64,000 bases of DNA. Origin: Lineus longissimus. Its lineage: Eukaryota; Nemertea; Pilidiophora; Heteronemertea; Lineidae. Shown here piece by piece: positions 1-64,000 of this stretch. The DNA lies in contig NC_088317.1 in assembly GCF_910592395.1 (NCBI RefSeq), forward strand, positions 13,950,001 through 14,014,000, in the 5' to 3' direction. The notes beneath the pieces are model-generated. The model was not told the origin of the DNA, did no database searches, and saw only the letters and a list, made by a program, of their open reading frames with translations. Numbering within the stretch: the stretch's first letter is position 1; every line of letters begins with the position of its first letter. A program made the translations under genes and the position numbers.

Positions 1-249
1 GATCTTCATTTTTAGCAGAATCCGATAAGAACTGGACGCTTTTCAATGCTTTGGAAACTTATAGAACCGATGCATGCCAAATGTGTTTTCTGTGAGCCTC
101 TAGCTACGCCCGTAACGAGGTCAGATCACTTCCTCGCTTTAAAAAAACGATCGGAACTGGGATATAGCCTAAAATATATAAGCGAGCCGACATGTTTTTG
201 ATGAAATAGTGAAATTATTTTTGGTGAAGGCATGATTGAATTGGCTTAC

Positions 250-3200
250 CCCTTCCTGCCTTGTAATACTGAGCCACGGTCCAATGTTGGTCCGCCGTAG
301 ATAAATTTGACCTCACCCGCCCGCGGGACGGGTGCTTTTTCAGGTACACCGTCAAGTGTGATGTACATGTCTTCTGATCGGCATTGAAGTCAACACCGAA
401 GCAGTTTTTGTTGGTAGAGCACCAGTCTCTGCACGTCTTGCTGGTCAGCATGCCCTTCACTTTGCTGGAGATCCCCACGGCGTGTACTCCGATCAGGATC
501 ATGTTCCCCTTGCTTGGTGCGAACGGGAACGGCTCTGAAGGAAAGATGAAAATATTTCTCTGAGACAGAAAATTGAACAAGACCCGAGGTCTGGCAGGTG
601 TGGGGCCTAACTGTGACTCGTAAAATCATTGCAATTGCATTCCGCTTGTCAAACTTTGGTGGTCTGTCACGTATAAAAAATACAGGCTTTTGAGCTTCCA
701 AAAATATTTTTGGCAAACGCTACATTGTGGAATTTTTTTAATTTTCCTGAGAATCTTTCATTTTCCTAAAAATCTTGGCTGAAACCCTATAAGGGTTTCT
801 GAACGAGACAGGGTACAGATAAAAAGTAGAAATGCATGATAATGATTGCATGGAAATGTCCACGGCGGAATGGCCTGCCTTCTCGGCTTGGGCTTGGCAG
901 CTCAGGAATAAGTCTGGCTTGGCTATTCAGTGCGAATTACTCCAAGAGACTTTGCCTTTTACAATGCAACAGATCTGAATGGTACCTACTTATGCCATTC
1001 GGTTGACCTTTCCCCTTCTTGCCTTTCTTCTTGTCTTTCAGTTCCGGCATAGTACCCACGTGACCTGAAGAAAATTCAGACCGTGGTAAGGTTCGATATT
1101 TTCTATGGGTATATCCGTGCATTGTTTTAGTCCGCCGCTTGAGATATTTTTCTCCTTTATGTACTCAGTATGGAAACTTTTCATCGTCATGGTATGCCAT
1201 CAATAACTAAGCGGCCCTTTCACCTACCAAAACCATCTTCTACCTGGTATGACACTTTTTAGAGTTCTCGGAATACATACACTAGATTGTGCACGGGATG
1301 ACACGTTTTAATCATTTGTTTAATTTATCGTTATCATTATATCGACCAGAAAATTGTCCCGGATCATCCATTGGGGGCACCTGGGCAGGGCCCTGGTCAC
1401 CCCCCTTTGCCTACGACCATCAACAATATTTTGCCGTTTGCGTCAGACTCGGCCTGAACTCGGTCAACACCAAAATTGGATGACACCGTCACTGGAAACA
1501 AAATTCTAGAACTGCGCCAAAAACTTATATACATGTACATACCGCGTTTCAGGTACTGTGCCACTGTCCAATGCTTCTTCGCCTTGGTCGATAATTGTGA
1601 TGATTGTGTGAGATGGCCGACACAGGTTTTCATGTCGCCATTAAAGTCCACCGAAACACATCCCATGTCTGCTGCGCACCAGTCCCGGCACTTGCCACTC
1701 GACACGATGGATTTAATGGTCTTGGAGATTCCAATAGCATGCACCCCCATCAGGACCATATTGCCCTTGGTGGGAGCGAATGGGTAGAGCATCTGACTTA
1801 GACCTGTATAAACATATATCTACTGAATCTACTTGAAAAAATAAATCGAATTTCGTAACAATGTACGTCGTGTATCAGTGATGTTATACTATTTTGTGTA
1901 GCTATAATTCGGATTTCCTTATTTTAGAAGAATAAACTTGTGATGCCTTGCAGTAAATGAATGTTTGAGTCACGATATGATACCACAACTATGTTGCTAA
2001 GATGACCCCGAAAACTAATCCTTCAAGGAAGGAATTCGTTTCTCTAATTTTTATACCATGGCCCACATCAGTTGTCGAAATAGCCCCATGTCTTCTATAA
2101 CTAGTAGGTCATACTCAGAATGACTGAATTAGGGATTCTAATCCATAATTGATGATATGCTTATTATTTATGCTAATTCTGAACTTACCACTGATGCCCT
2201 TTTTCTTCTTGCCTTTTCCTTTCTTCTGCTTCTTCTTTGCTGAAACGAGCATGGACTTGGATGAAACGTGTCGTTGGCATCAACGCGCATGCATTCCTTC
2301 TAATCAGAGTCGTTTAAAAGACTTCATTCTAATCTCCAAATATCGCATCCTCCCATAGCACGCCTGCTGTCATCCAAAAATACGCTCAATCAGAGCCCTG
2401 CTAAAATTGGTCTGATTTGGTGAAATTATCTTAAATCTCATGTTACGTCATGGTTACCCGTGTTATATGCTGAATAAATAATTATATAATTAAAACCCAG
2501 AGAACCTTTTACGAACAAGTTCACCTTTTTTTCGGCCAAACCATATTTTTGCATCATGCTTTATCGGATCTGGCAGGGACTGATCAAAGATGAGATGTGT
2601 ACATACTTCGGCAAGTCGCCCTCTCAATCTTTATGGCGATGTTCAACCAATCAGTTGACCCTTTGGCTGTAAACACCTTGGCATCGCTGACCTTCTTGAC
2701 GGCATTCATGTAATCCCCTTTCGGTTGCGTGACGACGTAATCTGCACTGAAGTAACTGACGATCGCTGGCAGTTTCTTGATAGTTGCTGGGTCAACCACA
2801 ATCACTACTGTCTTAGCGCACCCTGAAAACAAGCGGTGAGAAAATTCGGGTAACGGATCACTGTCAAACTCGAATTCCATTTCTTCTTTTGACGTTAAAA
2901 GGGTAGAGATTAATGCTTCGAGTTCGGAATTGCTCGACATTGATCCGTCGCAAAAAAATATATGTACGCGTCCATCGCCAGTTGCTATGCATATCATCAT
3001 GTCATGTCAATGATATTATAGAATACTACTCAAATGGATCAGTTGGAATCATTTTGTTCTAGCAGTTAAACTATTAGTCGTTATCTGCCAGGAGTTCAAC
3101 ATTTCCATTTACAGAAACTAATTAAGCACTATCGTATAGCTCAGCTGGTGTACAATAACAGTTATAAGATTTTATATGTACACATATTACATTTAACCAT

Positions 3201-4531
3201 ATTCGCGTCATTTCGATACTACATGTATATTAATGATGTTAGACGTTGGGATAGACTAAGGGCATTCTTCATCACAAAAAGCAACCAGGTCGTGTACAGT
3301 TTGCATTACAAGTAAGGCAACTCAATGTTGCATGTTGCCTTATAATTACCGCTCTTTTTACCTTGGCTGTTCTTTGTACTATTTCCTTCGCTCTTGGTGC
3401 CATTCCCTTTGCTCTTGGTGCCATTCCCTTTGCTCTTTCCACCCTTTGCTTTCCCGGAGCCCTTCTTGCCACCTCCCGTCTTCCCTTTACCCGCCTTTTC
3501 CTTCCCTTTCTTACTTTTCTTTGACTTTTTCGATGGAGACTTCTTCTTGCCTTTCTTTGCCGCTTCTTTCTTGGCTGAACCTTTTTTCCCTTTTGCTGTT
3601 GATTTCTTGGCCGCTGATTTTTTGGCAACTTTTGTGGAAGCTGTGTGAAATTTATAAAAGTTGTAGGACATCGTCTTGAAAAATATGAGTGAAGTAAAAT
3701 GGAAGCTCTGATCACTACTATCAGTTGAGTCAACGTTTAGATAGTTACATCGACCGGCTTGTCGATACGCGTGAGTCTGGAATTCAGCTCAATGAAAGGT
3801 TTCACTCGCCAAGCCGAAAGCGAACACAATTTTACATTGTATCCCCACATGAAATGCAACGTCACATTCGGGCTATATTATACGTCAAGTACTTACGCGA
3901 CTTCTTCTTCGTCGCACCTAAAACAAACGAAATAAAGTTGGGTCGCGAATATAACAAAAGTGGCCAAAATGGAAAGCGTCAAAAACTGCGACACAATAAT
4001 TTCCAATGAGGGAGGCTTCACTGGGTTTGTTCGCATAGTCCGGCTGTAACAAATCCAACCACAATGTGTTTGGTCGCGGGCAGGTTTGAAGATGGCATTT
4101 TGTAGTAGTCAACAGTACTCCGAAAACCTTTGCTACATGTCGATGTGTGCGCGCGCACTGATCCTGAGTACTTTGATAGCGAAGACATCCTAACCCTTGC
4201 AATTGTACAATTATATCTGTCATCAAACAGTTTTGTGTTTTGAACATGTTTCCGAACGCCAAATAGCAATAGTGTGTTATTTTACATTTAAGAGACTACT
4301 GATAGTATAGCTGTCGTGTATCCCTGGGTAATCTTCAAGAGAAAATTGTCAGATAAGACACCAAAATCCAATTTAGCTCAACATCACACGACAGACAGCT
4401 GGCAAAATCGAGATCACTCGGCAGCAAAATTATTGATAACCGGAAGATAAACGCCAAGACTTACCATCTACGTGACTTATCATCACCAAGACGGTGAGTA
4501 TCACCAGGAGGAGTAGTAGCCACCCTCGCAT
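250..4531 (-). CDS. Secreted Lys-rich mosaic protein with two PAN/apple-like modules (partial)
   Basis: Eight exons chain in one frame: 4531-4465, 3917-3897, 3640-3350, 2822-2607, 2239-2189, 1803-1543, 1064-990, 534-250. The start lies in a GCCGCA-ATG context and is followed by a hydrophobic leucine-rich stretch of about 18 residues, a signal peptide. Every internal exon length is a multiple of three and every intron is phase 1. Exon 3 is almost pure Lys/Ser/Ala/Gly with repeated N-glycosylation sequons (NGT, NGT, NST). Exon 4 is a 72-residue module I do not recognise. Exons 5 and 7 are short Lys-rich linkers. Exons 6 and 8 are homologous four-cysteine modules sharing KGNM, GVHA-GIS, CRDWC, VDFN, KTC, HLT and HWTVAQY; the cysteine spacing resembles PAN/apple domains. 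A donor at 249 suggests it continues off the window; read-through would stop at 215. Function unknown; an extracellular or matrix role is inferred. Confidence 0.8.
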
Positions 4532-5617
4532 TGCGGCCCTGCCCTGTACCTGTCGAAAGAGAGATAAAGGTTCTTCCGAGTATTTACCACTGACCCTGTA
4601 TAAAGCCCTTTCACTGTGGCCCTGTGTTGTGTATCAACTCTTTAGGGTTGATAACTATTCTAATTTATGAGTAGATGGGCACACACAACGATATGGGTAG
4701 GTCTTCTGTTAGCTCTTGCTTAAAATTTTTCACATCTTGCATTGAGACTTTTTGTTACGTACCAAAATTGAATATGCAAGTCGGACTTTGCATTATTCAA
4801 TTGGTTAATTTAATTTTTGCGCCAAAATGTCTAGAAGTGCAAATCTAACGCATTAAATATTTTTCTGAATAATGGCATACTACCTTATGCTGCATGTCCT
4901 CAATATTAATTTGGTGAATTTCGATAAAATGCAATCGCAAACATCTGAGTAGCCTAAAAAAATGCTGACCGGACTTTCGTCCCCAAAACGACATTCGCTT
5001 CAGGTGATTCGATGCAGGATTGCATGAGCGGTGCGTTTATAGTTCCACGGCATAATTATTTGTCATACCAAAAAAATGACTCGCAGTATATTACACTCTC
5101 TTTGGCTCAGGGACGTTACTAAAGAAAACGGGATATCCGCGATCTTTATAAACTGAACTTCTTCAATAGCAAATTCGTCGGGTACATAAACAGCGTTTCG
5201 ATTGGACAGGCGTTACCAATAGGTATTCGACTGAAATTTGTCATATTGATTAAAACATTGTGGAGAGTCATTGTGTAAATACATGCAATTGTCTTCAGTA
5301 CTTTTTGCACAAGAGCCAGTCAATGTTCAGGAAATGGCCAAGATCACAGTCACGAATATCTGTTAGAGACAGATACAGTAAATTTCGACTTGTAGTTTAT
5401 TTTTTGTCTGAAACTTAAACTATAAAAGATAGATTCATAAATTTTAAGGGAAAAACCCAAATTATATTTTGTATCCATGTTCTCTAATGTGCGAGAAATG
5501 TTGAAGTTCCCGTAAAGGAGGGGGCGGGTTTTCGGTTACCAGATAAATGTAAAGAATAAGATCAAAATTGTTCGGAGCATTTTTTGGCCCCTCTAATTTC
5601 ATCCTGATTATAAAAAT
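4532..5617. other. Upstream flank of the secreted gene, no gene seen
   Basis: AT-rich non-coding sequence upstream of the signal-peptide exon. It presumably holds that gene's promoter, but I see no clear TATA box or conserved element and no ORF with coding character. Confidence 0.5.
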
Positions 5618-7890
5618 TAGACAGCCTCTCATTCTGGTCCTGTTTCAAGCCTATGGAGGGAGATGAGATACTGAGAATATTAGCCACCCTCTCATTCTGG
5701 TCCTGTCCCGAGTCTATGGAGGGAGATTACAGATTCTGAGAATATATAGCCATCCTCTCATTCTGGTCCTGCCCCGCGCCTATGGAGGGAGATCAGATAC
5801 TAAGAATACTAGCCAGACTCTCATTATGGTCCTGTCCCGAGTCTATGGAGGGAGATTATAGATACGGAGAATATCAGCCACCCTCACATTCTGGTCTTGT
5901 CTCAAACCTGTGGATGGAGATTAGATACTGATAATATTTGCCATCCTCTCATTCTGGTCCTGTCCCGAGCCTATAGAGGGAGATAAGATACTAAGAATAT
6001 TATATAGCCAGACTCTCATTCTAGTCCTGTCCCGAGGCTATGGAGGGAGATTAGATACTGAGAATATTAGCCACCCTCTCATTCTGGCCTGTCCCGAGTC
6101 TATGGAGGGAGATTATAGATTCTGAGAATATTAGCCATCCTCTCATTCTGGTCTTGTCCCGAGTCTATGGAGGGAGATTTGATACTGAGAATATTAGCCA
6201 CCCTCTCATCCTGGCCTGTCCCGAGTCTATGGAGGGAGATTATCGATTCTGAAAATATTAGCCATCCTCTCATTATGGTCTTGTCCTGAGCCTATTGAAA
6301 GAACATTAGCTATCATCTCATTCTGGTCCTGCCCCGAGCCTACAGAGGGAGATTAGATACTGAGAATATTAGCCAACCTCTCATTCTGGTCTTGTCCTGA
6401 ACCTATGGAGGGTGATTAGATACTGAAAATATTAAACCAGATTCTCATTCTGGTCCTGTCCTGAACCTATGGAGGGAGATTAAATACTGAGAATATTAGC
6501 CACCATCTTATTCTGGTCTTGTCTTGAACCAATAGAGAGAGATAAGATACTAAGAATATTAGCCAGACTCTCATTATGGTCCTTTCACGAACATATGGAG
6601 GGAGATTAGATACTGAGAATATTAGCCATAATCTCATTCTGGGCCTGTCTTGAGCCAATGGAGGGAGATTATAGATACGGAGAATATTAGCCACCCTCTC
6701 ATTCTGGTCCTGTCCCGAGTCTATGAAGGGAGATTAGATACTGAGAATATTATCAGCCTCTCATTCTGGTCCTGTCTTGAGTCTATGGAAAGAGATAAGA
6801 TACTGATAATTTTTGCCTTTCTCTCACTCCTGTCCTGTCCAAAACCTATGGAGGGAGATTAGATACTGAGAATACTAGCCATCCTCTCATTCTGGTCCTG
6901 TCTTGAGCCAATGGAGGGAGATTATAGATACGGAGAATATTAGCCACCCTCTCATTCTGGTCCTGTTCCGAGTCTATGGAGGGATATTATAGATACGGAG
7001 AATATTTGCCATCCTATCATTTTGGTCCTGTCCTGAGTCTATGAAGGGAGATTAGATACTGAGAATATTATCAGCCTCTCATTCTGGTCCTGTCTTGAGT
7101 CTATGGAAGGAGATAAGATACTGATAATTTTTGCCTTTCTCTCACTCCTGTCCTGTCCAAAAACTTATGGAGGGAGATTAGATACTGAGAATACTAGCCA
7201 TCCTCTCTTTCTGGTCTTGTCCTGAGCCTATGGAGGGAGATTAGATACTGAGAATATTAGCCAGCCTCTCATTTTGGTCTTGTCCTGAGCTAATGAAGGG
7301 AAATTAGATACTGAGAATATTAGCCATCCTCTCATTCTGGTCTTGTCCTGAGCTAATGGAGGGAGATTAGATACTGAGAATATTAGCCACCCTCTCATTC
7401 TCGTCTTGCCCTGAGCCAATGCAGGGAGATTAGATACTGAGAATATTAGCCAGCCTCTGATTTTGGTCTTGTCACGAGCTAATGGAGGGAGATTAGATAC
7501 TGAGAATATTAGCCATCCTCTCATTCTGGTCCTGTCCTGAGCTAATGGAGGGTGATTAGATACTGAGAATATTAGCCATCCTCTCGTTCTGGTCCTGTCC
7601 TGACCATATGAAGGAAGATTAGATACTGATAATTTTTGCCGTCCTCTCATTCTGCTCCTGTCCAAAACCTATGGAGGGAGATTAGATACTGAGAATATTA
7701 GCCAGCCTCTCATTTTGGTCTTGTCCTGAAGCTATGGAGGGAGATAAACACAAAGAGATAAACACTGCATGAGAACGTAATGGCCATCCTCTGATTATCA
7801 TCCTGTACTGATCGAGACTATGGAAGGAGATAACACACTGAGCTGGGAATATTAGCCATCTCCGCATTTTCCTGAACATATAAATGGAGG
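5618..7890. repeat. 63-bp minisatellite, about 35 units
   Basis: Head-to-tail units carrying CTCTCATTCTGGTCCTGTC, then GGAGGGAGATTAGATACTG, then AGAATATTAGCCA. Consecutive TAGCC positions at 7258, 7321 and 7384 give a period of 63. Units differ by scattered substitutions and short indels; the last units (7740-7880) are strongly diverged. Because 63 is a multiple of three, long open frames with 21-residue repeats appear by chance on the minus strand. These are not genes. Confidence 0.95.
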
Positions 7891-10049
7891 TTGATTATGT
7901 GATTGTAACTGTAACTGCGTTGTCTTTTTGCTCTACAGGAACTAAAAAAGAACATTTTCGTGGGCGGTGAAAATACAAAACTCGGCACATTTGATTAAGT
8001 TTTGATTCAAATTCGAATCGAAAAGAAGCATCGAATTTGCAGACGTTCCGGAATCCGATTTTCATGACTCCACTTCAGTAATGCTCTCCGGGAAAGAGCA
8101 CGATTTTCAGTTCTGCACAAGGAATTTCTACTGATCACAAAAAATTGTCACACTATGATTTTATCCCAGAAATTCTAGATCTCAAAACGTCGCTGGTTAG
8201 ACTTTTTTAGATATACTACACTAACTGTTGGTGCGTCATTTTCTTCATAGCCCACCCGATATACTATTTAGTAGTGACTCGTTTTTTATAGCCCACCGGA
8301 TATACACAATTCTTTTGCATCGTATGATGTGAACGCACCCGAGTACAGTTGTTAATTTCAGAGCGCGATTCTGCGTTCCCCGAGGTTTTAACCTGATGAT
8401 GTGGGAAATTAGCTGATACAACATTTTTATTCTCGCGATATTTTTTTCACAATAATCAGGGGAAAATAACCTTTGAAAGTGAGCCTAATAGGGCTTTACT
8501 TGTCACACTGTACGGGATGTGACATTGTAAAAAAAAATTTTTTTTAATCGACACCCCATGCACAGCTGTACCCACGCGTTTGCAAAATGGACCTTCAACT
8601 TACAAATCCCCCCAGAATTCTTAATGAAAATAGCAATTCAGAGGCATAGCGACCACCGAAAGAAAGATATCTCTTGATGCAAAACTTTATTGCCTTGACC
8701 CAAGTCGTGCAATTTGTCATCAGTGCAATGAAAAGTATAGAGTGTGCTGATGGAATCAGTGTTTGGCAATATGATATCATTTTTCATTGAGACCATTTAC
8801 GTGTGGTTTTGCAAGATGTTTGACCTAGTGATAAACATGGTCGTATTGCAGATATTGTAAAAGCAAGCGCGATAAAACTTAGCATGTACTTTATTTTTTA
8901 CAAATGATATTCTGTGTCCTACATGCAATCACAGTTAACATGCATGTTCTGTATATATTTACAAATTAATTGGTCATTTACTTATTTTAAATTTTGAACT
9001 AACAAAATAGGCCCATAAATCAAGTTCTCATGCCCTCCTTTTTTGCTGCCCTACCTTTTTTTACTCCTTGATTTATCCTTTGTGAGGAGTTACTCTATAA
9101 AATACATGGATGAAGAATATAGATATCCGCGGTCAGGAGTCACTAGATTGTTCACCGCACTGTGGTGGATACACCTGGCCCCTCCTTCACAATATTAATG
9201 ACCAGCCTCTATATAATTGTATCTCATTACCGGCGAGGGCCTATCGATCTCAGGTATGTACACAAACATTCGTCATCAGTGGGTTTAGGTTATCATATTG
9301 ACATGACGCCGAGTGAAATTGAAGAGATAAGAAATACAGTTTAGACAATTGCATCCAGAGGAGGGGCGGGGGGGGGGGGGGGGGTCGTTCCTGATAATCG
9401 AAAATAAAAATTCATAGAAATGGCGCCAAAAAGCAAAAATTTCGACCCCTATGATGCTGATGCTCTTCAAAATCGCATCTAAATTCAAGTTTTTTAAAAA
9501 CATTTTGGGGGAAACGCCGTCCTGCTTATTGCTGAGCTGCTTGGAAATCGCACATACGGCCTTCTTAGTTTCCTCTTGGGGAGCCCCAACCGTGCGAAAA
9601 GTCCTGGATCCGCGCCTCTATTTGTTTTTACATGCAACACGAGTTGGATAAAATAATGTAGTTCAGGCTAGGCAATTATAAACCGCTCAGACGAGCCTGT
9701 GAAAGTGATAAGCTCTCGACGGATTTTAACCACTTGCGATTTGGAAAGACATCGGTTGCGGTGGGCAGTCTTGTTACTCGTCGCCACCAGTCGACCAGGG
9801 ACGCGTGCGTTGCACCGTGCATTGTGGCATGCGTGGCAGACGATTGTGAAAGACCAGGCCTTTGTATCGAACGAACTATGTTTCATGGCGAGCAACAACT
9901 AGTTTCAACTACACAACTGGTGTCTTATCGATTTTTTTTACCCAAACTAAAGTACCAATTAAATGCAGATGCTGCACCTATATGGTCATATTTGATACGT
10001 GCAAAGGTATGTTTGTGATCGAGGACCTTTTTTGCAGCCCTTTATTTGG
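7891..10049. other. Gene-poor spacer with a 17-G tract
   Basis: About 2.1 kb without a supportable gene. Uninterrupted G lies at 9368-9384, a likely slippage and assembly-error site. Two related short segments containing ATAGCCCACC-GGATATAC lie near 8250-8315. The short ORFs here have no recognisable content. Confidence 0.5.
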
Positions 10050-10435
10050 CATTCAGTTGCCTCTGTTTAATTGGGTTGTAAGGTCTATCCGCGTCCGCCG
10101 GTTATTATCCACTTTGGCATTCAGCGGCCTGTTTGATAAAATTGGGTTGCAAGGTGTGAAGGTGTAAGATGTCTATCCTTTATTGTCCACTTTGGCATTC
10201 AGCGGCCTGTTTGATAGTATTGGGTTTAAGGTGTGAAAGGGGATCGAAGGCTGTCCGCTTTAAGATGTCTATCTTTATTGTCAACTTTGGCAGGCATTCA
10301 GCGGCCAGTTTGATAGAATGGGTCGCGAGCTGTTGAAGGGAAAGGCTGCCCGCTTTAAGATGACCATCCTTTATTGTCCATTTTAGCATTCAGTGGCCTG
10401 TTTGAAAGAATTGGGTTGTAAGGGGTCAAACGCAA
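10050..10435 (+). repeat. Diverged copies of the 91-bp satellite
   Basis: About four degenerate units with the core CACTTTGGCATTCAGCGGCC and the later CCGCTTTAAGATG-CCATC block. They match the tighter array at 11565-12535, from which they are separated by an inverted-repeat insertion and about 0.6 kb of other sequence. Confidence 0.8.
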
Positions 10436-10647
10436 CGTCTGTCCACTGTGCCAAAGGACGTCTCGAACAACGTTTTTGCATCCCATCACTTGCGTGCCAA
10501 AAGACCACGATCGACGTTTTTTTTAGTTTATATTCCTACCACGAGGTGTCTCGCCAATCATTGGTTCTCTGAACTCTGGCAGACGATAATTTGGCGCCAG
10601 GTGCATTGTGGGATGACGTCATCAATAACGGAGGCAAGAAGAGGTAA

Positions 10648-11124
10648 CGAAATAAGGCCCCATAAAAAATCACTAGTTTATCATCCCGCGCGCATGACGA
10701 AATCGGCCCGGATCAAAAAAAATAATTTTTTTTTAAATATGTTTTTTGTTGAATTTCACCGACGGCGTTACAGTATTTCGTTAGCAGACGTCCTGTGATA
10801 TCCAAAATGCTATTAGTTTTTATATATAGGCTAGAATACTAAGCCTACTTCGTAGCCCGGTAGCAGACACTGCCCTCCCGTCCCTCATATTCCACTGCGC
10901 AATGCCACACGCACGTCCATTCCCGCCAAGGCTTCCCGCGTAAATGATATCGCGAGGCCTAGCTCGCTGACGATCGACGATACCAAGAGGGGATTCTCCA
11001 TATGATGGTTGAATGTACTGTATGTTGCGGCTAAAAAATGAAATAAAATGAAAGCGCCCTCCCTCGTCACTTTTGTCTGATGGAAAGGATGATAAAATAA
11101 TGACTATTTTATGGGGCCTTATTA
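10648..11124. mobile_element. Inverted-repeat element (AATAAGGCCCCATAAAA ends)
   Basis: AATAAGGCCCCATAAAA near 10650 is repeated in inverted orientation near 11105-11124. The two ends bound about 475 bp with no transposase, which fits a non-autonomous MITE-like element. The short ORFs inside show no family signature. The target duplication was not resolved. Confidence 0.5.
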
Positions 11125-11564
11125 AGTTGACTGCAGAGGAAGTAGCTGAAATTTGTGCCGATTCAGCCTGTGCCAATGCCGATGCCGATGCCCCCCAGGC
11201 AGGCTCTCAGGTGGCTACAAGGTCCACACAAGGGCTATGTTTCCTGCTAGTGCTGGGAAAAAGCATAAACAGAAGAAATGTAGTTTGTCAAAAAAGAGAA
11301 AATAGGCGCGATTCGCGATACTTTTGCACAAAGGGCAAAGTTCCCCTCTGTCCTGGTGAGTGTTTCAATGTTTACCATTGAGAAAGAAAGTATTACTGAA
11401 TTGTAATTGGAAGGGGTAGCAGCTAGAGACAAAGAAGATAAAATATGTTTCATGGATATAGCTTGTTTAATTCTATTTCAATTTTATTTTACAAAGTCCG
11501 TCATAATACAACAATATCTGGCACTCTAGGGTATCATTTCAAAATTATATCTGGCACTGAAAGA

Positions 11565-12535
11565 GTTGTTCCTTTATTGTCAATTTTGGCATTCAGTGGC
11601 CTGTTTGAAAGAATTGGTCGTAAGGCTAAAAGCGGAAGCCTGCCCGCTTTAAGATGTCCATCTTTTGTTGTCCACTTTGGCATTCAGTGGCCTGTTTGAA
11701 AGAATTGGTCGTAAGGCTAAAAGCGGAAGCCTGCCCGCTTTAAGATGTCCATCTTTTGTTGTCCACTTTGGCATTCAGTGGCCTGTTTGAAAGAATTGGT
11801 CGTAAGGCTAAAAGCGGAAGCCTGCCCGCTTTAAGATGTCCATCTTTTGTTGTTCACTTTGGCATTCAGTGGCCTGTTTGAAAGAATTGGTCGTAAGGCT
11901 AAAAGCGGAAGCCTGCCCGCTTTAAGATGTCCATCTTTTGTTGTTCACTTTGGCATTCAGTGGCCTGTTTGAAAGAATTGGTCGTAAGGCTAAAAGCGGA
12001 AGCCTGCCCGCTTTAAGATGTCCATCCTTTATTGTCCACTTTGGCATTGAGCGGCCTGTTTGAAAGAATTGGTCGTAAGGCTAAAAGCGGAAGCCTGCCC
12101 GCTTTAAGATGTCCATCCTTTATTGTCCACTTTGGCATTGAGCGGCCAGTTTAAGAGAATTTGGGTGAACGGTGTAAAAGTTGAAGTTGGTCCGCTATAT
12201 GTAAGATGTCCATCCTTTATTGTCCACTTTGGCATTCAGCGGCCAATTTAAGAGAATTTGGGTGAACGGTTTAAAAGTTGAAGTTGGTCCGCTATGCCCA
12301 TCCTTTTTTTGTTCTTTTTGGCATTGAGCGGCCAGTTTAAGAGAATTTGGGTGAACGGTGTAAAAGTTGAAGTTGGTCCGCTATATGTAAGATGTCCATC
12401 CTTTATAGTCCACTTTGGCATTGAGCGGCCAGTTTAAGAGAATTTGGGTGAACGGTGTAAAAGTTGAAGTTGGTCCGCTATATGTAAGATGTCCATCCTT
12501 TATTGTTCACTTTGGCATTTAGTGGCTTGGTGTAA
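11565..12535 (+). repeat. 91-bp satellite array, two subfamilies
   Basis: TGCCCGC starts at 11641, 11732, 11823, 11914, 12005 and 12096, giving a strict 91-bp period with nearly identical units. From about 12130 the units switch to a second form (CAGTTTAAGAGAATTTGGG, then GTTGAAGTTGGTCCGC) of about the same length. The two forms share the block around CACTTTGGCATT. The homogeneity of the first form suggests recent amplification. Confidence 0.95.
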
Positions 12536-13109
12536 GGTAAAAAGCATGTAAAAGGGAGGTATGTTTATCGCTTTGCACATAACAAACTGATCCCCTGATA
12601 GGATTACTGATAGAAAATACTCAGAGTGTGAACTGACATATCATGAAAAAATTGTCACTGCTTTATAGTGGACATAAAGAAAAGAAAATGAGAAGAAAAA
12701 ATATGAAAAAATGTTGCACGGTGATTGAGTATTTACAGGCAAAAGTGTTCATGCATGGATCATTGATGGGCCCATGGATAGATTAGTGATGACTGTCAGA
12801 AACCACGCTTTACACATGGACCCCATCATACATTTTGTAGATTCTATGACAGCCTCATGGTAGATCCACTGGTGGCCCTTGAACGATCCGATTGGAGTTC
12901 CATCATAGGCCTGATGACGGTGGGTCCCATAAAATTAACGTATGCAGAAAAGTAGGGCCTACAAACGTAGTTCACCGATTCTGAAAATAAGAATAATTCA
13001 CCAATTCTATCATGTAAATTCGTTGATGACGTGTCGAAACAAATTATAACTGATTCCATCCATGGATCAGTGATGGGCCCAAGGTAGAAACGACCATGGG
13101 TTCCATCAA
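12536..13109. other. Spacer, nothing identified
   Basis: Non-coding sequence between the 91-bp array and the 35-bp array. CCATGGATC-type motifs near 12,750 and 13,060 resemble the following 35-bp repeat. No gene is supported. Confidence 0.4.
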
Positions 13110-13225
13110 TCGATCTATGGCGGGGATTCTCCATCATCCATCCATGGATCTATGGCGGGGATTCTCCATCATCCATCCATGGATCTATGGCGGGGATTCT
13201 CCATCATCCATCCATGGATGGGACG
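13110..13225. repeat. 35-bp tandem repeat, three units
   Basis: TATGGCGGGGATTCTCCATC occurs at 13116, 13151 and 13186, an exact period of 35. An inverted relative (CCCCGTCATAGATCCATG) follows near 13238. Confidence 0.9.
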
Positions 13226-13691
13226 TTGATGATTAATCCCCGTCATAGATCCATGCATGGACATTGCCTGGTGTGTTCTTGTACATCAGTAAAGGAAGTC
13301 TGATTGGTTATTTGTTCTCACCCTGACTTGGCCGATCCATTGTTCGGGAGGGTATAACCCAGTGTCAGTCTTTGCGTTTAGCTTGTAAAGTAATTCGATT
13401 TGGATCTTACCAGAATCACCTCGTTCTTAGCGTAAGAGAGTGCACAAAAGATGCACTCAAACGTCATAGCGTAGAGGGTCTACTTCGGAACGAAACTGAT
13501 GATGTGGTCATCTGAACTCGATCAGTACAACAGCGCAGCTGTAAATCACTGGTTACTATATACTATATACTATATGCATTTTCTTCTCACAGAAACTGTT
13601 CCTGAAGTTTAGAAAACACGGAACGAGATTGAGATTAAGTGTGCTCTCGGACGTGATGTGTAACATAATGAACTCCTTAAAGGACAATTGG

Positions 13692-13870
13692 CAATATTAA
13701 AGGGACAATATAGGCAGCAGCAAGGCAGGCAAGATAAAGTTACACAAAGTCGCCACCAAGGGTCTGAATCATAGTACGTCGGAATGATTCACGCTTGTGC
13801 GTGGATAATATTTAGTGGGTAATGTCATGACATTACCCAGTGCCCTTACTGTGTATATTAGCCACCTGAA
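13692..13870 (+). mobile_element. Truncated copy of a TTAA-target MITE
   Basis: It begins ATTAAAGGGACAATATAGGC and aligns along its length with the complete element at 18494-18702 (shared GGCAGGCAAG, AGTCGCC, GATTCAC, TATTTAGTG and CACCTGAAGATGG blocks). It lacks the right terminal repeat because the next foldback element starts at its end. Confidence 0.7.
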
Positions 13871-13875
13871 GATGG

Positions 13876-14326
13876 CCAAACCCAAATTTTCGCCAATGGT
13901 GGAGAATCTTCTCGGCTATTGAATGACGTGATAGTTGATATCAGGACCAATTGCATAACAAAGTTATTACATAATTTTGAGAGGCATCTATTTTTCACTT
14001 TTTGGTTGATGGATTTTTTTAAATCTCAAAATTTTCAGAATCTCAAAATTTTGATATTTTGATATATCATGAAAAGTAAGTGATATTTTCAAAAACTTTC
14101 TTCACAGAAAGTCTTAGCATTGTTATCTGTATGATGCAAGATTTATACTTCTCAAAATTATGTAATAACTTTGTTATGCAATTGGTCCTGATATCAACTA
14201 TCACGTCATTCGATAGCCAAGAAGATTCTCCACCATTGGCGAAAATTTGGGTTCAATAGGATAAGCCGTTTTTGAGAAAATGTGCAAAATCTAGTGTCCA
14301 TAAACTTTTGACCATGAGTGTACATG
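13876..14326. mobile_element. Foldback element, Tc1/mariner-like right end
   Basis: Two arms of about 105 bp (13,876-13,983 and 14,155-14,254) are inverted copies with few mismatches; both contain CACCATTGGCGAAAATTTGG on the appropriate strand. Outside the right arm is a further terminal segment ending GACCATGAGTGTA, typical in style of TA-inserting Tc1/mariner ends. The matching outer left segment is missing. There is no coding capacity. Confidence 0.75.
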
Positions 14327-14372
14327 TATATAAAAATGTACCAGCTATGCATTACAATTAATCTTAACATAA

Positions 14373-17300
14373 TCATGAAGATATATGGCGCGGTATGAAA
14401 GTGATAGCCATAGAATCAGCATCAAGGCCAGCATACGCAAACCGACAGAGTATTCTCTGAATTGGCAGAAAGGAAATCGAGCCTCCGAACTCAAAACGTT
14501 TACAACACCATATCTGACATGCTTGACTGATTTGCTCCTTGTTCTCGGATTCTCTGTACCATGACACAGCAGCAAAGTAATGTTGCTTTCGGATTCCATT
14601 CAAAGTAACAGCATGAGAAAAGTAGAAGTTCACTCTACATGGTCTGAATTGAACTGAACCATCATCAGTATGCACCCACGCAGCAACAACTCGAGCAGAT
14701 CTCAATGTCCTGTTTTCCATTTTAGAGCCATACCTTTCCCCAGCAATGTATAATGATCCAAATTTCTGGACAACTTCACTCGATGTAATACTTTCGCCTG
14801 TTGCTTCAATATTTGGATACATCTGCTGGTACACAAGATTGATCATGGGAATTTCCTCTTCCAATGAAAGAGTTGAATATTTACAGCCTGATGGAAATTT
14901 GAACACTTCATAATCCAGCCAATCAATAGAAGAATTTGCATTATTCCTGGCAAATTGTAAATTCAAAATGTTGCCAACATGGATTCTTGGCAAGTTTTTC
15001 TTTCTTTGTGGATCAAAAAAATTCGCAAATTCATCTCTGGCCATGTTGGGTAACTGAACACCTTGTGTGCATCGAAGCACATTAATCTTTCTCATGAATT
15101 GGATTTCTACACACCTGTTATTGTGAGTAAAGTTTCCGAGGTACCCATTGTATCTCTCAAAAGGAAAACACCAGAAAGACGGCATTGGACCAAAATCTAC
15201 TAAACACTCCTTAAGATGACAATGAAGATGCATATTTGGTGTGATGAATTCAGTACCATAAAGTTCTTGCACCTTCTTACAAAAATTAAGAAGAAGGAGG
15301 TCAGCCTTTAAGATTTCACGGTGTGAAACTGTTGGTCCTGACAATAATTTACATGCAAGTACAAATTTTTCCCAGCAACGAAAATGAGTTTCACCTAGTT
15401 GGTCATGTAAAGCATACAACGAAAACACAGTGGTCCAGTTTTTCCATTCAGCTGCAGTATAGCTACCATAATTTGATGATATTTTGGATGGTACTCTACC
15501 TATATCCGATGGAACTGTGACTGCACTGATACGGTCGACTATAGTGCTCAGTTTATCTTTGTCCAATAAACCCTCCTCAACCCACTTTTTGAACATACGT
15601 TTTGCAGTTCCTAAAAACAAATTGTGCATGCCATCTACCACAGAGAACCTCACAGCATCAAAATACTCTAGCTCAATGAGAACGCTGTAATAAGTACCAT
15701 ACTGCCGGGAAAGGTTGTTGAATTGTGTGACAGTTTTACTATTTTTAACTAACCGAGCATATCTGTTGTGCAAAACTTTCGTACGGACAGGCCAGGTTTG
15801 CCTATCAAAGCCACTATAATCTCTCTTCACACCAAAACCACCAGGAAAGGTTTTGTAACATCTGTTGCAACCCTTTTCACCCGCATGACCCTTAAATCCG
15901 GAAGCTTTTCTTGCAGCTGGAATATCAGCTACCACGGCAAGAAGAGCTGCCCGGTACAAAAGTGGAAAGGATGATGATGAGGTTTGAAGTCTAACCCCCC
16001 TCCAAAGTACCTGAAGTTCTCTCACCATGGGTTCAAAGAAATACTTTAGTGATGCAGGTTCTTTATCTAGAGCGGGAATTATACCTGCTACAATTACATT
16101 TTCCATCTTAAAGCGTATATCTCTAGGCAAGTTCATTATTACAAAATATATAGCACCAACAGAGTAATCTGACCTATTGTCAAAAGGTTGGAACCAATCG
16201 ATGTTCATCATCAGTCCCAAGTTTCTGCTATTACACAAGAATGGCTCACCATTATATGATTGGAATTCCTTCCATATAGCACCATCGTATACATCACGAT
16301 AATACCTTTTCTTCTACCGGGGTGTTAAAATCAACATGATTCTTCCATTCATCGCAAAGATCTGGAATTCCATTCCTCTGAAGAATGCGTTCAATATCAT
16401 TGATAATGCTTTTAAAACAAAATACCTTAATCGGATAAAATCTCACCCGACCCAACTTTGTTAATACTTTTTTAACGAGAGGAGAATTACAAATTTTACC
16501 TTGTCCCCTACCACCAAATACCTTGTTGTTGCAGAGTTTCCCCTTTTCAATACCACTGACAACTTCAGTGCACCTGTCAGGTGCATACAGCATTGTGCAT
16601 TTCGGACATACAACATACCGAGTAAAATCATCCCTGTCAATCTCTGCTAATTGTCGCAACATATACATGCTAGTTGGGAAAAGAACAGCGAATTCTGACA
16701 GATACCGGTGATCTACATTACAGCCAATGAAACTGAACAACTGGAAGTGGAATTGCAACAGCCATTCAACCGCATTGTCACTTACATTTACAGATGCCTG
16801 CCAGTATAAAATAAAGTATACAACATAGAATAATAGTGTGTTCACAAATTCACATTTTGATTTTCTCGTGCCAGTGTTATTTGCAGGTAGAATTCGGAAA
16901 TCTTCAAGCTCCTCATCTGAATCCTCCACGACTTCCTCGTCTTCCGATTCGGATAAACCTTCGTCCTGCTCGCATCGGTCGTCTTCACCAGCAGTACTTG
17001 AAACCTCGTCAACATCTTCATCACTGACAAATTCCATAAAGTCGTCATGATCCTACAAGATACAAACATCTCAATTAAGCTTACTGCCTTGCATGCTATC
17101 TTCAGTTTTCGTAATGGGAACGGGAATTAACTATTGGTTGAAGCAAATCAAGAGCCAAAATTAGTATGTCACACTAATCTATTTCTGTCAACATGCACAG
17201 GAACTCAAGTCAAGACTCTACTTAACTGTTGGGGAGAATTTGATTGCTGTTATGTGTTACCATGGAAAATAGGTCAATGTCAAAATGTTTCTACCTTGTA

Positions 17301-18189
17301 GATATGGGTGCAAACATGTTGATAACATGTGAAACGCTTTTAGCAACTGAAACCAGCTGTTGCATGGATTTAGCGCGACATAAGTCTAGAATACAATGGA
17401 ATAAGACACCAGTGTAAAGTACTTATACCTCACGGTGTTGTTCAGTATAAGCTCCCTGAAAGGTGAGCTACAAGTAGAAACTTGAGGTTTAACTTACGAT
17501 AATATGGTCAGCTGCTGGAACTGCTGCTGCAGCTAATTGTTCAAATCATCTAGCCCATCACCTTCAACTGCATTCAATGCATTATCTTCAAATTGGGACG
17601 CAACAGATACATGTACAGCTGAAAAAAAATGTGGACATTTAACCAAAATGGAACAGCCATGCTTGGACCATTGTCACGATTGTGCTATTTTGATAAAACT
17701 TTGGTTGAGATTATTGGCATAATAAGACATTCCTTGTATCATCATTAGAAGTTCCTGTGATAAATTGTCTTCAGCTTGAGCCACTTTGTGGCAAAGTCCA
17801 GGACCAGTTTCTAAGACTGTAACTTGACACACACCAGCTAAACTGACTTGATGTCTACTATGTTTTGGTCAAGAAACGTGACCCTGTTTTCAAACAATTA
17901 ATGAATCTAGAAGGACAGGATGATTGACAGCTAGCAATGAATGGTACTTACAGTCGTCAGAGTCAGAGGATGAGCTTATATCTTCAAACGGATTGTACCC
18001 AGCAGCTCTATGTCGTGTCAGTTTGGGCAGGAAGCCAGCACGTGCATTGAAACGGGACACTTCATGATGCTTCCAAGCATTGTTTTCGAAATCATAGTAT
18101 AACAGTTTGTGACGTGAGAAGGTTCTCTTCTTAAAGTCCATATCACACATTTCACAATGGTACAGTTTATCCTTCGAGTTGGAAGCCAT
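14373..18189 (-). pseudogene. CACTA/EnSpm (Tnp2-type) transposase, frameshifted
   Basis: Exons: 18189-17952 (N-terminal C2H2-like motif CEMC...H), 17618-17498, and 17052 down to 14373. The large block contains NIDWFQPF, YSVGAIY and NLPRDIR, hallmarks of Tnp2-family transposases of CACTA elements, plus upstream CPKC and CNN/CNS cysteine pairs. Splice sites are clean (GTAAGT donors, TTTTTTTTCAG acceptor). Two one-base shifts break the frame. In exon 2 one base is missing near 17,530, recognised because exon phases only agree if it is restored. Near 16,306 an extra base in an A4 run leads to a stop at 16294-16296. An intact protein would be about 1,000 residues. The element's CACTA termini were not found. 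Sequencing error is an alternative for each shift. Confidence 0.85.
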
Positions 18190-18493
18190 TCTGTAAAACG
18201 CAAAAACATCCTTTTTTACAGGCAATGTGGAAGAGTGAAAACTAACAACACCATTAATATGATTCCACAAAATGCAACAATGACTCGTCAAACCAGTCTT
18301 AGTGTACACTGCATTTCCCCTTTGAGCAACATGCAATGGTGCATACTGGTACATGTACTGCTTCAATTCAATTCAGACCATGTGGGGTGAACTAAGACTT
18401 TTCTAATGTTGCCAATTTGAATGGAAATTGGCCAACATTGTTCATGTAAAAACGGACATCAAGCAATGGATCACATTTAAAAGAATGTTTTAA

Positions 18494-18702
18494 AGGGACA
18501 ATTAGGCAGTAGCTAGGCAGGCAAGTTAAAGTTGCACATAGTCGCCAGTAGGGGTCTCTCACACCAGTAAGTCGAAATGATTCACACCTGAACCAGGAAT
18601 GTATTTAGTGCTGCATCTGAGATGACCTTGTGGCCTTATTGTGTATATTTGTCACCTGAAGATGGTCAAATAAGCCCCTCTGCTCCTGCCTATAGTCCCC
18701 CT
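18494..18702 (+). mobile_element. Complete TTAA-target MITE
   Basis: Flanked by TTAA on both sides (18490-18493 and 18703-18706). Left terminus AGGGACAATTAGGCAG; right terminus on the other strand AGGGGGACTATAGGCAG. It is about 209 bp with no ORF. A truncated relative lies at 13692. It sits upstream of the CACTA transposase start. Confidence 0.8.
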
Positions 18703-18743
18703 TTAAAACTGAGATGACAGAGGGAAGAATTATACATTTAGTA

Positions 18744-19112
18744 CAGTCCTGATCATATTAATATCAACACCTACTTCATATGATATTTCGCAAACTAATG
18801 GACAAAATTCAATGCGGTTTTCAGCATTATCAGATATTTTGTTTTCTAATCATGCATTACCAGTATGGATGTGATTGCATCAGTTATTCATTCTCCAATC
18901 GGCCATTTAAAATAGTTTTTTTGTAAGGGTTTTTTAAATGGCAAAATGAAAAACAAACTTATGTAATCACTAAATCAGTCACATTCCTGCTAGAATGTGC
19001 GATGAAACAACAAAATTTCTGATAATATGGTGAAAACCGCATTGAATTTTGTCCATTAGTTTGCGAAATATCGTGTGAAGTAGGTGTTGATATTGCCATA
19101 TGATCAGGACTG
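18744..19112. mobile_element. Foldback MITE with CAGTCCTGATCATAT ends
   Basis: The left arm (18,744-18,835) and right arm (19,005-19,112) are inverted copies over about 95 bp, sharing TTTCGCAAACTAATGGAC and AATTCAATGCGGTTTTCA. TA precedes the left end as in Tc1/mariner-type insertion; the right flank no longer matches. It ends 31 bp beyond the stop of the kinase gene, so it lies in that gene's 3' region. Confidence 0.85.
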
Positions 19113-19143
19113 CTCATTGGATGCTGTACATTTTGTTTGATCA

Positions 19144-20598
19144 TTAATTTGATAAAAGCATGGCACTCAATATAGAATCAAGTCTTCTCAAAAGAACCAC
19201 TGTAGTTGGCCTGCCAGATGGTAAATAGTCTTTACATTCCTTCGCCAAATCTCGAAATTGTTGAACGTCCCGTGCATACCCAACACTTTTCAGGATCCTC
19301 CCAAATGAATATACATCAGTAGCAGGGCACTGCTTTGAGTTTGGCACGTTCGTCAACTCATGAGCCAAATGCCGGAATCTTAAATTGCGTTGTTTTTGGT
19401 CTTGACTTCCTGGCACAACGTTATACACAACCGGATTATCCACAGGTGTAGCCTTCCCAAAATCAATGATTTTGGGGGAAATTCCCTTCCGAAAAGAATA
19501 GCGAGCAACAAGCACATTGTTTTCTTTCAGATCATTGTGGAGAATATTCTTGCTGTGCATGAAGTCTATACCGCTCATAAGGTCATTAAAGAAACTGACC
19601 CAGCACTCTACATCAATGCTCATATTCTTCATATTTGAGTAAACAGTTTCAGAAATATAAGTAGAATCACCATGAGTACCAACAAACTCCATCACAATAG
19701 ATTTAGTGTCAAGAATCCCGTAAATAAATAGAAAGGACGGATGTTGACATAACAACTGCATGATCTGCGCTTCTTGGATCAGCTTGGAGCCATTCGCTTC
19801 TTTTAAAGTTTTAACGGCAACAACTGTGTCCAAAAAGATCATCTTCCCAAGATGCACTGACCCAAATGTCCCCGCCCCAAGAAAAACGCGATCATTATTC
19901 TCCTGCAGGACATCAGCCACAACTGCGCTGGATAGCTGTGTTGTCACTGGAAGTGAACCAAAAAACCTGTTTCTGTTTGAACAAGAAGGAAGCAAGATTG
20001 TTTTTCTGCTTGCTTTTGACAACTGTGGTGTTGAGGTTTGTTTAAAAGACTGAGGTGGCTTCAGTCGTGTCAACAACTGCGTCCTGAGGCCGTTTATCTT
20101 TCTCTTTGAATCGACCACTTGTATCCTTAAAGAAGCCACTTCCTCAGCTTTCTCTTTCTCGTGCTGTTCAGCTTTAAGTTTTTTCAATGCCTTTTTCTTC
20201 TTAAGCTTTTCTTTCAATGCTTTCCTGTGCTTTTTTTTCACTAAATCTGATCGTACATGTTTTGAGTCCTTTGAAGACATCATTTCTACAGGTAGCATCT
20301 CCTGTGAAATAAACAGTATGATCTACCAGTAATATTTTACAAATATATCCCACCGTTTCAAAAATTATTACACAATTATCATTATCATCAAAACACTTAA
20401 GAAGAGTAACTTACAGACTGTTAGTTATACTTACACCAAAATAATCTGGCTTCTTAATCAAATCAACCGCGCTTTTCTCAGGTGCAGGGACTATTCACAT
20501 TGTACTGCATTGAACAAAGTATATATCAAGTGTAGGCTAATTGACCAACCTTTTGTTTCAACTTTTGTTTCACCAGCTGGGACTTCTTCAATTTTCAT
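19144..20598 (-). CDS. Protein kinase with basic coiled-coil N-terminus
   Basis: The main exon, 20301-19144, carries a Lys/Glu-rich coiled coil (first ~90 residues) and a kinase domain: glycine loop GAGTFGSVHLG, VAVK lysine, alpha-C glutamate in LIQEAQ, catalytic HNDLKENN (Asn instead of the usual Arg of HRD), DFG in IIDFGKA, and TDVYSFG. The full catalytic set suggests an active kinase; HND and the overall form resemble tyrosine-kinase-like or Tyr kinases. Two short upstream exons (20598-20550 starting ATG, 20490-20435 with a GTAAGT donor) fit in phase, giving about 420 residues, but the first donor (GTTGGT) is weak. It lies upstream of the CACTA transposase on the same strand. Whether it is a host gene or transposon cargo cannot be decided here. 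Confidence 0.75.
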
Positions 20599-21044
20599 CA
20601 AATTTCACAGGCAGTGGATCAGTCTGGAGGTGGAGGCACACTGCCACAGCAATTGACAGCAAACAGTAACGTCAAGTTAGAGGACTGAAAGAGACAGAAG
20701 ACGAGGTGTGACCAATTATGATCACCCAACAATTTTTGTGAACATCTGATCATGAAACAGGATGTACTACTGCAGAGGTGCATTGTGGGACGGCTTTTTC
20801 TGAGAAACACATGCTATGAATTTTAAAACAATTTATTTTTGTTATTCTATCATTTAGAAGACTATTTTTTATGGTTGGTGTTATAATTAGGCCTATGATT
20901 ATAAGATATGGAATTATTTATAGGATAAAAATAGGTTTCATTTTTGACCTTCACCTTCCACCTCGTGTCATTTTGCCGCCGATTTCAACCATCACACCAT
21001 TACTATCTTATATTTCTCCAATTTATTTGTTTTTTTACGCTAAA
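20599..21044. other. Divergent intergenic region
   Basis: It separates the minus-strand kinase gene from the plus-strand coiled-coil gene and could hold promoters for both. It is AT-rich, with no convincing core promoter motif recognised. Confidence 0.4.
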
Positions 21045-24000
21045 ATGGCTAATGAAAGAGTGGTACCTCCATCCATAAATGACCGGTGTGTTCTCCTCCT
21101 CGAGAAAAGCATTGAGGAGTCTCAAAAACAGAGGGAGGAGAACAGAAAAATATTGGGGTTGTTGGAGGAAGAAAGGCGACAGAACGCTGAACTGCTCAAG
21201 AAAATTCAGGCACAAAGCGAGAAGACACCGAGTCCTAGCTGTTCCGGTAAACGAAAACAAAAGCAGAAGCTGCAGATTTCGTCAATTTGCCAGGTTAGAA
21301 TGTTTACATTTTACTAATTTACAATTTACATCTAGCCTAGGGCCTACCAGTACATGATGATGATCTAAGATCTAGCCTAGGCTCTGGCTGATATACTCAT
21401 ATAGGCCTAGGCCTAGTACATGATCTAGCATTGTCTGTCATTCATTGTTGTCTATATAGGCCTAGATCCACATGCCCTTGGGTCGGGAGTGGGACAACGT
21501 TTGCATAACCATAACATAGTGTTGGCCGTCGTAACGTCACCACGCATTTTACATTTAAACATTACCGTGACGCGACGTCTTCGTAAACGTTCTGGGAAAC
21601 ATTGCCCCACTTAACTGTCCACGTAGGCGTTGGAAGTTATTGTTTTGCCACGTCATGAGAAGATTGTGTATTAGATCGCCAATTTTTGAAGGGAATTAGC
21701 GTCATGACGTAAATGGCGATAAAAGGCACAAGTGGCGATATTACGAGTTCTGACGTTAGGCCATTTTGTAGGACTAGGCCTAGGCCTACACCCCCTAGCA
21801 TTTTGCCTACCTAGTCAGTCGGATTCATAAGTAAATGTCACCGACACTGCCCTTTTGGGTCACTGCGCAAAAACTACTGGGCCGATTTCTTGAATACTGT
21901 GGCATCTCGGCTGGTGGAGTTTGGACTTGGCCATGGAGGCGCCTCTTGACCTTGTTCTTTGGTCGCTTCCTTCTTGGTGCAGTGCACAAAATACACATCA
22001 TAACGACAACGTATGCCCATGGAATAAAATAAATGAATTTCTAAACAATGAACTTCTAATCCATTCCTCATGGGTTTCCATGATGTGACGTCCATGAGAA
22101 AAGTAAAGCCCGGTTAAACCCCCTACCATGGTGGTTACAAAAGCAAGCTTATTTTGTGCCATTTCTTTCCAGAGGAAGACCAGAGACATCTACAAAGAAC
22201 TTGCCAAGAAGGATGACTTTGATGGTTACAACTTTGAAGAAATGTAAGTACATTGATTGACATGGTTGATAAAATGTGACTTTGTCGGACTCAAGGGCAA
22301 GTTGTACTGCCTTGCATCTGGTTGAAATGGATTTGAGGCATACAGGAAAGGGATGAATGTATTGATTTTCGGTTTGTTTCTGTTTCATTTAGTAATTCTA
22401 TTCTATCAGGATTAGGATTAGGAATGATGCTGGTGAAGTCCCTGCTGAATACCAACAAAATTTATCTTAACAAATGGTGGCAATGGCATAGCCTATGGAC
22501 TAGTGTGTGAGAATGAATCGCAACAAATGATGTCGATGTTGAATAAATACCAACAAATTCATCCTAACATATGTGACGTCGATCACTGGTCAAGTGCGGT
22601 GCTGTGCTAAACCGGTGTGAACTCTTTAAGTGCGGTTCTGTGCTAAAAAGAGAGTTGCATATCGCAGTGTGTTCTTCGTTGATATTTTTTTCAACATTCA
22701 CTTCAATCCTTTGGTGAATTGATCCATGTTGTAGTTATCACTGATGATTGATATGATTCAAGGTGACTGGGCCTCAATCAAAGATTTATTTTAGCAGTAT
22801 TAGGTACAATGTAAGTACCATCCCATGTTGGGATCAAATACTTTTCAGCAATACTAATACCCTTTGATTCAATTCAAAATATGTTTTTCACCTGTGCATG
22901 TTGAATAAATGTTGAATAAATACCAACAAATTCATCCTAACATATGTGACGTCGATCACTGGTCAAGTGCGGTGCTGTGCTAAACCGGTGTGAACTCTTT
23001 AAGTGCGGTTCTGTGCTAAAAAGAGAGTTGCATATCGCAGTGTGTTCTTCGTTGATATTTTTTTCAACATTCACTTCAATCCTTTGATGAATCAGATCCA
23101 CTGATGATATGATTCAAGGCGACTGGGCCTCAATCAAAGATTTATTTCAGTAGTATTAGGTACAGTGTAAGTACCATCCCATGTTGGGATCAAATACTTT
23201 TCAGCAATACTAATACCCTTTGATTCAATTCAAAATATGTTTTTCACCTGTGCACAATGCAGATCCACAGTTATTAGAATGTTTCAAAACTGTGTGTAAT
23301 TTCATTGGTTTTATCTCACCAATGTGTGGTCAAAGCAATTATATCCCTACCAGAACAGTGCACTAAGTTTAACATTTATTTTAATGTCATCACACAAACT
23401 CCAATTAATGTCAGATCAGTGATTGCAATCCTTAGCCAAATTAAATGTTCATGATAATGCATTAAGAATCGGATCTGACCAAAATTCACTGTCACAGAGG
23501 TCATGTGACCTAGGGCATAACGTGTACAAAGTTTCGAGTTCATCATAGCACCAGCGGTTAAGAAACGTGCCACAGGATACGACGACGGACACCGGGCTAA
23601 TTTTATAGACTCCCCTAACGATTAGCCAAAACATGTGTTAGTACAGACATGAGACTGGTACTGTAAACCCTGAAATTTTTGTGAGAAAGTTTCAAAACGA
23701 GTGAATCGAGGAAAAATTCAACCTCTGTTTTTAATGCCCCTAGCCATTTCATTTACTTTTTAAATTAATTGCCTCTTTTCTCAGGTTTAATTCTGCCACC
23801 AACAAGGACGTCACCCAGCGCATCATCAAGGCTGTGATTGATGTCAGTGGGAAAGGCGACTTTCCACATTTGCATATTGAAGGTAGGTTTTTGTATTGCA
23901 ACACCAGTAACATGAGTAAGCAGAAAAGTTCTTCAAAAAAATACAGTTTCACGTTTGTGAATGCTACAGTTGTGATTCAGTCTTCTAGAAACAACTGTGA

Positions 24001-25147
24001 AACAAGACAACTACATGTACCCACTGCTGGTCCTTCTCAAAAACAATATTCTCACAACCAGGCAATTCCTGTTTTTTGTACATGTACATGTAGTTCAGTT
24101 AAATCACTTTGATTTTGAATATCTTGCCAGGCGATTATTGCTAGAATAGAAATGCCTGACGTTGAAAAGATTTGAGTGTTGTTGGTGACATGATGATGCG
24201 AGATAAGGTGCAAGAGGCTACTTTTGCAAGTCCTGGCTATATATTTTACTATTCATTACAAATTTAATTACATTTGCCCTTTGCCGCCACCTGCAAAAAG
24301 TTCCATTGTTGCTCCTTTGTAATTGATACGATTATCGTTACAGAGGCATTAAGGATCTACTTCAGAAGCCTGAGAGATCAACATAAACGTCAATCGAAGG
24401 GGATAGACAATGCCCATAAGATTAAGTGCCGCCGGCAAATACGTCTTAGAGAGGTTAGTATTTTTTGATTGACTGCCAGCCGTTTTTGAAATGTCTGATC
24501 CCATGCTGGATTGATTAAGCGTACACAGAAAATTACTACTTGTATCATTGGTGGACAGTTGCTAAATATGGTCCAATCTGCAGGCTGCTTGGTAGCTTGT
24601 TGAAATTCTATTTGTCTTAGATTGTTGCAGTACATCTTGCATCTCGGAGGTTAGTTATGCAAATTGATGATGCAGAGTGCACAATGCCCTGCTGGAGTGT
24701 ACAGTACACCCGTTGCACTAGAAAGTGAAAGTATTGCATGCAATTTTGGTGTGTTTTCCCTTGTATTTTGCAGAAGTGTGAACAACTCGAAAGAGCTTTG
24801 CAAGTGAGTGGTTGGGATGAAGACGCATGAGGAAAGCAGAAGGAATCATGGCCCCCGAATTTATGAGTTCCGAAGAAAGTGACGTTGAGATAAGTGATAA
24901 GACTGGGATTGAAACCAATGTTTTTGTTGTCAAACGCCTGAAGTGGGAATCGAAGAAAATGCGCAGCATAAAAAAGAAGTTACGCAAAATCTGTGATGAG
25001 TCACGTTCATCAAGACAAACCAAGATGATGACAACAAGAGTGCGGGACAGGATTTATTCAAATCGGCCAGCTCCTGCAGCTGCTCATGCGCTAAGCTGGA
25101 CTGTGCGTTCGGCCGAGGAACGACCAACCAACCTCGAGCAGCAGTAA
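21045..25147 (+). CDS. Five-exon coiled-coil protein of unknown function (last exon shifted)
   Basis: Exons 21045-21293, 22173-22243, 23785-23882, 24344-24453 and 24774 onward join in frame with good GT-AG sites. The start ATG opens a helix rich in Glu/Gln/Lys (about residues 10-60), then a short basic segment, a GKGDFPHLHIE stretch and a Lys/Arg-rich region. In the last exon the frame reaches TGA at 24828-24830. A second frame from 24827 continues to 25147 with the acidic SSEESD motif, a basic segment and a Pro/Ala tail. The two parts would join if one base were added near 24826, so either a frameshift occurred or a short intron is missed. I do not recognise the family. The 3' region is occupied by a MITE from 25190. 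Confidence 0.7.
22537..23254 (+). repeat. Tandem duplication, 373-bp period
   Basis: Two adjacent copies start at 22537 and 22910 with the shared TGTTGAATAAATACCAAC and remain nearly identical to about 23254, apart from a 25-30-bp deletion and scattered changes in copy 2. It lies inside intron 2 of the coiled-coil gene. Confidence 0.95.
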
Positions 25148-25189
25148 TCACTTATGCTTTGGTGTGGCGTACTATTCATATGTAATATA

Positions 25190-25616
25190 CAGTGGGTACT
25201 TAATTTGCTGGTTTTGTGGCATGATTGACTGACCCCAGGATTTCCTCATTAAATTTTGCATTTTAGGACCGCAACGGGTTATATAATTATAAAGAAGGAC
25301 ATTTCCCAATAGTCACGACTTTTCAATAAGTAGCGACGTATGTTTCATGTTATTTTATTTTCCGTATGTCATTTGAGAAAAGGCTCATTTGTCTGTATTG
25401 GAAAGTGTTGATGCCCTAGTAAAGTAGGAACCATGAAAAAGTTGTAACGGACCCTGATTCCATGAACCTGATGATTGTCTGTTACATGAAGGCCGAATGC
25501 TTCACTTGTTAAAAATGGTAAACCGGGCTTATTTCCAAGGCCTAGCCCCTCTTCTAGACCTCACTCATCTTGACTTAGTAAATTCTAGGAAAGAGCAGTT
25601 AATCGAGTACCCACTG
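25190..25616. mobile_element. MITE with CAGTGGGTACT ends, TA target
   Basis: CAGTGGGTACTTAATT at the left and its inverted counterpart (GAGTACCCACTG) at the right, each bordered by TA. 427 bp without coding capacity. It begins 43 bp after the stop of the coiled-coil gene and probably lies in its 3' UTR. Confidence 0.75.
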
Positions 25617-25649
25617 TAATTATTCTATTATTAAGTTTGTTGGAAAAAT

Positions 25650-28165
25650 ATTTTATATTTGTGCGACGGAATGAAGCTCATTAACATTGAAAGTCTACAT
25701 TTTTGTAGATTGTAGTCAAAATTGAAACTGCTGTACTGTTAAGTTTGAATGTGAGTTTTACCGTAGTAATTCATCAGCTGGACATGTATGTGGTATTTCA
25801 ATTTGTAAACTTCCAATACATACTTCAATTTGCATACATATAATTAGTGCCCAAATTGTACGTCACATTGCATCATATCATATGGATGATACTCAAACGG
25901 CACTATTTTTGAGATGGTCCATACGTCTATTGCCATTGGAGTTATAAAAATGTGTTTGTTTCATGTTATATTTTTATATTTTGTGACTTTGTAGATTTTA
26001 GGCTAGAGTAGTGTTTCTTCAAGAAACTTAGGGTAGGGTTTTTTAGCTCACCTGGGTGAGCTTATGTCGTCACGTCTTGTCCGTCGGTTGGTCCGTCTGT
26101 CTGTCCGTCCGGCGTCCGTCAACAATGGTGGCACGTTTGCTCACCATTGAGTCTAGGAGGTTGAAACTTGGTGTGTGGATGTCTTATGAGAGCATGACCT
26201 GACATACCGAAAATCATTGCAATTTGGCGTACTTTCTGGGCTCCAGGCGGCCATCTTTGAAAACCTTATTTTGTCAATATCTCATGAATGCTGATAGCTA
26301 GGATCTTGAATTTTTTTCTGTGGATACCTCTGAAGAGACTACATGACATAATACCCAAGTTTTTGATTTGACCTACTTTTCAAGGTTACAGAGGTCAAAC
26401 TCTTTAATTTCACCGCAGGTGGCACGTTTCGTCATCACTTGTTGTAGACTCTAAATTTGGTATGTAGACACTTATTTAGCATCTCTACATGTTGACCAAA
26501 AAAGTAGGTCAATGTGACCAACTTTTTTGGGCTCCAGGCAGCCATCTTGGAAAACCTTATTTTGTCAATAACTCATTAACGCTGATAGCTAGAACAATGA
26601 AATTGTTACTGTCAATACTTCTGATGAGACTACATGACATAATGTGCGGGTTTCTGATTTGACCTACTTTTGAAGGTCACAGAGGTCAAACTCTAAAATT
26701 TCAGCGAAGGTAGCACGTTTTGTCATTAATTATCCGAGACCCTTCAAATTTGATATGTAGACACCTATTGGGCATCTGTACATATTTACAAAAATTCAGG
26801 TCAATGTGACGTACTTTTCAGGTGTAAATAGGTCGGGTCATGGCATAACACTCAATGTCAGTTATATCAAGAAACCTTCACTTTGTTATCTTCAAAGGTG
26901 AATTATTGATTGATATGATCAAGATTGACATAGAGCTTGTAACATTTTAACCTTGGCTTAGTTTCCAAGGTCAGAAAGGTCAAACTATAAAATTCCACTT
27001 AAAGTTGATATATTCACTTTTGTCTGAGATTCTTCAAATTTTATATGGAGACTCCTAATGGGATCTATACAAGTTGACCCAATTTAGGTCAATTGTGACC
27101 TAGTTTATCAAGTTGCACTTGCAGAAGTCAAACTCTAAAAAGTGTCATTGACGTGCCACATTTTTTCATATCTAAAAGTCAATTTAACCTCCATATGTCA
27201 TTTCATCTGCAATTTAATGATTCCCAGGTGAGCACAATGTCCCCAGGACATGAGCAACGGCAGGGTAACCTGAGACAAAAGATAGGGGAGTCGCCCTTCT
27301 GTACAAAATAGAAAATGTTTGAAAAAAAACCGGGAGCATTTTTAGAGGGGCAGCTGCAGGGTGCTGCGCCGTACATCATTGTGGTGTCCATCATCACTCA
27401 AAATTGTTCTGTCAATTTTGTGTGATGAGCCACTTTTATCTCTGATATAGTCATGCACATATTATTTTAATGACAATGCATTATAATATACATTAACATA
27501 GAAATTCTACATTTTTGTAGATTGCAATCCACTTGTGTAGTCAAGATTGAAACTGCTGTATTTTGAATTGGTTTAAATGTGAGTTTTACTGTAATTCATC
27601 AGCTGACCGGACGTGTATTGTGGTATTTTGATTTTTGTAAACTTCAATTTGCATGTACAGTACATATATATAAATATTGTGATCATGATGATAAAGACAT
27701 TTGGCAATGTATGGTAAAATCGATCTGACTTGCAGTGCATATATGGAGCAATGATACTCATACTGTCATCTCCCTATCTGCTGCAAGCTATATATATAGT
27801 TGTCGATCTGTTGTTTATGTGTCTAGTGAAATTAATCATGGGTAGAAAATAACACCAGGCAAAGTGCCCAAGTTGTCACATTGCATCATGATATGCGGCC
27901 ATACTTTAGTATGTACATGTATGCACATTTTCCCCGTTTTTGCCCCCCTGTACGCATGAGTAGATACAAAATAATGTACAGCAAGTACATTAGAGTACGC
28001 ATTTTGACACTGATTTTCCGTACCCCTGATGCGTACATACCAGTATGGCCCCTATGGATGATACTCAAAACGACATTATTTTTGAGATTGTCCATGGAGT
28101 TATAAAAATGTGTTTGTTTTCATGTACCCTATATTTGTCACTTTGTAGATTTTAGGCTAGAGTCT
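25650..28165 (+). repeat. Segmental duplication with an element between copies
   Basis: Copy A (25,650-26,005) and copy B (27,485-28,165) share CTACATTTTTGTAGATTG, GAAACTGCTGTA, AATTCATCAGCTG, GGATGATACTCAAA, GGAGTTATAAAAATGTGTTT and TTGTAGATTTTAGGCTAGAG in the same order. Copy B carries extra insertions around 27,665-27,870 and 27,905-28,045. The 26,041-27,235 repeat lies between the copies. Confidence 0.85.
26041..27235. mobile_element. AGCTCACC-type repeat element
   Basis: Starts TTTTAGCTCACCTGGGTGAGC and ends near TTCCCAGGTGAGC, giving short inverted termini. After a pyrimidine-rich GTCCGTC stretch come repeated modules of about 300 bp with GCACGTTT, TGTAGACAC, GGTCAATGTGAC and GGTCACAGAGGTCAAACTCT. 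There is no ORF. The same left end recurs at 63,972 at the window edge, and related modules recur at 38,940-39,720. Confidence 0.65.
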
Positions 28166-28394
28166 ACTTTATACATCTTTGCTTCTCAGGTATCTCAAAA
28201 CTATATTTTTGTATGATTTTATATTGCAAGAGAAATAAATATTTTCTAATTTTGAAATTTAGTCTTCATTTTCTGTAATAACTATGAATTCAGTCATTAA
28301 AGGATGTGACTCAAGTGTCCTTTGGCAGAACAGTATTCTAATCATGCCTTGTCAAAACTGCCTAAAATTTTGACATGGTTGCCTTTACATTTAT

Positions 28395-28800
28395 TTACAT
28401 TATGCTTAAAGGCATCGCTTGCCTAAATGCATAATGGTTAAAGGTCATGAAAAGTACCCATAAAGGAGTCTGAAATGTGTATTTAAGGGTAATTTACTAG
28501 ACCCTTAAAGATGCTGAAATGTAGGAACCACAATAAAGCATCATTACGGACTGCTTAAATATGACTTAAATTCAACCTTTACCAAGCTTTAAAGGTTGTG
28601 AAAGGTTTATTTCAGGCGTCATTAAGTTGGCTTTAAGTGGCATTTACGTGGCCATTAAAGCTGCTGAAAGGAAGGGGCCATAAAGCACCTTTACGCACTG
28701 CTTAAAGGTGACTTAAAATTCAATCTTTAAGCAACTTAAAGGCGTTGGAAGGTTACATTTCAGGCACCTTTACGTCAGCTTTATGCATGCTTAAAAATCA
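28395..28800. repeat. Degenerate repeat rich in CTTTAAAGG motifs
   Basis: Two adjacent diverged units of about 165 bp (near 28,505-28,660 and 28,672-28,790) share GCTGAAA-G, ATAAAGCA, TTACG-ACTGCTTAAA and TTTCAGGC-TC blocks. Dense TTTAAAGG/CTTTAAA motifs make the region partly self-complementary. Confidence 0.6.
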
Positions 28801-30859
28801 CATTTCGTCCTGTGATCGATCAGTGGCATGGTTGGACAATTCCTGACATTAACTTCTATTGAATTGGCTATTTTCAGACAGCATAGCCCTCGCCAAAGCC
28901 TGACCTAATCCCATATCCCTAAATGCCATAGGAATGACCCCGTTTAGAGTCTATGATTATCTTCCCTACATTTCAAAAAGCGAATTATTTGGGCTATTTG
29001 AACATAAAGCTTGGGAAAGTGCATTCTTAACAAAAAGAAGAACAAAAAACAAAAAAAACGTCGAAAACCGGTGCGGTCAGTCTATCAAGTGTCAGCGTGC
29101 AAAATGACTACACCTTCTTGTATGTCTGGTGCGAGGCACCTTTTGCCTGATTTTTTTATCACTATTCGACTTTATCTTCTATAAAGTACATAGTACCCTA
29201 TTGTGTACTTAGTGACTTGTATTCCAGGTGCTCTCAACTGAAGTATGATAGTCAGATTTCAAGTCGTGTGGTTTGCGGGATACCCGATTCGTATTGTTTC
29301 CGCTTATGGAAGCTTTGATCGATCCAAGACCGATGGTTTTGGATTGACAAATCGATTCCCGAATCGTGTAGCCATGGTTCCCAAAACGCAATGTCTTGTA
29401 ATCGTTTACTTGTTAACCTAATACATAATTTGAATCGGATATTATATACTCCCTTTTTTTTATTTCGCCAGAGTTAATTGAAATGCCATTTGAATAATCC
29501 ATCTAGTGGCAATATTCAGATTAATTAATTTTGTGCGAGCAACCTACATGTATTCTCAGACGGGGAGTTGGCATGAACAGAGGCCACGCTATTGCAGCGG
29601 AAGGTGTAAACTGCTGATGAAAATGCTGATTCGGCTCTCTAAGTTTGGTGACTTGACATTTCTATGTTTTTGAATATTTTGCCATCAAATTGTGGTGTTT
29701 TCTACTCTAGAACCATTTAATGAGGTGCTAAAAAGGAAAAGAGAAAAAAACTGTATATGAATGCTGTTGACCATTATAGGTTTTGTCTGCGGCTCGGTGC
29801 TCTTCTCGATGCTCTTCTCATAACCGTCACTCTCCTCAGCTGGTGATAATAGGTCTTCATTATCCTATAAAGGACACAATTGTAATGCCTTGTAATCCTA
29901 TTGTGTTTGAAAATGATATGACGCATAAGACATACATGGAATTCTATAATTTGTGTTGTATGCTTTGATGACGACGACGACGAAAACACACTGCTAAACC
30001 GACAGTATTTAATAGGACAATCTCAACCTAAAAGACACAGCTCAACTGACAGCATTCAATAGGAAAATCCCAACCTACTTTTTTGGATGATTGAAAAACT
30101 TATAATTCGGTATCAGGAAATGGGAACATCGGAAAGGTATTTTGTGTCCTTTCACAGCCGAGGGTTGATATTCCCACTTCCCGAAATCCCTCCCATTTTA
30201 TACCCTCAACCATCCAAACAGAATTGCATGATTCGGTGTTTTCCTCAAAATATTGAATTACCCCTGAGATTGACCCCTCCTGGACCAGTCAAGGAAGTAA
30301 CAAATTTCAGAAGCAATGTGTGAATAGCAAGGTTTAGACTTGGTAACCATAATAACGGCAACATGCCCGAATCAACCCCAGAAACTTTAAATCTATCAAT
30401 TTCTCGAATGCTTCAAGTCCGTGATTTTGGTTAAGATCTATTCATATATTAGTATTTTCATCACAGCGATGAATGATATATAATCATATCAATGTGACTG
30501 GGCTAGCAATTCAAGCAACATGTGTTTCCCTTCCAGAAAATATACTGTACTGATCTTTGCCATTATTTTCGCCAAGTTGGACAGAATGCATGCAGACTGC
30601 CAAAAAATTCGTTTATCAAGCCCTTTCCCTCACTTAATTCCTGGAGCTAAATATATTGTTAAGGTTCGTAATTTCGGAATCACTTATCACAATTCAAATT
30701 ATAGGCTACAATCCGATTATGCTAAGCAATTAATTAACACCGGTAAGGAACAAAAATAACAAGTGACAAAATTGAGTTCGAGTTGCTATAATAACTGCAA
30801 GACAGATGTCTCCTCTGCACGACACCGAAATGATATATAAATGGAAAAGAGTGAAAATG
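28801..30859. other. Spacer, no gene supported
   Basis: About 2 kb of AT-rich sequence with only short ORFs lacking family features. Some may be decayed upstream LINE sequence belonging to the fragment that follows, but no reverse-transcriptase motif is visible. Confidence 0.45.
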
Positions 30860-31385
30860 TACTGGTACACGCAAACCTAAAAAGCCAGTTGAGAAGAGAT
30901 TCTGTTTGAACTGCTAGTGTAACAAAGTAGAAGATGAAAAGCATCTGCTGCTGGAATGTTCTTTGTATGATCAGGAAAGAATTGATTTGTTTTCGATCCT
31001 AGATTATTTCACATCTTTCCAGGCTCTTGATAATGAGCAAAAGTTCTTTTTCCTTATGTCATACAACCAAGGTGATACTGAAATCTGTAAATGTGTTATC
31101 AACTTTATTACAAAATGTCTCGATAAAAGAAAACACTAATTCCAATACTAGGACAAATCGATTCCCGCCTAATTATCATTATCAATATCATTGTCATATA
31201 ATCATATCATCATACCAGTAGCCTACGCTCTGTCTATTACCGTTCTAACCCATTTCCAATTTCACCAGTTTTATATGTGTGTTGTCCTGTGCTGTGTAGG
31301 CCTATGTGTATTTTTTTATATTGCATTTTCCTATTGTAAGATCGAACAATAAAATTTCACTTACTTTACTTACTTACTTACTTAC
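30860..31385 (+). mobile_element. LINE 3' fragment with C-terminal zinc knuckle
   Basis: Around 30,915-31,135 one frame gives a Cys pair followed by VEDEKHLLLECSLYDQERI and a hydrophobic tail, the pattern of the zinc-binding region downstream of reverse transcriptase in many non-LTR elements. A 3' tail ends in TTAC repeats (31,350-31,385), a typical LINE terminus. No RT or endonuclease remains, so the copy is strongly 5'-truncated. Confidence 0.75.
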
Positions 31386-32639
31386 ATGTATTGAACATTC
31401 TGCCCGACATCTCTGTTTTGGTCAAACATCTAGTTTCTTCCCAAAAAGAAAATAATGCATACCATTCCTTTGGGATGCAATAACGTGTTTGCGGACCGAG
31501 ATTCGTAGGTCGTCCTTTTCCATCTTCTCCGGTGCTAAAGTTGGCAGCTTAAAGCAGCTACCGACGACCTCCCTTGCCCAGCATGGCTTTGTGTTAGGAC
31601 TATTGGTAAACAACTTACAACATTTCCTAACATTCTAATCAAATTTATGAAGTAACGATCCACAGCTGAGAAGCAACTTTTATGAAAAATTAGAATATCT
31701 AATGCCCAGCATATTTCAGGTTATCACCTTTAAGAGAGTCAGCCTAAAAGAGGCAAATTTTACACTTTTACAACTAATAAATGTTTTAAGCAAGTTCTTC
31801 CATAAACAAACATTATTAGAACTTGCGAAAAATATTTTGCGGTTCAGATACATGTATTTTTAGCTCCAATTGAAATTTTAGTGACTTCGCCCAAGTGGAT
31901 GAAGTTACATGAGGTTTGTCGATGGATTACCTTAAGATAATGTTGTGAAGCCTTTATGCCTATCAAAAATAATCGCCCCTTTATGATGAGGCAAATTCAC
32001 AAAATCAGTAAATGTTTGATATAAATCGGCCGAATACTAAAAGTATTTTCATTTTGTTTTCATAATACGAAGGTTTTGGACTGTTTTCGTTTCTTAGGGA
32101 GAGGAATGCCAAAACTTAGGTTTACCACTTGCGCCCATTGAAATTACTAAGCACACAACAGCCCCAACACCTTCCTAATACCAGAAACAGCGACTTCGTC
32201 GTTTGGATAGCAATCAATGATGTTATTAGTAGGTCAATAACAGGGGCGTCAGACCCATTTTCCTTACTTTCTTATATTTGAACTGATGATTATGTTAGTT
32301 TCCAAGGAGTAAGAAAATGATTATAACTTTATGTTTCGCTATAAGCTGACGGCCCTGAGAAACAAAATAAACAATATAAAAAGGATGAAGGTGAAGATAA
32401 CATATTCAATGAGTGCGATTTTTATTGTTATCGAAAAGAAAGTTTGCAATCAGTTGGGATAAATCTCTATTTCAGAGGAGAAAATGCGGTTTCCCAATAT
32501 CAGAAACAACCGAAAAATCAGACAAATGACCCGTATGTTGGCGAAATTAAAAGTTAAGTTCTGAAAGTAAACAAATTTGTGCATGATATCGATTGGAGAT
32601 AAATTGACGTTTAGTCAAAATATACTTATTTGTGTAATT
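31386..32639. other. Spacer, no gene supported
   Basis: AT-rich sequence between the LINE tail and the KDZ relic. A 63-residue minus-strand ORF (31,422-31,613) has no recognised features. Confidence 0.4.
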
Positions 32640-34692
32640 CCAGGTCGTCTGAACTTCTTCGACAAGTAAGTTTACAATCTGAATGGATTGCTCAGCAACG
32701 AATGGATTCTCTTGTACCGGAAAACATTTCTTGACATAAGGAAGGAACGAACCAAGAACTTTACATCTGCACTTGTAGAGAGTCTTCCGAGCAGCGTTCC
32801 CGCGTCGAAAGTTTACGGTCTTCACTGAAGGAATCGGCGTCAGTGTTCGGTGAACGTGAACTAATGGCTTACTGTGTTCACTCTCAGGCAGCAAAGATCC
32901 TGTTCGATGATGTCTCCTCAGATAAGCGTCCTGGCAAGGTTTCAAGTATCGAGGAAATTGTTAGCGAGATGCCATTTGTAGCGGCAGTTTTTGCAAATGA
33001 TACTGGTGGCTATGGTGTCATTGCTGCAGGTCAACGAACTTACAATTGCAAAATCTGAAGAAGAAGGGACTGCAAGCACATCAATGTGTTCAATGAACTT
33101 AAAGAACATAACGTTGACTGTGATGTACATCTAAATCTAAAAAGGTAGCTTCCGACTCAAATGAATTCATCAGCATACCCGATAATAAAATTCCGTGGCC
33201 GTATGACAGTCTGCTATGACGAAGAGGTACCATGAAATTGAGAGAGAACGATACCGGTCGATTAGAATGGTACCGGAATTCCGCGACGCGAATTCTGCGA
33301 ACATGGAATGAAGATGAAACAATGCATCGTCACGGAGGATGCCAGGATTCACAAGGAGAACACTGTAATAACCGGCAATCGTCTTTCAAAACTTGAATCG
33401 GACGAAGGCTGCTGCAAAGTCCTTTACAAAAGCCACGAAGACCTTCTCCTTAACTTGGAAAATAAAAACTTTTTCACCTACTAGTGGCTGCTAGGAATAT
33501 TGTGCAGGTCATCTGAGACGAAGTTCCATCTGCAGGCCGCGCGACGTTCGACTATAATTGATATCCGCAGTCGGATGAATATAACGCTCGACACGCCTTA
33601 CCATCAACTGAGAAGGGCTTACAACTGTTTCGTCCGTCTCTTAGATTGGGATGCCAACGATAACTTTTCGTGTGATTTGTGCGCCAGGGATACGACAGGT
33701 CAACTCTTTAAGGTAATGGATGCTGTAATGATGGGTTGCCGTAAAGATCAAATGAATGACCACCCTGCTCCCTTACCGAAGACAGTGCTTTGATTGCTGG
33801 AACCTGCTTCCAAAACCGGGTTTTGTTGAAACCAGCTACGCGTGAGATGCTGGGCAAGTTTCCTGCTTCGGATTCCGTCGTGACAAATGATTTTCACGAA
33901 ATGATTTTAGCGAAACTTAGTGAAGTATCCCAAGAACTATACGACTGGGTTAAAGAAATGGGTCTAGTGTGCTTTCCAGGTGCACGTTCTTTACTGAAAG
34001 CGCTCAGCTGTTCTTCTTCGTTGTGTGGTACATTTCAGCTCATGAGGGACAGAGACGCGGCAAAAGTATTGCGGGACATACCGAAGGGCAAGGTCGACTT
34101 GACCGACTCCCGATATTCGTTAAAACTCGCAATACTCCAGCAAAAGGTGCCAATACTGGCGAAGGCAATTATTTTAAACACTGCGGTCGGAACTAGCGTT
34201 AACGTTCACTTACAGAGAACTTATCGAAATAATTCTGCAGAAGCTCGATGCAATCTTTCGTGGGAAAAAGATTCCTACTGCTGAACAGTATGGCATGAAT
34301 GTCGATTACCCTTACGAATTCTTTCCGTGCAACCCGCGTACGCATGGACGGGGAGCATACCAAGTCCAGAATCCGTACAGAGCCATCGCGTGCAGAAAGG
34401 ACACGAAAACCCACTCCACCTTTGCACCCGGTATTTTCACTATCTTCTGATATCATGAAGTGTGTCTTAGCTTCTCCTTGATGGAAGACTGTGAATCACC
34501 CAGAACCCCATTCGAGATTTTGCATCGCCAATTCGGTTCAGAACTGGACCGAACTACGATTATCTACGATAACAGTTGCAATCTGCAGGATTTTGCCCTA
34601 AATAGAGAACCGATCCGTTTAAAAAAAACAAGGTTCTTCGTGGATCGTCTCCACTACTGTACGGGGTGTTACGTTGTCTATGATTTACGATA
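32640..34692 (+). pseudogene. Broken KDZ (Kyakuja-Dileera-Zisupton) transposase
   Basis: Several plus-strand frames in order resemble a KDZ transposase. Near 32,830-33,110 is a SWIM-like zinc region (YNCKI, then a stop in place of a likely Cys, then RRRDCKHINVFNE). At 33,500-33,780 is a segment with CDLC. At 33,790-34,240 is a helical block with ELYDWVKEMG. At 34,480-34,680 is the diagnostic end: SLMEDCESPRTPFEIL, IYDNSCNL, LNREPIR and VDRLHYCTGC. The frames are separated by stops and shifts near 33,055, 33,480, 33,790, 34,280 and 34,450, so the copy is dead. Termini were not located. Assignment rests on the MEDC...YDN.CNL...NREP...VDR.H series known from this transposon class. Confidence 0.75.
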
Positions 34693-35085
34693 GAATATCT
34701 GCTAGGAGTCAATTTTGAAACACAGCAATGTTAGCGAGCACTCAATATCACGGAGATAAGATTCAGATGTGTTTTATAACTTTAATCAGGGAAGTTAACA
34801 ATATTAGGTATCTGGTAATGAAGGGCCTAAACCTTGGCTTGTGCTTTCAAAACAGGGTTAAAGGTAATCTGATAAACTTGCTAATACCAAACTGATAGAA
34901 TAATTGGTTGTCAAAATATTTCAGAGTGGGAAGCTTTCGAGTTTTGTTATCAATTTAGACAAATTGGCTCAAGTTGAAGCTTTCTGAAGATGACTAATTT
35001 CGGCATAAAATCGGGTAAAATCGGGTAAAATCGGTGAGAGGTTCGGAGGTGAACTTTTTGAGGTGAACCTGTCGAGGTGGATTTT
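34693..35085. other. Short spacer
   Basis: AT-rich, with a tandem TAAAATCGGG motif near 35,003-35,030. No gene is seen. Confidence 0.4.
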
Positions 35086-35328
35086 TGGAGGTCTGCGCCG
35101 TTCGTTAAATATTTGAAATTTTGTAACTGAATCTGAAAATTTCAAATTGTGTAAATAATTTGTGTACTGAATATAAATTTCAACAATATGCTGTAGACAG
35201 ATATACAAAGACTATAAAAACAAAGTTTCAACAAATTCGTATGCATAATAACTGCTCTACTGCATTGTGTATATCTGCTTTTCTATTTTCCGTGACCACC
35301 AGTAATTACGAACGGCGTACTACTTTAA
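35086..35328. mobile_element. Family-A TTAA MITE, diverged copy
   Basis: Carries CTGCGCCGTTCGTTAAA at the left and CAGTAATTACGAACGGCGTA at the right, with the internal GTAGACAGAT and AATAACTGC-CTAC blocks of the family found in the RASA introns. Its terminal TTTAA coincides with the TTAA that starts the next element. Confidence 0.7.
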
Positions 35329-35559
35329 AGGAATTGGCCAAAGGACGTGTTTTTTTTTACTTTTACATGTATCTCTTTTAAGTCATAATCTTAAAATAAT
35401 AAAACAAAATAAATTCATTTCAATCGCCAATTTTTTCCTAAAAGTGTTTTTTGAAAAGCGCGCCCTCGAAAAAACTTTCATTTCCCACTTCCCCAGGAAT
35501 TCACTGATGACGTCACAAAAGGAAATCCTTGGGAGCTCCCCGCCAAAACATAAACGAAC

Positions 35560-37004
35560 ATGGCGGACTCTCACGAACTTTCATCTTCTTCTTCATCATC
35601 TTCATTGTCATCGAACGATTCCTCTGACATGTTTGATGGGGATTTCTCTGATGAGGAAAGTGATGTGGATGGATATGGCATCGCACCTGTTTTTGGATTA
35701 TATCCTTACATGTTCGAGCCAGTGTGTGATAGCGACGAGCAGGCTATGATGGAGGCAGAAGAAGATGAGTTGGAGGATGCAAAAAAGCTCGAAGATTTGA
35801 GTTCCTGGTGCGTGATTAGTGAAATGATCTGTGCCTGTCTGACATAGTTTTCTTTTTCGGGTGAAATAGAGCAGCAAGCTGATGATGCCTGGTTTCTGCG
35901 AGTTTTATCAACAGTAACACCTAGGCCTAGGCCTCAATTTTCATGATATTGTGTAGGGCCTAGGAGAAGAAATATGTATAGGCCTACATCTGCATCATTG
36001 TACATATAGCCTACATCTACATCATTGTACATGTCGTATCTTATTACCATGTCACATCATGTGTTAAGTGATTTATCACATCACAAAAATCACATTGATG
36101 AAGCCTGAAGGGGAATTGCTAACCATGCAGACCATCCATGGCTAGCAGGCAAGACTATAGAAGTATAGTCAAGTAGTACTATAAGCTAGCGGTATGCGCA
36201 ATAGATCAACAGGTCAAATGAAAAACAAGACACGTTGAGGTTTACCATTAACACTGATAATATTTGATTTTTTTGGTTTATCAATTGTCACAATGAATGT
36301 TATCATATTTCACTTATTTTCAGGTGTCAGTGTGGCAACTGTGCCATAATGGAAACAGCCAGAGAGTGTGTGTGCTGCTGTGGGGTGAAGCAGGTGCAGG
36401 CAAAGCTTGACGATCCAGCTTTGGCAGGGGCCCATTTAGGGTGTGTTACCGACCACCCAGGTTTGGAAGGGATTTGCTACAACATTTGGACACTGGAGGT
36501 AGCGGCAATGGCCTACAAACAGCGGTATGGGTCCATCAAAATCAAAGGGCCAGCTAATGAGTGAGTTGATTCTTTTTTAACAGTCAGTTCTGTATGACTC
36601 ACTTTACCAATCACATGCTGGCAACTTTACCAATCCCATTCCCAGGTTTGCCCTTACTCTCCCAGTCCAGTCTCAGGCAATCTTCCTGAAACACAAGAAA
36701 AGGTTCTGCCTAATTTATGTTATCCATGTAATGATTGATACATAGTTGAAGCCCTACTACTAGACAGCAATTAGTGAATATAATTGTAATAGTATTTCCT
36801 GATCTCCATGCATTACAAAGTATGTTTCTTTATATTTTCAGGAAATATCGCTTTGTGGCATACCGCCAATTCGTCAGGTGGTGCTGGGATTACCTTGGAA
36901 GGGAGGTCAGGGTGGTGATCCCGTCCTGCATGATGATCAAAATTCGTGAAGCATTCCCGTCTACAGCTTGCTACAAGGGTTTCAAGCTTGCTGGCGAGGA
37001 TTGA
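35560..37004 (+). CDS. P2X7-receptor cytoplasmic (ballast) domain-like protein
   Basis: Exons 35560-35807, 36324-36560 and 36842-37004 splice in frame to 215 residues. The N-terminus is serine-rich, then acidic (Ser run, DGDFSDEESDVD). The rest matches the intracellular C-terminal domain of vertebrate P2X7 receptors: WCQCGNC with a following CVCCC cluster, GCVTDHPGLEGICYN, then YRFVAYRQFVRWCWDYLG and VVIPSCMMIKIREAFP. These Cys/His positions coordinate zinc in the P2X7 ballast fold. No membrane segment or P2X channel domain is present, so this is the soluble domain alone. All splice sites are consensus and no stop interrupts it. It lies within a TTAA-bordered element, so it may be transposon-encoded. 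Confidence 0.85.
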
Positions 37005-37035
37005 ACATTGTTCGATTTGAAACTCTCTTACCTTG

Positions 37036-37917
37036 CTCTGGGACATTGAAACGCCTGTAGTATTTCGCAATGGCCTCTTCCTTGGTTGGGCGTATAAATT
37101 GTGAGGACAGTGGTGGTGGCACCTCTATTTCATCAACTTCAGTGGAGAACTTGGCTGGGTCATTGATAACGTCATCATAGTGTTTTCATCAGAGACATAA
37201 CATAACCTGAAGTAAATTGACCAACTTATTTTATTCGTCCATTCCTGCAGGGTTATGTTAAATATTGTAAATAGTCATCAGCTTTACCGGTATATAGATT
37301 ATTGAACAAAGGTTAATTTTTTCAACAGATGTTAATTTTGTCTTATATTTTTGCCTTCTCATTTTCAGACTGATTGCGGCATATTTACCATTACCATATG
37401 TGTCTTGCACTTTCTTCCTTTGAATGCTGTAGCCGCCCTTCCTGTTTTTTTACTTTGGAAAGGTTATTGTGCATGTCTCATGCCCAGTCTTGGTTGTACT
37501 AGCAAGTGACCTATTACTGTTTTCGTTAAATGGAGAGCTGCGAGTGCTAGCCTGTAAGAAAATTCAAATTGTCAGGTCAATAGGTCTATTTAACCTTTTG
37601 GTCCTGGGTGGTGGGGGTTGGGGGCGGGGGTGAGGGGCAGTAAGGAGCAGTAAGGAGAAATGCATTACCCTCCCCTCATATCTAGTTTGCAGACACATTT
37701 TATACTCCATGCCATATAGTTGTTGAAGCAAGTTTCCCTGAAATGTTCGCTGCAAATTTGCGAACTTTGTATCGGCCCTGTCCAGGCAGCTCGAGTTCGA
37801 CTGACGAAACGTTTCCAAGCATTTTTGGTGGGCAGATCGTCGGGAAAATTTGTGAAGGCTCCTCACATTGGGCTCAGAAGCCTTGCCGCAACCGAAGACG
37901 GCGCATTCATTGACCAT
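37036..37917 (-). pseudogene. THAP-domain gene, frameshifted
   Basis: The start MVNECAVFGCG gives the first cysteine pair of a THAP zinc finger, followed by NVRSLHKF. The frame then shifts by one at a T-run near 37,843. The shifted frame supplies the Trp and the closing ICSEHF of the C2CH motif, then ETCFNNY and KCVCKL. A downstream block (about 37,370-37,560, after a TTACAG acceptor) is Ser/Thr-rich and then basic, with another shift. A further open block, 37,180-37,036, is acidic and ends at a GTAAGA donor. THAP domains bind DNA and are common in transposases. No catalytic domain follows because the P2X7-like gene begins on the other strand. One-base assembly errors could mimic these breaks. 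Confidence 0.65.
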
Positions 37918-38352
37918 TTTTATAGATTTTTCAACTTGAAATTGGCGCCGCGGAGATCAGAGTGGCAAATGTCCGACATTTTCCTTTTGTGACGTCACGC
38001 GCGTCACGGGAGCACTATCTCATTTTACGTAGCGTTTTGGAAGAATGCTCTGCAGATGGCACTTGTAAGTCGGATTATTTCAAAACGCTTCATTGGATTG
38101 AAAAACGGATGACATTTTATTGTTAAGCATATAATCTTTATTAATTACGTACATCAAAATAATCAAACATGATTGCCATTGGCCAATTCCTTTAAGACCT
38201 AGGCCGCTGTGATCCTAAAGTTCCTAGTTTATGCCGGATCATGGTGTAGTGTTTATTATGCTCAACCGTTGTTTTAAACCTTCCATGTCAATGTTTTAAC
38301 ACCATGTTAGTTTCATAAATACCGTCTAGCTCCTCAACACCTACTGGAAATT

Positions 38353-38402
38353 TTAATCGGGGGCTACAATTACCTCAAAGCAACTGGGTAATTGTAGCCC
38401 CT
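38353..38402. repeat. Hairpin with GGGGCTACAATTACC arms
   Basis: GGGGGCTACAATTACC and its inverse, GGTAATTGTAGCCCC, are separated by about 17 bp. The arm sequence is shared with the palindromic element at 43,536. Confidence 0.75.
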
Positions 38403-38559
38403 GACCACAAGTCTTGTATTGTCTCTCAGAGGCAATGTTTTAGTACCCTGAATTACAGACAATTTTATAGGACGAGGGACCACTACGTATATTTTATCAC
38501 TTTCAGTGAAATATTTAGGTTTCGATCTACAATTGGGTGGTTCCTGTCTTTACGTTTTT

Positions 38560-38850
38560 GGCTTCTACCAGTCTTCAGGTCAGGAGCTTTCATGGGGCGG
38601 CCCCGAACAAGAACAAGAACAAACAAATCTCAATAATAAACTCGTCCCAGGGCGCGGCAATGCAAGTTTTCGTTGAGACCACGGCGCCAAGGAACAAAAA
38701 AATGTCCCAGTGCGCGACTGTGGCGATGTTGTCCCAGCTCGATAAGTTGAGGCTGACGCCACGAAACACACTCCGAAACAATAATATTAACTTGTTCCAG
38801 TGCGCGGTGGCCATGCAAGTTAAAACCGCGGCGCCATGGAACAAATGAAA
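38560..38850. repeat. Degenerate GC-rich tandem repeat
   Basis: Three diverged units of roughly 80-100 bp share CCCAGTGCGCG, ATGCAAGTT and GCGGCGCCA-GGAACAA. Overlapping ORFs on both strands are by-products of the repeat. Confidence 0.6.
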
Positions 38851-38939
38851 TGGCTAGGGCCATTGTGCTCACCTCATGTGAAGGAAAGATGGATAAAGAG
38901 CATGGTATTGTGTCATGTAGTGTTAGGTTTGATGTAGGT

Positions 38940-39720
38940 CCAAGCAATTACAATTTCCCCAAAATGGCCAATTTACAGTACATTCGACCTCTGTGACCTT
39001 GAAAAGTAGGTCAAATCAAAGAAGACCCGGGTGACACATTGAATGGTTGTTAGAATTAGATGTACCTATGATATAAAATTGGTGCCAATCGGGCAAGTAA
39101 TTACTAGGAATAATGGCATTTTGAAGAATTTAGGATTTGGCCCCCTCCCTGGAGGCCAAACGGCAAATCAGATCGCACCAAACTCTGGTACCTGAGATCA
39201 CCTGACCAAGGGGTACATGTGTACTTAATTTCTGATCAATAGTCATTGCAGTTAAGAAACGTGCCATAGTTACGGCCTGACGGCGAATTTAGGCCATTTG
39301 ACCTCTGTGACCTTGACAAGAAGGTCAAATTAAAAACCTGCGTGACATATACTGTATGGTTAAGTTAAGGAATAATCACATTTTTAAGGTTTTTGGATTT
39401 TGCCCCCTGGTGGTCAAGTGGTGAATCATATTGGACCAAACTTCGGTCCCTGAGATCACCTGACTAAGGGGTAAATGTGTACCAAATTTGGGATCAATAG
39501 TCATTGCAGTTTAGAAACGTGCCATCGTTACATCCTAACGGCCAATTTACACCATTTGACCTCTGTGACCTTGAAAAGTAGGTCAAATCAAAAACCCGTA
39601 TGATATGTGGTGTATCCTTGCTAGGAGTACCTACCATAAATTTTTTTATTGAAAACGGATCATTAATAAGAGACATCACACTTTTTATTTTTTAAGTTTT
39701 AGCCCCCTGGCAAGCAGGTT
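38940..39720 (-). repeat. Three tandem ~270-310-bp modules
   Basis: GACCTCTGTGACCTTG starts at about 38987, 39300 and 39560, each followed by AGGTCAAAT-AAA and, between copies, TGATCAATAGTCATTGCAGTT and AGAAACGTGCCAT. In inverted orientation the modules correspond to the GGTCACAGAGGTCAAA modules of the 26,041-27,235 element. Confidence 0.8.
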
Positions 39721-39909
39721 AGGGGCCCGCCTTGAAGTATGCCCCGAAGTGCCAAGCGACACTTAAAGGCGGTGCGCACAAGGCTATGGAAAGTGAAGCC
39801 AAAAATCATAATTTTTCAGTTTCTGAGGGGGAGGGAGTTGGAGGAGAAACTAAAATATTTGTTTCTATTGGCTTCACTTTAATTTTGCTACAGCTCCTAA
39901 GTTTTAGTA

Positions 39910-40415
39910 CGGCAGCATTTTAGTGCCACTAAAGAAGAAAAAAAGAACAAATTTCTCATAATAACGACTTTTAATCTCGTAATAACGACTTTTAATCTCG
40001 TAATAACGATCTTCTCTTCGTTATAACGACTTTTAATCTCGTAATAACGACTTTATTTTTCGTTATAACGACTTTTAATCTCGTAATAACGACTTTTGAT
40101 AATAAAGTCGTTATTTAATCTCGTGATAACGACTTTTGATAATAAAGTCGTTATAACGAGATTAAAAGTCGTTATAACGAGATTAAAAGTCGTTATAACG
40201 AGAAAGAAAGTCGTTATTACGAGATTAAAAGTCGTTGTAACCAGAAAGAAAGTCGTTATTACGAGGTTAAAAGTCGTTATTATGAGAAAGAAAGTCGTTA
40301 TTACGAGATTAAAAGTCGTTATCATGAGAAAGGAAGTCGTTATTACGAGATTAAAAGTCGTTATTACGAGAATTTTTTCTTTTTTTTCTTCTTTAGTGGC
40401 ACTAAAATGCTGCCG
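39910..40415. mobile_element. Foldback element with a 21-bp palindromic satellite core
   Basis: The ends are CGGCAGCATTTTAGTGCCAC and its exact inverse, continuing as a near-perfect inverted repeat of about 35 bp, with TA on each side (39908-39909, 40416-40417). The interior is built entirely of 21-bp units of the type TCGTAATAACGACTTTTAATC: plus-oriented in the left third, inverted in the right two-thirds. Many units themselves contain the palindrome TCGTTATAACGA. No gene is present. Confidence 0.95.
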
Positions 40416-41916
40416 TAGCCTATTTTAGTGTTTTAACGACGCCAATTTTTTTCTAACACAGTTGGTTTCTCATGTGAGTTGTCTGTTTCAGTCATACACA
40501 AATTGGATCGTGTGTATGGACTAGAAGATTTAATTCAATGAAATATTCTTGAAAATCGACGACCAACTTCTGTACACAATACACGCATACGAGGAAATCA
40601 TGGGTTAATGTTCGTTTGTGTGCAGGGGCGGAGAAGCATTAACCCCTGATTTCCTCAGGATGTAATACACGTTGTCCCTACGTATTTAAGCTCCCGTCAG
40701 GTGGCCAGTGTGTAACCACTATTGGCCAGTTCCGGGCCACTCTCTGCAATGTAGGGCCTAATCAAGAGAGTGGTTGAGTCACTGTACGGGCGCCAAGTGG
40801 ATATTGAATTATTTGCCGACATTGTAGGCTAATTACATGAAATAATCGCCTTGTTCAAACCATATATTTTCATGTAATTATATTTAGGCCTACGTGGTTG
40901 CAAAATCCATGGTTTGCATCCCGTTATTAAAGTTGTGGAATCATGGTTTCATACCTGTTCAAAGATCTTTTCATCGGATGCCACATTTACCAAGCTAGAA
41001 TATCTGGATTCCGTTCTTCAATTCAGGCAAATAATCTTAATACTAGCCAACTGCTTCTTCGGTCAACTGCCATGATGGCATCATCCTAACTATATTACCC
41101 CCCCCCCCCCCCCCCCCCCCACCACCACCACCACCCGAGTCTTCTTGCTCACCAGCCCTATTAACGAAGAGCTCCCTATCAAGGCCCGAGCCTTCCTCAT
41201 ATTAAAATATAGGCCTACAGCAGAATATCATCGGACGTAGGTACTTATAAAAAAGGGGGATATCCAATTTGGGTATTCAAAAAGGGAAAAAGTTAATGTG
41301 CGATGGGCAAGACCCAGTCGGAGAAGTCGTGTTGTCCGAGTCCGGGCGGGTTGTACGGCAGCAGTCTGGTGTAGCTGATCAACGACAGATGGCGTGGTGA
41401 CTCCGGCACCGCGCTATCTCGCAATGTCGTAAGTCAGTGGAACCAGACCAGGCGGCAAAGCAGAGGGATAGCAAATGAGGGGATTCCAAAGCGGAATCTA
41501 TCATTGAAATTGCCCGACAACGATACCGTTTTGAAAATTATAGTCCTTTTCGTAGATTCCGCCAAAATAATTTTGGATTCCGCATGCGGCTCCAGATGAG
41601 ATTCCGCTTTTGCACACCTCTGCGGTTTGTATCCCATGGCCATGAAACGTTGCAGTTCAGTCAATGGTTTGAAACTAGGCCTAGTGTCCCTTTAACTTAG
41701 TCCTGAGACATTTTTCTGGGAGGAATTCGAAGAGAAAGAGATCATTTAAATGTAATAGGGTGTTTTCGCAAATCCCCGATATGCCAATGCGGGTGATCAG
41801 GAGCCTGAAAATGGGATAGACGTTCCCGTCGGTTTGCGAAAACTCCCTACTCGCATTGATGTATGTTTGGTTCAGCGCCGCCTATGTACAACAAAACTAA
41901 CCATGTGACCAGAGCA
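40416..41916. other. Upstream region of the RASA2/3 gene
   Basis: No supportable gene. A run of 23 C lies at 41098-41120, followed by CCACCA repeats. The last ~300 bp before the ATG are less AT-rich and may contain the promoter and 5' UTR, but no TATA box or initiator could be assigned. Confidence 0.4.
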
Positions 41917-44900
41917 ATGGCGACGAGTTTCAATGATGTGAGAATCAAAGAAACTCTGAGAATACGAATAGGTGAGTTTCACAAGGTGCACGGCGTTGAA
42001 AAAAAAAATTATGTATACGGAAGGTCATATTACAACCAGTAAACAATATGCCAATTGCGCCTACTTTCGGTAATCGCTGGGAGATCGGTGAACGAGTGTT
42101 TGTTATGATTGATCTTTCCGTGCATTTTGACAGTTTGACATGCATTATACACATGACATTGTACATACATCATGTACACACAATGTGGATACATGCACAT
42201 TCACTTGCACTGCAGGCATGTTTGACACTCGCTCATCAATCAAGACACTTAATTGGCAGGTTACCCCAGCTTACTCTTCACCCAGACAATTATGACACAT
42301 GCCAGATCGATCACACTTTGACATTGACTGAGTTGACATGACGATGGATGGTTTTCTCCACGCGCTCCGGCCTGCGCTTTCAAGCAGGCTGGAGAAAATC
42401 ATCTTCCTGTGATCTGGTGATTCGGATCAGACTCGTTCACTGATGCAGTTTTCTTGGGTATTGGAAAACTATGGGACTGGACTGGGAAAGTCTGGACTGA
42501 CAGTGACAGTCATCGCTCTCCACCGCCTGAGTGCTGTCAACATTATGATATCTGACTTCTGAGTGGGAATTGGGAGCTGATGATAACATGTGCTAATAGT
42601 TGGGGAGCGGGTCCTTGGGTGAGGCACTTGGCATGCAGAAGGGTTACTAATACTATTACTAAGTGTGAGGTGTGGGTCCTAGGGCAAGACACTTGGCAGA
42701 TTGGGTGTAAAGGTACTGGTGTGGGTCCTTGGGCAAGAAACTTGGCATGCAGAAGGATCACTCATGTGACTGAGGTGTGGGTAATTGGACAAGACATTGG
42801 CAGAATGGTCACAAAGGTGGTGGTGTGGGTCCTTTGGGAAGGCACTTGGCATGTAGAAGGGTCACAAAGTGTGAGGTGTTGGTCCTTGGGCAAGGCACTT
42901 GGCAGAATGAGAAAGGTCACGAAATGCCAGGTGTAAATTAGCATTTGCCTAGGGGGCAAGTTGGCATTACGTAATCATTTCTCAGGCATAATCGCTTGTG
43001 CTATTAAGGGGTGCGTATCTTTGTTCACAGAGTTCTTGTTGGCCCTCACACAGCATCACTCATGAATCACTGCCAGAAAGATAAACATGTTGGCTAAGCC
43101 ACATCCTAAGTACTTAAGAATCCCTATTTTACAAACCTTCTCGTTTCTTGCCACAGTGCAAGTAAAAATCCTCATTAAAATTTGGATTCTCTATCTTTGG
43201 GGGGAGATTCTGGCTCCATGATGACTTTGACTTTGAGAACCGATGGGATATTGGGAAATGTGCTGGGACAGGACACCAGTTTATCAATTCCAGGCGGTGA
43301 AGAGTCACTGTCAGTCCAGACTTCCCAGTCCAGTCTAGTGTTTTGTAATCCATAGTTTTCCAATACCCGTTTTCATATTCATGTATTACACTGTGAATGT
43401 GTTGAAATTCAGTTGAAATCCATTCAATTAAGTAACTTTTTGGTCCTGAAGGCCGATGGTTATCTAGGGGAGGGGGCTGAACATCATATGGCTGTGGCAC
43501 AATATTTTCTCGAGCATGATCGAACCTACATGCAAGGTAGAATGGGGTAACTGTAGCCCCGGTTTATTTGTAGCCCCCTGCGTTGTTTGATACATGGGGA
43601 TATCAATCAGTATCATAGGCAGGGGCTACTATTAAACCGGGGCTACAATTACCCCATTCTACCTTACTTGCAAGTTCGAAGAAGAAAAAAATTCTGCACA
43701 TGAAATTTTTCTGCTCTACAGTAATTTTGCAAACATGTAGACCAGAAAATTATCATGCTGTTGACATGATTCTTTTTTTTTCAATTGCAGCGGAAGGTCG
43801 CAATCTTTGCTCCCCCGCAGGCCTGACGAGTACAAGTACCAAGGACACCTACTGCAAGGTTACGCTCGATCAGGAAGAAATTTTCAGAACTGCCATTGTT
43901 GAAAAAACACTCAGGTATATTTACAAAATGATTTTCATTGCTTATTTTACTTCTCAGCCATTGTCAGCCCTTCCGGGTTAATGTGCTGAAATGGTTTTCT
44001 TATCACCACATGTAGGGTAAAGTGGGCCATGTTAAATTAGCGGAATGAGCAGAATAAGTGGAATGAGCGGATTCTGGGCTTCAATTCTGGAAAAGCCAGT
44101 ATTTGTTGCGATGATCATCGCCATGCCTGAACTCTGAAGACGAAAGGAGGTACGGTAATACAGCGCTGCACACAGCTACCGACTGAACTAAACTGTCCCT
44201 ACAGACCAGTTTTCATGCCCTGATTGCGAGTCATGGCTTAACGACTGTAAAAAGCGATTTTCAAATAATCTTTGTGGCGTATCGAACAAATTAAAAAAAC
44301 TTATTGAATTCATTAAGTTCCATTTTGTATGAAATTATATAATCGTATTTTGTACAAAATCCGCTCATTCTGCTAATTCTACATGGCCGGTAAAGTGGCA
44401 GTCGATAGCCTCCTTTGTTGATTATCCTCCTTTTACAGATAGCCCACTTGTAGTGGAGGTATGATCATGCCTATTGGTATTAAAGTTGATAGAGAGAAGC
44501 TATCACAAAAATCTAAATTTTAAAGACCTACGCTGTCGGTTGAAAAAATATTTGGCACGTAATTGAATTTGAAAATTTCAAGTTGTGTGAAGGGGCTGGG
44601 GGATTGTGATTGTAGCAAGAACTAGCAAGGCGATTTGTCTGAAACTCGCATGGATGACACCATAGCCCAAAACATTAATTATGGTTAAAAAATGAATTAA
44701 AATTGACCTAATTAATTTCTGTTGTCTTGCTTCAAACCCCAAAAGGTACAATAGTGGTACTGGTAGCTTGGCATTTTTAGACATTCCACAAGAAGCGTGA
44801 AGGCAATCTCCTCAAGATAGTGAAAAAAATTATTTTAAACACCAGTGCTTGACTTGGAGCAGCTAGTTATCTTTTTGCCAACAAAAATAAAGGAAAAATA

Positions 44901-47900
44901 GACTTTCTGCATTTTAGAATGCATTAACCACCTGACAATGTAGATCAAGAATGTTAAGTTTGAGATTTAGATAGAATAGTTTACTTCTGACGAGATTGAA
45001 TAAATGGTGAGGAAAATATATATGACCCACCACAGCAAAATGAGTCGCATGTCGCACAGAAGATGAGCCTTAAATGACACCAGGACATAATAGAAGAAAT
45101 TGATATACTCAGATTTCACAAAAGGCAGACAATAGTGAAATGAACAACCGGTCCGTCTCAACCTGTCAAGCTCGGAGCGACATCGGACTCGTCACATATT
45201 GACACAATAAATGTGACCCGTTCCAGCAAAACCAGTCGCATTTCGCTCCGAGCTTGACAGGTTGAGACAGACTGGTTGTTCATCTCACTATTGTCTGCCT
45301 TTTGTGAAATCTGGTGACATAAATTTCTTCTATTATCTCCTGGTGTCATCTATACTCATCTTATGTGCGACATGCGACTGGTTTTGCTAGAACGGGTCAC
45401 AAGTACCCGGGCCTTCACATTAATTTGTATGGTATTGTACAGGCAGTAAATTTGAGTATATTGGATGGAATATTTCAGTCCATTCTATGGTGAAGACTTC
45501 CAGTGTGATGTGCCCAAGCAGTTCCGGTTCCTCTCCTGCTATGTCCTTGAGAAGGCTGGAGGTCACATGCACTTTCAGGACAAGGTCATTGGCAAGGTGA
45601 CCTTGAAGAGGGATGATATCCAGCGCCATCATGGGAAAGACTCTTGGTTCCAACTCCAGCAGGTTGAACCTAACACGGAAGTACAGGTATAATATGTTTA
45701 TGGGGTTGGTTCAATACCTGGCACTGGCACTGGCACTGACACAGGGACTTAAAGAAATGTTTCAAAAGTAAGTCTGATGTACAGCATTAAGCTGAATCAA
45801 GTCAAAGTTTAAAAATCAAAACATAGAAATAATACATGATAATACAGCCTCACCACAGCCAGTGGGCTGCAGCCTACACCTAATGCTGGTGTCCCAGACT
45901 GCTTCACTAAGTTATAACCTATCATGTCAATTACATTGCCCACATTATAGGACACAATACAATATACAATAAAAACTTGTAAGGCGCTCAAATCCAGCAA
46001 TTAAACTGTTCGAGTGCGCCCCCTAGCGAGTAAAGTACTTCTGAAATAGGACCGTCTTTAGAGTGTTCCTGAAAGCAAGGAGTGACTGAGTGTCCCGTAG
46101 ATTACAGCTTAGAGAGTTCCACAGTTGGGGAGCCAGAAAACTGAAGGCACGCCCACCAAATGATGTAGTCTTTGAACGCGGCAAGTTCCTCGGATACCCC
46201 TAGTAGGAGACTATTGCAATAGTCCAGTCGTGATAACACCATGGCCTGAGTCAGTGTCCTGGTTGCTTCATTTGTGAGGAGGTGGCGAGCAAGTGCCACA
46301 TTTCTGAGGTGGTAGTTGGCAGAACTGACAACAGCTCTAGCATGGGAAGCCAGCGACAGTGATGAGTCAAACAAGACCCCGAGGTTCCGAACGGGACCAT
46401 CCGCAACATGAACATTGATCCCAGCTATGGAGAGAGACTAGAGTCCAAGGGCGCGAAGGCGCTGTAGTGTTCCGAACAGAGCAATTTCAGTTTTTGATGG
46501 ATTACCATTGAGAAAGTTAGCGGTTAACCAATCCTGAATGGCTAGCAAACATACCTCAAGCTTTGCGCATTTGTCCAGAACAGCAGCTGCATTCCGAAAC
46601 AGCTGAATGGCGGTATACAGTTGGTTATCATCAGCATAACCATGCCGATCCATGTCATGAGCATTTATAAGATGCCCCAGTGGTATGATGTAAATCAAAA
46701 ACAACAACGGACCTAGCACGGATCCTTGAGGTACACCGTATTTGAGGGAATGAGGAGTGGACCGTTTGCAGTAAGTTTACAGTATGCAGTAAGCAGGTCA
46801 AGGCTTAGTCTTAAGACTTAAGACGATAAAAGAAAAAAATACTTCAAAGAAGCTTTCTCGATGGTTCATTCGACTAGTCAAGGCTGCTATACAAGCCTAC
46901 CAACAGTATGAATTTCAGGGAACTGCAGACCATTTTGGAATGCATCCTTGGGCCAATGCCAGGTATTGAACCAACCCGTGTTTATAGTCAGGTGGCTGGA
47001 GGAGTCACCTTCAGTGTTCTCCACTCCTTTTTTTATCGCCACAGGATGATTTTGAAAATGGACCACCAAAAAAAGGTTTCACATTAAGGTGAAAATCTCA
47101 CAGCGCTGTGGGTTATGAAACATCTCAATCTATCTGCAGTGAAATTCTCAAGAAATAAAATAAAGTGTTTGAAACTGTTCTAAAATCTAAAAAAAAGATT
47201 GGAGATACAAGTTTTGAGGGGCAAAATTGGGTTTAAATCTAGTAGCACTTAATAGAAGAACATTTAAGGACCGTCCATGAAGTAGGTGCGGACGGAAGGG
47301 GGGAGGGGGGTATCTGGTACCGATAAATGTTTGCAGATGAGTAGAGGAGGCGGGGAGGGGGGGGGGGTTGAGGCCAGTGCGTACTGGGTGCGTACAGGGG
47401 GGAGGGGGTACGAAAATCCGGTTTTAGTGCATACATACATGTACTTTATGGATGGTCGCTGAGTTCCCTTTTGGTGTCTAGAATTAAAGTATTTAATAAA
47501 AATTGTTATATCTTGCTTTCCCAGGGTAAAATCCATCTTGAAGTGCGATTTGAAGAGTCAGTTAGCGGCTCAAACTCTGGTCTCAATTCTCACTCACAAC
47601 AGAGGCTAGCAGTCAGGTAAGACATGACATGAGTACTTACGGCCCATCTCCCCTTGCAGAGGTAGGATGTATGTGATCCTCTCTTGAAGTTCCCAGCCAA
47701 AATCATGAATGAAGGAGAATTGTGACTTTTCGCTTTATTCTGTCTTGATGAAGACCAACAAAACTGTAGGGCTGGCTTAGGATAACAGGCATATATTTCA
47801 CACCGGAAATAAACCTAGTGAGGCCCAAGTAGCCCCTAGTCATCATACTAGGTAGCATAAGCCTGTGTCTGTTTTTTTCACAGTTTGGTCACTGCAGTCT

Positions 47901-50900
47901 GGCCATCACATTCCATTTCTCGCATTGATTTCTTTGAGATATAACCCAATCAAAACTGTAGCTTAAGTCAAGACTTTGATTACTGAAATGGGTCTGGTTT
48001 CACTGCCCCTTTCTCATTACAGAGTATTGGAATGTAATAACCTAAATGTAACCAATGGTGCTTGCAACCCGTATGCAGTTGTCTCGTTTTCACTTGGCAA
48101 AACCAAGCAGAGGCCTGAGGTGCGGCGGACAAATGTCAAGAAGAAAATGACGTGTCCTCACTTTGATGAGACATTTATATTTGATGTGAGTAGTAGTCCT
48201 GTGGCAGAGGGGATCATGTGTGAATGTCCCCTATCCTTCCAGGGGACCTTTTGGAGAGTTGAAAAATAGGAAAAGACACCAACCTTTGTCTTAATTCGAA
48301 AGCAAATTGGGCTTGATTTACAAGTGCGACAAGTTCTGATTTCCTCACCCCCAAAACCTTGGGAGACACCAAACTTGACCTTCAAGCTCCTTTATTCTGG
48401 GAGTTACTGTAAACCGGGTCATTTTTGCGTACTTTTTAATTTCGCCATCTTTTTCACTTGAGTCATTCTAGTATTTGTAATGATTGTCCAGTAACTATAT
48501 ATTCATTTTTCAGTTTGAAAGCAAAGGTCAAAATCTTGATAGAAATGCGTATAGCGTTGAAGACTTGACCAGTGCAGAACTAAATATATCAATCTACCAT
48601 GATGAAATGCGGGTCTCCCGGGAGGTCCTGGGCAGTATCTGGCCAGGGGTCTTTCTAGGAGGCATCAAAATTCAGTTAAAGGATCTTGACTGCCAAGGCA
48701 CCCATCGGGCATGGTAGGTTAACTTACTTTCATGCTGTTTACACTAAATACAATGGAATGGAACCTCTCTTAGTGGACACCTCTGTATAATAAAGCAGGA
48801 CCACTCTCTTTATTGAGGACACCAATTTTTGTCCTATATTGGTCATTTTCATTCAATTTGACCTCTGTAATCAGGACACCCCTCCATTAAGGACAGTAAT
48901 TCTCAGTCCGTATAGGGTGTTCCCAATACATGCAATAGAGAAGTTCTACTTTAATGCAATTGCAAGGTCTGCCATTAGCAAGTTGCGTTTACACATTACA
49001 CAATTGCCTTCTTATTAATAAGTCACGCCTTAAACACAGAGTTTTTAATTCAGACTTTCATCGATGAGTGACTACAGAACAAGATGACTGCAGCCTTGTT
49101 TAAAAAAATCGTCTCTTCACTTAGGCCTATTGACAATGAAATTGAGCCATATAGCGGCGGCTGTAGTCTAGCTGTATCCTATTGTTGTTTTTTTATCATT
49201 ATCATCATCATCATTACCGGCGTCGTAACCCCCATTGGATTTTTGCCGGAGGTATGGAGTCCACTACGGGCTACTGTCCACCTATGTGAGATCATTTACC
49301 TGCCCTGGCGTAGACACTCAGGAACAAGGGACCACGGCTTTCAGTCTCATCCGACAGACCCTCAAATATTTCATACTTTGTATTTTAGTTCCTTGAAAGC
49401 CACGCCGGTTCATCCAGAAATATAATCCTAGGTTCTCCCCGGGATCGAACCTGGGCCCAATTGCGTGGTAGCCAGCGGTGTTAGCCACTAGGCCTATGAA
49501 GCTCCCTCAAGTTCGGTATGAAATGATGAAAAATGTGAGCTTTTGTCTTATCCTTTTTCTCCAGGTATTTTCTACAGCCGAAGGAAAATGGACGGCAATC
49601 CCAGCCAGATCTCGGAGCACTGCGGCTGAAGATCACTTTCACCACCGACCACGTATTTCATTCCATGCATTACACAGAACTAAAAAATCTCATACTAAGA
49701 TCTCCAAATGTCCAGGTAAGTAGGTCAGTCATTATTAAAGGCGTACACCGTTCGTAATCACTTGTGGTCCAGTTAAATTATAGAAATCCACTAATACACA
49801 ATACCGTACTAACTGTACTACGGTGTAGTACAGTTATTGTGAATACAAATTTGTTTAAACTTGGTATTCATAGTATTTGTATATCAGTCTACACAACGGC
49901 AATGTTGACATATTTCGTATGTTTTTCTGTAATTGGACATCTTTTTATTCAATTCGAAATTCAAAGTTTTTAACGAACAGTGTAGGCCTTTAAGCCATGT
50001 TTCACTTATGCATGTAGCAAAAATAAATTTGTCGGTCAAGAATCTGCAATATCCAGGGTTTCTGCCAGCGCGGGGAAGTGTAAATACCCACCTTTGCTTC
50101 AAGAAGGTGTATGTACCCACCTTCTCAGGGTTTCATACAAAGGGAGGGACATATATCCCCCCCATCATTTGGGCATGGGGGGGGGTCCCCCCATAATCCC
50201 AATTAATTAGGTTATCGAACCTTATGTTCTAAAGTCTGTAGTGGCATATTTTAATTACTGAGAAGTGAGAAGCAGTTTTCAGATGCAAAGAAGCTTTGAG
50301 AGGGGTCATTTTCTTTTCTTCTTCAAAATTTTCTTTTCGTCCCCCCATGAAAAAAATCCTAGTGGAAACCCTGATATTCCTTTCTTATAAAAATTGGCCA
50401 GTAACAGTGCATTGGCCATTGTCCAGAAATTTGAATCGACTTGATGCATCAACCATTAATCATGTCATCTTCCACGATGTATGTACCTCTCCATCCCTTC
50501 AACTTCAACTACAAATTTCAACTTGGTCTCTCTCTAACGTATAATCTGGTCACACTGGCAGCTTCTAGACTTGTGTTTATGACCTTACCAAGCTGCTCAT
50601 TACCACAAATCTGCACTGGAGAGGTGAAACTTATTACCTCGTCTGATCCTTCACATTTCTTCTTAATCCTGTGAGGACATAAGTCTGGGCTCATTCTACT
50701 TTACCAGTTGACAGCATGTGGACTGTCGATTCAGGTAGATAATAATAGCCGCACGTACACCACCTGAAAATGGACCACCAATCTTGGTTCGCGAACCAAT
50801 GCCGCACCATCGAAAATCCACCAAGCGCGTACACCAGCGCTGCAGCTAGTTATAAAATCCGGCTACAGATGGCGCGCAAACAATAAGCAGAAAGTGCCAT

Positions 50901-53900
50901 TTCGAAAACGCCGCCTGGAGCCGAACCATCTAACTAGCTAATTGCCGATCCATTTGCGCGTACACCACGACAAAGCCGAGCTTTTAACAAGCCGGGCGAA
51001 TTTGGACCATCAAGCTTGGTGGGACAAATTTGCCCGGCAATTTGTATCGGCAATGGATTGCCGAACCAATTTGTCGCGGCAATGTGGTGGTGTACGTGCA
51101 ATTGGTCCACCAATATTTTGTGGTGTAAGCGCAGCTATAATCATCTTGGCAGTGCCAGCACAGCAGGCAGCACGGGTCTCCCAGACGCAAGGTTGATTAC
51201 GTAAGATTACCACAGCAGGCTGGCCCCAGCTATCAACAAGATCAATAATACAAGGTAATCGGAATTATGAACCAAACTTAGTATGGAGGAATTGGAGATG
51301 ATTTCTTATTGCTGGAAGTTTCTCTAGCGTAGATTTGCTGCATTGTTCTTTCCATTTCAGCCAGTAACATCGAGTATAGCATACATACTTGGTGAGATTG
51401 CGGACAAGGAGGAGGTAGCTCAACCATTGGTGCGAGTATTCCTTCACGAAGGCAAACTCATTCATTTAATCAAAGCTCTTGCTCAGTATGAAATCACGAA
51501 TACAAGGTGAGGTCATCGTATTTACTTTTGCTCGCTGGGGCTGTTCAATGACATTGAGTACGTAGGCATGCTAGAGCCCATACCACCACCTGCGTACATA
51601 CATGACATAGGCAAGAAGATGATCAGTTGATATTGGTGTATGCAGCTGACAGCAAAATTGATGTGAAAATAATGCACAACAGAATCAAATACTTCCCCCC
51701 CCCCACCTGCGTGCAAAATTGACACGAAAATGTGTATTGATTTCAGTCATCAATTGCCCCAGGAGACAAAAAATTCTGTATATCTTTTGCATCTTTGTTC
51801 TAAAAGTCAGGCAAACTTTATGATTTCCCACCAGCAACTGGCTAACTTTAGGATTTGGCTACCTTTCGAGATTCTGCTTGTGTGTTACAGTGGAACTTCC
51901 CTTAGCAGACACCTCTCTATTAAGGACAACCTCTCTATTAAGGACTCTAGTTTTGGTCCCAAATTGGTTGTTTCCATTCAATTTCGCCTCTCTAAATCAG
52001 GACACCTCTCTATTAAAGACACCCATGGGACTAACAGGTGCTGTCCTTAACCGAGCTAGGTTTTCTGATTAGAGAGGTCAAACTGAATGGAAACAACCAA
52101 TTTAGGACTAAAACAAGTGTCCTTTATAGAGAGGTGTTCCCTAAGGGAGGTTCCACTCTATTATCTTTTTTTTGCAGTGATCCTAACACAATATTCCGAG
52201 GCAACTCATTACTCACGAAGTGTATCGATGAGCTGATGAAGCTCGTCGGACATCAGTATCTCCATGACACAATCAAAGCAACAGTTGATGCGGTAAGTAG
52301 ACCAAGCTGGAAAACCAAAAGTAGAATACCGTGCGCGGAAAGATTTTCGCCAAAAAATTGCCATGAAACACCTTTGTGCACATTGTGTCTCATTATTTAA
52401 CTCTTTCAGCCCGCAAAGCCGTATATACACGGTTCGCCATGTTTTATTTCACAGCTGCAGACCGTATATGCACGTTTTTTCAAATTCAAATTTCCTGCAC
52501 TGTCACATGATGATGCCTTCGCCTTAAAAATACACTTGTGGGACTCGAGCAACATATGGCAGGGCATTGACGATCTTTTCAGTCAATTATAGTTGGATTG
52601 GTAACTATCAGATGGCGCTGCAATCTGTCCTGTCATCTGCCGATTTTGAAAGTCAGATTTTCTGAAATTCGCCTCGGTTTTTCAATCAAACCGCGCCAAC
52701 GAGTTACGGGCTGAAAGAGTTAAAGGCCTACGCCGTTTGTTACAAATTTTGAATTTGTAATTGAATTTGTCCAATTGCAGAAATACATACGTACAGAATA
52801 TGAATTTTATCATTGGTCATTGCCGTTGTGTAGACTGTATATACAAATACCATGAATGACCAAGTTTAAACAAATTTGTATTCACAATAACTGCACTACG
52901 GCATTATGTATTTAGTGGATTTCTATTTAAATGGATCACAAGTATTTACGAGTGCCGTACCCCTTTAACTTGTGTCCTTCTGTGATGACTTCAGATCTTC
53001 ATTGACGCCAAGCCGTGTGAGATTGATCCCACCCGGTTAAAGGATGGTGAACGTGTTGATGCAAACATGGTAAGTTCTGGTAACTGTGTCCTGCGCAGCT
53101 TTGATAGGCGATAAAATCTGGAAATGAGGTTGATTCTCTTGTCAGGTTTGCCTCCTACACAAAGTCATATGTCAATCAGGCATTCCTTTTTGAATTATTT
53201 GGGCTGATAATTGACCGGGTAATGTTCCTGCCCATTTTATTTTCACTATTTCGTAGGCATAGTACAATGTAGTTCTTGATCTAAAATCTTTAAAGGCCGT
53301 TCGTTAAAAATCTTGAGTTTGTGATTGAATTTTAAAATGTCCAATTGCAAAAATTACATACTAACTATAAATTTCAACATTGCCGTTGTGTAGACTGATG
53401 TACAAATACTATGAATATCAAGTTTAAACAAATTTGTATTCACAATAACTGCACTATGACATTGTGTATTAGTGGATTTCTATTTAACTGGACCACAAGT
53501 AATTACGAACGGTGTACCCCTTAAAATCGAGGAACCACCTCCCCCACAAAACGAACAGTTTTGATTGGTAGTCTGAAAGTTGTCAGGTTCATTTTACCAC
53601 GATATGTAATTTTGTTCAGGCATTTGGACCCGATTCTTCAAATTATTCTTGGGAGACTATTTTATTCAAAGCTTTTATAGCTATCAGAGCAGAAATAAAA
53701 TTTACTGGTCTCGGTCCCTTTAAAGACTTACAATGACTGTCTGACTTGTATAACGTGATCTTGTCTACTATTTAAGTTCGATACAGTGAGCACATCAGCC
53801 ATTTCATTTCAAAAGTTGGCAGGTTTTTATCTACCCACCTAACAATGAAAAAGTTCTCGATCATGAAATTGTAAATCATCTTTGAAAACTTTTCCAGCAA

Positions 53901-56900
53901 AATCTAAAAGGTTATGTGGAACAAACGATTGGTGCTATATCTGACTCTGGTCTTGTATGCCCGACCAGTATGTGTGAGGTGTTCTTCGCCTTGAAGGAGG
54001 CAGCCATGAAACATAGACCAGGTGAGTAAAATCCCCCTCCCCGTCTGCCCACCCTTGCCCCACTATCCCCATTCAAGTGTGTGTCTGGGGGGGGGGGGAT
54101 TTTTACAATCAGTCCATATCATATCTGGAGTTTTTGTGTTTACTACTGTAGAACGGAAATTTTCGCGGCATAACATTTTCACCAAAGCCAAACGATGGAC
54201 ATATTAGGGCAGAATATATTCACGTGTCATGATTGTCATGCGCGTTAGATATTTCTGTGCAACACTGCGAGTGTTAAACCAGCTAGCACCTGGGGTTGAT
54301 TTGCTTGCCAACCTGACGGTCCAACCCACCAATAAGCTTGGAGAAACATGGGGGGGGCTTATCTCCAATAACTGCGTTATAATGACAAAGTTGTTCATAC
54401 ATGTACGTTCGAAAAGATGATTTTAATGGCACAGAGCTTCGTATTAATGTGCACAGACCATGGTCATCCTTGTACCTTTTCACTCCCGTTTCTCTGAATA
54501 GAGGTTCTCCACGTGACGTCACGTCGTTTTGACGGCCACCTGCCAATACATTTCCTTTACGTTGTGACCACGTGTGACGGCCAATATGGCAGTGCAAATC
54601 AATTGGTAACGTCATCATATGATGTCAGTGAAGAACCTCTATGGACTCCTCAAGGAAATGCATCATAAAAGAGTCCATTTTGGAAGGTGGGGCGTATTTA
54701 AAAGTCATTACAGAGTAAAACAGGTGTACGATTGTTGATTGAAAATGCATCGTAACGTCTCATTTTGTTTGTTTTTTTCCTCAGATCACAAGGAGCTCCG
54801 CTACCAGGTTGTGAGTGGCTTCATCTTCCTCAGGTTCTTTGCTCCAGCCATTTTAGGCCCAAGGTTATTCCAGTTACGCTCCGCTACAGTGGTAAGTGAA
54901 AACTACAGTTGTACCTCTCTTAGTGGACACCTCTCCATTAAAGACACCCTCTCTATTAAGGACACTGGTTTTGGTCCCAAAGCTGTCATTTCCATTCAAA
55001 TTGACCTCTGTAATTAGGACACCTCTCTATTAAGGACAGCATAAGTCAGTCCCAAGGGTGTCCTTACTAGAGAGGTTCTACTGTATTCTCATGCTCACAG
55101 CTTTTTCTTGGAGAGCTTGGAGTCTTTCTGGAAGGTTGAGAATGAAAAAATGTCTTGAGCAACTTAACCTTGATGACGAGTAGTTTTTTTTCGCAATTCG
55201 CAAATGCACTTAAAAAATGCATAATGCATTAACCCTTTCACTACTGAATTTCTATGAAAATCACAAATTTTGGAAAATATGAACTCCCGTGAAATAATAT
55301 TTCACATTGTTTCTATTCAACCACCAACTACAGTAGAACCTCCCTTAGCGGACACCTCTGCCAGGCGGACACCTCTACATTACGGACACGTCCGGCCAGT
55401 TCCGATTTTTTCTAAGTCATTTCCAATAACAAAAACCTCTGTACGGCGGACACCTCTCTATTCCGAATTGCGGACAGGGCAATAGCCAATTTTTGGTCCA
55501 ATTCCCTCCTAATTAGTGAATTACGGACAGTAGGCAAAAACAATGGTTTCCCGCGTGCGCTTGGAGAGTCAAGTTGGCCCGACAGGTGTGATATTTGCGT
55601 AATTAATCAACGTAATTACCCCATGGCATTGTGTTTTTGTATCCTAATTAAGCCGCGGCATTTGTTTACTCATCTTTTCAACTAATCACATAGGCCTATT
55701 GCATGTATTGTGTCAACGGACACTCATAAATCCACGCGGTTTTGTCAGTGTTGCGGCGAATATGCGTTAGTAGAGAAATTAGAAAACATTAATTATTAAT
55801 CAAAGGTGGCTGATGGACAGAAATTATGGTGTTTTTTCACACATTATGACATGTCGAGGAGATTTTGCAATACAAGGGGCACCTTTTACTAGAGAGATTA
55901 TTCACGCTCTGAGTTCCAAAGTAGCTCACATCATTCAACGCAACATCACAAGCAAATACCGATCAGCCAACAGGTTTAAAGTTTCTACGCTAGATGTCGA
56001 CACAGAGAAAACCAAGACCTGCAAGGCGGAAACTTCAAATCCACCTATCAGACGATTTGGCATAACCTCTCTAGTGCGGACACCTCTCTATTGCAGACAC
56101 CTTGGCCCAGTCCCATGGGTGTCCGCAATAGAGAGGTTGTACTGTACTTCATATATGTATCAGTTCTCAAAGAAATATCTCTGATCTCTGGGATGGGGTC
56201 AGGATACCTCCAGGAGAATATATATCATGGCTGAATGATAGAAGAACTGCATCTTTTTCTTTGCAGGATGCCCCAACCCATCGAAAGTTAACTCTTGTTT
56301 CCAAATCAATACAAAGTCTAGGGAATTTGGTCAGTTCAAAATCTGTAAGTATACTATGATTAGATTGAAATTGCTAAGGCATTGCTTTTTGAACTCTTAA
56401 ACCCTATGACTACCAATTGCCCCTGCAGTGGTGATGCAGAAAATATGTGACCAGCTCTGGCAAAATGAAGCGGAAGTCACATATAGGGCAAAGACAGTAA
56501 AAGGGAGAGGTAGAAATGATTTTATGTCTTTCCTGGGTCATTTCAACTACCGGTATGTCTAGAGGTGTTTCGAGGCCACTAAAGCCATAAAATACAGCAA
56601 ATGAGTTGCTTCTTCCAATGCTTATCCCTAAATAACCCATTTTCGGACAAGGTTTTCTCAACTTTTCACTTCAGAGAGTTCAATTACAAATTCAAAATTT
56701 CTAACTAACAGCGTAGGCCTTTAATATCAATGCCACAGCAACCATAATTTTGACGTCGGTTGAAAGGGTTTTTTGTTTGTTGAGCCATATTTCTTCCGAT
56801 GTCAAGTCAGTAATTACATGTACAAACACTATTGTTCATCATAAACAAAACTCAGTCACGGGCATGCCACGTTTTGGGTTGCTCTTGTTACATTTGCATA

Positions 56901-59900
56901 TTGATGAAATGTTAATGCTTTTACATTGCAACTTTCCTTTGCAGCCTGTGTTCGGTTTCAAGGAGGAATATATGGTGCCTTTGTTTCAGCATTTCTGTGA
57001 CTCTCACTTCATAGAAAGTGTACGAAATGTAAGTAAAATTGCTTTTAATTCCACCCAAAATTTTTTTAAACTTTCGACCATGGTGAGCTCGAGTAATCAT
57101 ATATTTTGTCAAATGCCAATTGTTGTATAATTTTTTCTAGATCCACCATTGTTTTCTGTGATTATCAGAGTTTCCCTTTAAAGAAATGACTGTCTGGATC
57201 CTTCAAGTTAACCCATCCTCGGAGCATACAAAAAATGTATTCCTGTGTATTATAGACATCATTAGAAGCCAAGAAAACTCAAGTACTCCTACACTTTCTG
57301 TCTGCTTTGGGCAGTGCTTGAGGGACATGAGAGAGGGGAGAGAAATTTCAGTAGGGAGCCTCATAGCCTAGTGGTTAACACTGCTGGCTACCACGCAATA
57401 GGGCCCGGGTTCGATCCCGGGGAGAACCCAGGATTGTATTTCTGGATGAACCGGCGTGGCTTTCAAAGAACTAAAATTCCTGGCTCTTCACAACACGTAC
57501 ATTAACGTATGAAATAGTCGAGGGTCTGTCGGATGAGACTAAAAACCGTGGTCCCTTGTACCTGAGTGTATATGCCAGGGCAAGTAAAAGATCCCACATA
57601 GGTGGACAGTAGCCTATAGTGGACTCCATATTTCCGGCAAAAATCCAATAGGGTTACGTACGACGCTGGTAATGATGATAATGATGATAATGTAACTCAC
57701 GCAGACTGTCATATCATCATGCTTCTATTACTGCATTGAGTATGCCTTCCCATATCTTTGGAAACTGAGCAGTTTAATACTGGTCCAAATCATTTTTATG
57801 ACAAAATCAGTTTACTACAGTGGTCTGACACTCTGTGTTGCAAGAATTATTATTATTATTATTATGTATCTTTCTTCATGTAATAATCGATTACATTGTG
57901 GAGTGCGTATAACAAAAGAACGGAAGGTGACAAAAAGATTCACAAATACCGTAATAACATTTGTATGTTTACAATAGTGTACATCAAGCCTAAAAAAACC
58001 CGGCGGAGGACGGCCACAGAAATCAGAGCCAGCCCCCAGTCACCATAAGATAGTGCTTATGAGATCTATTGTGTGCACAGGAAGTATGGAATTATGGAAT
58101 ATCAGACAATCACTTAGCTTACATTTTATGGTCTCCTTGTTGCACTATGGAGTGCAACTATGAGCGGTCCAATGAGCTACCAAGTACCAAGTAGGTTTCA
58201 ATTGACCTACTTTCGTGGCCTACTGACCCACTTAAATACCGCTAGCGCTAAGACAGTTTGATTTAACACTGTAGCTTATTAGGAGTAGGATGACACTGAA
58301 CCATTTTCGTGACATACACAACTTCTTCAAGATTGTGAGAGTATTCCTGTTCATAATCAATGATTACTGATGATTATTTCCATGCTCATTTTCAGTTTTT
58401 AGAAATCATATCATCAGCTACAAGAGCCCATTCAAAAAGTATGTGCATAGAAGTGCCTGTCGTTCTCAAGGAAGGGTGAGTTCATTTAATTCAGACACTA
58501 CATCTTAACAGGGGTTATTAAATTGAACTGAAGCTGAATTAAGTCATAAGCCAAGTCTCACCAAAGATGGTCTCAACGCCAATTCCCAACGTCTTGGACA
58601 ATGTCTTATAAGCATACATGTATGTACAATACTTAATAAAGCACGTTTCAAAGCCTGAACTTTTTGTTAGCTACATTGTATCACAGAAGTATGCATTAGG
58701 AAGTTGAGAATAAGGTTAGTTTAAAGGGGTACGCCGTTCGTAATAACTTGTGGTCCAGTTAAATAGAAATCCACTAATACACAATGCCGTAGTGCAGTTA
58801 TTGTGAATACAAATTTGTTTAAACTTAGTATTCATAGTATTTGTACATCAGTCTACACAACGGCAATGTTGAAATTTATAGTTAGTATGTATTTTCGCAA
58901 TTTGAAATTCAATTACAAATTCAAAATTTCTAACGAATGGCGTAGGTCTTTAATGGCGTTGAATATGTTGATTTAAAGCTGAACTGCACACCTATCTCAC
59001 ATAAGTGAAATTCGCTAGTAAAAAGTCATTTTCGTCATGAAATATGCCTCAAACCATCTGTCTTTGCTGAAGTGGGACTTGATTGCCAAAGTCTCCTACA
59101 GATAAGGACCCTGAAGGCTGTACCCTGGATAGAAAATGAAAAAAAGATAGTTACGAACTTGGGACCAGTCATTCTCTAATCCTTATTTTAAAGAGGTGAA
59201 GAGCTGACTTTTATGTGTTTTTTGTGATATTGCAAAATCAGTGATAAGGTCGACTTTAATAGATTTTGAAGAAAACAATTTTTCATGACCCCTTTATTCC
59301 GTGAACAATATATCTGGCCAAAGTCTCCTAAAGATAAGGACCGTGAAGGCTGTGCCTTGGATAGAAAATGAAAAAAAGATAGTTACGAACTTGGGACCAG
59401 TCATTCTCTAATCCTTATCTAATAGAGCTGAAGAGATGTGCTTTTTGTGATATTGCAAAATCAGTAATTAGATCGACTTAGATTTAGAAAAAAACATTTT
59501 AGGACCCTATATTTAGACGGCAGGCAGACAAACCACATTCGATCCGGATGCGATCCGATCAAACCACATTCAGGTCTCAAAAATTGCACGCATTTAGACG
59601 ATCAGCACAATCCGGTCTCATCTGGACGCATTTCTGTAGATGTGGAACTCTCCAATGCCTGTTGCTTGTGGAGGTGTAAAAAATATGTTAGTGTACATGC
59701 GCTCAGGTAAAATGAATCCGGATTTGGTGTCAATTTGGACTGAGACAACGCTTTTGATCCGGATGCATCTACCGGTAGATTAAAAATACCTCGATCGATG
59801 GTTTTTTTTTATCCGGATGGGACCACATTGATCAGGATCATTTTGCATTGAGACGAGAAAAATTTAGATCACATTCTGATTCAGTCGGATCGCATGTGGC

Positions 59901-62663
59901 TTTTTTCCTGTTGTCTAAACGGCCCTAATAAGTCTATCACCATGAACAATATATCTCTTTGTATCAAGGTATCTCATCAAGAGGGCGCAAGGACGCAAAA
60001 AGTTTGGAGTGAAGAACTTTAAGCGACGATACTTTGTGCTGACCAATCACGAGTTGGCGTACTCGCGTGAAAAAGGGGAGGAGCCACTCCTGCGATGTCG
60101 TATTCCCATCGAGGAAATATTAGCTGTAGAGCGGTTAGAAGAAGAGGCATTTAAGATGAAATATGTAAGTAAATACAGTAGTACCTCTCTATTAAGGAGA
60201 CACTCGGGACTGATAAGTGCTGTCCTTAATAGAGAGGTGTCTTGATTATAGAGGTCAAGTTGAATGGAAACAACCACTTTGGGATCAAAATTAGTGTCCT
60301 TAACAGGGAGGTTGTCCTCAATAGAGAGGTGTCCGCTTAGGGAGGTTCTACTGTACTTTACAAATTACTTGTATTCAAGATTGAGCCGTTGCTGCTTGGC
60401 ACTGCTGGAGAATTTTTTGGCGCATATTCAGCGGGTCTTTTTTTTATTTATTTTTTTTTTATTTAATCAAACGTATGACATTACATGGAACTTTTGCCAG
60501 GAACATGCCGGCAAATTACACCACCATGCTCCTTTACAATTAATTGACCTATAAAATACATCACATACATTTGATTTTTTTTTGGTATTGAAACAAGACA
60601 ACCCCCCACCCCCCAGACTAAATTTTACAGTAAGTATTGAATTGGTTCCCATATTCAGCGGGTCATCCTTTAATAATAACGTATGATTATTTACAGATGT
60701 TCCAAGTAGTCCAGCCTGAACGTGCACTCTACATGCAGGCAACTAACTGCGTGGAGGAAAAGGAGTGGACTGATATCCTGTCCAAAGTTTGTGTCACCAA
60801 CAGGAATAGATTAAAAGAATATCATCCTGCAGCATATCTCAATGGACATTGGCTTTGGTAAGTAAACCATGATTCTGCAAACCTTCTCAGTGGTTGATAA
60901 GTAGTTTGCCAATTTGATTACGTTTTTGGTGTGCATTATCAGTTAAGGTACTACACCAGCTGGAGGTTTTGTAAATACTGGAGCTTTTAGAAGGCCTACT
61001 GACTCATATATATCTTTAAGAATCACGAGATTAGATTCACTTGTTTCTCCCCAGGTTTCGTATAAAAATAGGCAGTGGTTCATTATGTAAGCACGACTTG
61101 GTACACTGAGATCCACTGAGTTTATTGACGCAATGTCTGATCAGGTAGAATGGAAGCAAATCTGCAGGTTTTGGGAGATGTATACTGCTTCTACTATTAA
61201 AACTTCGATGATTATTCTTAACATTTCTGTTTCAGTTGTAAAGCAACAGACCAGTGTGCTCAAGGTTGTGCCCCCGTCACAGGGGGCCTGCCCCCTGATA
61301 TCAAGATAGATATTGATCTCGACCTCGAATTAGAGCGAATGCAATCTTTGTTTGTTATACATACTGACAAGCTGGATTTCATGCAAGGTGCGTTCGCTTA
61401 AGTTAACCCTTGCTCTATGTTACTCTTAGAAGGCCTCTGTTCGTTAAGTCATTTGAAAGAAAGCTTGAGTTTGAAAAGCTACCGTTGCGTGAAAAGGCAC
61501 TGAATGGCAAAACATATCCGCGAGACATCCTGCACACAACATTTGTGACCCGTCACAGCAAAACCAGGTGCATGTCGCTCTGAGCATGGCAGGTTGAGAT
61601 GGACAGGTTGTTCATTTTCCTATTGTCTGTCTTTTGTGAATACTGAGGACATCAATTTCTTTCATTATCTCCTGGTGTCATTTAGGCTCATCTTCTGTGC
61701 GACATGCACCTAGTTTTGCTGTGACGGATCACATTTTCTTGTTCAGACCGGACAAACGAGTTGCACATGCTGTGTTGGATACCAAAGAGAGTTTCGAGTA
61801 TGACAACTCAATGATTATCTGGTGTGATGTGATCAAAATTAGAGCCCAGGCAATTTTAAGTTTTAGACGGTGCGAAACCTATAATCAGACAACACAAATT
61901 GAAAGGTATACGCCATATGTACAAATTTTGAATTTGTATTTGAATTTTTTTAAAATCCAATTGCAGAAATACATACTCAATATAAATGTCAACACTGCCG
62001 TTGTGTAGACTGATACTATGAATACCAAGTTTAAACAAATTTGTATTCACAATAACTGCACTACGGCATTGTGTATTAGTGGATTTCTATTTAACTGGAC
62101 CACAAGTAATTACAAACGGTGTACCCCTTTAATAAGCTGAATAGCGAGCAAGAGGGCAGATTTTTCTTTTTTTGGTACTCACAGATGGGTGGCTATCCTA
62201 TATTTACTCAGTGTCGTCACAGCAAGGAAAGAACTTCGTCAAAGTGCTATTTTCTTGTTTTCATTTCACTTCTGCAAATATCGAGATCAGCTGAATTCTA
62301 TCCAGCTAATAAGAAATGTACAGCCATGGTCTCTTTGTTGAGATTGATGCATAGGCAAAGCGTTGTGTGGAGCTAAAATGAGACCATGGCAAGACCACGC
62401 TTACGCCAATTTTGCAACGTCACGGACAATACCTGCACATGTAGCATGGGAAACTCAATATTGGGGTGACGCAGATTGCGACATTTGGTGGGCTCAAACT
62501 ATTTCTTATGATTATTTACATTCAGCATTCATTAATTTATGTTCAATGTTCTATGGTGGTATCGTGACCCTATTGGCCCGCCATACTTCCTCATGTTCAA
62601 AATATAAATGAGTTGAATGTTGACGCCTGATCCTTTTTGCAGAGATCGCCTCGGGTCAGAAGG
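41917..62663 (+). CDS. RASA2/3: Ras GTPase-activating protein, RASA2/RASA3 (GAP1) type, 3' end missing
   Basis: Nineteen exons join in one frame: 41917-41971, 43791-43914, 45479-45686, 47525-47616, 48023-48185, 48514-48713, 49565-49715, 51361-51506, 52178-52292, 52995-53069, 53898-54021, 54785-54891, 56267-56344, 56945-57028, 58396-58475, 59969-60164, 60697-60857, 61236-61387 and a 21-nt microexon at 62643-62663. The product of about 777 residues has the GAP1 order C2-C2-RasGAP-PH-BTK motif. It would stimulate GTP hydrolysis by Ras (and, in RASA3, Rap1) at the membrane, with PH-phosphoinositide binding. The start ATG is followed by a short C2 lead as in family members. Similarity is balanced between vertebrate RASA2 and RASA3, as expected for a pre-duplication gene. 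The final ~60-80 residues lie outside or were not found. The introns are full of MITEs. Confidence 0.96.
42565..42935 (+). repeat. Tandem repeat of ~55-60 bp in RASA intron 1
   Basis: About six irregular units carry GTGTGGGTCCTTGGGCAAG, CACTTGGCA and AGAAGGGTCAC. Flanking arms (about 42,455-42,540 and 43,290-43,385) are inverted copies sharing GTCTGGACTGACAGTGAC, so the array lies inside a larger imperfect palindrome. The long ORF across it is not coding. Confidence 0.8.
43536..43665. mobile_element. Short palindromic MITE
   Basis: GGTAGAATGGGGTAACTGTAG at the left and its near-exact inverse at the right, with GCCCCGGTTTA continuing the arm, enclose about 60 bp. There is no coding capacity. 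It lies in RASA intron 1, 126 bp before exon 2. Confidence 0.85.
44019..44395. mobile_element. Inverted-repeat element in RASA intron 2
   Basis: GTAAAGTGGGCCATGT with GCGGAATGAGC at the left is mirrored by GCTCATTCTGC with ACATGGCCGGTAAAGT at the right. The arms match imperfectly over about 35 bp. There is no ORF. Confidence 0.55.
45022..45401. mobile_element. Two head-to-head copies of a TGTGACCC-ended MITE
   Basis: Copy 1 (45022-45196) and copy 2 (45212-45401) are inverted relative to each other and share ACCTGTCAAGCTCGGAGCGA, AAAAGGCAGACAATAGTGA and CACCAGGA-ATAATAGAAG. Ends read TGTGACCCG-CCAGCAAAACCAGTCGCAT. A third copy is at 61544-61733. Confidence 0.8.
45960..46742 (-). mobile_element. 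Truncated LINE (L2/CR1-like) in RASA intron 3
   Basis: Reading down from 46742, the frame gives [16 protein letters not shown] and the reverse-transcriptase catalytic YADDNQLY. It continues through [16 protein letters not shown] to an in-frame TAG near 46,440, then LFDSSLSL and [14 protein letters not shown]. An internal deletion and frameshift near 46,150 join it to the C-terminal WNSL...LKTVLF-type end. The 5' half (endonuclease) is absent. It is inserted antisense to RASA2/3. Confidence 0.85.
48755..48950. mobile_element. pogo-like MITE copy 1
   Basis: ATGGAACCTCTCTTAGTGGAC at the left and GAGAAGTTCTAC at the right; the interior carries TATTGAGGACACC and CATTCAATTTGACCTC. It is the most diverged copy of the family and lies about 40 bp after RASA exon 6. 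Confidence 0.75.
49187..49508 (-). mobile_element. tRNA-derived SINE copy 1
   Basis: Antisense to RASA. The head (near 49,505 downward) contains an A-box-like TAG-CCTAGTGG and the B-box GGTTCGATCCC at 49451-49441. The body has CCGGCGTGGCTTTCAAGGAA, and the tail is ATGATGATGATAATG at about 49,195-49,217. It ends 56 bp before exon 7. Confidence 0.85.
49735..49993. mobile_element. Family-A TTAA MITE copy
   Basis: TTAAAGGCGTACACCGTTCGTAA at the left (shown in parts: TTAAAGG, then ACCGTTCGTAA) and CGAACAGTGTAGGCCTTTAA at the right. The interior contains TTGTGAATACAAATTTGTTT and GTCTACACAACGGCAATG. It starts 20 bp after RASA exon 7. Confidence 0.9.
50746..51137. mobile_element. Inverted-repeat element with GTACACCAC motifs
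   Basis: AGCCGCACGTACACCAC at the left and its inverse (GTGGTGTAAGCGCAGCT) at the right. The interior holds several further GTACACCAC/ACCACCAA and AATTTG-CCGGCAA motifs. GC-rich relative to its surroundings, no real gene; it lies in RASA intron 7. Confidence 0.7.
51888..52157. mobile_element. pogo-like MITE copy 2
   Basis: CAGTGGAACTTCCCTTAGCAG to GGGAGGTTCCACT, bordered by TA on both sides (51886-51887 and 52159-52160 after one base). The interior is CTCTCTATTAAGGACAC-type repeats in both orientations. It ends 20 bp before RASA exon 9. Confidence 0.9.
52720..52968. mobile_element. Family-A TTAA MITE copy
   Basis: TTAAAGGCCTACGCCGTTTGT at the left, GAGTGCCGTACCCCTTTAA at the right, with the GTGTAGACTGTAT and AATAACTGCACTACGGCATT interior. 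It ends 26 bp before RASA exon 10. Confidence 0.9.
53290..53524. mobile_element. Family-A TTAA MITE copy
   Basis: TTAAAGGCCGTTCGTTAAAAA at the left and ACGAACGGTGTACCCCTTAA at the right. Inside RASA intron 10, about 320 bp downstream of the preceding copy and in the same orientation. Confidence 0.9.
54906..55083. mobile_element. pogo-like MITE copy 3
   Basis: CAGTTGTACCTCTCTTAGTGG to GAGAGGTTCTACTG with TA on both sides. It begins 15 bp after RASA exon 12. Confidence 0.9.
55331..56144. mobile_element. Long pogo-like element (814 bp)
   Basis: CAGTAGAACCTCCCTTAGCG to GAGAGGTTGTACTG with TA flanks. It has the same termini as the short MITEs but a unique interior of about 550 bp, including an open stretch from 55813 that runs into the right terminus. 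No transposase motif is recognised, so it is probably an internally deleted derivative. It lies in RASA intron 12. Confidence 0.8.
56670..56722. repeat. Half copy of the family-A MITE
   Basis: Only the right end (TTCAATTACAAATTC, AAAATTTCTAACTAAC, AGCGTAGGCCTTTAA) is present, showing a truncated insertion or deletion. Confidence 0.75.
57354..57693 (+). mobile_element. tRNA-derived SINE copy 2
   Basis: The head contains A-box TAGCCTAGTGG (57364-57374) and B-box GGTTCGATCCC (57409-57419). The body has CCGGCGTGGCTTTCAAAGAA and GTGGACAGTAGCC, and the tail is ATGATGATAATG repeats. It lies in RASA intron 14, in the sense orientation. Confidence 0.9.
58721..58953. mobile_element. Family-A TTAA MITE copy
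   Basis: TTAAAGGGGTACGCCGTTCGT at the left, ACGAATGGCGTAGGTCTTTAA at the right. Full-length copy in RASA intron 15, 246 bp after exon 15, orientation opposite to the copies at 52,720 and 53,290. Confidence 0.92.
59084..59960 (+). repeat. Tandem duplication, second copy split by an element
   Basis: Copy 1 from 59084 and copy 2 from 59317 (period 233) share GCCAAAGTCTCCTA-AGATAAGG, GGATAGAAAATGAAAAAAAG and CTTGGGACCAGTCATTCTC. The end of copy 2 (ATGAACAATATATCTC) reappears only at 59,942 because about 420 bp were inserted. That insert has inverted ends (TTTAGACGGCAGG and, inverted, TTTAGACAACAGG, each followed by a CACAT-CGATCC block). Confidence 0.8.
59506..59930. mobile_element. Inverted-repeat element inside the 233-bp duplication
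   Basis: Left arm TTTAGACGGCAGGCAGAC... GATGCGATCC and a mirrored right arm GGATCGCATGTGG...TTGTCTAAACGG. The interior is rich in ATCCGGATG palindromes. Its right end is about 40 bp upstream of RASA exon 16. Confidence 0.7.
59969..61387 (+). other. RASA2/3: RASA2/3 exons 16-18: PH domain and BTK zinc motif
   Basis: The PH domain starts at residue ~602 ([20 protein letters not shown]) and ends in the exon 17 helix [12 protein letters not shown]. The BTK motif ligands are His709, Cys720, Cys721 and Cys731. Basic residues in the first PH strands fit phosphoinositide binding. The exon 16 acceptor is a less common AAG. Confidence 0.92.
60176..60353. mobile_element. pogo-like MITE copy 4
   Basis: CAGTAGTACCTCTCTATTAAG to GGGAGGTTCTACTG, TA on both sides. 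It begins 12 bp after RASA exon 16. Confidence 0.92.
61544..61733. mobile_element. TGTGACCC-ended MITE, third copy
   Basis: TGTGACCCGTCACAGCAAAAC to TTTTGCTGTGACGGATCACA; it shares ATTGTCTGTCTTTTGTGAAT and ATTATCTCCTGGTGTCAT with the 45,022-45,401 copies. RASA intron 18. Confidence 0.88.
61899..62132. mobile_element. Family-A TTAA MITE copy
   Basis: A diverged left end (TTGAAAGGTATACGCCATATG) and a right end ACAAACGGTGTACCCCTTTAA, with the typical interior. RASA intron 18. Confidence 0.85.
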
Positions 62664-63111
62664 GTAAGGTTGATGTAGTATGCATGTAGACACATCTAAC
62701 TTTGTGATTCACTCATTTATCATATACTAGTTTCTGTTGTCATATTTCTGTTCTAACATACTTTCATTTAATCCGTGACAGTCTCCAAGGAAAAAGATCT
62801 GAGGCATTAAAGTCAACTAACAGTCAAAGTATGCTGAGATACGAAAACTTTGGGGTTGAACTAAAATCGAGATAATTCCCCAGAAGACAGGCAAAGGATT
62901 TGAAAGCATCACCACTTTTGAAAGCAACAATTTCAGAGCTACACCTAAGATGGTTTTTCTATCTCATTATACGTCAAGTAGAGTAGACCCAATGTCAAGG
63001 GTTAACTTTGAATTCTAAAATACCTCCTAATCAGGGAATCACTTTGCGTGGCCAAAAACAAATAGATGTTGTCTGTTGTTTGTGCTGATAATGTAAGAAC
63101 TAAAATGTCCA
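62664..63111. other. Sequence after the last recognised RASA exon
   Basis: No exon encoding the expected C-terminal RASA2/3 tail was found here. It is probably intron. Confidence 0.4.
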
Positions 63112-63688
63112 CCCTCGAGAACAAAATGAAAATTGCGTTGTCAAAGATTCCCAATCTCCGATTCGCAATCTAATCCAGAGAATCTGTAGTTGCGTTGGGT
63201 TTTCTTCTTCTTCTTCAGCGTTCGCTCTGAACTTGGAGGGGTCATTCTCCTAGGAGTAATCCTCCTCCAAGGCGGGTTGAGCGTATCCTGCGTGCCACTT
63301 CGGTTAGGCGCCAATTGGGTTTATTGGCCTAGTGGTCCGACTTTGGCGAGAGAGATAGAGTCCACGCAAGCTACTCATGTTTCTCACTTGGTGGGGTCTT
63401 AGCTTGCCCTGGCATAGACACCAGGTACAAGGAACCTCGGTTTTGAGTCTCATTCGAAGGACTGTGAAGAGCCAGGAATTCTAGTTCCTTGAAAGCCACG
63501 CCGGTTCATCCTGACATACGATCATGGGTTCTCCCCGGGATCGAACCCGGGCCCTATTGCGTGGTGGCCAGCAGTGTAAACCACTAGGCCATGAGGCTCC
63601 TTCGAGAGCAAAATGAAAATTGCATTGTCAAAGATTCCCAATCTCGATTCCCAATCTAATCCAGAGAATCTGTAGTTGCATTGGGTTT
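63112..63688. repeat. 88-bp direct repeats flanking a SINE
   Basis: CAAAATGAAAATTGC followed by GTCAAAGATTCCCAATCTC, CCAATCTAATCCAGAGAATC and GTAGTTGC-TTGGGTTT occurs at 63,118-63,203 and again at 63,608-63,690. The SINE lies between. Confidence 0.9.
63205..63600 (-). mobile_element. tRNA-derived SINE copy 3
   Basis: The head is at about 63,600 reading leftwards, with GGAGCCTCATGGCCTAGTGG and B-box GGGTTCGATCCC, and the body GCCGGCGTGGCTTTCAAGGA. Its 3' part (63,205-63,330) differs from the other copies and lacks the ATG-repeat tail. Confidence 0.85.
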
Positions 63689-64000
63689 GAGTGGTTCATT
63701 TTATTGGCATATGTTATAGAACACGTGACATAGTTTTTCATTTGTTTATACCAATCAACTGCGAATCGCAAGCATCTGATTGGCTCTCGAAAAATCAACA
63801 TTTTCAATTTTTTCCGGTGATGGAATGGAGCATAACTGTCTTACAGCTAATCAATTAGAATGGGGGTATAGATAGAAAATAAGATCTGTAGCTCTTAAAA
63901 ATCACTTAGCATTTGATAGGTTTCCTGCAATAGTTAATCATCATAGCGTATAGGATGGTAGGCAAAGGTTTTTAGCTCACCTTTGAATCGTGAATAATAT
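63689..64000. other. Right edge of the window
   Basis: AT-rich. TTTTTAGCTCACCT at 63,970 repeats the left end of the 26,041 element, so another copy probably begins here. No gene is seen. Confidence 0.5.

Follow-up and report, generated by a model that had tools for sequence, protein, structure and literature searches.

A TTAA-flanked element carrying a P2X7-ballast gene in the nemertean Lineus longissimus is very probably a non-autonomous, internally deleted Kolobok transposon

In the genome of Lineus longissimus, a gene for a protein that resembles the cytoplasmic ballast domain of the P2X7 receptor lies between short inverted repeats bordered by TTAA, which raises the question of whether this is a host gene that transposon ends happen to flank or a gene of the transposon itself. 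The window, by which we mean the whole 64-kb stretch of DNA analyzed, contains the element at 35329–38191 (2,863 bp; Table 1), and its perfect 13-bp inverted ends (AGGAATTGGCCAA) with TTAA on either side proved to be exactly as given in a preliminary description of this DNA. A second inverted pair (TGACGTCACAAAAGGAAA, perfect over 18 bp) is nested some 180–195 bp inward of each end, with one arm upstream of the start of each of the two genes. Inverted repeats of at least 17 bases are frequent in the window (311 pairs listed, mostly within tandem arrays), so an inverted pair is not decisive by itself; what makes these ends credible beyond chance is that the same ends recur next to TTAA at other loci. 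The long tandem arrays lie at 5616–7745 (63-bp), 11573–12526 (91-bp), and 39954–40372 (21/42-bp units), the last being an inverted pair of arrays. In the account of Kojima and Bao (2022; PMC9587614), TTAA is the target of Kolobok transposons and their termini follow a 5′-RR...YY-3′ rule. The termini AG...CT of the window element, and those of three longer relatives described below (L037, L038, and L041), conform to this rule, and TTAA flanks both sides of these four elements as well as of a copy on C14 and a 1.0-kb copy on C12. Lineus is listed for KolobokP in the same source; a long terminal direct repeat, which together with a His-Me nuclease is a KolobokP feature, was not found in 35200–38320, where the longest direct repeat is 24 nt.

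Table 1. Coordinates of the features of the element within the 64-kb window.
Feature	Positions	Strand	Basis
Left TTAA target site	35325..35328	.	read from sequence
Left terminal inverted repeat AGGAATTGGCCAA	35329..35341	+	repeat search
Left subterminal inverted repeat TGACGTCACAAAAGGAAA	35508..35525	+	18/18 complementary
KolX (P2X7-ballast) exon 1	35560..35807	+	gene model, public protein
KolX exon 2, first ballast cysteines CQCGNC...CVCC	36324..36560	+	gene model, Pfam, public protein
KolX exon 3 with stop, YRFVAYRQFVRWCW...VIPSC	36842..37004	+	gene model, Pfam, public protein
Kolobok transposase, probable last-exon remnant, tail-to-tail with KolX, whose end it overlaps	36985..37185	-	profile, tblastn
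THAP domain, N-terminal part of a Kolobok transposase, frame-broken	37668..37917	-	PF05485, frame reading
Right subterminal inverted repeat	37980..37997	-	pairs with TGACGTCACAAAAGGAAA at 35508-35525
Right terminal inverted repeat	38179..38191	-	exact reverse complement of 35329-35341
Right TTAA target site	38192..38195	.	read from sequence

The three plus-strand exons, joined across GT..AG introns, encode a product of 215 aa that is identical to the public protein 'P2X purinoceptor 7-like' of Lineus longissimus and is matched by the Pfam family P2RX7_C (E 7.4e-13), which bears out the intact three-exon P2X7-like gene reported earlier. Moreover, a profile of seven relatives (A1) matched the PDB chains of P2X7 (E 2.6e-13, best at residues 466–594), where the C-terminal ballast of the receptor is the homologous domain; unlike the receptor, the window protein has no channel part and is coded inside a transposon. 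From the literature only, zebrafish Nanor also has a homologous domain. An AlphaFold model of the protein was unsuccessful, with a mean pLDDT of 40.6. The Kol0 Koloboks (Kolobok-1_XT type) described by Kojima and Bao (2022; PMC9587614) resemble the window element in their TTAA target, their 5′-RR ends, and their two genes, a transposase and KolX, the latter with the P2X7-ballast fold. The conserved ballast cysteines that mark the Kol0 lineage are kept in the window protein, and the plus-strand gene would be KolX, which encodes an accessory protein folded like the P2X7 cytoplasmic ballast. Compared across three element families, KolX shows pS of 0.78–0.84 and pN of 0.20–0.44 (106–110 codons; dS saturated), and this far greater synonymous than amino-acid change points to its retention as a working protein among the elements of this genome. 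Within the window element's own family, exon 3 differs at 2 synonymous and 7 non-synonymous positions over 53 codons and is without visible constraint, so the intact KolX frame in the window need not mean present function.

The minus-strand gene is in a different condition. PF05485 (THAP) matches one minus-strand frame piece (E 2.6e-6) and the domain is split across two frames, in agreement with the convergent, broken THAP gene that had been described. Against a profile built from six last exons from other transposases of Lineus, the second minus-strand piece of Table 1 ranks first of 2142 window ORFs of at least 20 aa (E 0.009; next 1.7), and by tblastn it matches L050 (E 4.9e-4) where such an exon would be expected. 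It is probably a remnant of the last exon of a Kolobok transposase, the match being weak by sequence alone. No DDE-core match was found between the two pieces when the window was searched with pieces of transposase, in line with the earlier remark that no catalytic DDE domain could be recognized in the element. In a control, core, D2, E, and end pieces matched nothing in the window or in L015–L027 (90,649 bases in total; L015 is the window locus itself). A protein search with the THAP and C-terminal pieces gave no matches. With THAP at one end, the C-terminal remnant at the other, and no core between them, the element reads as an internal-deletion derivative, and since a DDE transposase is missing from the window copy, which sets it apart from Kol0 elements of the Kolobok-1_XT type, we class it only as a non-autonomous derivative. 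The gene itself would be a Kolobok transposase that has lost its DDE core and of which only the THAP start and, probably, the last exon are left.

We searched the genome (391,118,348 bases in 30 contigs) with the DNA of the element and obtained at least 16 matches, the window itself counted; the number of AGGAATTGGCCAA ends rests on this whole-element search. The C14 copy is 8.1 kb long and has both ends perfect; portions of KolX and the C-terminal remnant on the minus strand are still present in it, but the THAP part is missing. The 1.0-kb C12 copy, whose right end is intact and left end shortened, retains THAP together with a portion of KolX exon 1, and on C9 there is a stub about 60 bp long (element positions 1–67). 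The same ends therefore do recur at other TTAA sites, as the preliminary description had proposed to check. A second left end on C12 carries one mismatch and shares its flank with the C14 copy, so it is not independent. L011 was dropped as an independent insertion, with 463 bp of its left flank 95% common to L009. Five match rows cover only KolX exon 3 and its edge (C11, C20, C10:10.14M, C7, and C1). The AGGAATTGGCCAA family is small, scattered, diverged, and variously deleted. No full-length autonomous copy with AGGAATTGGCCAA ends was present among the matches listed in the whole-genome DNA search, and the viral contigs searched held no relative. A candidate for a longer member on C9 was rejected, as it has an end of its own, ATACCTATGATTAT after TTAA, which sits at the internal TTAA of the stub: a Kolobok of another family, with AGACCTA ends, is nested there (L012, about 4899–4958). 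The C14 copy shares the C-terminal remnant, and the transposase ORFs of C9 match nothing in this copy, which suggests that the core deletion may be older than the spread of the window and C14 copies.

On its left, the element is abutted by a high-copy repeat of about 235 bp (35091–35328). A search with this flank listed 43 matches, two repeat families together, and in all seven of the copies fetched, which were chosen for reaching or nearly reaching the end of the repeat, similarity stops at TTAA or at most 2 bases away. Read in reverse, the end of these copies is TTAA followed by AGGAGTACGCC, or close to it, and resembles the AGGRR ends of Kolobok MITEs. The left-flank matches yielded no true empty site; their pattern is one of abutting elements. 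Elsewhere in the window, a long minus-strand ORF with Transposase_21 (14373–17052; PF02992, E 2.5e-18) lies about 2 kb from a protein-kinase ORF on the same strand (19144–20322; PF00069, E 7.2e-21), and inverted-repeat pairs occur near the two ORFs at 13879–14253 and 18760–19094. The kinase may be cargo of a CACTA-like element.

How many copies of KolX there are bears directly on whether it belongs to the host. Searched against the whole genome, the window protein gave at least 150 matches on 19 contigs with E values no higher than 1e-6 (150 scored of 280 candidate places); when rows on one strand and less than 3 kb apart were merged, at least about 139 loci remained. A single-copy P2X7-like gene, which would have spoken against a transposon gene, is thus not what this genome holds.

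Are these genes accompanied by transposase elsewhere? On C9, KolX stands opposite a minus-strand gene that begins with a THAP part and carries motifs of the DDE type, and a DNA search with this transposase gave 21 matches at 17 loci; three copies match C9 at 97–98% identity across a 1.7-kb length of transposase DNA, and further relatives at 68–81%. When 13 of the 17 loci were examined by tblastn, KolX was clear on the opposite strand at five (L037, L038, C9, L041, and L043), weak at L046, and not seen in the stretches fetched at seven (L036, L039, L040, L042, L044, L045, and L047). The KolX protein search places it tail-to-tail with the transposase just beyond the stretches fetched at L040 and L047 (6.9 and 6.0 kb off), and finds it near two C16 loci outside the 13. 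By that separate search, 8 of the 17 loci have KolX within 8 kb, tail-to-tail in every case; random placing would give about 0.0015 KolX per transposase locus, with the proviso that insertions derived from a single element are not independent of each other. L043, on C5, is a ninth clear locus by tblastn and L046 a weak tenth, so the 17 comprise nine clear, one weak, one more with KolX tail-to-tail at 12.7 kb (C16:10.39M), and six without. Neither search found KolX within 8 kb at 7 of the 17; at C15:6.85M it is 10.9 kb away on the same strand as the transposase, and none occurs within 15 kb at both C17 loci, C20, C15:0.59M, and C1:13.85M. Conversely, loci picked by ballast match alone (L048–L051) have convergent transposase pieces in four of four, which brings the tail-to-tail arrangement to 13 loci and one weak.

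Particularly, THAP, DDE-region pieces, and KolX are found together in L037, L038, C9, and L041, and a THAP piece lies upstream of the core in these four and in L044. L037, L038, and L041 (about 6.8, 7.0, and 6.7 kb) are complete in outline: their inverted ends (AGACCTATGATTAT or similar; 0, 1, and 3 mismatches over 14 positions) are flanked by TTAA and enclose KolX and a convergent THAP-DDE transposase. Paired TTAA ends were found at these 3 of the 13 transposase loci searched and at none of L048–L051, where the stretches fetched may be too short. Whether longer copies add a transposase, as the preliminary description had asked, is answered positively for longer relatives, but those whose ends were found have AGACCTA ends and not AGGAATTGGCCAA. 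The transposases adjoining KolX show GDxRxDSxGHxAKYGSY and DIWH stretches. Their core pieces were located by tblastn, and the D, D, and E residues, assigned by eye, are those we take to be catalytic; DIWH in the C9 relative, also read by eye and a candidate for the C/DxxH motif between the second D and E, is absent from the window copy with the core. The first-D region is common to six aligned public proteins (of eight public relatives, P0013 and P0016 were left out of the alignment), and P0013 departs from the first-D motif. One of six proteins scanned nears PF20700, a Mutator-like transposase family (E 4.7e-6; 26.2 bits, cut-off 26.5), and a Pfam scan of the C9 transposase ORF itself gave no match. 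Adjoining the THAP end of the C9 Kolobok is a retroelement with long ORFs, presumably DIRS-like (L013, reverse complement, about 7593–11800).

These data leave little room for the view that the window gene belongs to the host and was captured or bordered by transposon ends, its association with THAP being accidental. That view can point to the intact reading frame, annotated as a cellular gene, and to Rump (2020; PMC7016195), who presents ballast-only proteins as host genes with ancestral synteny; it does not accommodate the abundance of KolX, the tail-to-tail transposase at 13 loci and one weak (including all four chosen by KolX), or the presence of both genes inside three further elements with TTAA-flanked ends. 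We regard it as disfavored already and very improbable. The idea, advanced from the sequence in the preliminary description, that standalone P2X7-ballast proteins spread as transposon genes is upheld by the same numbers, transposase linkage, and TTAA-ended relatives. Nor does a piggyBac-type element fare better, despite its TTAA target and the KolX-like protein of a few piggyBac families: the ends 5′-AG...CT-3′ fit the Kolobok rule, a THAP domain is present, the transposases adjoining KolX have the two stretches named above, and the conserved cysteines are kept here while the piggyBac versions lack most of them, as Kojima and Bao (PMC9587614) report. We give this reading an equally slight chance.

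With the THAP and probable last-exon pieces of a transposase and no DDE core between them, we conclude, with a probability of roughly 0.93, that the element is a non-autonomous, internally deleted, KolX-bearing (Kol0-type) Kolobok of Lineus longissimus, presumably moved in trans into TTAA. Its transposase would have been supplied by a copy with matching ends, possibly since lost, so that mobilization would have been by cut-and-paste through a Kolobok transposase not found with AGGAATTGGCCAA ends. KolX may act as an accessory factor of transposition, zinc-bound and perhaps within the transposition complex. Compatible with this explanation, and naming the partner, is a proposal that the AGACCTA families still in the genome are the mobilizer; they look young, given the three copies nearly identical to C9, but their terminal sequences share little with those of the window element past the first two bases and their KolX is only about 39% identical to its own, and we find the proposal unlikely.

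Among known systems, the Xenopus T2-MITE/XKol elements (PMC6004289) are similar in their TTAA target, in AGGRR ends (AGGAA in the window element), and in a THAP plus DDE transposase with non-autonomous derivatives; the main text of that paper mentions neither 'KolX' nor 'P2X', whereas the window element has KolX. According to Kojima and Bao (2022; PMC9587614), Kolobok families include the ballast-like proteins found in diverse animals, and P2X7 originated when a P2X4-like gene fused with KolX. Two further papers that touch on these subjects, PMC9319628 and PMC12346879, seem unrelated. The earlier suggestion about the origin of standalone ballast proteins and of the P2X7 tail is accordingly correct in essence, though already published; our analysis addressed the transposon origin of the worm genes. 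What the present data add is an example from a nemertean, the number of copies, and an element in which the accessory gene has survived the loss of its transposase. Rump (2020; PMC7016195) described an ancestral synteny of ballast genes with two markers from sponge to sea urchin, and one Ixodes ORF that joins ballast to a domain printed 'TAHP', which we read as THAP. It is conceivable, though we would not favor it at present, that this synteny reflects KolX and its tail-to-tail Kolobok transposase travelling together and not host synteny, and that KolX may persist or spread without a transposase of its own by aiding or regulating transposition in trans.

The examples of Kol0 hosts named by Kojima and Bao (PMC9587614) are vertebrates, annelids, cnidarians, and sponges, and our results support the view that standalone P2X7-ballast proteins are transposon genes in a phylum outside those examples. 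One genome can hold far more ballast genes than the 'one or a few (<10)' per species given by Rump (2020; PMC7016195), and invertebrate annotations of 'P2X purinoceptor 7-like' can be transposon proteins. Young families, such as those with AGACCTA ends, make the role of KolX in transposition testable.
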